Below, one piece after another: positions 1 through 64,000 of a stretch of 64,000 bases of DNA. Each line of letters begins with the position of its first letter. The stretch's first letter is position 1. Source of the DNA: Syntrophotalea acetylenivorans (GTDB taxonomy: Bacteria > Desulfobacterota > Desulfuromonadia > Desulfuromonadales > Syntrophotaleaceae); assembly GCF_001887775.1 (NCBI RefSeq), contig NZ_CP015519.1:3098001-3162000 (forward strand), written 5' to 3'. The notes beneath the pieces were generated by a model, which saw only the letters and a program-made list of their open reading frames with translations, made no database searches and had not been told where the DNA came from. The position numbers were made by a program, and so were the translations under genes.

Positions 1-2
1 TT

Positions 3-305
3 GTCCTGGGGATGGAGGCGCTCGATAACGGAGAAGGGTTGCCTGCGGCCTTCGCTACACTGCAGAGTCGCTACCCCGATAGCCCCTGGTCCACCAAGGC
101 AGATACTATTCAGACATTGTTGGACACCATTGAAAACCAGCAGAAAGTTATTAAGCGCCTTAAAAAATCCCAGTCGGTCAGTGACAAGCAGAACCAAAAA
201 CTTCGACAACAGATAGCATCGCTGGAAACGGAACTCAAAGCGTTGGAAACCGAGCGCACCAAACTTCGACAGTTGCTGATCGATCTGGAACAGCGCGGTC
301 GATAA
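3..305 (+). CDS. C-terminal part of a coiled-coil protein (partial, cut by window edge)
   Basis: The reading frame is open to the left edge, so only the last 100 or so residues are visible. They begin with a short helical segment containing YPDSPWSTKA, which resembles a TPR-like or tol-pal-associated helical repeat. This is followed by a long charged heptad region rich in Lys, Glu, Gln and Leu that should form a coiled coil to the C-terminus. No catalytic motif is visible. It could be the tail of a periplasmic lipoprotein of the QseG/YfhG kind, but that is a guess. The function is unknown from this fragment. Confidence 0.6.
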   Translation, partial: VLGMEALDNGEGLPAAFATLQSRYPDSPWSTKADTIQTLLDTIENQQKVIKRLKKSQSVSDKQNQKLRQQIASLETELKALETERTKLRQLLIDLEQRGR

Positions 306-583
306 TCATTCGAAACAACCTTTGCCGATCCCGGCGGCACACGATTTTCCCTCCCTTTCAGCTGCCCATCTGTTCTTCGATGGGTTCCTTAAGATATCTT
401 TTCTGGGTCAATCCGTTTCCAAAGACCTTGTTACGGCCGGCGGTGCCCAGGTCCAGCGAAATCAACTCGTGCAATTTGAGTTTCTTGCAAGGCGAATTCT
501 GGAATTATTGACCGGGAAAAATTAAAATGCTATAAATGTTCCCGCGTTATTTGATCCTACTTTGGTTGCCCTGAATCCGGCGG
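306..583. other. Gene-poor stretch before the integrase remnant
   Basis: No recognisable gene was found. A 67-codon open frame (322-525) lacks a ribosome binding site and resembles nothing known to me. The stretch probably holds decayed DNA at the edge of the integron remnant. Confidence 0.4.
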
Positions 584-835
584 ATGCATGGCTCCACAAC
601 CGAAACTCCTCGAGCAACTTGGCCGTTAGGCAAAAAGTCAGCGCCCCTATCCAAAACCAAACGTGCCACTTGTCATGCCTTTCGCTCTTTTGCCACCCAT
701 TTGCTGGAAGTGGGATATGACATTCGGACGGTTCAAGAACTTTTGGGCCATCGCGATGTCAAGACCACAATGATTTACACTCATGTTCTTAACCGCGGGC
801 CAAGAGCTGTTTAAAGTCCAGTTCATGGCCTTTGA
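584..835 (+). pseudogene. Integron-type tyrosine recombinase (IntI), C-terminal remnant
   Basis: The visible protein keeps the C-terminal part of an integron integrase: the box II HxxR (CHAFR), the ATHLLE helix, VQELLGH and the catalytic-tyrosine segment [12 protein letters not shown], which is typical of IntI proteins. Three signs of decay are visible. The N-terminal two thirds, with the first catalytic Arg, are absent. The usual RHSFATH is RSFATH, one codon short. A TAA at 812-814 interrupts the frame, while the expected tail (SPVHGL, stop at 833-835) continues in frame behind it. The gene reads toward the cassettes, not away from them as in class 1 integrons. A phage or Xer recombinase is less likely given the IYTHVLNRG motif. 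Confidence 0.75.
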
Positions 836-843
836 ACAGCTCT
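803..843. repeat. Hairpin over the integrase stop codon
   Basis: A 14-base inverted repeat (803-816 against 830-843, one mismatch) folds over the premature TAA and the original end of the integrase remnant. It lacks a T tract, so it is not a standard terminator. The pairing suggests that the TAA may derive from CAA by a C-to-T change. Confidence 0.5.
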
Positions 844-852
844 GTATTGGTA

Positions 853-1017
853 GTGTTATACGGGTCCGCATAAAATGCCGATAAATTTTGTTAGGTATTA
901 GCCAAGTATATGAAATTGAGCTATTTGTGCTTTTTGGGTAAAAATTATCAGGAGTGTTATGCGGGCAAAAAAACACTATTCGGCGGTTTATACGGACCCG
1001 CCTAAACACTGTTAGGC
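853..1017 (+). other. attC/attI-like recombination region upstream of the cassette
   Basis: An imperfect inverted repeat pairs 853-880 with 981-1009; the shared core is GGGTCCG. It ends in a GTTAGGC core at 1011-1017, the consensus R' (simple) site of integron recombination, just before the cassette gene. Additional core-like sites, GTTAGGT near 890 and GTTATGC near 956, lie inside. This is the arrangement expected of one long attC, or of an attI next to remnants of small cassettes. No clear R'' box (GCCTAAC) is visible at the left, so the exact left boundary is uncertain. Confidence 0.5.
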
Positions 1018-1025
1018 TCCAAAAA

Positions 1026-1631
1026 ATGGAAATATATTCCTATGTACTAAAACACGACTCAGGATTTGCGCCAAATCCGTTCCACGGATTCCTCACGCTA
1101 GCCACTTGCAAGCCAGCCATCCGCAGGAATGCAAGGGCAGGTGACATTTTGTTCGGAACTGGTTCAAAAAACACCGTAGGAAATAATAAGTTGGTTTATG
1201 CTGCAATTGTTTCCAAGGTTGTACAAATCACCGAATACGACATCAATCCAAAATTTGAAGTTAAAAAACCAACAATAAATGGTGAATGGTACAGCAAGCA
1301 CGGAGACAATATTTACAGTGTCGAAAACGCACATTGGATACAAAGAAGAAATCCGCACCACAATCGAAACGACATAAAAAGAGACACTAGTGGCAGCAAC
1401 GTATTAATTTGTTATGAATTTTGGTATTTCGGTAAAAGTGCAGTCACAATTCCCGGACATCTTCAACACATCATCAAAAAAGGCCCAGGGCATAAGCGAA
1501 TTTCAGAAAACAAAGAAATTATGCAGGTTAGTCAATGGCTCCATTCTCTCCCAAAAGGAATCAACGGAACACCAGAAATGGAGCCTAACAAACTAATCAA
1601 CCGGCCGGAAAATACCTCTGAAAAAATTTGA
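1026..1631 (+). CDS. Nmad2-like putative nucleotide-modification protein, integron cassette gene
   Basis: The 201-residue product begins with YSYVLKHDSGFAPNPF, then TLATCKP and a GDILFGTGS segment. I recognise this pattern from the Nmad2 family (nucleotide modification associated domain 2), proposed in comparative genomics to act with DNA base modification enzymes; its activity is not established. The start at 1026 is chosen because it lies just after the GTTAGGC core at 1011 and before the conserved N-terminus. No good ribosome binding site is visible, as is common in cassettes. The stop lies inside the following attC site, also typical. The gene is AT-richer than the chromosomal genes around it, which supports acquisition by transfer. 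Confidence 0.7.
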   Translation: MEIYSYVLKHDSGFAPNPFHGFLTLATCKPAIRRNARAGDILFGTGSKNTVGNNKLVYAAIVSKVVQITEYDINPKFEVKKPTINGEWYSKHGDNIYSVENAHWIQRRNPHHNRNDIKRDTSGSNVLICYEFWYFGKSAVTIPGHLQHIIKKGPGHKRISENKEIMQVSQWLHSLPKGINGTPEMEPNKLINRPENTSEKI

Positions 1632-1700
1632 AAACCATAACCTAAGTTTTCGGTGGTTCGTATTTGTCGCGTCGCCGCCGGTTATCATGAACCGTTAGTT
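1583..1700 (+). other. attC site of the Nmad2 cassette
   Basis: The site starts with an R'' box GCCTAAC (1583-1589) and ends with the R' core GTTAGTT (1694-1700). Inside, AACCGGC on the left pairs with GCCGGTT on the right as L'' and L', with an unpaired base on one arm, as expected for the extrahelical bases of folded attC. The length of about 118 bases is within the known range. It overlaps the end of the cassette gene. The family fit is good but was judged by eye. Confidence 0.65.
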
Positions 1701-1714
1701 TTCGGCCCTACCCA

Positions 1715-1887
1715 TGAAAAGTGGACACCCTAATCAATGAGGGTATTCTTGATTAAGAGGTCTCATTATGGCGGGAAAGAAAACCACAGCTTATTCAGAA
1801 CTGTTTAGGCGCGAAGCTGTACGATTAGCTGATTTAGCCGACAGAACAGCCGCCGATGTGGCGCGGGAATTGTGGGCTCGCCAGTGA
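1715..1887 (+). mobile_element. 5' remnant of an IS3-family insertion sequence
   Basis: A terminal-repeat-like end (TGAAAAGTGGACACC, 1715-1729) is followed by the first 39 codons of an IS3-type orfA (1768-1887). The fragment reads SELFRREAVRLADLADR before running into a stop at the junction. The remainder of orfA, the whole DDE transposase and the other end are missing. It begins 14 bases after the attC core, so the element probably landed in or next to the cassette array and was then deleted. Its terminal sequence differs from the intact IS at 59592-60898. Confidence 0.7.
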
Positions 1888-1890
1888 CTG

Positions 1891-2073
1891 TTATCCCGGC
1901 CGTGAGTCCTGCGACGGATCCTCGGGGGAATTGTTCAGCCGGCCGACTGGTTTGAACACGATTCGATACCAGCTGCAGGAAAAGGGTCGGTGAATATCGG
2001 GGACGTTGTTTCCTCTGGTCGGCAGAATGTATCTCCCCCTTAGTTTTTTGGTCTTGTTTTCTTTCGCGGTCAT
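1891..2073 (-). CDS. Small basic protein of unknown function
   Basis: This 60-residue frame is preceded by an excellent Shine-Dalgarno sequence (AAGGAGGTG) six bases before the ATG at 2073, which is why the start at MTAKENK is preferred over the longer frame. The N-terminus is very Lys/Arg rich and the rest is proline and aspartate rich with one Cys. I do not recognise a family. It lies downstream of the metal transport operon, after that operon's terminator, and ends beside the IS stump. Its 3' end may therefore be altered by the rearrangement. Confidence 0.4.
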   Translation of the reverse strand: MTAKENKTKKLRGRYILPTRGNNVPDIHRPFSCSWYRIVFKPVGRLNNSPEDPSQDSRPG

Positions 2074-2150
2074 GGAGACACCTCCTTGATGCGGTATGTC
2101 AATAAAGTATATCAGGTCGCATCGGTTTGGTATCAACTGCCGGTTTAAAC

Positions 2151-2185
2151 AAATAGCCCTCCCGTATCTATCGGGAGGGCTATTT
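2151..2185 (-). terminator. Rho-independent terminator of the metal transport operon
   Basis: A perfect 14-base-pair stem (2151-2164 with 2172-2185) closes a 7-base loop 26 bases after the permease stop. The stem has A and T flanks on both sides, so it may work in both directions. Confidence 0.85.
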
Positions 2186-2210
2186 GTAATTGTTCCAATA
2201 ATAGCCCGGG

Positions 2211-3506
2211 TCAGGACTGGTTATTGTTCTTTTGCGGTGGTGGAATCTGTTTGCCGTGGGGGTCGAGTTTGGGGTTTCCCAGCTTCTCGTCGAGGTAGTC
2301 CACGGTGCCGTCGGCCCGTACATGTTCCAGCTGGTGCGCTGTCGTGTGAAGGCTGTCCTGCGGGGAGCCGATGGACTCCAGGTAGGTCTCCCACAGTCGA
2401 TGGGCGCGCAGGATCTTTGCAGCTTCTTTCTGCCCCGGTTCGGTGAGCCGATAGCCCTGTTCCGACTCCTGAATCAGATTGTCCTGGGCCATTTGTCGCA
2501 GGGCTCTGGTCAGGGAGGCATGCTGCGGCACATGAAGGCGGATGACGGAGAGGGGCGTAGCCTCTTCCTGGCGCAATATTGTGGTCAGGACATCCTCTAC
2601 CACCTGCTGCGGCACCAGCCTTCGCAGCCGCAGCCAGCGCGCCAGCAGCCCGTAGCGTGGCGCCACGGTCAGCACTACCAGAAACTGCAGGGTGCAGAAC
2701 AGCATGATGGCACCTCCGCCGGCGGAATCGAGCCAGACGCACAGGTAGAGCCCGCCAACCACGCTGGTCACGCCGAACAGCGCCGCCAGGGCCATCATGC
2801 GATCCAGCCGGTCGCTGAGCAGGTAGGCCGTGGCTGCCGGGGTGATGAGCAGTCCCACCACCAGGATCACTCCCACCATGCTTACGGCGCTGACTACTAC
2901 CAGGGAGACGCAGGTGGTCAGTACGTAGTCGAGCAGCAGCACCGGCAGGCCGATGGAGGCCGCCATTACCGGGTCGAAAGTGGTCAGCTGAAAGTGGCGG
3001 AAAAACAGGATCAAAATAGTTATTACCAGAGGAGCAACGATGGCACTGGTCCACAAGTCGGTATCGGCCACGCCGAGGATGTCGCCCATAATGAAGTGCA
3101 TCAGGTCGATATGGATGTAGTGGCGGAAGATCGATACCAATACAACCCCCAGGGCAAAGATCCCGGTGTACATGATGCCGATGGCGGTATCCTCTTTGAC
3201 CCGGGAGATGCGTGACACGAAACCGATCAGGGCCACAGTCACTACCGCCGCCAGCAGCGAGCCTAGCAGCATGCCGGGAGCATGGGCTTCGAGCCCGAAC
3301 AGCAGCTTCATCACCAGGTAGCCGCCGGCCACCCCGGCGATCATGGCGTGGGACAGGGCGTCGCCGAGAAAGGCCATGCGACGCAGCACCACCAGGCAAC
3401 CGACCATTCCCGCCACTACCGCCACGATGCAACCTCCGATGAGGGCTTTTTGGAAGTAGGTTTCGGTCAGGGGAGCCCAGAACGCCTGCAGCAGAAAATC
3501 GATCAT
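2211..3506 (-). CDS. Metal ABC transporter permease fused to a DtxR-like domain
   Basis: The 431-residue protein has an N-terminal ABC-3 type permease of about 285 residues with eight or so membrane helices, as in TroC/ZnuB/MntB. Residues from about 300 carry a cytoplasmic extension: a winged helix (LSVIRLHVPQHASL, GYRLTEPGQ) and a DtxR-like metal-binding and dimerisation segment (HRLWETYL, HQLEHV, DPHGKQIP). DtxR-type regulators sense Mn(II) or Fe(II), so the fusion may gate transport or bind the imported metal; this is inference. The ATG at 3506 overlaps the ATPase stop (ATGA), and the operon order is binding protein, small anchored protein, ATPase, permease. Similar permease-regulator fusions are known in other bacteria. 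Confidence 0.9.
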   Translation of the reverse strand: MIDFLLQAFWAPLTETYFQKALIGGCIVAVVAGMVGCLVVLRRMAFLGDALSHAMIAGVAGGYLVMKLLFGLEAHAPGMLLGSLLAAVVTVALIGFVSRISRVKEDTAIGIMYTGIFALGVVLVSIFRHYIHIDLMHFIMGDILGVADTDLWTSAIVAPLVITILILFFRHFQLTTFDPVMAASIGLPVLLLDYVLTTCVSLVVVSAVSMVGVILVVGLLITPAATAYLLSDRLDRMMALAALFGVTSVVGGLYLCVWLDSAGGGAIMLFCTLQFLVVLTVAPRYGLLARWLRLRRLVPQQVVEDVLTTILRQEEATPLSVIRLHVPQHASLTRALRQMAQDNLIQESEQGYRLTEPGQKEAAKILRAHRLWETYLESIGSPQDSLHTTAHQLEHVRADGTVDYLDEKLGNPKLDPHGKQIPPPQKNNNQS

Positions 3507-4263
3507 GCTTCCTTCCTTTCCGCCAGATCGGCAAAGGCCCGCAGGCGTCCTTCGTACACCTGGCTGAGAAGCTCTTCCTGCAGTACGGCCCGGGGGGGCC
3601 GTAAGCATATAGGCGTTGTTTGAGCAGAATCAGGTTGTCAAAGTATTCTGCCGCGGTGGCCAGGTCGTGGTGCACCACCACCAGGGTCTTGCCCGCTTTC
3701 TTGGCTCGCTCCAGCACGTCGAGAATCGCTCGCTCGGTGGCCGCATCGACTCCGGCAAAGGGTTCGTCAAGCAGCAGGATATCCGCTCCTTGCGCCAGGG
3801 CCCGGGCCAGAAATACGCGCTGTTGCTGCCCGCCGGAAAGCTGGCCGATCTGGCGCTGGGCGAAGTCCTCCATGCGGACCATGCTTAAAGCTTCCATGGT
3901 CGCCTCGCGGTCAGACTTGGCCGGACTGCGGTACCAGGGAATTTGCTGGTAGCGCCCCATGAGTGCCACCTCCTGCACGGTGATGGGAAAATCCCAGTCT
4001 ACCGCTCCGCGCTGGGGTACGTAGGCCACCTGGCCCTTAACTTTGTCAACAAGCTGGCCAGCGATTCGCACTTCGCCCACATCGGGCGGTACGAAGCCGA
4101 GGATGGCTTTGATCAGGGTGGATTTACCCGAGCCGTTGGGGCCGATCACCCCCACCAGTTGGTCGGGTTCGATGGTTACCGACACATCCAGCAAGGCCGG
4201 CCTCGCACCGTAGCTGACCGTCAGGTTACGTACCTCGATGGCTGGCGTCCGCTCAGTGCTCAT
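3503..4263 (-). pseudogene. Metal ABC transporter ATP-binding protein, frameshifted as sequenced
   Basis: The nucleotide-binding subunit of the TroABC/ZnuABC-like importer has Walker A (GPNGSGKST), the signature LSGGQQQR, Walker B (ILLLDEPF) and the H-loop (VVHHD). The start at 4263 has a GGAG site and overlaps the preceding gene by 11 bases. After RLYAYGPP the frame breaks at a run of seven G on the plus strand (3592-3598). Adding one base restores RAVLQEELLSQ and a natural tail ending in RKEA, with a TGA that overlaps the permease ATG. Without the correction, the frame runs on for hundreds of residues of unrelated translation. A sequencing error is the likeliest explanation; phase variation by slippage is the alternative. 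Confidence 0.85.
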
Positions 4264-4756
4264 GTGACTCCTCCCCATGCGCTTCCAGAGTAAAGGGGAT
4301 GGTGCCGGCCACGCTGGACCCGCCTTGCCCCCATAGGGTTTGGTCCACCAGGACCAAGTTGTCCTGTAGCAATCGGACCCGCACCGCGTGATCCCGGCCG
4401 GCTTCGCTTACCGGTGGCTGGGCTTCCACATAGAGTTCGTTGCGTCCTTTCACCAGACCGTGCACCGGGGTCACCTGCAGCGCCACCCCCGGCTCCAGGT
4501 TTTCGGTGCGATACAGCTCTTGTGCGGCGGTTCGCACTACCAGGGGCGCTGCGCCGGCCTCATCCCCCTGCAAGGCGAAGGGGTCGGCTTCCGGAGAGAA
4601 GGTAGCGGTAAGTTCCAAAGTGAACTCCCGGGCGGCAAGGCCTTGTTGTACTGGCGCCTGCAGGGGCGGGGGTTTTTGTCGGTCGCGCTGATGGATGTAA
4701 AGACTCAGGCCGCCGAACATGAGCAGCCAGGCCAGAGCCGTCAAGGTAAAGCGCAT
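4253..4756 (-). CDS. Membrane-anchored periplasmic protein of the metal import operon
   Basis: The 167-residue protein has an N-terminal membrane helix (ALAWLLMFGGLSLYI, residues 8-22) followed by basic residues, then a predicted beta-rich domain facing the periplasm. The C-terminus is acidic and contains His (GEESHEH), which could bind metal, but no known motif is present. It sits between the substrate-binding protein and the ATPase gene, overlapping the latter by 11 bases, so it is translated with the transporter. A role as an accessory metal carrier or transporter partner is inferred from position only. I do not recognise a family. Confidence 0.75.
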   Translation of the reverse strand: MRFTLTALAWLLMFGGLSLYIHQRDRQKPPPLQAPVQQGLAAREFTLELTATFSPEADPFALQGDEAGAAPLVVRTAAQELYRTENLEPGVALQVTPVHGLVKGRNELYVEAQPPVSEAGRDHAVRVRLLQDNLVLVDQTLWGQGGSSVAGTIPFTLEAHGEESHEH

Positions 4757-4812
4757 GGTGGGTCCTTTGCGTTAAAAGATGTCGGTGTTTGTACTTAAGC
4801 ACTTAGCGTTGT

Positions 4813-5742
4813 TTATGGTTTTAGCGCCAGTACGATGATCAGCACGTTTTCGCGCATCATGCCGATATAGGTCTCACCGGCACTGCCGGCCGGACCCATG
4901 GAGTCCGAATAGAGTTCGCCGCCGATCTCGACTCCTGTGTCCCGGGCAATTTCACGCACCTGCTTGGGATTGATGGTCGTTTCGACGAAGATGGCCGGGG
5001 TGGCGGCCTGGCGGATCGATTCCACCACCTGCTTGTGGCGCTCCGGGGTCATGCCGGCGCCCACTTCGCTGCCGGTGGACCAGCCTACCGGCGCGATGCT
5101 CAGAAAGTCGTTGTTGGGGTTGAAACGGTATTCGCGGCAGAAATAGTTGAAAGCATCGTGGGTGGTGACCAGTACCCGGCGCTCGGGAGGGATGCGGTTG
5201 ACCTGTTGACGGATCCAGGCATCCAGGACTCTGAGTTGCTGCAGGTAGAGCGTGGCCCGTGCTCGGTACTCTTCGGCCCGGTCCGGATCGAAACGCTCCA
5301 GGGCCTGGACAATGTTGTTGACATAGAGGGCGGCGTTGCGGATCGAAAACCAGGCGTGGGGGTCGGCGATACTCTGGCCGTCAGCCTCGATCTCCAGTGG
5401 AGCCAGTCCCCTGGTGACCGTAACCAGGGGTTTGCCGGCATCCTTGGCCAGGGTAGCCATCCAGCTCTTGCCTTCCAGGTGCAGGCCGTTTTCCAGACAC
5501 AGATCGGCGTCCAACACGATCTGAACGTCGTCGGGTGTCGGTTGATAAGTATGGGGGTCGGCACCGGGGGCCAGGATGGAGGTAACCGTCATCCTGTCGC
5601 CGGCAATCTGGCGGGCGAAATCGGCGATTTGAGTGGTGGAGGCCACCAGAGCCGGTTTGCGTTCCGTTTTTTTGGCGCCGAAGACCGTTGCGGGCGGGAG
5701 CAGCACCGCCAGGGCAAGTAGAACACTGAAAAGGCGAAGCAT
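4813..5742 (-). CDS. Metal ABC transporter substrate-binding protein, TroA/ZnuA-like
   Basis: The 309-residue periplasmic binding protein delivers Zn(II) or Mn(II) to the permease. A signal peptide covers about residues 1-22. The family ligands are present: His in DPHTY (about 63), His in DPHAW (about 127), His in THDAF (about 196) and Asp in YSDSM (about 278). The third ligand is His, as in TroA and ZnuA, rather than the Glu of PsaA-type Mn binders. No His-rich loop of the ZnuA kind is seen. A strong AGGAGG site precedes the ATG. The upstream region has a TTCATC/GATGAA inverted repeat (about 5773-5799) that could be an operator, unproven. The metal cannot be fixed from sequence alone. Confidence 0.9.
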   Translation of the reverse strand: MLRLFSVLLALAVLLPPATVFGAKKTERKPALVASTTQIADFARQIAGDRMTVTSILAPGADPHTYQPTPDDVQIVLDADLCLENGLHLEGKSWMATLAKDAGKPLVTVTRGLAPLEIEADGQSIADPHAWFSIRNAALYVNNIVQALERFDPDRAEEYRARATLYLQQLRVLDAWIRQQVNRIPPERRVLVTTHDAFNYFCREYRFNPNNDFLSIAPVGWSTGSEVGAGMTPERHKQVVESIRQAATPAIFVETTINPKQVREIARDTGVEIGGELYSDSMGPAGSAGETYIGMMRENVLIIVLALKP

Positions 5743-5969
5743 GGGAAACCTCCTGTAATGGCTATATATGTTTCATCCAATCTACAGTACGTGATGAATC
5801 AAAGCAAGGATGGTGGGACAGTGGACAGGCCGAGGACGATCGGGGGAAAAAAATTGACAGGTTTTAAAGCCAGGGGTTATAAGTTGCTATCTTCATAGTG
5901 TTTACAGCACTCGCATGTTTCAGTTTGCCTCTGGTGGCTGGGAGCAGATTGTGCAGGTATGGAGGGATT

Positions 5970-6341
5970 GTGACCGAGCAGCGCCAGACGTTGGGCAAAT
6001 GGGGTGAGGAACAGGCGGCCCGTTTTTTGCGCCGTCGCCGATTCAAGATCGTCGCTCGTAATTTGCGCACCCCGGTGGGGGAGATCGATATCATCGCCCG
6101 TCAGGGCAAAGTCCTGATCTTCGCCGAGGTTAAGACCCGTCGCGGTACATGCTACGGGGCACCCCAGGAAGCGGTCGGCCCCACCAAGCAGCGTCAGATT
6201 TTGCGGGCTGCCAGCTGGTACCTCAAGGATCAGGGGCGGCAGGATTTGCAGCCGCGTTTCGATGTGCTGGCGGTGCAGGTGGTAAACGACCAGGCGCAGA
6301 TCGAACATATTGCCGATGCTTTCGGTTTGCCGGATTATTGA
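5970..6341 (+). CDS. YraN/UPF0102 family protein
   Basis: The 123-residue protein belongs to the UPF0102 family, which has a restriction-endonuclease-like fold and no agreed cellular role. The family motifs are visible: GKWGEEQAARFL near the start, NLRTPVGEIDII and FAEVKTR, which form the D-ExK-like site, and PRFDVLAV near the end. The GTG at 5970 is chosen because GGAGGG lies just before it and the product then has the normal family length. The longer upstream frame lacks conserved residues. The gene stands alone, divergent from the metal operon and 160 bases before nadE. Confidence 0.9.
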   Translation: MTEQRQTLGKWGEEQAARFLRRRRFKIVARNLRTPVGEIDIIARQGKVLIFAEVKTRRGTCYGAPQEAVGPTKQRQILRAASWYLKDQGRQDLQPRFDVLAVQVVNDQAQIEHIADAFGLPDY

Positions 6342-6500
6342 GAAGTTTTTATCCGAAAACGGCCCTTTCCCCCAATCTCGACGTCAGTCCGCACGCTTGC
6401 TTGACCTTGGGGAAAATTGCTCGTTTTCCATGTAAAAACCGCATAATGTCTATCCAAGGTTCCCGAATAGACACTTATTTATAAAGAGAGGGATGTGAAC

Positions 6501-8459
6501 ATGGAAACCAGGTTGTCCGATCATGGGCTGGTCCGAATCGGGGTGGTGAGCCCCGAACATAGGGTTGCGGATATCGCTTTCAATTGCGAGAAAATTCGTC
6601 AGGCGGTAAGCGCTAATGGCGATTGCCGTTTATTTCTGCTGCCCGAACTGTGTGTCACAGCCTACAGCTGCGGCGATCTGTTCTTTCAGTCGTTGCTGAT
6701 CGAGCAGGCGCAGCAAGCTCTCTTCGAGTTGGCCGAATTCAGCGCCGACAAGGAGTTGACCCTGGTGGTCGGTGCGCCGGTGGCCCAGGGTGGCCGGCTC
6801 TTTAACTGTGCGGCATTTATCTCCTGCGGTCGGATTCTCGGTCTGGTGCCCAAAACCTTTTTGCCCAATACCCAGGAATTTTACGAGGAGCGCTGGTTCT
6901 CCTCGGCTGGGGACCGCACTGCCGACTTCCTCGAGTGGCGCGGTGAGACGATCCCCTTCGGGCCCGACCTGCTGTTCCGTGCCGAAGAGCTGCCCGACTG
7001 CGTGATCGGTATCGAAATTTGCGAGGACGGCTGGGTGGCCAGCCCGCCAAGTGGACAGATGGCAGTGAACGGGGCGACGGTACTGCTCAACCTGTCGGCC
7101 AGTCCTGAATTGCTCGGAAAGGAAGCCTATCGCCGCAATCTGGTTCAGGCCAATTCGGCCCGCTGTCTGGCGGCCTATGTCTACGCCTCGGCCGGCCCCG
7201 GCGAGTCGAGTACCGACCTGGTCTTCTCCGGTCATTCGCTGATCGCCGAAAACGGCGCGGTGCTGGCTGAAACCGAACGTTTCCAATTTGAAAGCCAGAC
7301 CATAATGGCCGATGTCGACATCGAGCGATTGGTCAACGAGCGGGTCAAGAACAACAGCTTCGGCGCTTCGCGCAGCGATGCCGGTTACCGGTTTATCGGT
7401 TTTTCTCTACCTGATACGGGCGCTGTGCCCCTTCTGAGACCGGTACCGGCGACCCCCTTTGTGCCGGTGGCGGCGGAAGAGCGGGCCGAGCGTTGTCATG
7501 AGATCTTCGAGATTCAGACTACCGGTCTGGCCAAGCGATTACGTCACGTCAATTGCTCCCGGGTGGTGATCGGCATCTCCGGCGGTCTCGATTCGACCCT
7601 GGCCCTGCTGGTGACGGTCAAGGCCTTTGACAAGCTCGGTTATGACCGCAGCGGTATCGAGGCCATCACAATGCCCGGCTTCGGCACCACGGGCCGCACC
7701 CGTACCAATGCCGAGCGGTTGGCGGAATTGCTCGGCGTCACTCTGCGGGTGATTTCCATCGACGCCGCAGTGCGACAACACTTCGTCGATCTCGGTCACG
7801 ACGAGACGGTCCACGACATCATCTACGAAAACGCCCAGGCCCGTGAGCGCACTCAACTGCTGATGAATATCTCCAATCAGGTCGGTGGCCTGCTCATCGG
7901 CACCGGCGATCTGTCCGAGCTGGCCCTTGGCTGGTGCACCTACAATGGCGACCACATGTCCATGTACGGCGTAAATGGCGGCGTGCCCAAGACCCTGGTG
8001 CAGTACTTGGTGTGCTGGTGCGCCGAAGCGGAGTTTGCTGGTGAAACGGCGGACATTCTCATCGATGTCTGTGAGACGCCGGTCTCTCCCGAACTGCTTC
8101 CGCCCCACGAAAACGGTGAGATCAAGCAGCGTACCGAGGACAAAGTCGGCCCCTATCTACTGCACGATTTCTTCCTCTACCACTGCGTGCGTCTGCAGTA
8201 CCGCCCCGCCAAAATTTTATTTCTGGCTCAACAGGTCTTTGCCGGGCAGTTTAGCGACGCAGAGCTGCGGCGCTGGTTGCAGACCTTCTATCGGCGCTTC
8301 TTCGCCCAGCAGTTCAAGCGTTCCTGCCTGCCCGACGGTCCCAAGGTCGGCAGCGTGGTCCTTTCGCCGAGGGGTGACTGGCGTATGCCGAGCGATGCTT
8401 GCGTGGCTCTCTGGTTGAAGGACCTGGAGCAACTGGAGGCGACCAGCGGTGAGTGCTAA
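6501..8459 (+). CDS. nadE: Glutamine-dependent NAD+ synthetase
   Basis: The two-domain enzyme (652 residues) converts nicotinate adenine dinucleotide to NAD+ using ATP and glutamine in the cytosol. The N-terminal nitrilase-like glutaminase domain has the triad Glu (PELC, about 49), Lys (PKTFLPN, about 118) and Cys (EICEDGW, about 174). The synthetase domain has the P-loop SGGLDST near residue 360 and the LSELALGW segment. The ATG at 6501 has a GAGAGGG site at a good distance; a GTG six bases earlier is possible but too close. The gene overlaps rsmI by 11 bases, so the two are probably translated together. Confidence 0.95.
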
Positions 8460-9309
8460 AGACGCTGCGTCTGAAGAAAACGGCACCCTCTACCTGGTCG
8501 CCACGCCCATCGGCAATCTGGAGGACCTGTCCCCCCGTGCGCTGCGGATTTTGAAAGAAGTCGATCTGGTGGCGGCAGAGGATACCCGCCACAGCCGTAA
8601 GCTGTTTAACCATTACGGTATCTCCACTCCGTTGACCAGCTATTTTCAGCACAATGAGGTGACCAAGGGCGAACAGCTTCTGCAGACCTTGCAGGAAGGC
8701 AAGGACGTGGCGCTGATCTCCGATGCCGGTACCCCGGCTATCTCCGATCCTGGCTGTTTACTGGTTCAGCGGTGTCATGAGGTTGGGGTTCCGGTCAGCG
8801 CGATTCCCGGACCTTCGGCGCTGATTGCCGCTTTAGCCATGGCCGGTCTGCCGACGGAGCGTTTTGCTTTTGAAGGGTTTTTGCCGGCCAAGACCCACGC
8901 CCGCTGCCAAGCGCTGCGACTCCTGCGCCAGGAACTGCGCACCACGGTCTTTTACGAGGCCCCCCATCGGCTGGCGGCGGCGCTACAGGATGTGTTGACG
9001 GAATTGGGAGAAGAGCGGCAGGTCGCAGTGGTGCGGGAGCTGACCAAAGTCCACGAAGAGCTGTTCCGTGGCACCGCAGCCGAAGCCTGCGAGCATTTTT
9101 CCGGTAAGGTGCGGGGCGAGATCGTGTTGCTCATCGGCCCCGCTGAGCAGAGTACACCGGAGGAATCGGTGCGGGATGCTCTGCGGCGCTGGCGCAAGGA
9201 AACGGACCTGCCCATGCGGGAGATCGTCAAGCAGGTGGCTAAGATTTATGGGCTGTCCGGCAGCGAGGTGTATAGGGAGAGCCTGGCTTTGCGGGATGAG
9301 GAGGAGTGA
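8449..9309 (+). CDS. rsmI: 16S rRNA (cytidine-1402-2'-O)-methyltransferase
   Basis: The 286-residue SAM-dependent methyltransferase modifies the ribose of C1402 in the ribosomal decoding centre. Family motifs are [12 protein letters not shown] at the start, [29 protein letters not shown] and YEAPHRL. The GTG start overlaps the nadE stop, with a GGAGG-like region inside the nadE end. The length is normal for RsmI. Other tetrapyrrole-methylase-fold proteins are excluded by these RsmI-specific motifs. Confidence 0.95.
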
Positions 9310-9324
9310 GAGCAAAACATGAAT

Positions 9325-9433
9325 CTCACGCCCGCTCCTTTCAGTCGCTCAAGCCGCAAAGACGCCAAGAAAACTGGGTTTGTATCTCTTTGCGGCTTTG
9401 CGGCTTAAGTGAGCGAAGCGAACGAGCGTGAGA
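9325..9433. repeat. Structured intergenic repeat, family A (copy 1)
   Basis: A long imperfect palindrome runs from TCTCACGCCCGCTC to GAACGAGCGTGAGA. Its inner arms are AAGCCGCAAAGA and TTTGCGGCTTTGCGGC. The same element occurs twice near 61031-61330. It lies between the convergent rsmI and acyP genes, where it could act as a transcriptional barrier. Confidence 0.8.
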
Positions 9434-9438
9434 ATGCT

Positions 9439-13239
<3,801 letters not shown>

Positions 13240-13338
13240 AGGAGTGCTTACGGCATAATCGACTGAAATTAATAAACTCTTTTAGATGTTGTTTGCCTCC
13301 TGCTCAATATGACCGATTTGGTCCCTTATTTTTGTTTT

Positions 13339-13378
13339 AAAAGAGCGCCCTTCAACCGGAGGGCGCTCTTGTTGTTTT
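13339..13378 (+). terminator. Terminator between the CNNM gene and the dcw cluster
   Basis: Ten perfect base pairs (13341-13350 with 13361-13370), plus closing pairs over a CAACCG loop, are followed by a T-rich run. It insulates the dcw promoter from upstream transcription. Confidence 0.85.
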
Positions 13379-13414
13379 GGTGAGCTAAGTTCTTAAAAAG
13401 TCATAAAAATCCGC

Positions 13415-13443
13415 TTGACAGGTGTGGGGTGTCTCGCTATAGT
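13415..13443 (+). promoter_or_regulatory. Sigma70 promoter of the dcw cluster
   Basis: A consensus -35 TTGACA (13415-13420) and a -10 TATAGT (13438-13443) are separated by exactly 17 bases. They stand about 50 bases before mraZ. This matches the conserved position of the main mraZ promoter in many bacteria. Confidence 0.85.
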
Positions 13444-13453
13444 TTTGGCCAAT

Positions 13454-13468
13454 AAGTGGGTAAAAGTG
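13454..13468 (+). promoter_or_regulatory. Probable MraZ-binding repeats
   Basis: Two direct copies of AAGTG (13454 and 13464) have a 10-base period, just after the -10 box and before mraZ. MraZ is known to bind short TGG/GTG direct repeats with about 10-base spacing to repress its own operon. The assignment rests on pattern and position. Confidence 0.55.
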
Positions 13469-13494
13469 TCAAATGAGACCATGCTGGGGTAAGG

Positions 13495-13944
13495 ATGACC
13501 TTTCAGGGGGTACATAATAACGCCATCGATGCCAAGGGCAGGGCGAGCATTCCGGCCAAGTTCCGTGAGGTGCTGGCCGAAGCCTATGACGATGAGCAGT
13601 TGATGGTTACCCAGCAGAAGGGGGGGCTGGTCGCTTATCCCGTGCCCGAATGGCAGCGCATTGTCGAAAATGTGCAGAAAATGGACGCCGGCCCGATGCG
13701 CGAAGCCATATATCTTTCTTTGATCACCCCCGCCATCCCCTGTTCCTTCGATAAGCAGGGTCGCATCCAGATTAGTAAATCATTGCGCGAATATGCCGGA
13801 TTGGAAGAGGTTCGGGAGGTCGTGGTAGTTGGTTCCTTCAATAAGATTCAGCTGTGGAACCGGGTTAAGCACCAAGAGATAATGCGGACCGCCGAAGCGC
13901 TGGTCAACGAAGATCCTCAGACTCTTTACGATCTGGGCTTCTAA
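13495..13944 (+). CDS. mraZ: Transcriptional regulator MraZ
   Basis: The 149-residue DNA-binding protein has two AbrB-like SpoVT-type modules. The first contains DAKGRASIPAKFRE and the second contains DKQGRIQISKSLREYAGL, the paired DxxGR motifs of the family. It is the first gene of the dcw cluster and normally represses its own promoter, which here has direct repeats just upstream. The stop is directly followed by the rsmH ATG. Length and position are as in other proteobacteria. Confidence 0.96.
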   Translation: MTFQGVHNNAIDAKGRASIPAKFREVLAEAYDDEQLMVTQQKGGLVAYPVPEWQRIVENVQKMDAGPMREAIYLSLITPAIPCSFDKQGRIQISKSLREYAGLEEVREVVVVGSFNKIQLWNRVKHQEIMRTAEALVNEDPQTLYDLGF

Positions 13945-14898
13945 ATGGTGACGGGGCCCGAATTCCAACATCTGTCGGTAATGCCGGGCGAAGTTTTGGC
14001 CTGCCTGAAACCTGAGCCGGGTGAAATTTTTGTCGACGGCACCCTCGGCGGCGGCGGCCATTCCCGCTTGATCCTCGATGCCACCGCTCCTGACGGCCGT
14101 CTGATCGGACTCGACCGCGATCAAGATGCATTGCAGGCGGCGTCCCGGATTCTGTCCCCCTACGGTGATCGCGTGACCCTGCGTCACGCAAATTTCAGTG
14201 AGGTCGATCAGGTCCTTGAAGAACTGGGCATCGAGGCGGTGGACGGCATGCTGCTTGACCTCGGTGTTTCTTCCTTTCAGCTCGATGCCGGTCATCGGGG
14301 ATTTTCTTTTCAGGTCGATGCGCCCTTGGACATGCGGATGGATCGCAGCACCGGCCTGACCGCTGCCGACATCCTGCAACAGTACTCTGCCGAGGAACTG
14401 GCACGGGTATTTTACGAATATGGCGAAGAGCGGTACTCTCGGCGCATTGCCCGACGAATTGTCGAACAACGGGTCGAGACGCCTCTGACCACGACCGGGC
14501 AGCTTGCTGAGCTTGTTAAATATAGCGTGCCCAAGGGGCGTGTGCCGGCCAGGATTCATCCGGCCACCCGGGTCTTTCAGGCGCTGCGTATCGAGGTGAA
14601 CGGTGAACTGGAACATGTGAAGCGTGGCCTGGAGAAGGCCATAAGCTACCTGCGCCCCGGTGGGCGACTGGCGGTGATCAGCTTTCACTCTTTGGAAGAT
14701 CGCCTGGTCAAACGGTTTTTTCGCAGCGAGTCACAAGGTTGCATCTGCCCGCCCAGGCTGCCACAGTGTGTATGCAATCACCAGCCCAGGGTCAAGGTGC
14801 TGACTCGCAAGGGGCTGAAGGCCAGTGAAGAAGAGGTGGCCAACAACCCGAGATCCCGCAGTGCGGTATTGCGGGCAGTGTGCCGTTGCCAAGACTGA
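13945..14898 (+). CDS. rsmH: 16S rRNA (cytosine-1402-N4)-methyltransferase
   Basis: The 317-residue SAM-dependent enzyme methylates N4 of C1402, the same nucleotide whose ribose is methylated by RsmI, encoded 5 kb upstream. The SAM-binding loop DGTLGGGGHS and the conserved DLGVSSFQLD and ISFHSLEDR motifs are all present. A Cys cluster (CICPPRLPQCVC) near the C-terminus is usual in the family. The ATG follows the mraZ stop without a gap. Confidence 0.96.
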   Translation: MVTGPEFQHLSVMPGEVLACLKPEPGEIFVDGTLGGGGHSRLILDATAPDGRLIGLDRDQDALQAASRILSPYGDRVTLRHANFSEVDQVLEELGIEAVDGMLLDLGVSSFQLDAGHRGFSFQVDAPLDMRMDRSTGLTAADILQQYSAEELARVFYEYGEERYSRRIARRIVEQRVETPLTTTGQLAELVKYSVPKGRVPARIHPATRVFQALRIEVNGELEHVKRGLEKAISYLRPGGRLAVISFHSLEDRLVKRFFRSESQGCICPPRLPQCVCNHQPRVKVLTRKGLKASEEEVANNPRSRSAVLRAVCRCQD

Positions 14899-14993
14899 TT
14901 ATGTCACGCCGAAAAAAAACATTTTTTCAGGCCGATTCCGAGAAGGCCGCCTGCGGGTTTTGCTCGGCAATGTAAAGATACAGGAGGGATGTC

Positions 14994-15314
14994 ATGGCGC
15001 ATACTATCGTTCGGCCGGTTCCCAAGGTTAATCTGATTCCGCTGCAGCCCCCGAGGCTGTTGCGGGTTTTTGTGTTTTTGGCCATCTTGCTTACCGTTTC
15101 TTTGTTTTTCGTCTGGTCTCGCCTGCAGTTGCTCAATTTGCAGTACGATATCTCCAAGGACGAATCTCGGCTGCGGGAGGCCAATCGCCAAGTGCGGCGT
15201 CTGCGGGTACAGAAGGCTACTCTGCGTCATCCCGGGCGGATCGAGGATGTGGCCAAAAAACAGCTCGCTTTACGCAACCCGACTCCTGAACAGGTGGTGT
15301 ACATCAACCGATGA
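14994..15314 (+). CDS. ftsL: Cell division protein FtsL
   Basis: The short (106-residue) bitopic inner membrane protein has one helix (about 24-43, FVFLAILLTVSLFFVW). A periplasmic coiled coil rich in Leu, Arg and Glu follows, ending in the conserved VAKKQLALRNPTPEQVVYI. In the divisome FtsL works with FtsB and FtsQ to activate FtsWI. Primary sequence is weakly conserved, so the call rests on architecture and on the position between rsmH and ftsI. A GGAGGG site precedes the ATG, and the stop overlaps the ftsI start (ATGA). Confidence 0.9.
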   Translation: MAHTIVRPVPKVNLIPLQPPRLLRVFVFLAILLTVSLFFVWSRLQLLNLQYDISKDESRLREANRQVRRLRVQKATLRHPGRIEDVAKKQLALRNPTPEQVVYINR

Positions 15315-17281
15315 AGCATTCGAATCGCTGGCATAACTGGCGGATCAAACTGATCGGGCTGGGATTCATCCTGGCTTTCGGTCTGATCGGTTACCGTGCA
15401 CTGAGCTTGCAGGTTCTTGACCATGAGTTGTTTGAAAAGCGTGCCCAGCGTCAGTATCAGCGAATCGTGCAGCTGCCTCGCCAGCGAGGCACCATCTATG
15501 ATCGTAACGGCCAGGAATTGGCTCTGAGTACCGCAGTCGACTCGGTTTATGTCGAACCCCATCGGATTCAGGACATACCCGGCACGGCGAAAGCTTTAGC
15601 ACGTGTCTTGTCTCTGTCGCAACGTCGCCTGTTAGCCAATCTGAGCAAAGAACGACGCTTTTTGTGGGTTAAGCGGCAGGTGTCGCCCAGGGAAAGTGAA
15701 AGCCTGCGGGCTCTGAAGCTCAAAGGGGTTGGATTCATCAAGGAGCACCGCCGCTACTATCCCAATTCTCAACTCGGCGCGCAGGTTATCGGGTTTACCG
15801 GGCTCGACCCAAAAGGGCTTGAAGGGCTGGAGTTGCAGTACGATTCCCAGATGCTCGGCGAGCGGGGATTTTTGGTGGTCGAAAAGGACGGCAAGGGCAA
15901 AAGTCTCGGTTTCGGCGATCATGATGCCTCGGTGCAGGGAGGGAACCCTGGACACAGTCTGAGGTTGACCCTCGATAAAAACTTGCAGTATATCGCCGAA
16001 AAAGAATTGGCCGCCGGGGTGCGTAAGGCACAGGCCACGGCCGGTACGGTGGTGGTTCTCGATCCGGAAACAGGAAAAGTGTTGGCCATGGCCAGCTATC
16101 CGGATTATAACCCCAATTCCTATCGCAGCAGCCGACCCAGTCAGTGGCGAAATCGAGCAGTATGCGACGCCTTCGAACCCGGTTCGACCATGAAACCCTT
16201 TTTGGTGGCAGCGGCACTCAACGAAGGACTGGTCAGCCCGCAACAGAAAATCGATTGTGAAAACGGGCTCTATCGCGTTGGCGGACGGAAGGTGCGTGAC
16301 ACCCATCGCTACGGGCGATTGACTGTTAACGACATCATCAAGCTCAGTTCCAATATCGGTTCAGCCAAGATCGGCAAAAAGCTGGAAAGGGATCGCTTCT
16401 ACCGTTATCTACGGGACTTCGGTTTTGGTGATCGGTCGGGCATTGATTTTCCCGGTGAATCAAAAGGCTTATTGCGGCGTCCCGAGAAATGGTTCGAAGC
16501 GGATCTGGCGAATATCTCTTTTGGCCAGGGAATAGCGGTAACCGCTTTGCAACTGGCTCGGGCCACGGCAGCCATTGCCAACGGCGGCTTGCTGATGGAA
16601 GCGAACTTGGTGGAACAGGTTATGGACAGCCAGGGGGCCATCGTGGAGAAGTACAAGCCCCGAACGGTGCATCGGGTAATGTCTGAAGCGGTAGCACAAC
16701 AGGTTCGGGACATGATGGTCAGCGTGGTTTCCGAGGATGGCACCGGTCCTCTGGCGCAGGTTCCGGGATTTACCGTGGCAGGTAAAACCGGTACGGCTCA
16801 GAAGGTCGATCCGGTGACCGGCGGCTATTCGGCGGATAAACGGGTAGCCTCCTTCGTCGGTTTTTTGCCTGCAGAGGCACCAAAGCTGGTGATACTGGTG
16901 GTTGTCGATGAACCGCAGGGGCAGACTTACGGTGGGCTGGTGGCAGCTCCGGTATTCTCTAGAATCGCTGAACAATCGTTGCGCCACCTGGGGGTGTCGC
17001 CAACGGAACCGGTAAAACAATCGGCACTGCCAGAGATCGTTTTTCAAGACCCTTTTCCTGCGGCCTTGACCAGTTTGGCGGATGTCCGTGCCAAGGGGGA
17101 CTTGCCTATCATGCCCGATTGTGTTGGCATGAGCAGTCGTCAGGTGTTGCAAACGATGGAACGGGCCGGGCTTAATATCAAGCTTAAGGGCAGCGGTCGG
17201 GTCGTGGAACAGAACCCGGCGCCCCACAGGGCCATTCAATACGGAAGCGAAGTTTGGGTCAGGCTGGCACCACCGGCCTAG
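15311..17281 (+). CDS. ftsI: Septal peptidoglycan transpeptidase FtsI (PBP3) with PASTA domain
   Basis: The 656-residue class B penicillin-binding protein cross-links septal peptidoglycan. It has one N-terminal membrane helix, a pedestal domain with RGTIYDRNG, and a transpeptidase domain with SxxK (GSTMKP, Ser about 293), SxN (SSN, about 346) and KTG (GKTGTAQ, about 492). The last 60-70 residues form a PASTA domain (MPDCVGMSSRQVLQTMERAG). PASTA domains are absent from E. coli FtsI but occur in deltaproteobacterial ones. The start overlaps ftsL by four bases. Confidence 0.96.
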   Translation: MKHSNRWHNWRIKLIGLGFILAFGLIGYRALSLQVLDHELFEKRAQRQYQRIVQLPRQRGTIYDRNGQELALSTAVDSVYVEPHRIQDIPGTAKALARVLSLSQRRLLANLSKERRFLWVKRQVSPRESESLRALKLKGVGFIKEHRRYYPNSQLGAQVIGFTGLDPKGLEGLELQYDSQMLGERGFLVVEKDGKGKSLGFGDHDASVQGGNPGHSLRLTLDKNLQYIAEKELAAGVRKAQATAGTVVVLDPETGKVLAMASYPDYNPNSYRSSRPSQWRNRAVCDAFEPGSTMKPFLVAAALNEGLVSPQQKIDCENGLYRVGGRKVRDTHRYGRLTVNDIIKLSSNIGSAKIGKKLERDRFYRYLRDFGFGDRSGIDFPGESKGLLRRPEKWFEADLANISFGQGIAVTALQLARATAAIANGGLLMEANLVEQVMDSQGAIVEKYKPRTVHRVMSEAVAQQVRDMMVSVVSEDGTGPLAQVPGFTVAGKTGTAQKVDPVTGGYSADKRVASFVGFLPAEAPKLVILVVVDEPQGQTYGGLVAAPVFSRIAEQSLRHLGVSPTEPVKQSALPEIVFQDPFPAALTSLADVRAKGDLPIMPDCVGMSSRQVLQTMERAGLNIKLKGSGRVVEQNPAPHRAIQYGSEVWVRLAPPA

Positions 17282-17311
17282 TAATCATCTTTAATCGTAC
17301 TTGGCGGGGAC

Positions 17312-18847
17312 ATGACAACAGGTCATTCCATAAATATTTCCACGCTGGTTAAAAAGCTGACGCCGCGCGCGATCATCGGTCCGGCCAATGGGGAAATATC
17401 CGCCCTTCACTACAATTCCCGTCAAGTGGTTCCCGGGAGCACTTTTTTTGCCTTGCGCGGTGTTGCTGCTGATGGACATCGGTTCATCGACGATGCGTTG
17501 CAGCGTGGTGCTAAGGCAATTGTGTATGAGACAGAAAGACCCCTGCCCCCGCAGGTAACGGGAATCCTGGTCGATGATGCCCGTCAGGCGTTAGCTTTGG
17601 CTTCCGCCTGTTATTACGACGATCCTACAAAGGATATGTTGGTAATCGGCATTACCGGAACCAACGGTAAGACGACCGTCAGTTACCTTCTGGAAACTCT
17701 TTTGAGCAGTGCAGGCCGGCGTCCGGCTGTTATCGGTACGGTCAATTATCGTTTCGAGGGACAGTTGCTGGCGTCGACCCACACCACACCGGAATCGTTG
17801 GATTTACAAGAGTTGGCGGCCCGTTTTCACCGGGCCGGAGCCGATACTCTGATCCTGGAGGTATCGTCTCACGCCTTGGAGCAACGGCGGGTCGACGGTA
17901 TCGCCTTTGATTTGGGCATCTTTACCAACCTGACGCCGGAACACCTAGATTATCATGGCGATCTGGAAACTTATTTTCAGGCCAAGTGCCGACTTTTTAC
18001 CGGTCTTGGCTCCCGGGGACCGCGTCAAGCGATCATCGATATCGACGACTCTTATGGCCAGCGGCTGGCGAAGCAATGCCAGGGCTTATGGAGCTGTGGG
18101 CTGAGTCAAGAAGCCGACGTGCATCCTACCGTCAGCGATATTTCGCTGGAAGGGATCAAGGCAAGTATCGCCAGTCCTGCAGGTGATTTTGAATTGTGTT
18201 CGGCGCTACGGGGTGAATTCAATCTCAGTAACCTACTCTGCGCTTCTGCAGCCGGCCTGGCCCTTGGTCTTGCTCCGGCAAAGGTGGCTGAAGGATTAGC
18301 TGAGGCCACCGCAGTCCCCGGCCGCCTCGAGCCGGTAGAGAACGCTCTTGGCGCTCTGATTCTGGTCGACTATGCCCACACTGCCGATGCTTTGGACAAG
18401 GCGCTTGCGGCCGTTACCGACCTGAAGCCCGATCGCATCATCACCCTGTTTGGCTGTGGCGGCGACCGGGACCGCAGTAAGCGGCCGGTGATGGGAGAGG
18501 TGGCAGCCCGTCATTCCGCTCTGGTCGTGGTGACTTCGGACAATCCCCGTACCGAGGACCCCGGAGCCATCATCGACGATATCCGGCTGGGACTGGAGCG
18601 AGTTTTTAAAGGACAGTGGTCCCAACAGCAGGCAGCAGAAAAAGGCTGCGGGGGTTATGTGGTGATCGTCGATCGGCGTGCGGCTATCGATTTTGCCGTC
18701 AGCCAGTTGGGCAAGGGAGATCTACTGTTGGTGGCCGGCAAAGGACACGAGGACTATCAGCTGATCGGCAATCAGCGGTTGCATTTCGATGACCGCGAGG
18801 AGTTGCGACGAGCGTTGCAAGAACGGGAGGGCTGCCATGGAGCTTGA
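17312..18847 (+). CDS. murE: UDP-MurNAc-tripeptide synthetase (meso-DAP adding)
   Basis: The 511-residue cytosolic ligase adds the third residue to the peptidoglycan stem peptide. The ATP-binding loop GTNGKTT lies near residue 115, TTPES in the central domain binds the UDP substrate, and the DNPR motif (SDNPRTEDP) is the hallmark of enzymes specific for meso-diaminopimelate rather than lysine. The wall should therefore be of the A1-gamma type. The end overlaps murF by 11 bases. Confidence 0.96.
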   Translation: MTTGHSINISTLVKKLTPRAIIGPANGEISALHYNSRQVVPGSTFFALRGVAADGHRFIDDALQRGAKAIVYETERPLPPQVTGILVDDARQALALASACYYDDPTKDMLVIGITGTNGKTTVSYLLETLLSSAGRRPAVIGTVNYRFEGQLLASTHTTPESLDLQELAARFHRAGADTLILEVSSHALEQRRVDGIAFDLGIFTNLTPEHLDYHGDLETYFQAKCRLFTGLGSRGPRQAIIDIDDSYGQRLAKQCQGLWSCGLSQEADVHPTVSDISLEGIKASIASPAGDFELCSALRGEFNLSNLLCASAAGLALGLAPAKVAEGLAEATAVPGRLEPVENALGALILVDYAHTADALDKALAAVTDLKPDRIITLFGCGGDRDRSKRPVMGEVAARHSALVVVTSDNPRTEDPGAIIDDIRLGLERVFKGQWSQQQAAEKGCGGYVVIVDRRAAIDFAVSQLGKGDLLLVAGKGHEDYQLIGNQRLHFDDREELRRALQEREGCHGA

Positions 18848-20228
18848 TTTCCAGCGCATTGTACAGATTACCGCCGGCAGCCTGACTCCGAGCAGGGCAC
18901 AGGGCAGTGTCAGCGGTATCTCTACCGATAGTCGCAGTACCCAGCCCGGAGACCTGTTCATACCGTTGCGGGGTCCCAACTTCGATGGCCACGATTTTCT
19001 TTTGCGTGCGGCTCGTAATGGCGCCGTGGCCTGTCTCAGCGAAGAGGTTATCTCCGGCTTCCCCGTACCGATTATTCGGGTCAAGGATACCCTGCGAGCC
19101 CTTGGTGATCTGGCGGCCGCCCGCCGTCAGTCCTTCGCCGGACCGGTGGTGGCCGTGACCGGATCCTCGGGCAAGACCTCAACCAAGGAGATGCTCGGGG
19201 CCATTCTCGGTTTGACCGGGGCGGGTCTTATTACCCCGGGTAACTTTAATAACCTGGTGGGCCTGCCCCAGACCATTTTTACCCTGCGTGAGGAACACCG
19301 TTGGGCGGTTTTGGAAATGGGCATGAGCGCCCTCGGGGAAATTGCCCGTCTGGCAGAGATAGCCCAACCACAGATCGGCGTTATCACTAATATCGGCGCC
19401 GCGCACCTGGAAACTCTGCGCGGCCTGGACGGCGTGGCCCGGGCCAAGGGCGAACTCTTCGCCGCTTTGCCACCGGAGGGGACGGCTGTGATCAACGCCG
19501 ATGATGAGCGGGTTCTTGCCCTGCCGGTGGCCAACGGCGTACGGCGGTTACTGTTCGGCTGTTGCGAATCGGCGACAGTGCGAGCCGAAAATATCGAACT
19601 CTGGGAAAGAGGGGTACGCTTTTGTCTGCAGCTTCCTGACGGCAGCTATCCGGTTCAATTGCATGCCTGGGGGCGCTTTAACGTACACAATGCACTGGCG
19701 GCGGCGGCGGTGGCCCACACCTTGCAAATTGACGCCACGCTGATTGTCCGCGGCCTGGAGCTGTTTCGGCCTTGCGCCGGGCGCATGGAAGTCATCACGT
19801 TGGCGGATAATGTGCTGTTGCTCGAAGACTGCTACAATGCCAACCCTCTGGCGGTAAAGGCCGCTTTGGGAACTCTGGCTGAACTGCCGGGGAAAGGCCG
19901 CAACATCGCTGTGTTAGGGGATATGTTGGAACTCGGTGAGGCCGCGGCTCAACTGCATCGGGAGGTAGGTCAGGTGGCTGCCGGTTGCGCCGACGAAATT
20001 CTGCTGCTGGGCGAATTGTCGAAGGAAACGGCTGCTGCCGCCCGTCACGCAGGGATGAAAAAGGGGCGGGTCACGGTGGCTGCCGACCATAAGGACCTGA
20101 CCGAGCAATTGCTGCAGATTGTACAACCGGGAGATCGGGTGCTGGTCAAGGGATCCCGGGGCATGGCCATGGAAAAAATTTGTAACGCTCTCAAAGCTTG
20201 CCATCCCCAGCAAGCGGTAGGGCACTAA
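18837..20228 (+). CDS. murF: UDP-MurNAc-tripeptide--D-Ala-D-Ala ligase
   Basis: The 463-residue Mur ligase adds the D-Ala-D-Ala dipeptide to complete the pentapeptide. It has the ATP loop GSSGKTSTKEM, the NFNNLVGLP and MGMSALGEI segments and the YNANPLAVKAAL motif specific to MurF. The ATG at 18837 follows a GGGAGG site and fits the family N-terminus; the open frame upstream lies inside murE. The 11-base overlap suggests coupled translation with murE. Confidence 0.96.
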   Translation: MELDFQRIVQITAGSLTPSRAQGSVSGISTDSRSTQPGDLFIPLRGPNFDGHDFLLRAARNGAVACLSEEVISGFPVPIIRVKDTLRALGDLAAARRQSFAGPVVAVTGSSGKTSTKEMLGAILGLTGAGLITPGNFNNLVGLPQTIFTLREEHRWAVLEMGMSALGEIARLAEIAQPQIGVITNIGAAHLETLRGLDGVARAKGELFAALPPEGTAVINADDERVLALPVANGVRRLLFGCCESATVRAENIELWERGVRFCLQLPDGSYPVQLHAWGRFNVHNALAAAAVAHTLQIDATLIVRGLELFRPCAGRMEVITLADNVLLLEDCYNANPLAVKAALGTLAELPGKGRNIAVLGDMLELGEAAAQLHREVGQVAAGCADEILLLGELSKETAAAARHAGMKKGRVTVAADHKDLTEQLLQIVQPGDRVLVKGSRGMAMEKICNALKACHPQQAVGH

Positions 20229-20296
20229 GCAACACCTCTGGTATGAACGGACCGCCGTTTGGCGGCGCTTGAATTGATATTAGGAGACCCCCTCGA

Positions 20297-21373
20297 ATGT
20301 TGTATCATTTGCTTTATCCGTTACATAGCGAATACTCCGTATTCTATATTTTTCGCTATATAACTTTTCGCACCATCTACGCAACCATCACGGCCCTGGT
20401 GATCTCCTTTATCCTTGGTCCCTGGTTGATTGACAAACTGTCTCGTTTGCAGATAGGCCAGAGTATCCGCAAGGTCGGTCCCGAGTCCCACTTCAAAAAG
20501 GAAGGGACGCCGACCATGGGCGGCACCCTGATACTGCTGGCCATTGTGTTGCCGACCTTGTTGTGGACCGATCTGAGCAATGTCTACGTCTGGGTTACCC
20601 TGCTGGTCACTATCGGCTTTGGTGTGGTCGGCTTTTTCGACGATTACCGCAAGGTCAGGAGCAAGAGCAGCGACGGCCTCTCGGCCAGGCAGAAGATGCT
20701 ATCCCTGACGCTGCTGGCGACGACAGCCGGCATCATCCTGTATCTCTACCCCCCCTTTCAGACGACTCTTGCGGTACCCTTTTTCAAGGGTTTACTGCCT
20801 GATTTGGGAGTGTTTTACATCCCCTTTGCGGTGTTGGTCATCGTTGGTGCGAGCAACGCCGTCAATTTAACGGACGGCCTCGACGGCCTAGCCATCGGCC
20901 CGACCATCATCGCATCCGGCACCTATCTGTTGTTTGCCTACCTGGCAGGTAACGCCCGTTTGTCGAGCTATTTACAGATCAGTTCAGTGCAGGGAGCTGG
21001 TGAGTTGGCCGTGTTGTGCGGAGCCATGGTCGGTGCCGGGCTGGGGTTCCTCTGGTTCAATACCTATCCGGCCCAGGTGTTCATGGGGGATGTCGGCAGC
21101 CTGTCCCTCGGTGGGGCGCTGGGCACTATCGCCGTGATTACCAAGCAGGAGATCGTGTTGGTCATCGTCGGCGGAATCTTTGTTGTAGAGGCCCTGTCGG
21201 TGATCTTTCAAGTTACGTCTTTCCGGCTTTACGGCCGACGGATCTTTCGCATGGCGCCTCTGCATCATCATTTTGAACTCAAGGGGTGGGCGGAGCCGAA
21301 GATTATCGTTCGGTTCTGGATCATCAGCATCATTCTGGCTTTGGTCGCCCTGTCGACCCTGAAGCTGAGGTAG
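20297..21373 (+). CDS. mraY: Phospho-MurNAc-pentapeptide translocase
   Basis: The 358-residue integral membrane enzyme of about ten helices transfers phospho-MurNAc-pentapeptide to undecaprenyl phosphate, forming lipid I. Conserved motifs are [14 protein letters not shown] with the paired Asp, [10 protein letters not shown], and the [11 protein letters not shown] cytoplasmic loop near the end. An AGGAG site precedes the ATG. Spacing to murF is 68 bases, the widest gap in this part of the cluster, but no terminator is seen. Confidence 0.97.
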
Positions 21374-21430
21374 ATATAGAAATTTACTGTGGATTGAAAA
21401 CGATCGGTTTTGGGTTTGTAACGAGGTAGC

Positions 21431-22786
21431 ATGGCAGCATACGATGGACAACAGGTAGTGGTGGTAGGAGCTGGCCGGACAGGGCTGGCGCTGACGGCGT
21501 TTTTCTTAGGCCGTGGCGCTCGCGTGGTTCTGTCCGATAGCCGCAGTGCCGCCGACCGTCCAGAGTTGGCCGCCCTGGCGGCCCGGGGAGTCACCCTGGA
21601 TTGCGGCGGCCACAACCCGGAACTGTTCGTCGCTGCCGACCTGATAGCCATCAGCCCCGGGGTGCCCTTGACTTTGCCGGCAATTGTCGCCGCGAGGCAG
21701 CAGGGGGTACCGGTGCTGGGCGAGATCGAAATTGCCTGTCGCGAGCTGACCGCGCCCCTGGTGGCTGTTACCGGTACCAACGGAAAATCGACCACAACCT
21801 GCCTGTTGGGAGAAGTCTTTCATTCCTGGGGCAAGAAGAGTTTCGTTGGCGGCAACCTCGGTACCCCTCTCATCGAAGCGGTGGATGAGCAGTGGGACTG
21901 GTTGCTGGCGGAGCTCTCTTCCTTCCAGCTTGAAGCGATCGATACCTTTCGCCCCCGATACGGCTTGCTTCTCAATCTCAGCCCCGATCATCTCGACCGC
22001 TATCCCGATATGGCCGCCTACCTAGCCGCTAAGCAGCAGCTGTTTCTTAACATGGCCGATGGCGATGTGGCGGTACTTAACGGCGATGACCCTCAGGTGT
22101 TGGCTCTGGCCGAGTCAGCGCCCTGTCGCAAGGTGCTGTTTTCCTCCAGCAGTCAGCTCGATGAAGGCATGAGTCTGGTCGGGGGAGAACTGGTGTGGCG
22201 CTGGGCCGGTCAAGAAACCCGATTTTCTGCCGGTCAGTTGCAGTTGTGCGGCAGCCATAATCTGGAAAACGTGATGGCTGCCCTGATTCCCCCCTTGCTG
22301 GAGGGGTGCCCGGCAGAGATCGCCTGGGCGGCCGTGTGTGCCTTTGGCGGCCTGGAGCATCGCATGGTGCGGGTAAGGGAACTGGACGGCGTGGTCTGGT
22401 ACAACGATTCCAAGGGGACCAATGTCGGCAGTGTGGTCAAGAGCCTGGCCGGATTGGAAGCACCGGTGACTTTGATCGCCGGAGGACGGGATAAGGGTGG
22501 CGATTACGCTCCCCTGGCCGAAGCAGCAGCCGGCAAAGTCGCCTTGTCCATTCTTATTGGCGAAGCGGCGGAACGCCTGGAAAAGTCCTTCCAGGGCAAA
22601 GTTATCACTCAGCGTGCAGCCACCCTGGAAGAGGCAGTGCTTCTTGCGCATCAAATGACTCCCTGCGGTGGTTCGGTATTGCTTTCCCCGGCCTGTTCTA
22701 GTTTCGATATGTTCAGCTCATATACCGAACGGGGCGAGGCCTTCGTTAAAGCGGTCAACCAGTTGCCTGCGAAAGGGGAGGGTTGA
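21431..22786 (+). CDS. murD: UDP-MurNAc-L-alanine--D-glutamate ligase
   Basis: The 451-residue Mur ligase adds D-Glu to UDP-MurNAc-L-Ala. The N-terminal Rossmann-like domain has GAGRTG, the ATP loop is GTNGKST, and ELSSFQLE and NLSPDHLDRY are typical MurD motifs. WYNDSKGTN and LSPACSSFDMF mark the C-terminal domain. Its stop is four bases before ftsW. Confidence 0.96.
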   Translation: MAAYDGQQVVVVGAGRTGLALTAFFLGRGARVVLSDSRSAADRPELAALAARGVTLDCGGHNPELFVAADLIAISPGVPLTLPAIVAARQQGVPVLGEIEIACRELTAPLVAVTGTNGKSTTTCLLGEVFHSWGKKSFVGGNLGTPLIEAVDEQWDWLLAELSSFQLEAIDTFRPRYGLLLNLSPDHLDRYPDMAAYLAAKQQLFLNMADGDVAVLNGDDPQVLALAESAPCRKVLFSSSSQLDEGMSLVGGELVWRWAGQETRFSAGQLQLCGSHNLENVMAALIPPLLEGCPAEIAWAAVCAFGGLEHRMVRVRELDGVVWYNDSKGTNVGSVVKSLAGLEAPVTLIAGGRDKGGDYAPLAEAAAGKVALSILIGEAAERLEKSFQGKVITQRAATLEEAVLLAHQMTPCGGSVLLSPACSSFDMFSSYTERGEAFVKAVNQLPAKGEG

Positions 22787-22789
22787 GCC

Positions 22790-23896
22790 ATGACCTTGCA
22801 ACGGGGCTACGATCATACCATCCTGGTGCTGGCGGTGGCGTTGACCTGTTTCGGCCTGGTTATGGTCTATTCATCTTCTTCGGTGATGGCGGTGGGGAAA
22901 TATCAGGACGGGTTTCATTTTCTCAAGCGCCAGGGGATCTTTGCCCTGGCCGGTCTTGTTCTGCTGGCCGGGTTTATGCGTTTTGATTACCACCGGTGGC
23001 GCAAACTGGCGGTTCCGGGGCTGATTTGCAGCGCTCTCGCCCTGATTCTGGTATTGGTGCCCGGTGTCGGGGCCCAGGTCAACGGTGCCTGTCGGTGGAT
23101 TCGGTTGCCAGGGTTCAATTTTCAGCCGGCCGAAGCGGTAAAACTGGCGATGGTCGTTTACGTCGCTCATTCCCTGGCCAAGAAACAGGATAAGGTCAAG
23201 ACCTTTAAACTCGGCATTCTGCCCTATATGATCGTGCTATCGCTGTTGCTCGGCTTGTTACTGCTGCAGCCCGATCTTGGCAGCGCCTTGACTCTGGCGA
23301 TCGTCGCCGGGTTGATGTTGCTGGCTGCCGGAACACGCATCAGTCACCTGCTCTATATTGTCCTGCTTTCACTGCCTTTTCTTTACTATGCAGTATGGCA
23401 CGTAGCCTACCGGCGGCGGCGGATCATGGCCTTCCTCGATCCCTGGCAAGATCCGACGGACACGGGTTTTCAGATTATTCAGAGCCTGATTGCTTTTGGT
23501 ACTGGCGGTTTTTTCGGCAACGGTCTGGGCGAAGGAAAGCAGAAACTCTATTATTTGCCCGAAGCCCACACCGATTTCATCTTTTCGGTGGTCGGCGAAG
23601 AACTTGGCTTTGCCGGTGTGCTGGTAATTACCGCCATGTTTCTGATGTTGGTGCTGCGGGGCTTGCGCACTGCCCTGCAGGCACCGGATGATTTTGGCCG
23701 GCACCTGGCCTTCGGTATTACGACCCTGCTTGGGTTGGAGGCCTTTATCAATATCGCCGTGGTCATGGGTCTGTTGCCGACGAAGGGACTGGCGCTGCCC
23801 TTTGTTTCCTACGGGGGCACCAGCTTGTTGGTGACCATGGTGGCGGTGGGCATATTGCTGAATGTTTCCAGCCAGACCAAGGAGGGGACGCCATGA
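22790..23896 (+). CDS. ftsW: Lipid II polymerase FtsW
   Basis: The 368-residue SEDS-family glycosyltransferase has about ten membrane helices and polymerises septal glycan strands with FtsI. Conserved motifs are VMVYSSSS in helix 1, GARRW-like NGACRWIRLPGFNFQPAE, KLYYLPEAHTDFIFSVVGEELG and the C-terminal LPFVSYGGTSL. The rod-shape homologue RodA is excluded by location and by this signature. The stop overlaps the murG start (ATGA). Confidence 0.95.
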   Translation: MTLQRGYDHTILVLAVALTCFGLVMVYSSSSVMAVGKYQDGFHFLKRQGIFALAGLVLLAGFMRFDYHRWRKLAVPGLICSALALILVLVPGVGAQVNGACRWIRLPGFNFQPAEAVKLAMVVYVAHSLAKKQDKVKTFKLGILPYMIVLSLLLGLLLLQPDLGSALTLAIVAGLMLLAAGTRISHLLYIVLLSLPFLYYAVWHVAYRRRRIMAFLDPWQDPTDTGFQIIQSLIAFGTGGFFGNGLGEGKQKLYYLPEAHTDFIFSVVGEELGFAGVLVITAMFLMLVLRGLRTALQAPDDFGRHLAFGITTLLGLEAFINIAVVMGLLPTKGLALPFVSYGGTSLLVTMVAVGILLNVSSQTKEGTP

Positions 23897-24975
23897 AATT
23901 ATTATTGGCGGGGGGCGGCACTGGCGGTCATCTTTTCCCGGCCGTGGCCTTGGCTCAAAAATTACTGGCTAGCGACGCCGAAGCTCAGGTGTTGTTTGTC
24001 GGCACCAAACGGGGTATCGAAGCGCGGGTTCTGCCGGAACTTGGCCTGCCACTGGAAACGGTCAACATCCGCGGTCTGGTCGGACAGGGTGTCTGGGGCA
24101 AACTGCGGCTTGTGCCGCAACTGGCAAATAGTATTCGCCAGGCGTCGCGCATCCTTGACCGCTTTAAACCCGATGTGGTACTCGGGGTGGGCGGTTATGC
24201 CTCAGGACCGGCTTTGTTGGCGGCTCGTTTAAAAGGCATCCCTTGTGTGATTCATGAACAGAATGCCTGGCCGGGACTGACCAACCGGTTGCTGGCTCGT
24301 TGGGCCGAGAGGGTCTGCCTGTCCTTCAGCGAGGCGGATCGGGCCTTTAATCGCGGACGCACCATATTGACCGGTAATCCGCTGCGCAACGGTATGGAAG
24401 ATTGCCCTCCCTTGCCGTCGAATGAGCTGACCCTGCTGGTATTCGGTGGCAGTCGTGGTGCACGGGCCATTAACCGGGCGATGGTCGGTGCCTTGCCCCA
24501 TCTCGAAGAATTTCGGGGTCGTTTGCGGATTCAACATCAGACCGGGGCTGCCGATCTGCAAGAGACACAGGAAGGCTACAGTCAGGCTGGTTGGGATGAC
24601 GCCGAGGTGGTGCCCTTTATTAACGACATGGCCGCGGCCTATGCGAAAGCCCACCTGGTGATCTGCCGGGCCGGGGCGACCACTCTCGCCGAGCTGACCG
24701 TCTGCGGCCGGCCCTCAATTTTGATTCCCTATCCCTTTGCGGCCGCCGATCATCAGACCGCCAATGCACGCATGTTGAGCAGTAAGGGGGCGGGGTTGAT
24801 GTTGCCTCAGTCGGAAATGACCAGCGACTGTCTGGCGCGAATGGTCAGCGACCTGTTGCAGGACCGGTCACGATTGAACTCAATGGCCGGTGTGGCCCGA
24901 TCCCTGGCCAAGCGGGGAGCCGCCGAGCTGATTTTGGATGAATGCCGCCGCCTTGCCGAAGCTGCGCAACGGTAG
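23893..24975 (+). CDS. murG: Lipid II synthase MurG
   Basis: The 360-residue peripheral membrane GT28 glycosyltransferase adds GlcNAc to lipid I to give lipid II. It has the G-loop GGGTGGHLFPA at the N-terminus, VLGVGGYASGP, HEQNAWPGLTNR, and the nucleotide-sugar site GGSRGARAIN and CRAGATTLAE. The gene starts inside the ftsW stop and lies 24 bases before murC. Confidence 0.97.
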   Translation: MKLLLAGGGTGGHLFPAVALAQKLLASDAEAQVLFVGTKRGIEARVLPELGLPLETVNIRGLVGQGVWGKLRLVPQLANSIRQASRILDRFKPDVVLGVGGYASGPALLAARLKGIPCVIHEQNAWPGLTNRLLARWAERVCLSFSEADRAFNRGRTILTGNPLRNGMEDCPPLPSNELTLLVFGGSRGARAINRAMVGALPHLEEFRGRLRIQHQTGAADLQETQEGYSQAGWDDAEVVPFINDMAAAYAKAHLVICRAGATTLAELTVCGRPSILIPYPFAAADHQTANARMLSSKGAGLMLPQSEMTSDCLARMVSDLLQDRSRLNSMAGVARSLAKRGAAELILDECRRLAEAAQR

Positions 24976-24999
24976 CGTTAAGAAAAGAATAGGTAATTT

Positions 25000-26382
25000 A
25001 TGTACGGTAAAATTCGCAAAATACATTTTGTGGGCATCGGTGGAATCGGCATGAGCGGTATTGCGGAAGTCCTGCTCAATCTCGGCTACCGGGTCTCCGG
25101 TTCCGATTTGCGGGAATCTGAAATTACCTGCCGGCTGATCGAGCTGGGTGGCGAAATCTGCTACGGCCATTCTGCGGAGAACTTGCAGGAAGTCGATGTG
25201 GTGGTGACATCGACGGCGGTCAAAGCCGATAACCCTGAAGTTCTGGAAGCCCATCGCCTGTTGGTGCCGGTTATTCCCAGGGCCGAGATGTTGGCTGAGT
25301 TGATGCGCATGAAATACGGTATTGCCGTGGCGGGCACCCACGGTAAAACGACCACTACCAGCATGGTGGCCACCGTCCTGTCCCACGGCGGCATTGATCC
25401 TACGGTCGTCATCGGAGGCCGCCTCGACTCCATCGGTTCCAACGCCAAACTCGGTCAGGGTAAATTCCTGGTCGCCGAGGCGGACGAATCGGACGGTTCC
25501 TTCATGAAACTGTCCCCGACCATTGCGGTGGTTACCAATGTCGATGCCGATCATCTCGATTTTTATCGGGACCTGGACCAGATCAAGGAGACCTTCAGCG
25601 AGTTTATCAATAAGGTTCCCTTTTTCGGTGTGGCAGTATTGTGCCTCGACGATGCAAATATTCAGAGTATGATTCCGCAGGTGCAAAAGCGCTTCGTCAC
25701 CTACGGTCTATCCACCCAGGCCGATTTCAACGCGATCGATATCGAGCACCGGGAGGAACGGACCTCTTTTACCGTTTGCTATCAGGGAGAGCGTCTGGGG
25801 CGCCTGTCCATGCGCATGCCGGGGCAGCATAACGTGCTCAACGCTCTGGCGGCCGTAGCTGTAGCTCGCGAGCTGGAGATCCCCTTCGCCACCATCGCCG
25901 AGGCTTTTCATGATTTTTGCGGGGTGCAGCGCCGCTTCCAGTGCAAGTATCAGCGGAACGATATCATGGTGGTCGACGATTACGGACACCATCCCGCCGA
26001 GGTCCGCGTCACGCTGGCGGCAGCCCGGGCCGGTTGGGACCGTCGGGTGGTAGCGGTTTTTCAACCCCATCGTCACAGCCGCACGGCGGCACTGTTTGAC
26101 GACTTTGTGACCGCCTTCTACCAGGCAGATCACCTGGTGGTGATGGACATCTATGCCGCCGGGGAAGAGGCCATAGAAGGTGTCAGCGCTCAGCGCTTGG
26201 CAGAAGAAATTCATGGTCATGGCCATAAAGAGGTTCATTACGTCGCCACGGCTGAAGAGGTGGCGGCCCATCTGCAAAGTACGGTACAGGAGGGTGACCT
26301 GGTTATTACCCTCGGCGCCGGCAATGTCTGGCAGGTAGGCGAAAGTCTGATCGAGTATCTGCGACGGGATGACAGTGTCTGA
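25000..26382 (+). CDS. murC: UDP-MurNAc--L-alanine ligase
   Basis: The 460-residue first Mur ligase adds L-Ala to UDP-MurNAc. The N-terminal domain has the loop [12 protein letters not shown], the ATP site is GTHGKTTTT, and EADESDGSF and [10 protein letters not shown] are MurC motifs. The last 14 bases overlap murB, giving tight coupling of the two enzymes that act around UDP-MurNAc. Confidence 0.97.
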
Positions 26383-27277
26383 GTCCATTGTAAAAGAGCT
26401 ACGCGCCGCCCTTCGTGGCGATGTGCTGACCTCCGAGCCGATGAGTCGCCATACCACCTGGCGCATCGGCGGCCCGGCCGATCTCTTTGTGCAGCCGCAA
26501 GATCGGGACGATCTGCTGACTGCTTTGAAAATTTTGCAGCAAGCGCAGTTGCCCTGGCAGGTCATCGGCAACGGCAGCAACATGCTGGTGGGCGATGGCG
26601 GTATCCGCGGCGCAGTTATCCATATGGGCCGACTCGATCGCTACGATTTTTCTGCAGCACCACTGGTTACCGCCGAAGGCGGGCTACGCCTCATGACCCT
26701 GGTCCGAGAAGCCTGCAAATCAGGACTTGGCGGACTGGAGCAGTTGGCCGGCATTCCCGGCACCCTGGGTGGCTCGGTAGCGATGAATGCCGGTGCGGGG
26801 CAGCAGGATCTCGGCCGGTTGGTGCGCACGGTGGTGCTCGCCGGCGCCGATGGCGAGGAACAATGGACTGCCGAGCAACTGCGTTTTGCTTACCGCAGCA
26901 CCAATCTTCCCGCCGGACGGGTGGTGGTTGCCGTCCAGCTCAAGTTGGTAAGTGCCGAAGCCGAGTCTCTGCAAGAGGAAGTAAAACAACGGTTATTGCA
27001 GCGACGCCGTTCGCAGGGGGTCGGTCGGCCCAACGCAGGATCGGTTTTTAAAAATCCTCCGGGAGAACAAGCCTGGAAACTCATCGACCGGGCCGGTATG
27101 CGGGGCGCTGTCGTTGGCGGAGCCCGGGTTTCAGAGCGGCACAGCAATTTTATCGTCAATGGCGGATCGGCCAGAGCTGCCGACGTGCTGACGCTGATGG
27201 AGCAGATACAGGATCGGGTCTACCGGCAAAGCGGCATCAACCTGGAGCCAGAGGTTCGCATTGTCGGTGAACTATGA
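26369..27277 (+). CDS. murB: UDP-N-acetylenolpyruvoylglucosamine reductase
   Basis: The 302-residue FAD-dependent oxidoreductase reduces UDP-GlcNAc-enolpyruvate to UDP-MurNAc. [26 protein letters not shown] and [16 protein letters not shown] form the FAD-binding region. [10 protein letters not shown] and the final VRIVGE contribute the active site. The length fits the type II (Gram-positive-like) MurB seen in many deltaproteobacteria. The gene is followed by a dispersed repeat rather than directly by ddl. Confidence 0.96.
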
Positions 27278-27395
27278 TGGCGTCGCAAAAAGTCCGCCCT
27301 ACGGCGTTACGGTAGTTTTTCAGGACCTCGACATACTATGAGGTATGCCTTCGCCCCTGAAAAACCACCGGGCCTTGTAGGACGAAAATTTTGCT
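27278..27395. repeat. Dispersed structured repeat, family C (copy 1), inside the dcw cluster
   Basis: About 118 bases from GGCGTCGCAAAAAGTCCGC to GACGAAAATTTTGC match an inverted copy at 38279-38396. An internal hairpin pairs TTTTTCAGG with CCTGAAAAA and CATAC with GTATG (27316-27364). The element starts directly after the murB stop. Confidence 0.85.
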
Positions 27396-27437
27396 TAGCT
27401 ATCTGTGAAGGTGTCAACTAATAAAACGTTAAATCGA

Positions 27438-27455
27438 GCTGCCGGTTACGGCAGC
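27438..27455 (+). repeat. Short perfect hairpin in the ddl leader
   Basis: GCTGCCG and CGGCAGC form a 7-base-pair stem with a GTTA loop, 19 bases before the ddl ATG. It is not followed by a T tract. It may mark the end of the repeat insertion or influence ddl translation. Confidence 0.5.
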
Positions 27456-27473
27456 GGAAAGCGATAGATAGGA

Positions 27474-28400
27474 ATGATCGGCGACACTCCGAGAGAAAAA
27501 CCGATAGCGGTACTGATGGGTGGCCTTTCGGCGGAAAGGGACGTGTCCCTGCGGACTGGCGAAGCAGTTCTTCAATCCCTGAAAAGGTTGGGCTATGCCG
27601 CTTTTGCTATCGACGCCGGTCGCGATCTGCCGAGTCGCTTGACCTGGCAGCAGGCTTCAAAGGTCTTTATCGCTTTGCACGGGCGTTACGGTGAGGACGG
27701 TACGGTTCAGGGCCTGCTGGAAATCATGCAACTGCCTTACACGGGCAGCGGGGTGCTGGCGTCGAGCATGGCCATGGACAAGGTTGTGACCAAGAAGTTG
27801 CTGGTCTATCATAACCAGCCGACCCCGGCTTTTGTCGAATGTACGGCTGCCGATCTTGTGCAAGGCCCGTTGGCCGAATGCCCGCCACTGCCAGTAGTGG
27901 TCAAGCCGGCCCGGGAAGGTTCGACAATCGGTATCAGCCTGGTGCGCAAAGAAGAAGAACTTCAGCCCGCATTGGAAGAAGCCTTGCGCCATGACGAATT
28001 GGTGTTGGTTGAACAATTTATCGCCGGCCGGGAAGTGACGGTCGGTGTGCTCGACGGTGAAGCCTTGCCGATAATCGAGGTGGTGCCCGAAGGTGGGTTT
28101 TATGATTATCAAGCCAAGTACACCGCAGGCCGCACCGAATATCTGTTGCCGGCGCCGTTGGAATCGGAACTCTATGCCAATCTGCAACAAGCCGCGGTAG
28201 AGGTCTTCAATATTCTGGGGTGTTCCGGCGCAGCCCGCATCGATTTTATGATTCGCGACGATAAATTCTTTTGTCTCGAAGCCAATACCATTCCCGGCAT
28301 GACCGAAACCAGCTTGCTGCCGAAGGCCGCCGCTGCCGCCGGCATTTCCTTCGATCAGTTGGTCGAACGGATTCTGGCGGGAGCCGGAATCAATAAATAG
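27474..28400 (+). CDS. ddl: D-alanine--D-alanine ligase
   Basis: The 308-residue ATP-grasp enzyme makes the D-Ala-D-Ala dipeptide used by MurF. Motifs are MGGLSAERDVSLRTG at the N-terminus, HGRYGEDGTVQG, VVKPAREGSTIG for ATP binding and CLEANTIPGMTETSL at the metal site. The ATG follows a TAGGA site. A repeat and about 200 non-coding bases separate it from murB, so it could have its own transcript start. Confidence 0.96.
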   Translation: MIGDTPREKPIAVLMGGLSAERDVSLRTGEAVLQSLKRLGYAAFAIDAGRDLPSRLTWQQASKVFIALHGRYGEDGTVQGLLEIMQLPYTGSGVLASSMAMDKVVTKKLLVYHNQPTPAFVECTAADLVQGPLAECPPLPVVVKPAREGSTIGISLVRKEEELQPALEEALRHDELVLVEQFIAGREVTVGVLDGEALPIIEVVPEGGFYDYQAKYTAGRTEYLLPAPLESELYANLQQAAVEVFNILGCSGAARIDFMIRDDKFFCLEANTIPGMTETSLLPKAAAAAGISFDQLVERILAGAGINK

Positions 28401-28408
28401 GGGATAGC

Positions 28409-29245
28409 GTGCGAAGCCTCAAACAGCCCAGGTCGGTTCGTAGAAACCGGCTGAAAAAACAGAAAAAGCCCTTGCCCTGGAAACAACTGCTGGCCCGCTT
28501 GTTCAGGGTCACGGTCTTCTGTGGCAGTGCGGCCTTTCTTCTGTTCGGCGCGGTGCTGATTGGAAGGCTGCTGCTGGTCTCCGGCTACTTCGCAGTGACA
28601 TCTGTGCGTGTCGAGAATAGCCAGCGCCTCAAGCAGGAGGAAGTATTGGCTCTGTCGGATATCGAACAGGGCAGCAATATTTTCGACCTCGACCTCAATA
28701 TGATCGGCGCCAAGATCGAAGAAAACCCCTGGGTCGCCAGTGCACGAGTGGAACGGGTTTTTCCTAATGAAGTGACGATTCGTATCCAAGAGCGACAGCC
28801 TCAAGCCATTGTTCGCCTCGGATACCTCTATTATGTTGATATTGACGGTGAAATCTTTAAAATGCTTGATGCTGGCGACCGTCTCGATTACCCTCTGATA
28901 TCCGGGATCGATCGGCAGTTGCTGTTGGATAACCCGGAACAGGCTCGTGAGTTGCTTCTGGGGGCTTTGGGGCTGCTGGATGAACTTTCGGAGCGCCGGG
29001 TATTCAGTCTGGATCAGGTGTCGGAACTGAGGGTTACGGCACAGGAGGGTATTACCCTCTATACTTATCGGGGCGGAGTGCCGGTGCGTTTCGGTCATAA
29101 CGGTTATAGCACTAAACTCGATCGCCTGGAGCGCATCTATCGTGAGTTGCGGCCCCGGCTCGCTTCCATCGATTATATCGATCTGAATGTTGTCGAACGC
29201 GTTATTGTCAAGCTCGAGAGCCATCGCAATCGCGGCCGGGGCTAA
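28409..29245 (+). CDS. ftsQ: Cell division protein FtsQ
   Basis: The 278-residue bitopic membrane protein has a basic cytoplasmic tail of about 35 residues, one membrane helix (about 36-58) and a periplasmic POTRA domain (FAVTSVRVENSQRL ... NPWVASARVERVFPNEVTI), then a beta domain. FtsQ links FtsL/FtsB to the divisome. The start is a GTG at 28409 after AGGGGAT; no ATG is available nearby. It lies eight bases after ddl and 23 before ftsA, the usual order. Confidence 0.93.
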   Translation: MRSLKQPRSVRRNRLKKQKKPLPWKQLLARLFRVTVFCGSAAFLLFGAVLIGRLLLVSGYFAVTSVRVENSQRLKQEEVLALSDIEQGSNIFDLDLNMIGAKIEENPWVASARVERVFPNEVTIRIQERQPQAIVRLGYLYYVDIDGEIFKMLDAGDRLDYPLISGIDRQLLLDNPEQARELLLGALGLLDELSERRVFSLDQVSELRVTAQEGITLYTYRGGVPVRFGHNGYSTKLDRLERIYRELRPRLASIDYIDLNVVERVIVKLESHRNRGRG

Positions 29246-29268
29246 GTTACCAAGGGGGAAGGCACACC

Positions 29269-30498
29269 ATGAGCAATCACAAGGAGAACCTGATCGTCGG
29301 GCTCGATATCGGTACGACCAAAATCTGTGCGATCGTCGGCAATCTGACCGACGAGGGGCTTGATATTGTCGGCATCGGTACAAGCCCTTCCCGGGGGCTG
29401 CGAAAAGGTGTGGTAATTAATATCGAGAGCACCGTCGAGTCGATTCATAAGGCTCTGCAGGAAGCGGAGCTGATGGCCGGCTGCGAAATCAAGTCGGTCT
29501 TTGCCGGTATCGCCGGCGGGCATATCAAAGGATTTAATTCCCAGGGCGTGATCGCGATTAAAAACCGCGAGGTCACCAAGGAAGATATCGACCGGGTCAT
29601 CGATGCGGCCAAAGCTTTGGCCATCCCTATGGACCGGGAAGTGATTCATGTGCTGCCACAGGAATTTATCATCGATGATCAGGACGGCATCAAGGAGCCC
29701 CTCGGAATGAGCGGTGTGCGCCTTGAGGCCAAAGTCCATATCGTCACCGGCGCGGTGGCCAGTGCACAGAATATCGTCAAGAGTTGCAATCGGGCCAACG
29801 TCAACGTAGCCGATATCGTTCTTGAGCAGTTGGCCTCCTCCGAGTCGGTGTTGTCCGCCGACGAAAAGGAGCTCGGGGTCGCCATGGTCGATATCGGCGG
29901 CGGTACCACCGATATTGCCATTTACCTCGATGGTGCCATCAAACACACCTCGGTATTGTCCCTGGGCGGCAACCATCTGACCAACGATATCGCTGTCGGC
30001 CTGCGGACCCCCATGGCCGAAGCGGAAAAGATCAAACAGCAGTACGGTTGTTGCTTGACCTCCATGGTGGGCAAGGATGAAAGCATCGAAGTGCCTTCCG
30101 TGGGCGGTCGTGAACCGCGGGTCCTTTCGCGCCAACTGCTGGCAGAGATTCTCGAACCCCGGGTGGAAGAAATCTTCACCCTGGTCAATCGGGAGATCAT
30201 TCGCAGCGGTTACGAAGATTTTATCGCCTCCGGCGTGGTGATCACCGGCGGTACCTCGATTCTGCCGGGAATGCCGGAAATGGCCGAGCAGATTTTCAAC
30301 TTGCCGGTTCGGCGTGGTGTGCCCCAGGGGATCGGCGGCCTGACCGACGTGGTCAATTCACCCATATACGCTACCGGTGTCGGCCTGGTCAAATACGGCA
30401 GCCGCAACCTCAAGGCCCACAAGTTCATGATCGGCCAGGACAATGTATTCGATAAAGTAGTGCGGCGCATGAAGGAATGGCTGCACGAATTCTTTTGA
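29269..30498 (+). CDS. ftsA: Cell division protein FtsA
   Basis: The 409-residue actin-like ATPase anchors FtsZ filaments to the membrane. The phosphate-1 loop LDIGTTKICAIVG, the phosphate-2 region MVDIGGGTTDIAIY and the adenosine motif TGGTSILPGM are visible. The C-terminus ends in a likely amphipathic membrane-targeting helix (VVRRMKEWLHEFF). A GGGGGAAGGC-like site precedes the ATG. Confidence 0.96.
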   Translation: MSNHKENLIVGLDIGTTKICAIVGNLTDEGLDIVGIGTSPSRGLRKGVVINIESTVESIHKALQEAELMAGCEIKSVFAGIAGGHIKGFNSQGVIAIKNREVTKEDIDRVIDAAKALAIPMDREVIHVLPQEFIIDDQDGIKEPLGMSGVRLEAKVHIVTGAVASAQNIVKSCNRANVNVADIVLEQLASSESVLSADEKELGVAMVDIGGGTTDIAIYLDGAIKHTSVLSLGGNHLTNDIAVGLRTPMAEAEKIKQQYGCCLTSMVGKDESIEVPSVGGREPRVLSRQLLAEILEPRVEEIFTLVNREIIRSGYEDFIASGVVITGGTSILPGMPEMAEQIFNLPVRRGVPQGIGGLTDVVNSPIYATGVGLVKYGSRNLKAHKFMIGQDNVFDKVVRRMKEWLHEFF

Positions 30499-30595
30499 TA
30501 AGAACAAGGTTTTTGCGAGTGCAGTAAGTTTGTAACATCAACAGACGCTGAAGGTTACGGAGAAACATTCGGCGTCCGCAGAGAGGGAGGGAGTC

Positions 30596-31741
30596 ATGTT
30601 TGAATTTGACGAAAGTATCGATCAGACGGCCCAAATCAAGGTAATCGGCGTCGGCGGTGGTGGCGGAAATGCAGTCAACACCATGATCATGTCGCATCTC
30701 GATGGGGTGGAGTTTGTCTGCGCCAATACCGATGCACAGGCCCTGCGTAATAGCCAGGCGCCTCTGAAATTGCAGCTCGGTGCCAAACTCACAAAGGGCC
30801 TCGGAGCCGGGGCCAACCCGGAAATGGGCCGCGAAGCGGCTTTGGAAGATCGAGCGCGGCTGGCTGAAACTCTCGATGGGGCTGATATGGTCTTTATCGC
30901 TGCCGGTCTCGGCGGCGGTACCGGCACCGGCGCCGCTCCGGTTATCGCCGAAGTTGCTAAGGAACTCGGTGCTCTGACCGTCGGTGTAGTCACCAAGCCC
31001 TTTACCCGCGAGGGCAAGCAGCGACTGAAAAAAGCCCAGTTGGGCATCGACCGCCTCAAAGAAGTTGTCGATTCCTTGATCGTTATTCCCAACGACCGGC
31101 TGCTCGGACTGTCGGGCAAGAACACCAGCATCCTCGATGCCTTTCGCCCCTCGGATGACGTGCTGCGACAGGCCGTGCAGGGTATCTCTGACCTGATTAC
31201 CACCAGCGGTCTGATCAACGTCGACTTTGCGGATGTCAAAGCGATTATGAGCGAACGGGGCATGGCCATGATGGGCATCGGCATCGCCGAGGGTGAGCGC
31301 CGGGCCAGCGAAGCCGCTCAACAGGCCATCAGCAGCCCGCTGCTGGAGGAGATCGATATCTCCGGCGCCAAAGGGGTGTTGGTTAACATCTCCGGTTCGT
31401 CGAGCATGACCATGGAAGAATTCGACGAGGCTAGCAGTATTATTCACGAAAAGGTCCACGAAGACGCCAACATTATCATTGGTCTGGTGATCAACGAGGA
31501 GCTCGGCGATACCATCAAGATTACCGCCATCGCCACCGGTTTCGGTGCTTCCTTCGAAAAGGGCAAGCGCAATGTGGAAGAGTTGCAGAATCGCATCAAT
31601 CTGACTACCGACAAGGTCGACCGCGATCTGCCGACCTTTATTCGTGAGCGCCAGAAGGATGCGCCCCGTGGCTTGCGGACAACCTCCAGCGAAGACCACG
31701 AGTACGATATTCCGACCTTTTTGCGTAAGCGGGTCGACTAG
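30596..31741 (+). CDS. ftsZ: Cell division protein FtsZ
   Basis: The 381-residue tubulin-like GTPase forms the Z ring. The tubulin signature GGGTGTGAAP and NTDAQAL, together with the T7 loop NVDFADVKAIM, are intact. The C-terminal conserved peptide that binds FtsA and ZipA-like partners reads DIPTFLRKR at the very end. The 97-base gap after ftsA and a strong GAGGGAGGG site suggest high expression. The dcw transcript ends at a terminator 175 bases downstream. Confidence 0.97.
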   Translation: MFEFDESIDQTAQIKVIGVGGGGGNAVNTMIMSHLDGVEFVCANTDAQALRNSQAPLKLQLGAKLTKGLGAGANPEMGREAALEDRARLAETLDGADMVFIAAGLGGGTGTGAAPVIAEVAKELGALTVGVVTKPFTREGKQRLKKAQLGIDRLKEVVDSLIVIPNDRLLGLSGKNTSILDAFRPSDDVLRQAVQGISDLITTSGLINVDFADVKAIMSERGMAMMGIGIAEGERRASEAAQQAISSPLLEEIDISGAKGVLVNISGSSSMTMEEFDEASSIIHEKVHEDANIIIGLVINEELGDTIKITAIATGFGASFEKGKRNVEELQNRINLTTDKVDRDLPTFIRERQKDAPRGLRTTSSEDHEYDIPTFLRKRVD

Positions 31742-31915
31742 CTCAACCTCCATTTAATTTGTTTGTTGCCGGCCGAAGGCTGTTATTCTGTGGTGGCAAG
31801 ACTCCGCTTGTCCGCTGTAGTTGGGCTTTGAGGCCCTATGCAGCTGTGCCGGTGCCGGCTATATAGACTGGTGTTTTCACCCGTCATGCAATGAAGTGAC
31901 GACTCCCTCGTCCCC
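31742..31915 (+). other. Structured non-coding stretch after ftsZ
   Basis: No open frame with a start signal is found. Several short stems are visible, such as GCTG/CAGC enclosing GGGC/GCCC with a TTTGAG loop (about 31816-31846), directly before the terminator. It may simply be the ftsZ 3' untranslated region, or a small RNA processed from it. I cannot assign it to a known RNA family. Confidence 0.3.
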
Positions 31916-31941
31916 GGGGACCGCCTATGCGGTCCCCTTTT
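31916..31941 (+). terminator. Terminator of the dcw cluster
   Basis: A perfect nine-base-pair GC-rich stem (31916-31924 with 31929-31937) has a CTAT loop and is followed by a T tract. Confidence 0.92.
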
Positions 31942-32033
31942 CTTTATTTTCTGGGCGGGCATTTGCTACTATAAGGTGTATCTATTGCCCCGTTGGCCAA
32001 AAGCCAGCCTTGCCGATCTAACCTGGAACCTCT

Positions 32034-33776
32034 ATGTCTCGCAGACTTTTAGAAAACGCACGCAGGCGGCTTGCCGCTGAGGAGGGACCTGCTCCTCATT
32101 CCTGGGGCGGCCGTCTGAGTGTGGCTCTGGTCTATCCCAATACCTACCATCAGGCTATGAGCAACCTCGGCTTTCAATGGGTGCACCATGCCCTGAACCG
32201 TCGGCCCGATTGTCTTTGCGAACGCTTCTTTCTGCCGGATGCCGCTGATCTGGCCGAACATAGAAAGACCGGTTTTAGTCTCTTTTCTCTCGAGTCAGCA
32301 CGGCCCCTAAGCGATTTTGACCTGATCGCCTTTTCCATCTCTTTTGAGAACGATTATCTGCATCTGCCGATTCTTTTCGATCTGGCCCGAATCCCTCTGT
32401 GGGCTGTCGAACGGGGTGATGATTTTCCCCTGGTGATGTGCGGCGGGGTCTGCGCTTTTCTCAACCCCGAGCCACTGGCGGAGATCATGGATTTGTTCGC
32501 CGTCGGCGAAGGAGAGAAAATCCTGCCCGATTTGCTCGATACCCTGCAGGGAGGCTGCGGCGACCGAGAGATATTGCTGGATAAACTATGCCGGAAACCC
32601 GGCATCTATGTTCCTTCCCGTTATTCCATCGAGTACCATGAGGACGGGACCCTGGCGGCTTATGAATCTATCCCGCCTGCTCCCGAACATGTCCGACGCC
32701 AATGGCTGGGACGCCTTGACGAATCCCAGAGTCGAACATTCATCCATACCGATGACACGGAATTCGGCGACATGTCTCTGGTGGAGATCTCCCGCGGATG
32801 CGGTCGCGGGTGCCGTTTCTGCGCGGCGGGGTATATTTATCTGCCGCCCCGGGAACGAAGCGCCGCTGCCCTGACGGGCCAGTTTGCCGAGGGGCTTTGC
32901 CATCGCCAGAAACTCGGCCTGGTCAGTGCGGCTGTCTCCGATCACAGTGCCATCGCCGATTTAGAGCATCAGATTCAGCAGGCAGGTGGCCAGATTTCCG
33001 TGTCTAGTTTGCGCATCGATTCTCTTACGGCAGGTGAGGTTGCGGCTCTAAAAGAGTCGGGGCATCGCACCGTGGCGCTGGCACCAGAGGCCGGCAGTCA
33101 AAGGCTGAGAAATTTCATTAATAAGGGGTTCGACGAAGAGCAGATCCTTGCTGCGGTGCAATTAGTGGTCGAGGGCGGCATTCCCAACCTCAAACTCTAT
33201 TTTCTGCTCGGCCTTCCCACCGAATGTGAAGCCGATCTCGCCGAGCTGTTGTCTCTGACGGAAAAGATTCGCAGCCTCTGGTTGGCCGAAGGGAAAAAGC
33301 GCGGCCGCCTCGGACAATTGACCCTGTCTGTCAATCCCTTTATCCCTAAGCCCTTCACTCCGTTGCAGTGGGCTGCCATGGCTTCCCAAGCGGATTTGAA
33401 AAAGCGCTTTCGTAAAATTCGCGCTGCCATAGGCCGGTTGCCCAACACCGAGGTGATTTTCGAATCATTGCGTGGCGCCGAACTGCAGGCCTTTCTGGCC
33501 CGGGGCGACCGACGCACTGGGCGCACTCTGCCCTCCCTGGCTGCGGGAGATAATTTGCGTAAGGCCTGTAAACAGGCCGGGCTCGATGCGGGTTTCTATG
33601 TCACTCGCGAACGGGGTGCCGAAGAACTTTTCCCCTGGGAGGTCATCGACAGCGGCGTTGACCGCCACTATCTCTGGCAGGAGTATCTAAGGGCGGCAGA
33701 AGGGCAACTGACATCCCCTTGTGTATCGGGTTGTCAGCGTTGCGGTATCTGCAAGAAAGACCCGAACCCTGCTTGA
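32034..33776 (+). CDS. Radical SAM protein with C-terminal Cys cluster
   Basis: The 580-residue protein has an N-terminal region like a B12-binding fold (LVYPNTYHQAMSNLGFQ), then a radical SAM core with the [4Fe-4S] motif CGRGCRFCAAGY (Cys about 256, 260, 263) and a downstream SAM-binding segment (LAPEAGSQRLR). The overall pattern is that of the TIGR03960-type family, often joined to a DUF2344 protein; no such partner is seen here. The last 20 residues hold CVSGCQRCGIC, an extra four-Cys cluster that could bind another Fe-S cluster. The substrate is unknown. The ATG start gives the conserved N-terminus; no strong ribosome binding site is visible. Confidence 0.85.
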   Translation: MSRRLLENARRRLAAEEGPAPHSWGGRLSVALVYPNTYHQAMSNLGFQWVHHALNRRPDCLCERFFLPDAADLAEHRKTGFSLFSLESARPLSDFDLIAFSISFENDYLHLPILFDLARIPLWAVERGDDFPLVMCGGVCAFLNPEPLAEIMDLFAVGEGEKILPDLLDTLQGGCGDREILLDKLCRKPGIYVPSRYSIEYHEDGTLAAYESIPPAPEHVRRQWLGRLDESQSRTFIHTDDTEFGDMSLVEISRGCGRGCRFCAAGYIYLPPRERSAAALTGQFAEGLCHRQKLGLVSAAVSDHSAIADLEHQIQQAGGQISVSSLRIDSLTAGEVAALKESGHRTVALAPEAGSQRLRNFINKGFDEEQILAAVQLVVEGGIPNLKLYFLLGLPTECEADLAELLSLTEKIRSLWLAEGKKRGRLGQLTLSVNPFIPKPFTPLQWAAMASQADLKKRFRKIRAAIGRLPNTEVIFESLRGAELQAFLARGDRRTGRTLPSLAAGDNLRKACKQAGLDAGFYVTRERGAEELFPWEVIDSGVDRHYLWQEYLRAAEGQLTSPCVSGCQRCGICKKDPNPA

Positions 33777-33889
33777 CAGAGCCGGTTAGGGCGGTTAAAT
33801 TTGAATTCTGACCAGAAGAATCATATTAACGTTCAGTCGGCTTCAACATCCGGGTCGGCTCCCGCATTTTATCCCCAAGGAGGAAGACC

Positions 33890-34408
33890 ATGACCAAGGA
33901 ACGTACCGGCATAGTTACCATCCACGGCAACCCCCTGACCCTGCTCGGCCCCGAGATATCCGTTGGCGATCAAGCTCCTCCTTTTACCGTGGTCGATAAT
34001 GATCTCAAGCCCGTGACCCTCAACGACTCCAAAGGCAGGGTACGTTTGATTACGGTGGTCCCGTCTCTGGATACGCCGGTATGCGACACCATGATCCGCC
34101 GTTTTAACGAAGAGGCCGCAGGTTTGTCGGACGACCTTGTGGTTTACACGATCAGCGTCGATCTTCCCTTTGCCCAAAAACGCTGGTGCGGTGCCGCCGG
34201 TGTCGAGGGTGTGCAAACTCTGTCCGATTATCAGGAGCTTGATTTCGGCCTGCACTACGGTCTGCTGACCAAGGAGCTCAAGCTGCTGGCTCGGGCGGTG
34301 CTGGTGATCAATCGCGCCGGTAAGATCGTCTATTACCAACTGGTCAATGAAGTCGTCGATGAGCCCGATTATGCTGCGGCGCTGGAAGCAGTAAAGAAGC
34401 TGCTCTAG
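33890..34408 (+). CDS. tpx: Thiol peroxidase (atypical 2-Cys peroxiredoxin)
   Basis: The 172-residue thioredoxin-fold enzyme reduces peroxides. The peroxidatic Cys is in PSLDTPVCDTM (Cys about 65) and the resolving Cys in RWCGAAGV (about 100), the spacing typical of Tpx. A strong AGGAGG site stands seven bases before the ATG. It is probably a single-gene transcript, ending at the terminator 43 bases downstream. Confidence 0.96.
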   Translation: MTKERTGIVTIHGNPLTLLGPEISVGDQAPPFTVVDNDLKPVTLNDSKGRVRLITVVPSLDTPVCDTMIRRFNEEAAGLSDDLVVYTISVDLPFAQKRWCGAAGVEGVQTLSDYQELDFGLHYGLLTKELKLLARAVLVINRAGKIVYYQLVNEVVDEPDYAAALEAVKKLL

Positions 34409-34450
34409 CAGGCCCGACAACAGCTGAAGAACTCTGTTTAAGGCATTTAT

Positions 34451-34488
34451 AGAGCCCCCTGGTCGTAATCGATCGGGGGCTCTGCAGT
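34451..34488 (+). terminator. Terminator of tpx
   Basis: AGAGCCCCC (34451-34459) pairs perfectly with GGGGGCTCT (34475-34483) and is followed by a T run. Confidence 0.88.
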
Positions 34489-35142
34489 TTTTCGGGAAAA
34501 TTAAGACGCGATCGAATCATTTTGATGCTCTCGGTATTGGCGACATTTCTCTTTTGAGTTCTCCGGCTTGTTCTCTCTCCTTGCTTGAAGAGGTTTTTGG
34601 TCAATTAAATCCGCAAGGTCATGCCGCAGGAGAGATATGCTCTTTACGGACCGGTGGGGTGTTGATAAGGAGCAAATTGGCTGTGCCGAGCTTGAACCAG
34701 AGCAAAATCCAGGTAGCATTCTAAATAGATACAAAAGTCTCTGGGCAGTTCTGCGCCGCATGGGGACATCATCAAACCCGTGGCCTTGCAGACGGTTTCC
34801 AGCTCAGTAAGGCTGGCTTTCGGTTTCACGATGTGCCGCATCACCCTCTCTGAAATGTAAGTTTACTCAGGTCCAAAAACCGTTGGGAGCTCTGCCGTAA
34901 CCGTCTCAGTTGTCCAATAAAGGTGCACACCAGAGGATCGGCACTTAGGTCACCAGCCAAAGTTAGCTGGAGAAAGAACAGTGTGAATGGACCGCCGACC
35001 CTCTTGTCAGCCGGGTCACTTCACGGGAAAATCAAACGGCACAAGATCACGGCAAGGAACATTTGCAAGCACAAACGAGATCAAAGAAAGAGCCATTGGG
35101 CGCTTAGAATAATGGAAGAGAGAACCGGGAGGAGGGCAGGTG
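34489..35142. other. Gene-poor region before the ion channel gene
   Basis: About 650 bases hold no gene I can support. Minus-strand frames of 66 and 86 codons (34644-34844 and 34501-34761) overlap each other. Only the first has a weak GAGAGGG site, and neither resembles a known protein. The last 80 bases include the leader and the strong ribosome binding site of the channel gene. Confidence 0.4.
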
Positions 35143-37062
35143 ATGGGCGTTAGCCTAATGGTCAGATTGCAGAGGCTGAGATCGCGCCGAAGTGTGCAGA
35201 CTCTACTATTGCGGTCTCTGCTCTGGCTTGCTTTGGTGGCGTATTTTCTGGTTCCTCAGCCGGTCAGGGCGGCTCGTGCCGCCGTCCAGGAAATAATCGG
35301 CCGTGTCGAAACGGGTGAGCGGCTTGTCTACACCTTGCCTGATTTAAAAAAGGGCCAGACACTCTATGCTTATGCTCAAGGCATCTCGGATAGCCTTGAT
35401 CCCTTCCTGGTGCTGGTCCGGCCCGGCACCGACATCAGCGCTTTGCGCCAAGCCTTTAGCGTTGAGTTGGAGAAGACCATTGCCGCCGGGGGGGATCCGC
35501 TGGTCATGATTCCCGAATTTGCCGATCGTTACAATCTTGCGTGGGATGATGACAGCGCCCCTGGCTACGGTGCGAAACTGGAATTTCGCATCCCGCAAAA
35601 CGGAACTTATGTTTTGCAACTGCGCAGCGCCATAGCCCGGGAAACCTTCGGTGGTTTTCGTCTGCTGCTGGGGCTCGACGCCCCGGCCGTGCTCGGTGGC
35701 GAGGCTCGCTCGACCGGGGCGCGGATTGCCCTGCTGAATCGAACCGCCAGCAGCGGCCTTGCTCCGGTTCAGGAAACCAAGGTGACGATCAGCGCTGAGC
35801 GGCCGTCCACCTACCTGTTCCTGAATGGCGTTAAGGCCGGAGAAACCCTCTACCTTTACTTTGCGGGCCCCCCGAACAAGCCTCTGCCGACCTTCACCCT
35901 GCATGATTACGGCGACAAACCGGTGCGCAACAGCCAGCCCGGCGAACGACCCGGCATCGCACTGTTGGAGTATACCTTTCCCGCCGCCGCCGAAAACTAC
36001 CTGCTGCGCTTCAAGGGACAGATCAGCGAGGATACTTTGGCCGAAGGCAGTTTCCGCCTGCTGGCGGGTCTTGATGAACCGGCTGTCTTGACCGGCAATG
36101 TCGCGTCAGGCGGCAGAGCGCTCCTGAAACAGCCTGTGCCGGTGCAGGTCGGTCTGCGCCTGCAGCAGATCACCAGCGTCGACCAAAAGGCAGAGAACTT
36201 TGGCGTAGTGGCCACCCTGCAGATGCGCTGGCACGATCCGGCCCTGGCCTTCAGTCCCGATCGCTGCCAGTGTCCCTTTAAGCTGTTTCGCGACGAAGCC
36301 TTCGCCAAATTCGCCTCGGAGTCCCATATCCCCTGGCCGGAATTCACCATCTTCAACCAGCAGGGCAAACGCTGGGTACAGAATCGCTACGTGGTGGTCT
36401 TTCCGGAGGGCAACGCCGTCTACCTGGAGCGATTCTCCACCACCCTGCAAGCCCCCGACTTCAACTTTCGCCGTTTTCCCTTCGACCAACAGCAGTTCGC
36501 TATTCGCATCGACAATCTCTACCCCGAAGAATTCTTCGTGTTTCAACCTCTGGAGGAATTTAACCAGGTAGGCATGAAACTGGGCGAAGAGGAATGGGTG
36601 GTGGTCGATTCGACCGCCAGCGTCACAAGCGACCTGTCCAGTTCCTTGCGGCCGGTATCCCGGTTTAATTTCCAGTTCAAGGCCAAGCGGCATCTCACCT
36701 ACTATATCTTTCGCATTTTTCTGCCGTTGTTCGTGATTATCGCCGTTTCCTGGATTATCTTCTTTTCCAAGGATTACGCCAAACGGGTCGACGTTGCTGG
36801 CACCAACCTGCTGATTTTTGTCGCCTTCAACTTCACAGTTTCCGGCGATCTGCCACGCCTCGGTTATCTTACCTTCATGGACTCGATTATCGTTTCAGGT
36901 TTTCTGGTAACCAGCCTGGTGTTGGTTTTCAACGTCATCATTCGGCGCCTGGAACTGACCGGTATGATCAAATGGGTACAGAAAGTTGATCAGTACATGC
37001 TGTGGATCTATCCGCTCTTTTACCTGGCGGCGGTGCTGATCGTCACCCTGGCTTTTGACTGA
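35143..37062 (+). CDS. Pentameric ligand-gated ion channel, DeCLIC-like
   Basis: The 639-residue protein matches bacterial Cys-loop-superfamily channels. After a signal peptide (about 1-40) comes a large extra N-terminal domain built of two similar beta modules, ending in FRLLLGLDAPAVL and FRLLAGLDEPAVL. The ligand-binding domain (from about 335) has the RRFPFDQQ core of the Cys-less loop. The pore has four helices: M1 (about 519-540, YYIFRIFLPLFVIIAVSW), M2 (about 547-572, LLIFVAFNFTVSGDLPRLGY), M3 (about 577-600) and M4 (about 616-638). The double N-terminal domain is the architecture of DeCLIC from a Desulfofustis deltaproteobacterium, whose structure is known. Ligand and physiological role are unknown. 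The ATG at 35143 is seven bases from AGGAGG. Confidence 0.9.
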   Translation: MGVSLMVRLQRLRSRRSVQTLLLRSLLWLALVAYFLVPQPVRAARAAVQEIIGRVETGERLVYTLPDLKKGQTLYAYAQGISDSLDPFLVLVRPGTDISALRQAFSVELEKTIAAGGDPLVMIPEFADRYNLAWDDDSAPGYGAKLEFRIPQNGTYVLQLRSAIARETFGGFRLLLGLDAPAVLGGEARSTGARIALLNRTASSGLAPVQETKVTISAERPSTYLFLNGVKAGETLYLYFAGPPNKPLPTFTLHDYGDKPVRNSQPGERPGIALLEYTFPAAAENYLLRFKGQISEDTLAEGSFRLLAGLDEPAVLTGNVASGGRALLKQPVPVQVGLRLQQITSVDQKAENFGVVATLQMRWHDPALAFSPDRCQCPFKLFRDEAFAKFASESHIPWPEFTIFNQQGKRWVQNRYVVVFPEGNAVYLERFSTTLQAPDFNFRRFPFDQQQFAIRIDNLYPEEFFVFQPLEEFNQVGMKLGEEEWVVVDSTASVTSDLSSSLRPVSRFNFQFKAKRHLTYYIFRIFLPLFVIIAVSWIIFFSKDYAKRVDVAGTNLLIFVAFNFTVSGDLPRLGYLTFMDSIIVSGFLVTSLVLVFNVIIRRLELTGMIKWVQKVDQYMLWIYPLFYLAAVLIVTLAFD

Positions 37063-37479
37063 TTTTCCGCTTTAACTATGCTGCGCAGAATTCACAAGCG
37101 ATGACCCGGGTATGCGTTTACTTTTATCCGTTGTCTGCTAGCCTTGAATTTGTATGCCGGTACTAATAGAAAAAATAGAACTACTTGTATCAAATCAGAA
37201 GAGGTGAGAGGAGAAACCCTGTTCGTTCGTGTTCTACTCAAAATATCGGTAAGTGTACCTGATTGACGGCAGAGAGATTAGTCACCAAACGACATCTTTT
37301 CGCCCCTGCGCTTATTGGATGGGTCATAAAGGGAAGGACTGTTTTGTAGGTTGGTAGGTGTTTGTTGCCTCACAGGGAAAGCCATGATTCATCGGTTGCC
37401 AGGTGGTAGAGGTGATTTGGTTGAGTTTTGCCGCCTTGCTTGCAACATATGCTCAGAGTTTTTTTGAAAGGAGTTCGCA
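37063..37479. other. Non-coding region between the channel and SYLF genes
   Basis: About 417 bases, AT-richer than the neighbours, with no supported open frame. The last 20 bases hold an AAAGGAG site for the next gene. I see no clear terminator or promoter. Confidence 0.4.
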
Positions 37480-38043
37480 ATGAAATCCATTCATTTTTCT
37501 CCGTCATGCATTGTCTGGTTGGTCCTGTTGCTGATTATCGGTTTTGGACGGCAGGCAGTCTATGCCGATTCTGCGGCCGAGATTGACCAAAAGGTCAAGG
37601 TGGGGTTGGCGGATCTTTACGCGGGTTCGCCGACGGCACTGGAATTTTCCAAAGTCGCCAAGGGAATCCTGGTGTTTCCGGATGTGGTGAAGGCCGGCCT
37701 GGTGATCGGCGGACAATTTGGCGAGGGGGCCCTGCTGGTGGATGGTGCGACCGTCGGCTATTACAACACCGTTGCGGCCTCCTATGGTCTGCAGGTCGGA
37801 GCCCAGTCTTTCGGTTACGCCATGTTCCTGATGACCGACGAAGCCTTGAGCTATTTGCAAAAAAGCAGTGGTTGGGAGGTCGGCGTAGGACCCACCATCG
37901 TAGTGGTGGATAAGGGAAAGGCGGGCAGTTTGACCACCTCGACCGCTAAGGAAGATATCTACGCCTTCTTCTTTGATCAGAAAGGACTGATGGCAGGTCT
38001 TGGGCTACAAGGTTCGAAGATCAGCAAGATAACCCCGGATTGA
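37480..38043 (+). CDS. SYLF-domain (YSC84-like) exported protein
   Basis: The 187-residue protein has a signal peptide (about 1-29) followed by one SYLF/DUF500 domain: ALEFSKVAKGILVFPDVVKAGLVIGG at its head, then GYYNTVAASYGLQVG, and GVGPTIVVVDKG at its end. Eukaryotic SYLF domains bind phosphoinositides; the bacterial exported forms have no settled role and are thought to be lipid-associated in the envelope. It appears to be transcribed alone. Confidence 0.88.
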   Translation: MKSIHFSPSCIVWLVLLLIIGFGRQAVYADSAAEIDQKVKVGLADLYAGSPTALEFSKVAKGILVFPDVVKAGLVIGGQFGEGALLVDGATVGYYNTVAASYGLQVGAQSFGYAMFLMTDEALSYLQKSSGWEVGVGPTIVVVDKGKAGSLTTSTAKEDIYAFFFDQKGLMAGLGLQGSKISKITPD

Positions 38044-38278
38044 TAACAAGTACCTTGCGCAAGTATTGGAGTCGTCATTCACCGCTGGCAGCACTGTAAC
38101 GGTTTGTTTATGGGAACTAGATTATAAAAATCACAAACCTGTTAATGGTGTTTTTGTACAGATTTTTGGCAACTGCTCTGGCGCCTCCGGCCGGGGCCAT
38201 ATCACCCAAGATGATGGCCACGATGGCCTACTAAATTTACAGCACTATACGAACTGAACTAACTCATAGGATGGCTAA

Positions 38279-38396
38279 AAAAAAATTCGTCTTATTAATG
38301 CTTGGTGTTTTTCAAGGGCGAAGGCATACATCTCGTATGTCGAGGTCCTGAAAAAATGCCGTAACGCCGTAGAGCGGACCTTTTGCAACGCCATCA
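38279..38396. repeat. Dispersed structured repeat, family C (copy 2, inverted)
   Basis: This is the reverse complement of the copy at 27278-27395, with many substitutions. The CATAC/GTATG inner stem is kept and the TTTTTCAGG arm is nearly intact. It lies between the SYLF gene and the next exported-protein gene. Confidence 0.85.
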
Positions 38397-38448
38397 AATA
38401 TGGTCTGGCAGAGTGAGGCCTATCTTTTTCTTGAAAGGAGAAACAAAA

Positions 38449-38781
38449 ATGAAGCAAACCTTGATGGTCGCATGTGTTTCGATTTTTTTGTTCATGGCGG
38501 TTTCGTTATCCTTTGCAGATTCGCATGAAATGAAGAAGGAAATGGCCAAAGTTGCAAAACCTCTCTCCCTGATTACCGAAACGCCACAGCAAGGATTTGA
38601 CCTGGCTGTTAAATTAGCCCGCATCGGAGTTAAAACGACCCAGCCAGACAAAGAGGTTTTGTTTAAATTGCGTGAAATTTATGCCAATGATGCCGATTCG
38701 CTCATTGCCTGCTCGCAGGTGATCGCCATTCACTTCCAAACAGTTGCGGCTGCGAATAATTATTGGAGAGGGAGTAAGTAG
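38449..38781 (+). CDS. Small exported protein of unknown function
   Basis: The 110-residue product has a clear signal peptide (about 1-24: two Lys-side residues, a hydrophobic core, then SFADS). A mature helical domain rich in Lys and Ala follows, ending NYWRGSK, with a single Cys. A GAAAGGAG site lies eight bases before the ATG at 38449, which decides the start over the longer frame from 38383. I do not recognise a family. It lies after the SYLF gene, but the repeat between them may break co-transcription. Confidence 0.7.
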   Translation: MKQTLMVACVSIFLFMAVSLSFADSHEMKKEMAKVAKPLSLITETPQQGFDLAVKLARIGVKTTQPDKEVLFKLREIYANDADSLIACSQVIAIHFQTVAAANNYWRGSK

Positions 38782-39130
38782 ATAGAGGTGTCTTTGGGGT
38801 GGTTTCTTTGGGGGCGAACCAAGGTAAATGCCTGGGCTTTAATTATTAATAGACATGACAGGCCTTGTTTTTATCGGTAAAAATGAGCCTCTAAGAATTG
38901 TGAGAACGAACTGACAATCTTTACAGAACTGAATTTGGGCATCAAGTTGGCTATTTATGCCCAAATTACAGCAATTTCCTTGATGCTTTGCTCATAGATT
39001 CAATGGGTTAGCTTGGTCCGAACCCAAGATTCAGACCCGGCGGTTTTATTATTGCTGTGTTCAATATATGGCAAACACTGGTAGGTAAGGGGCATTAGAC
39101 AGTGCCACTTGGCGTTAATGCTTAACCAAC

Positions 39131-39158
39131 GGCACCCGTAAGTAGGGGTGCCGCTTTT
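39131..39158 (+). terminator. Terminator-like hairpin
   Basis: GGCACCC (39131-39137) pairs with GGGTGCC (39146-39152) and is followed by GCTTTTT. No gene is seen immediately upstream, so it may be a relic. Confidence 0.6.
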
Positions 39159-39348
39159 TCTGTGCTGCCAACCAAAAAGTTTGTTGCGATATGACTTTCC
39201 AGCGTCGTGTCGGCAAGAATACCTTCCGCTTGGATTTGGCTCGTAGGCATGTTTCAACTTCAAGAAATTCAAACCGTACGGCCAATTGTCCTGCTTGGTT
39301 AAGGGGCGACTGTACATCGCATTCAATTTCGGGCAAAATGTAAGTTTA

Positions 39349-39377
39349 TTGTGAACAACTTCCTATACTGTTATAGC
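39349..39377 (+). promoter_or_regulatory. Candidate promoter of the PfkB-family kinase
   Basis: TTGTGA (39349-39354) and TATAGC (39372-39377) are separated by 17 bases and stand about 40 bases before the ATG. Both boxes deviate from consensus. Confidence 0.45.
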
Positions 39378-39416
39378 TAATCCCCGTTTTAACTGAACGA
39401 AAGGAACAATCCCTTC

Positions 39417-40349
39417 ATGCGTACCTTGATCTGCGGCTCCTTTGCTTACGACAACATCATGGTCTTCGGTGACCGTTTTAAAAATCACATCCTGCCCGAC
39501 CAGGTGCATATCCTTAACGTCTGTTTTCTGGTTCCGGAGATGCGCCGCGAGTTCGGCGGCTGCGCCGGCAATATCGCCTACGGTCTCAAGTTGCTTGGTG
39601 GCCAGCCCCTGCCCATGGCCACCGTCGGTCAGGATTTCGCTCCCTATCGGCAGTGGATGGAGAGTTGCGGCATCGACGGCACGTATGTGACCGAGGTGGA
39701 CAATACCCTTACCGCCCAGGCCTATATCACCACCGACCTGGACGATAACCAGATCACGGCCTTTCATCCCGGTGCCATGGGGTTCGCCCATCGCAACGCT
39801 ATCGATGAAGTGGCGGACGTTGCCCTGGGGATCGTCTCTCCAGACGGTCGCGAAGGCATGATCGAACATGCCGCCCAGTTCGCTGCGGCCGATATTCCTT
39901 TTATTTTTGATCCCGGTCAGGGGTTGCCCATGTTCAGCGGCGAAGAGCTGAGCAATTTTATCGATCAGGCCACCTGGGTGACGGTCAACGACTACGAATG
40001 GCAGCTGCTGCAGGAAAAGACCGGGCTGTGTGTGGCGGAGATCACCGAGCGGGTCGAGGCGCTGATCGTTACCCGCGGCGCAAAGGGGTCGGTCATTTAC
40101 AGTAATGGCGACGAATACCTGATTCCCACCGTGACTCCGGGCGAGGTCAACGATCCCACAGGTTGCGGAGATGCGTATCGGGCCGGTCTAATCTATGGCC
40201 TGAACCAGGGGTTCGATTGGGAAACTACCGGACGCATTGCCTCACTGATGGGATCGATCAAGATCGAGCACAACGGCACCCAGAATCATCAGTTTACCCT
40301 GGATGAGTTTCGCCAGCGGTACGAGACGGAGTTTGGCAGCAGCTTTTAG
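39417..40349 (+). CDS. PfkB-family carbohydrate/adenosine kinase
   Basis: The 310-residue ribokinase-fold protein has the N-terminal glycine-rich substrate site FGGCAGNIAYGLKLLGG and the C-terminal PfkB signature DPTGCGDAYRAGL with the catalytic Asp. The family includes adenosine kinase, ribokinase and fructokinase; the short length and the EFGGCAGN motif resemble bacterial proteins annotated as adenosine kinase, but the substrate cannot be fixed from sequence. An AAAGGA site precedes the ATG. It appears to be a single-gene unit. Confidence 0.85.
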   Translation: MRTLICGSFAYDNIMVFGDRFKNHILPDQVHILNVCFLVPEMRREFGGCAGNIAYGLKLLGGQPLPMATVGQDFAPYRQWMESCGIDGTYVTEVDNTLTAQAYITTDLDDNQITAFHPGAMGFAHRNAIDEVADVALGIVSPDGREGMIEHAAQFAAADIPFIFDPGQGLPMFSGEELSNFIDQATWVTVNDYEWQLLQEKTGLCVAEITERVEALIVTRGAKGSVIYSNGDEYLIPTVTPGEVNDPTGCGDAYRAGLIYGLNQGFDWETTGRIASLMGSIKIEHNGTQNHQFTLDEFRQRYETEFGSSF

Positions 40350-42581
<2,232 letters not shown>

Positions 42582-42654
42582 GTAAGGTATAAAAGCAGCT
42601 TCTGCTCTTATGAAGGCCGGTGATGCCAATTTTCAGGAAAGGAAACCGAGCCTT

Positions 42655-43415
42655 ATGGCCCGATGTGTTTTTATCGATTTAAGCGGTACCCTGCATGTAG
42701 GTCGCACGCCTCTGCCCGGAGCTATCGAGGCGGTGAATCGCTTGCGGCACGAGGGCTACCGGGTGCGTTTTGTCAGCAATACTTCCAGCAAAAGTCTCCG
42801 TTATCTGCAGAAGGTTTTGAGCGAAATCGGTTTCGATATAGCCCTTGAAGAACTCTTTACCGCGCCCCTGGTGGTGCGGCGGCACCTGCTCAAGCACAAC
42901 CTGAGACCCTACCTGCTGGTCCATCCCGATCTGGAAGAAGATTTTTCCGACCTGCATCAGCAAGACCCTAATGCGGTGGTGGTTGGCTGTGCCCTGCAGC
43001 ACTTTACTTACGCTAATCTCAACCACGCCTTTCGCCTTCTTAAGGGGGGGCGCAACTCATTGCTACCGGCCGCACCGCCTGTTTCGAAGGCCGCGACGGT
43101 TTGCAACTCGATGCCGGCCCCTTTGTCGCTGCCCTCGAATACGCTGCCGGCACAAAGGCACTGGTGCTCGGTAAACCTTCTCCCGATTTCTTTGCCGCCG
43201 CTCGGGAAGAGTTCAGCTGTCCGCTGGAACGGGTCACCATGATCGGTGACGATGCCCGCTCCGACGTAGGGGCGGCCCTGAAAGCCGGCATGCGTGGTAT
43301 TCTGGTACAAACCGGCAAGTACCGGCCGGGTGACGAGGCCCTGATCGGACACGCCAATGCTCTTGTCGTTGCCGATATGAACGAGGCCGTGGAAAAAATA
43401 CTGAACGGCGATTGA
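42655..43415 (+). pseudogene. HAD-IIA family phosphatase (HDHD2/LHPP-like), frameshifted as sequenced
   Basis: The two halves together give a full HAD-superfamily IIA protein. The first half has motif I (FIDLSGTLHVG) with the nucleophilic Asp, motif II (FVSNTSSKS) and LLVHPDLEEDF. The second half has motif III Lys (VLGKPSPDFF) and motif IV (TMIGDDARSDVG). Adding one base to the run of seven G at 43044-43050 joins LLKGGAQLIATG to the second half without a gap. Homologues act on small phosphoesters or inorganic pyrophosphate; the substrate here is unknown. The break is probably a sequencing error. Confidence 0.85.
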
Positions 43416-43547
43416 GGCAAAGGCTTAATAGAAGCAGGAGCAGCCGCAGCCTTCTCTTTGACATCCAATCCTGGAGCCACACCGGTCAAGACAGGCTTTG
43501 CCGGGTACGATTTTCAAAGGCGGGCCGGAGCAGGAAGAGGAGGACTT

Positions 43548-43760
43548 ATGAAAAATATCATCGTACTGTTGCTTGGGCTTATAGGTGTTATCTATCTATT
43601 CAATCCGGGCGCCGGTTTCTTTGAGTTGATTCCGGACAACTTGCCATTTATCGGAAATTTGGATGATGCCGCTGCCTTGGCTCTACTGGTTATGTGTCTG
43701 CAGCATTTCGGTATCAATCTGCCGGACCTGTTCGGCCGCAAAAAATATAAAAAAGACTGA
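43548..43760 (+). CDS. DUF1232-like small membrane protein
   Basis: The 70-residue protein has a hydrophobic first half (IIVLLLGLIGVIYLF), then the segment ELIPDNLPFIGNLDDAAALALL. The DLIPD...LDD pattern is that of DUF1232 (YkvA-like) membrane proteins of unknown function. A Lys-rich tail (RKKYKKD) follows. A strong GAGGAGG site precedes the ATG at 43548. It lies between the HAD phosphatase and otsB, all in one direction. Confidence 0.75.
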   Translation: MKNIIVLLLGLIGVIYLFNPGAGFFELIPDNLPFIGNLDDAAALALLVMCLQHFGINLPDLFGRKKYKKD

Positions 43761-43807
43761 GCAAGGAGATGCCGTCAGGTGCGAATTGAATTCGAGGAGG
43801 TAGGTTT

Positions 43808-44623
43808 TTGAGTAAAACGGCAAAAAGACGCTTTTCCAACGAATTGCCTTCAGCATTGGAGAACACGGCACAGTTGAATGGGGAGCTGCAAGACCGTCAA
43901 CCGGTAGTTTTTCTCGATTTTGATGGTACTTTGACCCCCATTGTAGACCGGCCTGAATTAGCGGAGATTTCGCCGGAAATGCGGGACTCGGTACATCGAC
44001 TTGGGAAATGCTGCATTCTGGCCATTGTCAGTGGCCGGGACTTGGATGATGTGCGGGTCAAGGTCGGCATCGACGAGGTTTACTATGCCGGAAGTCACGG
44101 ATTTCATATTGCAGGGCCGGCTGGATTCGGTCACGAATTGCAACAGGGCAGCCAGTTTCTGCCCTCTTTGGATAAGGCGGAACAGGCCCTGCTGAGGCAG
44201 CTCAGCCAGATTCCCGGAGCCCAGGTAGAACGGAAAAAATTCGCTGTGGCGATCCATTTTCGGCGGGTGGCTAATGAACAGGTGGATGCAGTGACGGCGG
44301 TGGTCGACAGGGTACTGGCAGATAGCGAGGGGTTGCGCAAGACGGGTGGCAAGAAGATCTTTGAATTACGGCCCGACATCGACTGGGACAAGGGAAAAGC
44401 AGTGAATTGGCTGCTGGGGAAGCTGCAGCTGGCTAAGCACAAGGCTGTGCCAATCTATGTCGGCGATGATTTGACCGACGAGGACGCCTTTCGCGAACTG
44501 CAGCATCGGGGTATCGGGATTCTGGTGCGGGACGAAGTTCGACCGACCCTGGCCCGCTATGCCCTTGATAGCGTTGATGAGGTGGGTACCCTGTTACGAC
44601 GTTTGGCGACTCTGTTCGAATAG
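43808..44623 (+). CDS. otsB: Trehalose-6-phosphate phosphatase
   Basis: The 271-residue HAD-type phosphatase makes free trehalose from trehalose 6-phosphate. Motif I is FLDFDGTLTPI, followed by VSGRDLDDV, GSHGFHI and the motif IV segment YVGDDLTDEDAF, all as in OtsB. The likely start is a TTG at 43808 after GGAGGTAGG. The synthase partner OtsA is not in the window. The role is probably osmoprotection. Confidence 0.92.
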   Translation: MSKTAKRRFSNELPSALENTAQLNGELQDRQPVVFLDFDGTLTPIVDRPELAEISPEMRDSVHRLGKCCILAIVSGRDLDDVRVKVGIDEVYYAGSHGFHIAGPAGFGHELQQGSQFLPSLDKAEQALLRQLSQIPGAQVERKKFAVAIHFRRVANEQVDAVTAVVDRVLADSEGLRKTGGKKIFELRPDIDWDKGKAVNWLLGKLQLAKHKAVPIYVGDDLTDEDAFRELQHRGIGILVRDEVRPTLARYALDSVDEVGTLLRRLATLFE

Positions 44624-44648
44624 GGAGGTCGCTAAAGTACAAAAACGA

Positions 44649-44683
44649 ACCGTCCGGTGCAAAGATCACCGGGCGGTTTTTTG
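44649..44683 (+). terminator. Terminator of the otsB transcript
   Basis: ACCGTCCGGTG (44649-44659) pairs with CACCGGGCGGT (44667-44677), with one imperfect pair, and is followed by a run of T. Confidence 0.85.
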
Positions 44684-44744
44684 TTGGCAGTGCCCTGAAT
44701 AACTTCGCAGGGGTAGATGGCGGGCATTATCTGGAAAAGACTTC

Positions 44745-45647
44745 TCAGGGCGAAGCTTCAAGAGCACGCAATAAAGCCAGGGGATCGACCTTGCAGTCAT
44801 GTACCCGCGCTCCCCAGTGCAGGTGGGGGCCGCTGGCCCGGCCTGTGGCACCGGCAAGGCCGATGGTCTGACCGGCAATGACCCGCTCCCCTTCGCTAAC
44901 GTTGATAGTGGAAAGATGAAAATACATGGTGAGGATACCCATGCCGTGATCGATGTAAACACTCTTGCCGGCAAAGAAGTGATCGGCTACCAGTACCACC
45001 TGCCCGCCGCCAGCGGCGGCCACCGGCTCACCGAGCCGGGCTCTCTGATCGACGCCGCTATGATAGCTGCGAGGCTGACCGTTGAGAATGCGCTGCACGC
45101 CGAAGGGGGAAAGTATTTTACCGGTCACCGGTAGTTGAAAGGCTTCTTTCCAGAGCCTCTCCTGCTGGGGGCGGGCAAAGACTCTATTCAATTCGGCTCG
45201 CTCGCGACGGTGGCGATCCATGGACTGTCGGTCGGGGCTTACCTGTCGCGGAGGCAGGCTGATGTGCTGCTCGGGAAAGGTCTTCTTTGCGATTTGCAGG
45301 TTAACCAAATGGCTGCGGCGAAGGCCATTTCGAAAAATGATATTTAGCTTGGCCTGGTGGTTTCCTGCCGTTATGTCTCTTGGAATACCGATCAGGGCCG
45401 CCATCCGTCCCTCCGGCAGGGTTGTCAGAGAAATTTGCCGGTTCTGCCATGTCAGGGTGGCGCCGAAGAATGCTGTAGCCGGGTTTAATTCGATCCTCGC
45501 TACGTCGCCCGGCTGTAGGATAGCCGGATGTACGACAACGGACCACTCAGCCGCCGTTGCCTGACGCTGTTGAGGAAAGATCAGCAGCAGAGCCATGATT
45601 GCTAAGAGATAAATTGCCAGATGATATTTCTTGACTAGGACACGCAT
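44745..45647 (-). CDS. M23-family peptidase (LytM domain), exported
   Basis: The 300-residue protein has an N-terminal signal or anchor (about 10-33), a beta-rich N-terminal domain and a C-terminal M23 zinc endopeptidase domain. The metal and catalytic motifs are complete: YHSGVD (His about 193, Asp) and GPHLHWG (HxH about 275). It should therefore cut peptidoglycan cross-links rather than act as an EnvC-type activator. It is convergent with otsB and divergent from the TraB/GumN gene. Substrate specificity is unknown. Confidence 0.9.
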   Translation of the reverse strand: MRVLVKKYHLAIYLLAIMALLLIFPQQRQATAAEWSVVVHPAILQPGDVARIELNPATAFFGATLTWQNRQISLTTLPEGRMAALIGIPRDITAGNHQAKLNIIFRNGLRRSHLVNLQIAKKTFPEQHISLPPRQVSPDRQSMDRHRRERAELNRVFARPQQERLWKEAFQLPVTGKILSPFGVQRILNGQPRSYHSGVDQRARLGEPVAAAGGGQVVLVADHFFAGKSVYIDHGMGILTMYFHLSTINVSEGERVIAGQTIGLAGATGRASGPHLHWGARVHDCKVDPLALLRALEASP

Positions 45648-45795
45648 TTATTTTCATAGATTAAGTGTAAGGTGTTGCGCTCTTTCCCGATTGGCTTATC
45701 CTTTTACCACAAAATTGCAGGTACACGCCACGGTACAAAAAGTGTTGGGAAACGTACCGTGTCATTGGGCTAACAGCGGACCCGGGGAGACTAAA

Positions 45796-46661
45796 GTGAA
45801 GAGCCTGTTTTTGATTGTTCTGGGAATTATTGGATTTTGTGGGAATGCCGCTGCCGAAACTTCAGTATGGGTAGTTCGTCAGGGTAATTTGGTGACCTAC
45901 CTGGGGGCACCTGTCATGTGCTGCGCCCAGAGGATTATCCCTTGCCGGTTGAATTCGAGAGGGCTTATCAAGCGGCTGAAAAAATTGTCTTCGAAGCCGA
46001 TCCCGGCCAGTTAAACAGTCCGAAAATGCAGCAACTGATCGCTCACAAGGCCTTTTATCATGATGGCACCACACTGGAAGACATTCTGCAACCGCAAACC
46101 TATCGGCTGCTGCAGGAGCATTGCCAGCGCCGTAATCTTCAGCTGAGCGCTTTTATCCGCCTTAAGCCTGCCATGGCGTCTCTGACCCTTCTGGCCATTG
46201 AGCTGCAACGTCATGGCATTGTCCAGGGTGGAGTCGATCTGCATTTTTACCAGAAGTCTGTGACCGATGGAAGGGAGCGGGAGGCCCTGGAAACCATGGA
46301 ACAGCAGATGGAATTTATGATGGGCATGGCCCAAGGTCGCGAAGACCGCTTTATGCAACATTCTCTCGGTGAGTTGAATCGACTCGACGAAATTTTCCAT
46401 GGTCTGATAGTTGCCTGGCGCGGCGGGGACGAAAAAGCCATCGCCAGGCTGGTCACGGATGATTTCAAGGGGCAGTTTCCGGAGATTTACGGCAGGCTTT
46501 TCAGCGAGCGAAATGCTGCCTGGTTACCGGTTATTAAAGGTTTTATAGAGACGCCGGAGACGGAACTGATCCTGGTTGGAGTCGGTCACCTGGTCGGTGA
46601 GGAGGGTTTGGTGGAGGCTCTGCGCCGGGATGGTTATCAGGTGCAAAAGCTACAGCTGTAA
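45796..46661 (+). pseudogene. TraB/GumN family protein, frameshifted as sequenced
   Basis: The N-terminal frame gives a signal peptide and SVWVVRQGNLVTYLG. The other frame continues with CHVLRPEDYPLPVEFERAYQ and runs to a normal end with ILVGVGHLVGEEGLVEAL. Adding one base to the G run at 45903-45907 gives YLGGTCHVLRPED, the TraB/GumN motif (GGTxHxL). The family is related to the metalloprotease Tiki; the paired GGTxH and GxGHL motifs are thought to form the active site. The cellular role is unknown. The GTG at 45796 has a GGGGAG site. The break is probably a sequencing error. Confidence 0.85.
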
Positions 46662-46727
46662 CCTTAGCAATCACGACACCTTGCTATGGGTCGTTTCAGA
46701 CTTAGATCAATAGAGTACTGAGTTTAC

Positions 46728-46762
46728 GCCAAAGACCTTCCGTAAAACGGGAGGTCTTTGGC
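46728..46762. terminator. Hairpin between convergent TraB/GumN and glnE genes
   Basis: A 15-base-pair stem with one weak pair (46728-46742 with 46748-46762) closes a five-base loop. It lacks a clear T tract but sits where a bidirectional terminator is expected. Confidence 0.65.
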
Positions 46763-46802
46763 TTGCTATGTGGGTTGAACCCGTGATGAGGAAGGTATTG
46801 CC

Positions 46803-49800
46803 TTAGCTAGGGGTCAAATAACGGTCAAAAATTCCGCGAATTTTCTCCGTGGTTTGCCGGTAATCGGCCAGTAGCTGTTCTTCCGGATGGTCTCCTGCAT
46901 AGTCGAGACGATGGGCCAGTTTGGCCAGGTAGCCCATTTCGCTGGACAGTTGGTTAATCGATTGATCGTGGACTAGCCGCAACTTGTTTTCCAGGCGCCG
47001 CAAATAGAGATAACCATCGGCCAGCAGGCGGGTTTCCTGGTCGTCAAGATGCTCCGTCTGCTGTAGGGCCTGCAGTGCTTCCAAAGTATTGGGTGAGCGC
47101 AGGCTCGAATCGGTGCTGCCATGGAGCAATTGCAGGTACTGAACCAGGAATTCGATATCCACCAGGCCGCCGCGGCCGGTCTTGATGTTGTAGTGAGAGC
47201 GGTCTTCACGGCCCAGCTCTTTTTCCATGCGTTGCCGCAAATGGTAGATCTCCTGCCGGGAGTCTGGGGGTAACGGTCGCCCGAAAACGATTTCCTGCTG
47301 AAGGTCGCTGATGCGTTGGGCGAAGGGGGGCGGCCCGACCACGACCCGGGCTTTGATCAAGGCTTGGCGTTCCCATAGTTGTGCCGATTGTTGATGATAA
47401 GCGCGAAACGCCGGGAAGCTGGTGACAAGCGGCCCCTGTTGGCCCGAGGGGCGCAATCGGGTGTCTATCTGGTAGACGCATCCTTCGCCGGTAATCAGCG
47501 AAAGAATTGAAATGATCCGTTGCGCCAGACGGGAAAAGTATTCCTGATTACTGCGGACCCTGAACAATGCCGGATCGCTGTTGGCGGCCGCTTGTGTCTG
47601 CCCCAGATCTTCGTAAATGAAGATGATGTCCAGATCCGAATGATAATTGAGCTCACGGCCGCCTAGTTTGCCCAGGGCCACGATGGCGAAAGCGGCTTCC
47701 CGTGTGTTTCCTTTGGCATCCTGGCAGGTGGGCAGGCCGTAACGGGGTAGAAGTTCGTTGCGGGCCATGGCCGTGGCCTGCTGCAGGCAGATTTCGGCCA
47801 GCAGGGTAAGTTGACCGGGACCTTGCTGCAATGACAGATTTCCGCGAATATCGCCAAGAGCCACGCGCAACAGTTCTTCATTGCGAAAACAGCGCAAGGC
47901 ATCGAGTTTCTCTTCATAGTCACCGGCCCGTTCAAAGTGTTTGGCTAAGTCCGCTTCGAGCCGGTCGCGGGCTTTTTCCGGGTCGCTATCCTGGACGGCA
48001 ACCAAAAAATCCAGGGTGCCGGGGTGTTGAATGAGGATTCGTGACAGAAATTGACTGGTGCCGAACAGAGAGACCAGCAGCTTTATCAGCGGACGGTTTT
48101 CAGCCAACAAGGCGAAGAAGGTTGCTCTAGCCCGCAATGCACCGAGAAAGCGTTCCAGGTTGCGGAAGGCCATGTCCGGTTCCGGCAGGGCGATGACCTC
48201 GCACAGCAGCATCGGTGCAAGGCGGTTGAAGTGGCGGCGTGCCTGCGGGGAAAGGGGATGCCGGGGCGGGCCGTCGCGCAGGGCGGTGAGGGTGTCGCAG
48301 GCACCGACCGGGTCCGTGAATCCCTTGGCTTTCAATAAACCTTGTAACTCGGCAGGCTCGGCTGCGGGATCGAATAGATAGGCAACTTCTGCAGGAACGG
48401 CATCCGCTTCTTCTTCACTGGTATAAAACAGATCGTGGTAGATGGCGGAGACTTCCCGGCGGTAGCTTTCCAAGATCTGGCGAAACTCGGCACAGTCGGT
48501 AAATCCGCAGCGCCGGCCAAGTCGTTCGAATTCTATTTCATCGGTAGGCAGATTATGGGTCTGGCGTTCCTGTACCACCTGGATACGATGCTCGACGGTG
48601 CGTAAAAAGGTATAGGCTTCACTGAGAATCACGGTTGTTTCGGCATCGATCAGACCGTGACTTTGCAGTAATGTCAAGGCACGCAGGGAGTTCTTCTCGC
48701 GCAAAGCGGGATTCTTGCCGGCATGAATGATTTGCAGGGCCTGAATGAAGAACTCGATTTCCCGAATTCCTCCCCGGCCGAGTTTGAGATTGAGTTCGCC
48801 TTCCCGTTCGCGGGTCAGGTTGTTATCAATCTTTTGCTTCATGACCTTGAGATCGTCGATCATGGTGTAATCGAGATATCTGCGATAGATAAATGGCTCA
48901 AGGTTCTGTAAGAGTTGCCAGCCAAAATCGACGCAGCCGGCGACCGGCCGGGCTTTAAGCATAGCCGAGCGTTCCCAACTCTGCCCCCAGTGCTCGTAAT
49001 AAGATTCGGTACTGCGCAGAGAACTGGCGATTTCACCGGAGCGTCCTTCGGGTCGCAGACGCAGGTCGACGCGGAACACGAAGCCGTCGGCGGTGACCTG
49101 ATGCATGGCCTGGTTGATCTTCTCTCCCAGCTTGACGAAGTACTGGTGCAAGGAGATACGGTTGCGTACGGTATCTCCATCGGCGATGCCGGCGGTTTCG
49201 CCCTGCTCGCAGCTGTAACAGTAAATCAGATCGATATCCGAGGAAAAATTGAGTTCGCCTCCGCCGAATTTACCCATAGCCAGGACGGTGAACTTCGCTT
49301 CGGAACCAGGTTGGCCGCTGTCGGGACCGAGCAGCGGGGCGCCAAAGCGTTCGCGCAGCAGTTCGTCGCAGATTTGATAGGAGCGTTGCAGGGTGGCGGA
49401 GGCCAGATCGGAGAGTTCTGCCGTGGTGACGGTCAGATCGGCCAGGCCCGTCAGGTCGCGGGTGGCGATGCGCAGGATTTCCTGTTGTTTGAAGTGGCGC
49501 AGGCCTTTTTGTAAATCCTCGAAGGAAGACCCGGGCGGGATTCGCTGTTGCAATTCGGCCAGCATGGCCGAATGGTCTTTGGCCTGGCAGTAATCGTCAT
49601 GGAGAAAAAGGCTGTCGAGCAGACTGTTGTGCCGGAACAGGATTGTGGCCAGAAACTGGGACGCACCGAGGACGGTGAGCAGTACTTCCAAGCAGGCCGC
49701 TTTGGACAATAGAGTATCTAATGTCTCGTTGTTCAGACCACTTGCGAGGCGTTCCAGGGAATTAATTGCCTGGTCGGGAGCGGCGCTTGCCAGGGCCGAT

Positions 49801-49982
49801 CGGGTCAGATCGATGAGCTGTTCTTCGCTGAGACCGTGTTCCTGCAGCAACAGCAGATTGGCGGCGCTTTTATCCGGCTCCTGATAACCGCAGGCTGCGA
49901 GCAAGGTGGCGAGACCTGCCTGGTCCTGTTTACCTAGGGTGTCAGACAGTTGGGCCGTTGGAAAAGATGGTCCCATAGACAT
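46803..49982 (-). CDS. glnE: Bifunctional glutamine synthetase adenylyltransferase/deadenylylase
   Basis: The 1059-residue enzyme adds and removes AMP on glutamine synthetase in response to PII state. Two nucleotidyltransferase domains are visible: GGGELNFSSDIDL (about 250, deadenylylase side) and GGRELNYHSDLDI (about 780, adenylylation side). Each is followed by RLRPEGRSG- and RLRPSGQQG-type motifs. The start shares one base with the mtnA stop (TGATG), so the two are probably one transcript. A second ATG is only six bases inside. Confidence 0.95.
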   Translation of the reverse strand: MSMGPSFPTAQLSDTLGKQDQAGLATLLAACGYQEPDKSAANLLLLQEHGLSEEQLIDLTRSALASAAPDQAINSLERLASGLNNETLDTLLSKAACLEVLLTVLGASQFLATILFRHNSLLDSLFLHDDYCQAKDHSAMLAELQQRIPPGSSFEDLQKGLRHFKQQEILRIATRDLTGLADLTVTTAELSDLASATLQRSYQICDELLRERFGAPLLGPDSGQPGSEAKFTVLAMGKFGGGELNFSSDIDLIYCYSCEQGETAGIADGDTVRNRISLHQYFVKLGEKINQAMHQVTADGFVFRVDLRLRPEGRSGEIASSLRSTESYYEHWGQSWERSAMLKARPVAGCVDFGWQLLQNLEPFIYRRYLDYTMIDDLKVMKQKIDNNLTREREGELNLKLGRGGIREIEFFIQALQIIHAGKNPALREKNSLRALTLLQSHGLIDAETTVILSEAYTFLRTVEHRIQVVQERQTHNLPTDEIEFERLGRRCGFTDCAEFRQILESYRREVSAIYHDLFYTSEEEADAVPAEVAYLFDPAAEPAELQGLLKAKGFTDPVGACDTLTALRDGPPRHPLSPQARRHFNRLAPMLLCEVIALPEPDMAFRNLERFLGALRARATFFALLAENRPLIKLLVSLFGTSQFLSRILIQHPGTLDFLVAVQDSDPEKARDRLEADLAKHFERAGDYEEKLDALRCFRNEELLRVALGDIRGNLSLQQGPGQLTLLAEICLQQATAMARNELLPRYGLPTCQDAKGNTREAAFAIVALGKLGGRELNYHSDLDIIFIYEDLGQTQAAANSDPALFRVRSNQEYFSRLAQRIISILSLITGEGCVYQIDTRLRPSGQQGPLVTSFPAFRAYHQQSAQLWERQALIKARVVVGPPPFAQRISDLQQEIVFGRPLPPDSRQEIYHLRQRMEKELGREDRSHYNIKTGRGGLVDIEFLVQYLQLLHGSTDSSLRSPNTLEALQALQQTEHLDDQETRLLADGYLYLRRLENKLRLVHDQSINQLSSEMGYLAKLAHRLDYAGDHPEEQLLADYRQTTEKIRGIFDRYLTPS

Positions 49983-51028
49983 CAGTCCTGTTTTGCCAGC
50001 AATTCAGCCAGAGAGGTCCGATAGTCGCCCCGCGCCACTCCCCGTTCAGTAATGATAGCGCTGACCAGTCGGGCCGGAGTAACGTCAAAGGCCGGATTGC
50101 GCACCCCAATGCCTTCCGGTGCCAGCCGGGTCTTGGCGCAATGAGTGACTTCCGCTTCGTCCCGTTCTTCAATGGGGATCATGCTGCCGTCGGCAAGGGC
50201 CGGATCGATGGTCGAGATGGGCGCGGCGACATAGAAGGGCAAGTTGTGCTCTTTGGCCAGCACCGCCACGGTGTAGGTGCCGATCTTGTTGGCTACATCA
50301 CCGTTGGCGGCGATGCGGTCGGCACCAACGATCACGCAGTCGATCTTTCCCTGGTTCATCAGTGCGCCGGCCATGTTGTCGCAGATCAGGGTGACCGGAA
50401 TGCCGTCCCGGTGCAGTTCCCAGGCGGTGAGTCGTGATCCTTGCAGGAACGGTCGGGTTTCGTCGGCGTAAACCATAACCTTTTTGCCGGATTCGACGGC
50501 GGCGCGAATGACGCCAAGGGCGGTGCCGTAGCCGCCGGTGGCCAGCGCCCCGGCGTTGCAGTGGGTCAAAATCCGGCTGCCGTCGGCAATCAGTGGCGCG
50601 CCGTTAGCACCCATGGTGCGGTTGATCTGCTCATCCTCGGCGGCGATATTCAGGGCTTCTTGCAGTAAGCGCTCTTTGATCTCGGCTAAAGGCTGTTGGC
50701 AATGTTCCTTGGCGATACGCTGCATGCGCTCCAGAGCCCAGAACAGATTGACCGCCGTCGGCCGGGTGGCGGCCAGTACAGAGCAGACTTTTTCCAGTTG
50801 AGCAGCGAAACCTGCAAAATCGTCAGCGGCGATATCCCGAGCGCCGAAGGCCGCACCGAAGGCAGCGGCAACACCGATGGCCGGCGCTCCGCGTACCACC
50901 ATGGTTTGAATCGCCTCGGCCACACCCTGGTAATCGGTGTATTCGAGCCAGACTTCCTCGGTCGGCAGCAGCCGTTGGTCGATCATGCGGCAGATGCCGT
51001 CATGGTATTGGATCGGTTTTATGGACAT
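49982..51028 (-). CDS. mtnA: S-methyl-5-thioribose-1-phosphate isomerase
   Basis: The 348-residue eIF2B-alpha-like enzyme isomerises methylthioribose 1-phosphate to methylthioribulose 1-phosphate in methionine salvage. Motifs are [34 protein letters not shown] with the catalytic Cys, and [19 protein letters not shown] with the catalytic Asp. No other mtn genes are in the window. It is followed immediately by glnE. Confidence 0.95.
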
Positions 51029-51164
51029 GTAGAATCTCCCGAAAAATGCGGCCCGAGGTGCGCGGTCCGCGGAAAATACCGTAATGCGTGACGCGTAATG
51101 GGTTAAAACCCTTTACGGCTTGACCACTCACGCCTTACGGCTTTATCCCTTACGTCTCGGGGCT
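51029..51164. other. Intergenic region between gatB and mtnA
   Basis: About 136 bases with repeated TTACGGC/GTAATG-like words (ACGCGTAATG, CCCTTTACGG, CGCCTTACGG, CCCTTACG). They form weak inverted arms and look like a degraded intergenic repeat. No gene is seen. Confidence 0.45.
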
Positions 51165-52601
51165 TTATTCCCCGGCCAGCTTCTTCTTCAACAATTCGTT
51201 GAGGGTCGCCGGATTGGCTTTGCCTTTGCTGGCTTTCATGATCTGGCCGACGAAGAAGCCGAGCAGCTTCTCTTTACCTCCCCGATACTCGGCGACCTGC
51301 CCGGGATTGGCGGCCAGTACTTCATCGACCAGGGGCTCGATAGCGCTCAGGTCGGTAACCTGTTTCAGACCCTGTTCTTCGATAATAGTATCGGCATCCT
51401 TCCCCGATTTCCACATGGCGTCGAAGACTTTTTTAGCAATTTTGCCGGAGATGGTGTTGTCGTCGATGCGCTTCAGCATGCCGGCCAGCAACTGCGGTGT
51501 CACCGGACAATCGTTGATTTCCAGGCCATTGTCATTCAGGGCGCGCTGGACCTCACCCATCACCCAGTTGGAGCAGAGTTTGCCGTTGCCATGCAGTTTA
51601 ACCAGGGCATCGTAATAGTCGGCAATGGCGCGCTCGGCGGCCAGCACCTCGGCATCGTAGCGGGGGATATCGTATTCCTCGACGAAACGCTCGATCTTGG
51701 CAGCGGGCAGTTCGGGCAACTCACGGCGAGCCCTCTCGATCCACTCTTCGGAGACCAGTAAAGGTACCAGGTCGGGATCGGGGAAGTAGCGGTAGTCGTG
51801 GGCCTCTTCTTTACCGCGCATGGAGCGGGTGGTGCCGCTGGCGGTGTCGAACAGGCGGGTTTCCTGAACCACCCGGCCACCTTCTTCCAGAATGTCGGCC
51901 TGACGTTCAATCTCGTAGTCGATGGCTTGTTTGATAAAGCGGAAGGAGTTGATGTTCTTCAGCTCGGCGCGGGTGCCGAACTCCTTCTGCCCCCAGGGCC
52001 GAATGGAGACGTTGGCGTCGCAACGGAAGGAGCCTTCTTCCAGATTGCCGTCGCAGACGCCGAGGTAGACCACGATCTGATGCAGTTTCTTCAGGTAGGC
52101 GATGGCCTCATCGGAAGAGCGCATATCGGGTTCGGAGACAATCTCCATCAGCGGGGTGCAGGCCCGGTTGAGGTCGACTCGTGACCCTGCTTCGTTGCCG
52201 TGGAGCAACTTGCCGGCGTCTTCTTCCATGTGAATACGGGTGATGCCGATGGTTTTACTGCCATCGTCGGTCTCTATGTCGAGGCGACCGTGTTCGCAGA
52301 TCGGCAGCTCGAACTGGGAGATCTGGTAGCCCTTGGGCAGATCGGGATAGAAGTAGTTCTTGCGGGCGAAGATCGACCGGGGGGCGATGGTGCATTCGGT
52401 AGCCAGACCGGTTCGAATGGCATACTCGACCACCTTTTTATTCAGCACCGGCAGGGCGCCGGGAAGTCCCAGGCAGACCGGGCAGGTCTGGGAGTTGGGC
52501 TCGTTGCCGAAGGTGGTGGAGCAGTTACAAAAGATCTTGGTGTCGGTAGTGAGCTGAGCATGGACCTCCAGCCCGATGACGACTTCATATTTGGATAGCA
52601 T
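51165..52601 (-). CDS. gatB: Asp-tRNA(Asn)/Glu-tRNA(Gln) amidotransferase subunit B
   Basis: The 478-residue subunit binds the misacylated tRNA and carries the kinase-like activating site. The N-terminus ([19 protein letters not shown]) has the Cys-rich zinc site region (CNCSTTFG ... CPVCLGLPG). [14 protein letters not shown] and the C-terminal YqeY-like tail ([13 protein letters not shown]) follow. With gatC and gatA it forms the heterotrimer for indirect Gln- and/or Asn-tRNA formation. Confidence 0.96.
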
Positions 52602-52682
52602 AGTTTCAATCCTTCCGGATTAGGCAGCATATTGTGAACAGAAAACAGAATCTTGGTTATGCCCTTGTCTTCAATTCTTTTT

Positions 52683-52787
52683 ACCACGCGTTCACTTCGC
52701 TCACTAGAGCACACAGAGGTCACAGAGGTCACAGAGAAAACCCGCATATTTTTCTGACCTTCTCTGTGTCCTCTGTGGTGAAACTTT
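52683..52787. repeat. Structured intergenic repeat, family B (copy 1)
   Basis: CACAGAGGTCACAGAG on the left is mirrored by CTCTGTGTCCTCTGTGGTG on the right, giving a long hairpin. It lies between gatA and gatB and splits the operon by about 260 bases. A related element is at 56866-56946. Confidence 0.75.
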
Positions 52788-52865
52788 TTGACCTTGACAG
52801 GATCATCAAGTGGAATCACGTGCATAACCAATAACAGAATTTTCGGACCCACGGCTGTCCTGGCG

Positions 52866-54323
52866 TTAAAGCGGCGCTTTTTTACAATGCCAGTCGCCGG
52901 CCTGTTCAAAGGCGTAAGCGGTTCGCAGCAGGGTCTCTTCGCCGAAGGGACGGCCGATGAGCTGCAGGCCGATGGGCAGGCCCTTTTGAGACATGCCGCA
53001 GGGCAGACTCATGCCGCAGGTTCCGGCCAGATTGACCGGAATGGTGAAGATATCCGACAGGTACATCTGCAGCGGATCGGCTGTTTTTTCGCCAATTTGA
53101 AAGGCGGGAGTCGGTGCTACCGGGGTCAGGATGACATCGACCTGGTTGAAGGCGTCGAGGAAATCCTGGCGGATCAAGGTACGAACCTTTTGGGCCTTGA
53201 GATAGTAAGCGTCGTAGTAGCCGGAGGAGAGAGCGTAGGTGCCGAGCATGATGCGGCGCTTGACTTCGGGACCGAAGCCGGCCGCGCGGCTCTGCATGTA
53301 CATATCGATAAGGCCTTGCTCTCGATCGACCCGCTGACCGTAACGCACACCGTCGTAACGGGCCAGGTTGCTCGAGGCCTCGGCGGTGGCGATGAGATAG
53401 TAGCAGGCGACGGCGTAATCGGTATGGGGCAGAGAGACTTCTACAGGTTCCGCACCGAGTTCTCTTAAGGTATCGACGGCCTTTTCCACTGCCTGCTTAA
53501 CGTCGGGGTCGAGCCCTTCGATGAAATACTCTTTGGGCAATCCGACTTTCAGGCCTTTAACCCCGTCCTTGAGGGTTGCCCGGTAGTCCGGTACCGGCAC
53601 GTCTACCGAGGTCGAGTCGGCTGGATCGTAACCGGCCACCGCCCCGAGGAGCATGGCGCAGTCTTCTACATCCCGGGTGACGGGGCCAACCTGGTCGAGG
53701 GAGGAGGCGTAGGCGATTACCCCGTAGCGGGAAACCCGGCCGTAGGTCGGTTTGAGCCCGACCACGCCGCAGTGGGATGCCGGCTGGCGGATCGAGCCGC
53801 CGGTGTCGGTGCCGAGAGTGGCTATCGCCTGACGAGCGGCGACGCAGGCCGCCGAACCGCCGGAGGAACCGCCGGGCACACAGTCAACCTTCCAGGGGTT
53901 GCGCACCGGGCCAAAGGCACTGTTCTCGTTTGAGCTGCCCATGGCGAACTCATCCATGTTGAGCTTGCCGAGGATGACAGCCCCCTGTTCCTTGAGTTTG
54001 GCTACCGCGGTGCCATTGTAAGGCGGAACAAAGTTGCTGAGAATCTTTGATGCGCAGGTGGTGCGTAGCCCTTCGGTGACAAAAATATCCTTCAGGGCCA
54101 GCGGAATGCCGGTCAGAAGAGCGTCGTCACCCGCTTTGAGACGAGCGTCGGCTGCCTCGGCCTGCAACAGGGCATCCTGCTCACAAACGGTGATAAAGGC
54201 GTTGACCCGCTCGTCGGTGGCAGCGATGCGGTCGAGAAAGGCCCGGGTCACTTCCTGTGCCGAGGTCTTACCCTCCCTGAGCAGATCGTGCAATTGGTGG
54301 ATAGTCAGGTCGGTCAGTTGCAT
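52866..54323 (-). CDS. gatA: Asp-tRNA(Asn)/Glu-tRNA(Gln) amidotransferase subunit A
   Basis: The 485-residue amidase-signature protein releases ammonia from glutamine for transamidation. The Ser-cisSer-Lys triad is visible: Lys in PLALKDIF (about 79), GGSSGGSAA and [12 protein letters not shown]. Length and N-terminus are normal. It follows gatC by 42 bases in the same direction. Confidence 0.96.
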
Positions 54324-54365
54324 AATTCAATTCTCCAAAACAAAATCGCTCAGTAGCGGCGGCGA

Positions 54366-54653
54366 CTATTCAATGACTTTAGGCACCAGGAAACAACCGT
54401 CATTGGCCTCCGGCGCATTTTGCAGGGCCTTTTCGGTGCCGATGGACGGCCGCGCCGTATCTTCGCGAAAGGCGTTTTCCATCGGTACCGCATGGGCCGT
54501 GGGCACGATGTGATCGGTGTCCAGCTCGTTAAGTTTTTCAACGTAACCGAGTATGGCATCCATCTCGCTGGTCAGGGCTTCGAGTTCGTCCTTCGAAAGG
54601 GCCAGCCTCGCCAGTTGCGCAACGTGCTCAACCTGTGTTCGGGTTATCTTCAT
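54366..54653 (-). CDS. gatC: Asp-tRNA(Asn)/Glu-tRNA(Gln) amidotransferase subunit C
   Basis: The 95-residue subunit wraps around GatA and GatB and stabilises the complex. VEHVAQLARLALSKDE, LNELDTDHIVPTAHAV and the REDTARPS segment are typical. The ATG at 54653 follows GGAGG at a suitable distance and gives the usual family length; an upstream extension of 15 codons is not conserved. It is the first gene of gatCAB. Confidence 0.95.
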   Translation of the reverse strand: MKITRTQVEHVAQLARLALSKDELEALTSEMDAILGYVEKLNELDTDHIVPTAHAVPMENAFREDTARPSIGTEKALQNAPEANDGCFLVPKVIE

Positions 54654-54941
54654 ATATTCAACCTCCGTGAAAATCTGGTCTGTTCGCAATAAGAGCACAA
54701 CCTAACATGGCAAAGGCCGTTTTTTCAAGGTTTAAGGCGGCAAAGTAAGCTCTCTGTCAGGCAGGTCTGGAAGGATATTTACGGTTCCTTAAAAGCTGTT
54801 TCTGGAGTTGCTTTAGAAAAAGAAGACATTCCAATGCGTAGAGAAAATATAGATTAAAGGGGAGTGGAAATTGCATACAATCACCCTCTAGCAAGATTAA
54901 GTTGATAAAAATTGTAGGGTATTTTTGGAGTTCTAGGGAAT

Positions 54942-55841
54942 ATGACTAGTAATCGCAAGAAGTTCGGCGAAATATTGCTGGAAATGGGTGTGATCAGCGA
55001 AAATGACCTGGACACCGCTTTGTCACGTCAAAGGGTGTCAAAAAAACCACTTGGTCAAGTTTTTGAAGAGTTGGGCGTGATTTGCGACAAAGATATTCTG
55101 CGGATTCTGGCTCGACAATTTAATCTTAAAAAAGTCGAGGAGATCGGACGACCGCCGGTGCCGAAGGAAGTGCTTGAACTCATCGATGGTGAAATGGCGC
55201 TGGAAAATCTTATCTTTCCCCTTGGGATCAGTAACGGGAAACTGCTTCTTGCTACCAGCGACCCCCTGAATTTCTCTGCGATGGATAAATTGGCCTTTCG
55301 TACCGGGTTGCAGGTTGAACCCTACTTGGCAACTCCGACGGAAATTACCCGGGCCATCAAGAAATACTATCTGAAAGAAACCGCGGCGGACGATAATCAA
55401 AATCAGACGGTGCTTGTGGTAGACGATCAACAACCGTATCGAGTGACTTTGTGCAACCATCTGCAAAAAGATGGCTATACTGTAATTGAGGCTGAAAATG
55501 GTGCCGATGGCTTAAAGCAGGTTTTAAGTCATCAGCCGAAATTGATTTTGTTGGAAACGGGTTTGCGAGGCATGGACGGTAAAGATGTGTTTCGTACGTT
55601 GCAGACCAACAGTTTGACTCGCCAGGTTCCGGTGATTGCTCTTTCTTCGCGAGCTTATCCTGAGGAGGAGGCGAAATATCTCGACATGGGATTTTTCGAC
55701 TTTATTGCCAAGCCTTATAATTATGTTCGCCTGATGGCAAGGGTTCGACGAGCGTTGTGCTTTAACCGTGCATGTCCAGTTGTGAGCTTGGGTGATGTTC
55801 CGTATCCTGGCTTGAAAAAAATAGATGCCCACCAGATGTAA
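54942..55841 (+). CDS. MshEN domain plus receiver domain protein (phosphoacceptor Asp replaced by Glu)
   Basis: Residues 1-145 look like the N-terminal domain of type II secretion/pilus ATPases (MshEN): KKFGEILLEMGVI ... LDTALSRQ and PLGQVFEELGVI are the paired motifs known to bind cyclic di-GMP in MshE. A response-regulator receiver follows (about 155-280). Its acidic pair (VVDDQQ, about 160-161), the Ser (ALSS, about 235) and the Lys (AKPY, 257) are kept. The phosphoacceptor is Glu205 (LILLETGLRGMDG) where Asp is expected. It may thus be locked in an active-like state or be phosphorylation-independent. No ATPase or output domain is present. The role is probably in pilus, secretion or motility control, inferred from domains only. 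Confidence 0.85.
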   Translation: MTSNRKKFGEILLEMGVISENDLDTALSRQRVSKKPLGQVFEELGVICDKDILRILARQFNLKKVEEIGRPPVPKEVLELIDGEMALENLIFPLGISNGKLLLATSDPLNFSAMDKLAFRTGLQVEPYLATPTEITRAIKKYYLKETAADDNQNQTVLVVDDQQPYRVTLCNHLQKDGYTVIEAENGADGLKQVLSHQPKLILLETGLRGMDGKDVFRTLQTNSLTRQVPVIALSSRAYPEEEAKYLDMGFFDFIAKPYNYVRLMARVRRALCFNRACPVVSLGDVPYPGLKKIDAHQM

Positions 55842-56012
55842 ACTTTAAACCTTTTGGTGCGTCTCTTTATAAAAATAGGGTGCCGGTTGCGGATGGAAAT
55901 TTTGCTTGCTTTCTGATTAGGTCGTGATAAAAGTAGGTTCGTTCTAATTGAAAAGGTACCGATTACCTGAAACACTTTGTTTTTCCTTGCGACGATGAAA
56001 AGGAGAGTTTTT

Positions 56013-56684
56013 ATGAAACGCATTTTGATCTGTATATCTATTGCCTGTCTTATTTTGGCCGGTTGCAGCCAGCCCATGACCCGTACCCAGAAAGGGACCG
56101 CTATTGGTGCCGGTGCCGGTGCGGTGGTCGGCGCAGGTCTCGGCCAGTTGATTGGCGGCGACACGGAAGGGACCCTGATCGGTGCCGGTATCGGTGCTGC
56201 CTTGGGTGGCACCGCCGGTGGTTTCTTCGCCAATTATATGGAGAAGCAGGAAATTGCCATGAATCAGGCTCTGGCCGGTGTCGAAGGCGCCAGTGTTCAG
56301 CGTGATATGGAAGTTTTGGCGGTTACTTTCAAGTCGGATGTGCTGTTCGATGTGAACTCCTACGCTTTGAAGCCGGGCGGTTACGACGAGCTGCAACGGG
56401 TTTCTCAGGTACTGAACAACTATCCCCAGACCAACATTCAGGTCGCCGGTCATACCGACAGTACCGGTAGTGAAGCCTATAACCAAAAGCTTTCCGAGCA
56501 ACGGGCAATGGCCGTCAAGAATATGCTGGCCGGATACGGGGTATCGGCTATGCGCCTGACCACGATTGGTTTCGGCGAGACCAAGCCCATAGCCAGTAAC
56601 GTCACCGAAAGCGGTCGGCAGTTGAACCGCCGGGTGGCGATCACCATTACTCCCCGTCAGCAACAGCAACAGTATCAGAATTAA
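56013..56684 (+). CDS. OmpA-family lipoprotein with glycine-zipper segment
   Basis: The 223-residue lipoprotein has a signal peptide ending in the lipobox LAGC (Cys about 19), so it is lipid-anchored. A Gly/Ala-rich zipper of about 60 residues (GAGAGAVVGAGLG, GAGIGAALGG) follows. The C-terminal OmpA-like domain (VAGHTDSTGSEAYN, LSEQRAMAVKNML, NRRVAITI) binds peptidoglycan. It probably tethers the outer membrane to the wall. The ATG at 56013 has an AAAGGAGAG site; the longer frame is not needed. Confidence 0.92.
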   Translation: MKRILICISIACLILAGCSQPMTRTQKGTAIGAGAGAVVGAGLGQLIGGDTEGTLIGAGIGAALGGTAGGFFANYMEKQEIAMNQALAGVEGASVQRDMEVLAVTFKSDVLFDVNSYALKPGGYDELQRVSQVLNNYPQTNIQVAGHTDSTGSEAYNQKLSEQRAMAVKNMLAGYGVSAMRLTTIGFGETKPIASNVTESGRQLNRRVAITITPRQQQQQYQN

Positions 56685-56725
56685 ATAGGCTTCTTAGCCA
56701 CGGTATAGCAGGTTTGCTTTGAAAC

Positions 56726-56756
56726 GCCCGTTCCTTAGTCAGGAACGGGCTTTTTT
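56726..56756 (+). terminator. Terminator of the OmpA-lipoprotein gene
   Basis: GCCCGTTCCT (56726-56735) pairs perfectly with AGGAACGGGC (56741-56750) and is followed by six T. Confidence 0.93.
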
Positions 56757-56865
56757 ACTGCCAGTTTGAGCCGGTGTGCTTGACCTATTGGTCGGAAGGT
56801 ATTTTAATGTCTATATGTATTGAGAGGTGAATCTTCGGTCCACCCACCCTCAGGGAAGATTTTTA

Positions 56866-56946
56866 CCACAGAGACCACAGAGTAAGACAAGGCCTTCGAT
56901 TGAAGTAGGTGCTCCCGGGTTTCTTCGTGTGTTCTGTGGTGAATGT
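56866..56946. repeat. Structured intergenic repeat, family B (copy 2)
   Basis: ACCACAGAGACCACAGAG on the left is mirrored by TGTGTTCTGTGGTG on the right, like the copy between gatA and gatB. It lies in the 353-base gap before acnB. Confidence 0.7.
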
Positions 56947-57037
56947 TTGTTTTTTGGACTTGTCCGACAAAATGCTGTTCTGTCAGCTGCCGGGTGTTTA
57001 AGCTTTCTTTACGACCCTGGAGATAAGGATGTTTATT

Positions 57038-59571
57038 ATGCTGGATGCCTACCTGCAACATCAATCCGAACGAAACCGACAGGGTATTCCGCCGTTGCCG
57101 CTGAATGCGGAACAGGTGACCGGTTTATGCGAACTGCTCTGCGAACCTCCAGCAGGGCGGGAAGAGCTCTTGTTGGCCCTGCTGACGGACCGGGTACCAC
57201 CGGGGGTGGACGAGGCCGCTCAAGTCAAGGCGGATTTTCTCGGGCGAATACTACGGCAAGAAATCAGTTCGCCTCTACTCGATGCCGAGGGAGCCATTGA
57301 CCTGCTTGCCGCCATGATGGGAGGCTACAATATCCCTCCCCTGGTAGCCGCTCTTGATGATCCTGAGTTGGGTGTTAGAGCCGCTGCAGCACTTTCCGGA
57401 CTGATTCTGGTTTACGATGCTTTTGATCAGGTGTTGGCCAAAACTGAGACGAACCCTCTGGCTCGGCAGGTTGTCGAATCCTGGGCCGCGGCTGACTGGT
57501 TTGTACGCCGCTTGCCTCTGCCCCAGCAGTTACGGGTCAAGATCTTCAAGGTTGAAGGGGAAATCAATACCGACGATTTTTCGCCGGCCAGCGATGCCTG
57601 GAGTCGGCCCGATATCCCCCTGCATGCTCTGGCGATGGGTCGCAGTCGTTTTGCCGGCGGCATCGAAACGATCGCTAGCTGGCGTGCTGCAGGCCATCAA
57701 GTGGCCTTTGCCGGCGATGTGGTCGGTACCGGCTCTTCCCGCAAATCCGCCTGCAACAGCCTGCTCTGGCACATTGGCGAGGATATTCCCGGCGTGCCCA
57801 ACAAGCGAAGGGGCGGCGTGGTCCTTGGTGGCGTCATTGCACCGATTTTCTTTAATACTGCACAAGATTCGGGGCTTTGCCGCTGGAGCTGGACATCAGC
57901 GCCCTTCGGCATGGCGCCGAAGTGGTCATCGACACGCTTGCCGGTGAAATTCGCGACGAAACCGGCAACGTATTGACGACCTTTTCGTTGCGGCCCGATA
58001 CACTGGCTGATGAATACCGGGCGGGCGGTCGCATCCCGCTGATTATCGGCCGGGCTTTGACCGAACGGGCTTGCCGGGCGTTGAAATTGGAATCATGCAC
58101 GTTGTTTGCCGAGGCACAGAATCCACAACCGAAGGCTGGGCAGGGTTACAGTCTGGCGCAAAAACTGGTGGGCAAGGCCTGCGGTCTGCCGGGGGTATTG
58201 CCCGGTACGGCCTGTGAGCCGCGTATGACCACCGTCGGTTCTCAGGATACCACCGGTCCCATGACCGCCGACGAGCTTAAGGAGCTGGCCTGCCTCAAGT
58301 TTCAGGCGCCTTTATTCATGCAGTCCTTTTGCCATACCGCGGCCTATCCCAAACCGTCCGATGTGCTTATGCACCGTAAACTGCCCGACTTTATCAGTGA
58401 ACGGGGAGGCGTGGCGCTGCGTCCCGGCGACGGGGTCATTCACTGCTGGTTGAACCGTCTGTTGCTGCCCGACACCGTCGGCACCGGAGGCGATTCCCAC
58501 ACCCGCTTCCCCTTGGGCATCTCCTTTCCGGCCGGTTCCGGTTTGGTGGCCTTTGCCGGGGCCTTGGGTTTTATGCCCCTGGATATGCCCGAGTCTGTTT
58601 TGGTGCGGTTCAAGGGGACCTTGAAGCCGGGCATCACCCTGCGTGATTTGGTCAACGCCATTCCCTATGCCGCTATTCAGCAGGGACTGCTGACCGTGCC
58701 GAAAAAGAACAAGAAAAATATTTTCAACGGCCGCATTCTGGAGATGGAGGGACTGCCTGACCTCAGTGTCGAACAGGCTTTTGAGCTGACCTGCGCCGCG
58801 GCCGAACGGAGTGCCGCCGCCACCTGTATCGATCTCTCCGAAGCCAGTGTGGCCACCTTTCTACGTTCCAATATCGCCCTGATGCGGCGCATGATCTCTG
58901 ATGGTTATCAGGATGCAGCAACTTTGCAGGCACGTATCGACGCTGCCGAGAACTGGCTGCAAAAGCCGCAACTTCTGCGGGCCGATGGCCATGCCGAGTA
59001 TGCCGCGGTGATTGAAATCGATCTGGATCAAATCGATGAACCCCTGGTTTGCTGCCCCAACGACCCCGACGACGTTAAACCCCTGTCGGCTGTAGCCGAA
59101 CAAGCGATCGACGATGTCTTCATCGGTTCCTGCATGTCCAATATCGGTCAGTTTCGCGCCGCTGCTGCCCTTTGGCGGGGGCAGGAATATACCGGTGCAG
59201 TGCGTACCTGGCTTTGCCCTCCGACACGCATGGATCAGCGGCAACTTAAAGAAGAGGGGCTGTTTACTTTGTTTAGCGCCATCGGTGGACGGATCGAACC
59301 CGCCGGTTGTTCTTTATGCATGGGTAACCAGGCCCGGGTACCCGATAAGGTTCAGGTTTTTTCCACCTCCACCCGCAACTTCGATAATCGCCTGGGCGAT
59401 GGTGCCCAGGTCTATCTCGGTTCGGCAGAGCTGGCTGCCATGGTCAGCATGCTCGGCCGCATGCCGAGCGTCGAGGAGTATTTTAAGCTTTTTGCAGAAA
59501 AGGTTGCGCCCGTTGCCGACGAGGTATATCGCGGGTTGCAGTTTGATGAAATGGAGGGCTACCAGTCTTAG
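57038..59571 (+). pseudogene. acnB: Aconitate hydratase B (AcnB), frameshifted as sequenced
   Basis: Both frames together make a full AcnB of about 840 residues, the TCA-cycle enzyme isomerising citrate to isocitrate. The N-terminal part has the HEAT-like AcnB domain and the swivel domain (GETNTDDLSP-type NTDDFSPASDAWSRPD, GTGSSRKSA). The rest contains the substrate site ([12 protein letters not shown]) and the Fe-S Cys residues ([17 protein letters not shown]). The break is at a run of four G (57871-57874); one more G gives [13 protein letters not shown] as in E. coli. The ATG at 57038 matches the E. coli start (MLEEY). A sequencing error is likely. Confidence 0.9.
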
Positions 59572-59622
59572 CCGGCAAACAGTAGCAGTTCTGTCACGTC
59601 CTAAAATAGATTGACGGTTTTT

Positions 59623-60465
59623 TCAAGCCACCTCCCTTGCGGAGGTGGCTTTCTTATGTACTTCTTCTGGTGTTTTCATGTCTAAGCTGAGGTGTGGCCT
59701 CAGACGATTGTAGGTATCGACGGATTCCCGCACCAAACCCTTCAACTCACTCAAAGTCCGGCACTTGGTGATCAGAAACTCCTGCTTCAAAATACCATTT
59801 ACCCTCTCGGCCAAAGCGTTCTGATAACAATCATAGCCATCTGTCATTGACGGCGTCATACCATGACGCTTTAGCTCTTGCTGGTAGATCGCTGAACAAT
59901 ATTGTAGACCTCGGTCTGAATGGTGTATTAACGCTCGGCTTGTCTGTCGTTGCTTAGCTGCCCGACGTAAAGCTTTTACGACCCTGTCAGCACGCATATT
60001 GTCACTGACTTCATAACCCATGATTTTGCGGCTATAGGCATCTGTGACCAATGATAGATAGTGAACACCTTCATCCGTTTCAACGTAGGTAATATCGCTC
60101 ACAAAGGCTTGTTCGGCACAGCTGATCTCTTGACTGCCTAAACGATTCGGGTATTTCTTCATCCAATGTTTGCTGTGCGTCGTTTTTGTGTAGCGCTTGA
60201 TCGGTGTCACCAGCAGTTGATGCGCTCTCAAATAGTCAAAAAAAGCGTCACGCCCCAACTTTATTCCCTGCTCAACAAACATGGGTTTCAACAAAAAATA
60301 CAGTTTGCGCGTACCAAGCCGCGGCATAAACCGTCTGACCTCCATCACCATTGACTTGACGGGTGCCAACTCTATGCTGCGCTGCTCACTGCGTTTTTCT
60401 CTTTGATAAACGGCTTGCCGGGTGATGCCAAGGAGCTTACAAGCGCGGCTTAGACTCAGCCCTTT
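59623..60465 (-). CDS. IS3-family transposase OrfB (DDE integrase core)
   Basis: This is the catalytic part of the transposase, about 280 residues, made as an OrfAB fusion by -1 frameshifting. The DDE residues are seen in FVSDITYVE (Asp), IHHSDRGLQY (Asp) and ALAERVNGILK (Glu). An internal ATG at 60369 could give a separate OrfB. A small palindrome (AAGCCACCTCC/GGAGGTGGCTT, 59625-59651) overlaps the end of the gene and may stop outside transcription from entering the element. Confidence 0.93.
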   Translation of the reverse strand, partial: KGLSLSRACKLLGITRQAVYQREKRSEQRSIELAPVKSMVMEVRRFMPRLGTRKLYFLLKPMFVEQGIKLGRDAFFDYLRAHQLLVTPIKRYTKTTHSKHWMKKYPNRLGSQEISCAEQAFVSDITYVETDEGVHYLSLVTDAYSRKIMGYEVSDNMRADRVVKALRRAAKQRQTSRALIHHSDRGLQYCSAIYQQELKRHGMTPSMTDGYDCYQNALAERVNGILKQEFLITKCRTLSELKGLVRESVDTYNRLRPHLSLDMKTPEEVHKKATSAREVA

Positions 60466-60857
60466 TTGTTTTTGAAGGCGTCTCGCTCCTTGGCAATATA
60501 CTTTTTTCGCAGTCCCGTTCCGTGCTCTGCATCCAGGATATCCACCACTTCATTCAACAACAGATTGCGAAGACGTTCATCCTCAAGTTCGCGCTCGAGT
60601 CGCTTGATTTTCTGTGCGGGACTTTCTTTGGCTTTGGGAGATTTGGGCATGGTCATCCTCACAGGTTGGGTCCAATCCAGCCTTCCGTGTTTTCGCAACC
60701 ATTTTAACACTGTCGAGCGGCCCTGGATGCCATAAATCTTCTGAGCCTGCTTGTAGGTCATGTCGCCTTTTTCTACGGCAGCAACCACCTGCAATTTAAA
60801 GCCCATGGTGTAATCACGTTGAGTACGTCTCTTCCGCTTACTTTCTGCTGTGTCCAT
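60456..60857 (-). CDS. IS3-family transposase OrfA (helix-turn-helix)
   Basis: The 133-residue protein has an N-terminal helix-turn-helix (QVVAAVEKGDMTYKQAQKIYGI, then RSTVLKWLRKHG) for binding the element ends. A C-terminal leucine zipper-like coiled coil (AQKIKRLERELEDERL) follows. The ATG at 60857 has a perfect AGGAGG site. The end carries an A-rich run (60463-60474) where -1 slippage joins it to OrfB, as in other IS3 elements. Confidence 0.92.
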   Translation of the reverse strand: MDTAESKRKRRTQRDYTMGFKLQVVAAVEKGDMTYKQAQKIYGIQGRSTVLKWLRKHGRLDWTQPVRMTMPKSPKAKESPAQKIKRLERELEDERLRNLLLNEVVDILDAEHGTGLRKKYIAKERDAFKNKKG

Positions 60858-60910
60858 AAATAAGCCTCCTAGCTGTAAACTTATTTCAGGACGGGACATT
60901 CAGTCAAAAA

Positions 60911-60944
60911 AGGCCGTCTCCCAAATCGGGAGACGGCCTTTTGG
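60911..60944 (+). terminator. Original terminator of acnB, separated by the IS
   Basis: AGGCCGTCTCCC (60911-60922) pairs perfectly with GGGAGACGGCCT (60928-60939) and is followed by a T-rich tail. It now lies beyond the IS element, 1.3 kb after acnB. Confidence 0.85.
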
Positions 60945-61015
60945 TTTGCGCCTAAAGTCTTTCTTTTAGTAGTTGCGTTTTGAGTGACCAGGCAAACGGT
61001 TATGAGAAGCCTTTA

Positions 61016-61413
61016 AACCCCAACCCCATATCTCACGCAAAGCCGCAAAGCCGCCAAGAGAATCAAAACCTGATTTTCAGGGTTTGCTTTGCGCCTTTGC
61101 GTCTTGAGAGAGCGAAGCGAACGGGCGTGAGGCCGCTTTTCAGGGTTTGCAAACGCTAGCCGAATTCAATCGCCAAACCGATCGTGCCATTGGTTGCAAA
61201 TCGTTACCGCTCTAACCCCCAACCCTATATCTTACGCAAAGCCGCAAAGCCGCCAAGAGAATCAAAACCTGATTTTCAGGGTTTGCTTTGCGCTTTTGCG
61301 TCTTGAGAGAGCGAAGCGAACAGGCGTGAGTTCGCTTTTCAGAAGTTCTAAATTCAATCCGGATTCAACCGCCGAATCGTTCGTGCCATTTGTCGAAAAT
61401 CACTACCTTGTCC
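61016..61413. repeat. Tandem duplication containing family A repeat copies 2 and 3
   Basis: Two direct copies of about 197 bases (61016-61211 and 61212-61413) each hold one family A palindrome (61031-61131 and 61229-61330). Each ends with a version of the 3' end of the HD-domain gene, on the minus strand. The first copy ends with the degenerate 13-codon sequence WHDRFGD before a stop; the true gene ends WHERFGG. Confidence 0.85.
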
Positions 61414-61910
61414 TCACCGTGGCGGGCCAGGGAATTACGGACTTTATCAACGCTGCGCTCGAAGCCGAGTTTGGCCGGGTTTTTGGAAAAAAACAGGTCC
61501 GCGTAGGCGACGATCCGCTCCTCCAGGCTTAGGGGCAGCATATCCCGTACCGGCAAAGGTAGTTTCTGACGCACAATCTCTTCAGCGCTTAAACCGACAC
61601 CGATGTGTCGCTCGCATACCAGTGCATGGCGTGGCAGGCCTTCGGCGTCGAGGAGTTCCCGTCCCTTGATGCCATGGCAGAGATAGGGCAGTGTTCCCTT
61701 GCATCCGAGCAGGGGGGCGGCGGTGAAAAGAATGCCGATGTCGTGCAACAGGGCCGCTTCGCGGACGAAATCCGTATCAACGGCGGTTTTCGGCATTCGG
61801 TTGGCGATGATAACCGCTTTTTCGGCGACTTGCTCGCTGTGTTGCAACAAAATGCGATGGGTGGTGCTTCCCGGTGGATAATGTTTTTCTATCAGTGCAA
61901 TGGGGTTCAC
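61365..61910 (-). CDS. HD-domain (HDIG) phosphohydrolase
   Basis: The 181-residue protein has one HD domain: His in HRILLQHSEQVA, the HD pair in LLHDIG, His in CHGIKG and a downstream Asp in YADLFFSK. This metal-dependent phosphohydrolase family acts on nucleotides or cyclic dinucleotides; substrate is unknown here. The gene ends inside the tandem repeat region. Confidence 0.85.
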   Translation of the reverse strand: MNPIALIEKHYPPGSTTHRILLQHSEQVAEKAVIIANRMPKTAVDTDFVREAALLHDIGILFTAAPLLGCKGTLPYLCHGIKGRELLDAEGLPRHALVCERHIGVGLSAEEIVRQKLPLPVRDMLPLSLEERIVAYADLFFSKNPAKLGFERSVDKVRNSLARHGEDKVVIFDKWHERFGG

Positions 61911-62085
61911 AGGAATAAAGCATTTCCGTTTTAGTAGGGTGTGAAGTTTATGGTCTCTTTTTTTTATAATATATTTCAGCCGGTTAAGGCCAGCTAAAAT
62001 ATGTTCAGATGTTGGATAGGTATGGTGACCTGTTGCAGATGTTCTATACTCTGAACAAGGGTTTACATCTTTGAAGGGGGCGATT

Positions 62086-63312
62086 ATGGAGCAGCAAGTT
62101 GTTTTGCGAGGCCATTTGATCGATGACCAGATTTTGTCCCGGGTGCTGGACGCTATCGGTAGCCTCGGGGCTGAACACGAGATTGAAAAGCTCTCGGTCG
62201 GTCGTACCCGCCAGGATTGCAGCGAGGTGTTGTTGAGAATAACCGCACCGACCAGTGAAGTTTTGGCTGAAGTGCTGGAACGTATCGCTGTTTTAGGGGC
62301 TGAGCCTGTTGAGTTTCTTCCTGCCCGGTTACAACCCGCTCCCGGCGACGGTGTTTTGCCGAAGCATTTTTATGCTACCACCAATTTGCCGACGAAAGTT
62401 CTGGTTGCCGGACACTGGCTGTCTGTGACCGAAGAAGAGATGGATCTGGCCCTGGTGGTTTCTCCTGAACTGGATCGGGTCAGGGCGCTACCCATGACTG
62501 CGGTAAAGGCGGGCGATCAGGTCGTGGTTGGCGAACAAGGAGTGCGGGTCAGTTATCCTCCCCGGGTATCGGGGGAGCACAGTTTTCGCTTTATGAGCAG
62601 CAGTGTTTCGGCCGAAAAGCCCAAGAGTCCTTTGCTTCAGCAGGTCGTTGCCGCGGTTCGTCGCATCAAGCAGGCGAATAAAAAGGTTTTGTTGGTCGGA
62701 GGCCCAGCCATCGTTCATACCGGAGCCGGACCGCTCCTCGAGGAACTGATTCGCCAGGGGTGGGTCGACGTTCTGTTTGCCGGTAACGCCCTGGCGGCCC
62801 ACGATATTGAGCAGGCGCTGTTCGGTACCTCTCTGGGAGTGCCGGTGTGCGGTGACCGGCCAAGCCGATCGGGCCATGCTCATCATCTATGGGCTATCAA
62901 TTCCATTCGAGAGGCCGGATCCATTAAGGGGGCTGTTACCTCCGGTGTCCTCAATCGGGGCATCATGCACGCCTGTGTTACCCATCAAATCCCCTTTGTA
63001 CTGGCCGGTTCCATTCGGGACGACGGGCCGCTGCCGGAGGTCGTCACCGATGTGCTGGTGGCTCAAGAGGCGATGCGCCAACAATTATCCGGGGTCGGTC
63101 TGGCTTTTATGATCGGCACCACATTGCACGCTATTGCTACCGGCAACCTGCTGCCTGCCCGGGTCTTTACCGTCTGTGTTGACATCAATCCGGGAGTGGT
63201 GACGAAGCTGCACGACCGTGGCAGTCGTCAGTCTCTGGGCATCGTTATGGATGCTGCTTCCTTTCTCGAACAGTTGGCTCGAGGGTTGGAAGTTGAAATC
63301 AGTAACGAGTGA
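62086..63312 (+). CDS. LOR/SDH-type ornithine cyclodeaminase-like protein (TIGR00300 family)
   Basis: The 408-residue protein has an N-terminal LOR/SDH domain (LRGHLIDDQILSRVLD, then VGRTRQDCSEVLLRI). Its C-terminal Rossmann-like domain has GNALAAHDIE, GHAHHLWAINSIR, FVLAGSIRDDGPLPE and CVDINPGVVTKLHDRGS. This is the pattern of the ArgZ/AgrE cyclodeaminase part, so conversion of ornithine to proline is the best guess. It lacks the N-terminal arginine dihydrolase domain of ArgZ. The ATG at 62086 follows AAGGGGG; the TTG 15 bases upstream is unlikely. No arginine genes are adjacent. Confidence 0.85.
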   Translation: MEQQVVLRGHLIDDQILSRVLDAIGSLGAEHEIEKLSVGRTRQDCSEVLLRITAPTSEVLAEVLERIAVLGAEPVEFLPARLQPAPGDGVLPKHFYATTNLPTKVLVAGHWLSVTEEEMDLALVVSPELDRVRALPMTAVKAGDQVVVGEQGVRVSYPPRVSGEHSFRFMSSSVSAEKPKSPLLQQVVAAVRRIKQANKKVLLVGGPAIVHTGAGPLLEELIRQGWVDVLFAGNALAAHDIEQALFGTSLGVPVCGDRPSRSGHAHHLWAINSIREAGSIKGAVTSGVLNRGIMHACVTHQIPFVLAGSIRDDGPLPEVVTDVLVAQEAMRQQLSGVGLAFMIGTTLHAIATGNLLPARVFTVCVDINPGVVTKLHDRGSRQSLGIVMDAASFLEQLARGLEVEISNE

Positions 63313-63344
63313 TGAGTGATGGGGCTTGAATCTGAAATCAGCCA

Positions 63345-64000
63345 CTAACCACCGTCCACGTTCGTGGAGGTGTTCGGCAGAGTATTCAAAAACAACCACG
63401 CCCCAGGTAGCAGCGCTACGGCGAACAGTACCGCCATTACGCCAAAGGTAGGACGCAAACCGAGGTGGTCGGCGGCTAGTCCCACCAGGGGGCCTGTCGC
63501 AACGAACAGAATGCGAAAGGCCAGGCTGTGCAAAGACAGGATGCTGGCGCGGTTGCTGCGGCTACTGGCTTTTTGCAGGTGGTTGCGCATGATGGGGCCC
63601 TGCAGGCCGCGCATGGCTGTGAGCAGGTAATAGAAAAGGAAGCTCCACACTCCGGCAGTCAGTCCCAATCCCGCATAACCGGTGATAATCAGGACGATGA
63701 ACAAGGCAATACTGCCGCGGTGCCCCCAGGCGAAATGCAAACGTTGGCTGATCAGCGAACAGAGGGCGATGGTCAGGTTGGCCCCCGCCCACACCGGTCC
63801 GAACCAGGCGAGGGGTACTCCGGTCTGTTGCATGTAGGGTTGAATCAGCCATACGGTATAGAAAGAGGCGATGCCGAGCACGGTGCCGAACAGGATCGTG
63901 GCCCGGACGTGACGGCTCTCCAGAAAGGCGTAGCGGCAGGTGTGCAGCGCTTCCATCAAGTGAGAATGGATGGCCGGTTCGGCTTCTGTCTCCGGTTCGA
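63345..64000 (-). CDS. MFS transporter, C-terminal part (cut by window edge)
   Basis: The frame is open to the right edge, and the visible 218 residues are the C-terminal half of a major facilitator protein. Six hydrophobic segments are seen, with a typical pattern of small residues and short charged loops (YAGLGLTAGVW, AMRGLQGPIMRNHL). The N-terminal six helices lie outside the window. The transported substrate is unknown. The gene is convergent with the cyclodeaminase-like gene. Confidence 0.85.
   Translation of the reverse strand, partial: EPETEAEPAIHSHLMEALHTCRYAFLESRHVRATILFGTVLGIASFYTVWLIQPYMQQTGVPLAWFGPVWAGANLTIALCSLISQRLHFAWGHRGSIALFIVLIITGYAGLGLTAGVWSFLFYYLLTAMRGLQGPIMRNHLQKASSRSNRASILSLHSLAFRILFVATGPLVGLAADHLGLRPTFGVMAVLFAVALLPGAWLFLNTLPNTSTNVDGG

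Follow-up and report, generated by a model that had tools for sequence, protein, structure and literature searches.

We detected, in the window (the whole stretch of 64,000 nucleotides of Syntrophotalea acetylenivorans DNA analyzed here), an intact gene for a DeCLIC-type pentameric ligand-gated ion channel (pLGIC) that, judging from the sequence, appears to be the leftover of an Mla/MCE lipid-transport operon which the sister species (genome G002) retains. What is new here is the collapsed Mla operon upstream of the channel and the recurrence of this gene pairing elsewhere; among the matches listed for the open-licence literature there was no paper on a pairing of pLGIC with Mla, Pqi, or MCE genes. 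DeCLIC, GLIC, and ELIC serve as models of animal neurotransmitter receptors. The Mla/Pqi-channel gene order in four families, together with SYLF-domain neighbors and conserved calcium sites, makes the bacterial role of such channels testable, the question being whether the channel reports the loss of divalent cations at the envelope and acts with lipid transport.

Relics of a probable lipid-transport operon

In G002, the channel ortholog lies on contig JABXKU010000079.1 and is preceded, all on the same strand, by genes for a STAS-MlaE protein (PF02405, E 3e-70), an ABC ATPase (MlaF, E 1e-27), MlaD (PF02470, E 5e-11), and an ABC_trans_aux/PqiC lipoprotein (PF03886, E 3e-37). The intergenic gaps from mlaE to pqiC measure 15, 13, and -4 nt, and the first ATG of the channel lies 5 nt past the PqiC stop, with an in-frame GTG overlapping that stop (GTGA). 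Because of this close spacing, we infer that the genes from MlaE to the channel form one operon in G002. Downstream of the channel, genes for a DUF4136 protein, a MipA-OmpA protein, and a Cys-rich repeat protein follow on the same strand, an arrangement common to G001. MipA genes near pLGICs were found in G002 (two loci) and G069.

The first-pass annotation described the window gene as standing alone in a gene-poor region. The flanking gaps (731 nt upstream and 417 nt downstream) agree with this description; the upstream gap, however, holds apparent relics of the lost operon (Table 1). The more extensive one is the 3' part of a PqiC gene broken by indels, which was matched by tblastn at 34862-35053 (36% over 64 aa, E 8e-4) and by blastn (72% over 83 nt, E 8e-6); its local score of 55 was reached by 0 of 1000 dinucleotide shuffles, the best of which scored 33. 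A probable remnant of the operon leader (blastn E 0.001) scored 42, against a best of 33 among 1000 dinucleotide shuffles. Both relics stand in the G002 order, between the redoxin gene and the channel. GTGA is found at the equivalent place in the window and in G002, and the TGA that overlaps the channel ATG would be homologous to the PqiC stop of G002. No relics of mlaEFD were found in the window, the score obtained being reached by 490 of 1000 shuffles. For the genes that follow the channel in G002, a candidate relic in the 37063-37479 gap (score 32, reached by 3 of 1000 shuffles) was not used. Two MlaE loci lie elsewhere in the window's genome, in which six MCE domains were matched.

The simplest history of the window would be a deletion that reached from the leader into pqiC and spared the channel. 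A deletion is preferred because an insertion in G002 would leave the PqiC remnant unexplained.

Table 1. Positions of the channel gene, its domains, and neighboring features in the window
Feature	Positions	Strand	Basis or remark
Redoxin (thiol peroxidase-like), upstream neighbor	33890..34408	+	
Probable operon-leader remnant, 61 nt, 74% identical to DNA 225 nt upstream of G002 mlaE	34681..34741	+	
Decayed PqiC/ABC_trans_aux lipoprotein gene, 3' part, indel-broken	34930..35038	+	tblastn, blastn, shuffles
Ribosome-binding site AGGAGG	35130..35135	+	7 nt 5' of channel ATG (sequence)
TGA at place of G002 PqiC stop, overlapping channel ATG (TGATG)	35141..35143	+	sequence comparison
DeCLIC-type pentameric ligand-gated ion channel subunit, 639 aa	35143..37062	+	homology, intact ORF
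Putative N-terminal signal / membrane segment, residues 1-45	35143..35277	+	sequence
NTD1, residues 46-190, duplication copy 1, with site-1 carboxylates D86, D136, D137	35278..35712	+	
NTD2, residues 191-327, duplication copy 2	35713..36123	+	hhalign with NTD1
Periplasmic ligand-binding domain (LBD), residues 328-515, with calcium site 3	36124..36687	+	sequence, Pfam, alignment
Four-helix transmembrane domain (TMD), residues 516-639	36688..37059	+	M1-M4 assigned via DeCLIC homology
SYLF/Ysc84-domain protein, next gene downstream of channel	37480..38043	+	family recurs near pLGICs

The channel gene and its protein

The reading frame of the channel starts at 35140 (GTG) or 35143 (ATG), ends with the TGA at 37060-37062, and is open throughout. 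A phmmer search against the PDB aligned the channel's residues 19-638 with positions 6-635 of chain 6v4a_A (E 1.9e-136), end to end and collinear over NTD1, NTD2, LBD, and TMD. This bears out the DeCLIC-like identity proposed in the first-pass annotation, which had looked to homology with DeCLIC in a profile search as one of the points on which its claim would turn. The best further match was 9ftg, whose aligned letters are identical to those of 6v4a. In total, 232 distinct PDB sequences matched at E up to 0.001, and the best 60 of these 232 are DeCLIC, 6fl9-type, and GLIC entries that cover the channel up to residues 636-638. We take PDB entry 6v4a to be DeCLIC. All 14 distinct residues named in PMC12664993 fit chain 6v4a_A.

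The channel was matched by the Pfam family Neur_chan_LBD (PF02931, E 6e-14), with one such match in the window's own genome, and PF02932 was not among its Pfam matches at E up to 1; the TMD is assigned because the DeCLIC, 6fl9, and GLIC matches cover it. By analogy with these channels the protein would assemble as a pentamer. Residues 1-45 may act as a signal peptide. Two smaller observations of the first pass were found as described: FPFD stands where the center of the Cys-loop would be, and a strong ribosome-binding site, AGGAGG, precedes the ATG. Loop F reads GEEE. No Rfam family reached its gathering score within 33800-38100. Scans for promoters (3 promoter-like sites against 1.3 expected) and terminators (4 against 4.2 expected) gave no signal. 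A foreign origin of the gene was considered and rejected, its GC3 of 0.69 falling inside the range of six neighbors (0.61-0.72).

The N-terminal domain (NTD) had been read as an internal duplication, and an alignment of its two modules bears this out. Five-sequence profiles of NTD1 and NTD2 aligned in hhalign with an E of 3e-12 (probability 97.6%, score 74, 110 columns), against a best score of 16.9 in column shuffles of NTD2, 0 of 100 of which reached the real value; comparison of the NTD with the LBD (ECD) or TMD gave E 0.2-0.7. In this alignment the FRLL(L/A)GLD.PAVL ends of both copies are in register, FRLLAGLDEPAVL of NTD2 repeating FRLLLGLDAPAVL of NTD1, and a direct blastp comparison gave 35% identity over 75 aa. 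Each lobe is probably a jelly-roll by analogy with DeCLIC, whose NTD1 and NTD2 are described as largely homologous jelly rolls resembling calcium-binding jelly-roll domains found in secreted enzymes (PMC12664993). Since DeCLIC has both lobes, the two-lobe NTD was already known and is not peculiar to the window protein. The main text of the survey PMC4795631 does not contain the term "N-terminal".

We compared the window channel with the four calcium sites of DeCLIC as given in PMC12664993. All nine ligand positions of sites 1 and 3 are identical, with D76/P77/D123/D124/Y129 of DeCLIC corresponding to D86/P87/D136/D137/Y142 of the window (site 1) and E347/P434/F436/L477 to E351/P438/F440/L480 (site 3). 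At site 2, D137 and G141 are retained and A139 replaces G126 of DeCLIC; at site 4, G481 and E483 (E480 in DeCLIC) are retained and K479 replaces Q476. The changed positions, one at each site, are backbone ligands in DeCLIC. The more distant channels of G501 and G529 have N and H at two of the site-1 positions. DeCLIC is reported to be activated upon calcium depletion, although in cryo-EM structures its pore is closed whether or not calcium is present (PMC9897478); removal of calcium makes its NTD more mobile (PMC12664993). By analogy, the window channel is predicted to be calcium-inhibited and cation-selective.

Distribution and selective constraint

The distribution of pLGICs within the phylum is patchy, and those with a DeCLIC-type NTD are rarer. 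Within the order, the protein had matches in 10 of 136 genomes (E up to 0.001), and full-length DeCLIC-type genes occur in the window's genome (G000) and in G002, G001 having an end piece on a contig that starts inside the gene. The complete gene is thus present in 2 of the 5 same-genus genomes (G000 and G002), and no channel match was found in G003 (67% complete) or G004 (99% complete) of the same genus. The phylum sample gave matches in 18 of 395 genomes and one further full-length gene, in G501; the class of G501, with matches in 4 of 29 genomes, added the full-length gene of G529, and 34 of 148 genomes belonging to the class of G354 contain the LBD family. Viral contigs gave one pattern match and no relative of the channel, and plasmids a single weak match (46% cover, 26% identity) in a Legionella record.

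Two broken copies were observed. In G008 (L040:5901-6164) there is a remnant covering residues 552-639 only, 89% identical, that adjoins a presumably HflC-like gene and is probably the result of a recent loss. The DeCLIC-type gene of G324 (L041:4303-5206) is without residues 89-434, with its pieces in different frames; this gap is either a deletion or an assembly fault.

The window gene and its G002 ortholog (84% identity) show an overall dN/dS of 0.114, with 0.040 in the TMD and 0.278 in the first 45 residues, which are the fastest evolving. With G501, G529, and DeCLIC as outgroups, 26 amino-acid changes were assigned to the window branch and 29 to the G002 branch, 47 being ambiguous. As far as its sequence tells, the window gene is without sign of decay.

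Recurrence of the channel beside Mla and Pqi genes

Stretches of up to 20 kb around the other pLGICs of the phylum were searched by tblastn with MCE, MlaE, MlaF, PqiC, and MipA queries. The 64 stretches, which include the G008 remnant and leave the window aside, consist of 25 that came out of the initial surveys and 39 that belong to the class of G354 and were collected after the hypothesis. Same-strand MCE genes stand directly upstream of the pLGIC, with gene ends within 1.5 kb, in 4 of the 64 (G002, G497, G488, and G577), representing four families, three besides that of G002, and transporters of both the Mla and the Pqi subtype. G497 has a PqiA gene (Pfam), a second PqiA-like frame assigned by sequence likeness only, a gene for a 776-aa protein with six MCE matches, and the channel 328 nt on. 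The order in G488 is PqiA, PqiB (MCE), PqiC, CorA, and channel, and in G577, the sole pairing among the fresh 39, it is MlaE, MlaF, MlaD, and channel; the G577 set is damaged or badly sequenced, because its MlaE match begins at residue 189 and its MCE match is divided between two frames. Of the four channels, that of G002 alone is of the DeCLIC type, those of G497, G488, and G577 having 355-381 codons, too few for an NTD. In G059 (L090), an MlaE-F-D set is found about 2.2 kb away from a pLGIC fragment of 111 aa; this case was not counted among the four, since its channel is incomplete and is located upstream of the MlaE-F-D genes. In G488 (L085:9737-15169), the CorA-type gene between PqiC and the pLGIC encodes a divalent-cation transporter and is a second link to divalent cations.

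For the chance estimate, 64 loci were used, leaving out G001 (contig starting inside the gene) and G008 (remnant), and 229 MCE domain matches were counted in 50 genomes. An MCE match within 4 kb upstream on the same strand was found in 4 of 64 against 0.149 expected at random (P 1.8e-5), and 0.074 would be expected within 2 kb (P 1.2e-6); these and the following P values are rough, because the loci are related within families and the 64 are not independent draws, and the expected counts overstate chance in treating each MCE domain as if it were its own gene. We put the 4 kb figure ahead of the 2 kb one since G488 is borderline at 2 kb if measured to the MCE domain and not to the gene end. Without the founding locus G002, the count falls to 3 of 63, for which P is 5e-4 at 4 kb and 6e-5 at 2 kb, and the fresh set alone gives 1 of 39 (P 0.09 at 4 kb, 0.04 at 2 kb). 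If MCE genes on either side and strand within 4 kb are counted, 0.69 are expected (P 0.005 for 4).

An MCE linkage conserved in most members was not found (4 of 64 stretches), as tblastn detected no co-directional upstream MCE gene in 60 of the 64. Contig ends do not explain most of these absences, because among the 63 stretches in which the channel position could be measured, the upstream sequence is shorter than 2.5 kb in only 12 and shorter than 4.5 kb in only 18. Both the 4 kb rate and these flank lengths make the pairing less striking.

SYLF-domain and other neighbors

The SYLF domain has a lipid role, and a gene of this family directly follows the window channel. With 36 SYLF matches distributed among 22 of 50 genomes, 5 of 64 pLGIC loci have one no more than 4 kb away (G000, G041, G060, G358, and G483, from four families; the G041 match is below the Pfam cut-off), against 0.108 expected (P 1e-7). 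As the idea was raised by the window locus itself, we also give the count without the window, which is 4 of 63 (P 5e-6), or P 2e-4 if G041 and G060, of one family, are counted once. At this place in G001 (L009:3189-3282) and G002 (L039:11298-11334), the only match to the Ysc84 gene of the window was a piece resembling its 3' end, whereas the window has the gene whole, the reverse of the pattern of the Mla genes.

The upstream redoxin is probably outside the channel system, and its relative in G002 is on another contig than the channel. A gene for a hexameric tyrosine-coordinated heme protein (HTHP; PF11534, E 4e-38) lies at 38383-38781 of the window. At 6345-6481, the window has two stretches 79-88% identical (E about 1e-14) to DNA that precedes a glycine-zipper gene of G002 (L039 575-633 and 746-830), possibly a dispersed repeat.

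Other long architectures were also seen. G093 (L091:11680-13914) encodes a 744-aa pLGIC with a different long N-terminal part, perhaps a periplasmic-binding-protein fusion like those of a 2004 survey (PMC549065). The pLGIC matches in G568 (L115) and G622 (L124) are located in open frames of 1093 aa and 826 aa, respectively, which may be additional long architectures.

Proposed role and alternative explanations

We hypothesize that the channel is a calcium-gated envelope sensor of the DeCLIC type, tied to outer-membrane lipid homeostasis through its former Mla/MCE operon, a tentative explanation whose probability we place appreciably below even. The channel would be a homopentameric, cation-permeable protein of the inner membrane, in which the LBD and the two tandem jelly-roll lobes bind calcium, partly at subunit interfaces, and the pore is held shut. 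Divalent cations stabilize LPS packing. Damage to the outer membrane or chelation would lower periplasmic calcium, sites 1 and 3 would become empty, the NTD lobes would loosen, and the pore would open. The earlier setting would have been an inter-membrane lipid-transport operon in the order MlaE-MlaF-MlaD-PqiC-channel, Mla being a system that maintains outer-membrane asymmetry according to published abstracts; from such a setting it would follow that the channel most likely signals or responds to divalent-cation stress in the outer membrane and periplasm, in coordination with lipid transport. In the window lineage, a deletion would have removed mlaEFD and most of pqiC and brought the channel near the old leader, and it would since then have persisted as an intact, constrained, stand-alone gene.

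Homology, duplication, calcium ligands, selection, the G002 gene order, the relics, and the recurrence of the pairing, all observed in this analysis, are the basis of this explanation; the pentamer and the calcium gating would carry over from DeCLIC, and it is gene order that suggests the functional tie to lipid transport. Counting against this explanation, three of the four paired channels are not of the DeCLIC type, other MCE genes are kept in the window's genome, the G002 channel is itself followed by more genes on its strand, and the pore of DeCLIC is closed in cryo-EM structures even without calcium. Nor is the Mla operon needed by the channel, which persists in the window's genome although the pairing is lost there.

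A rival reading, to which we give a probability not far short of even, sees the channel as an ordinary stand-alone, calcium-inhibited DeCLIC ortholog that senses small molecules or ions in the periplasm, for example in motility or ion balance, its position beside lipid genes being incidental. The sequence and calcium sites resemble those of DeCLIC, the gene is intact and constrained after the loss of the operon, and 60 of 64 stretches are without the upstream MCE neighbor. The 2004 survey proposed chemoreception for such channels, with PBP-II, Cache, and one Na+/H+ symporter gene as neighbors (PMC549065), and no word beginning with "lipid" was found in its text. However, the similar gene order in four families, with Mla and Pqi subtypes and above random expectation, and the recurring SYLF neighbors are less readily accommodated by an incidental position. 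The lipid-handling neighbors (MCE and PqiC genes and SYLF/Ysc84) would in turn suit a channel whose ligand is not calcium but a lipid or lysolipid set free when the outer membrane is damaged, the NTD or LBD sampling lipids passed on by MCE proteins and calcium only setting the threshold. Lipid modulation of pLGICs is a reviewed subject (PMC9221113), but the NTD lobes are like calcium-binding domains of secreted enzymes (PMC12664993), and we regard this reading as improbable. It is very unlikely, finally, that the channel is a decaying leftover of the collapsed operon, on its way out in the window lineage: losses in the nearby G003 and G004, the G008 remnant, and the gap in the more distant G324 would be in line with such a fate, but the 639 codons in frame, the dN/dS of 0.114, the good ribosome-binding site, and a count of changes no higher on the window branch than on that of G002 (26 against 29) argue against it.

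The envelope-sensor explanation can be extended to bacterial pLGICs more broadly, at least those of the DeCLIC type and some relatives, as working parts or sensors of MCE lipid-transport systems, which we regard as doubtful. Falling periplasmic calcium would then open the pLGIC, and ion flux or a conformational change would adjust the traffic of phospholipids between the membranes. If this were true, the bacterial relatives of neurotransmitter receptors would gain a role in envelope homeostasis.

Comparison with known systems

The window channel and DeCLIC, the Desulfofustis pLGIC (6v4s, 7q3g, 9ev1, and others carry the same sequence as 6v4a), have in common the two-lobe NTD, the LBD without Cys-loop cysteines, the four-helix TMD, and the GEEE of loop F. 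In the five-sequence alignment they are 39.4% identical over 614 aligned residues, with 40.3% in NTD1, 20.6% in NTD2, 46.8% in the LBD, and 51.2% in the TMD. M2 of the window channel closely resembles that of DeCLIC. Near its inner end, acidic residues occupy two positions, D544 and D550 in the window and D and E in DeCLIC, and these would be the two acidic rings mentioned for the cytoplasmic mouth of DeCLIC (PMC9897478).

The entry 6fl9, named "Cys-loop ligand-gated ion channel", matches window residues 327-638 with its LBD and TMD (E 5e-90); its solved chain has 320 residues, is matched from its residue 4, and is without an NTD. We take it to be sTeLIC. GLIC, the proton-gated channel of Gloeobacter (Glr4197), likewise shares the LBD and TMD (E about 1e-26), the matched chains of 310-359 residues being without an NTD and their similarity far lower than that of DeCLIC. 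Among Mla and Pqi (MCE) systems, the G002 set of MlaE, ABC ATPase, MlaD, and a PqiC-like lipoprotein has a mixed Mla-Pqi make-up, and a chimeric Mla-Pqi system (Mpc) has been described in Brucella (PMC12436622).
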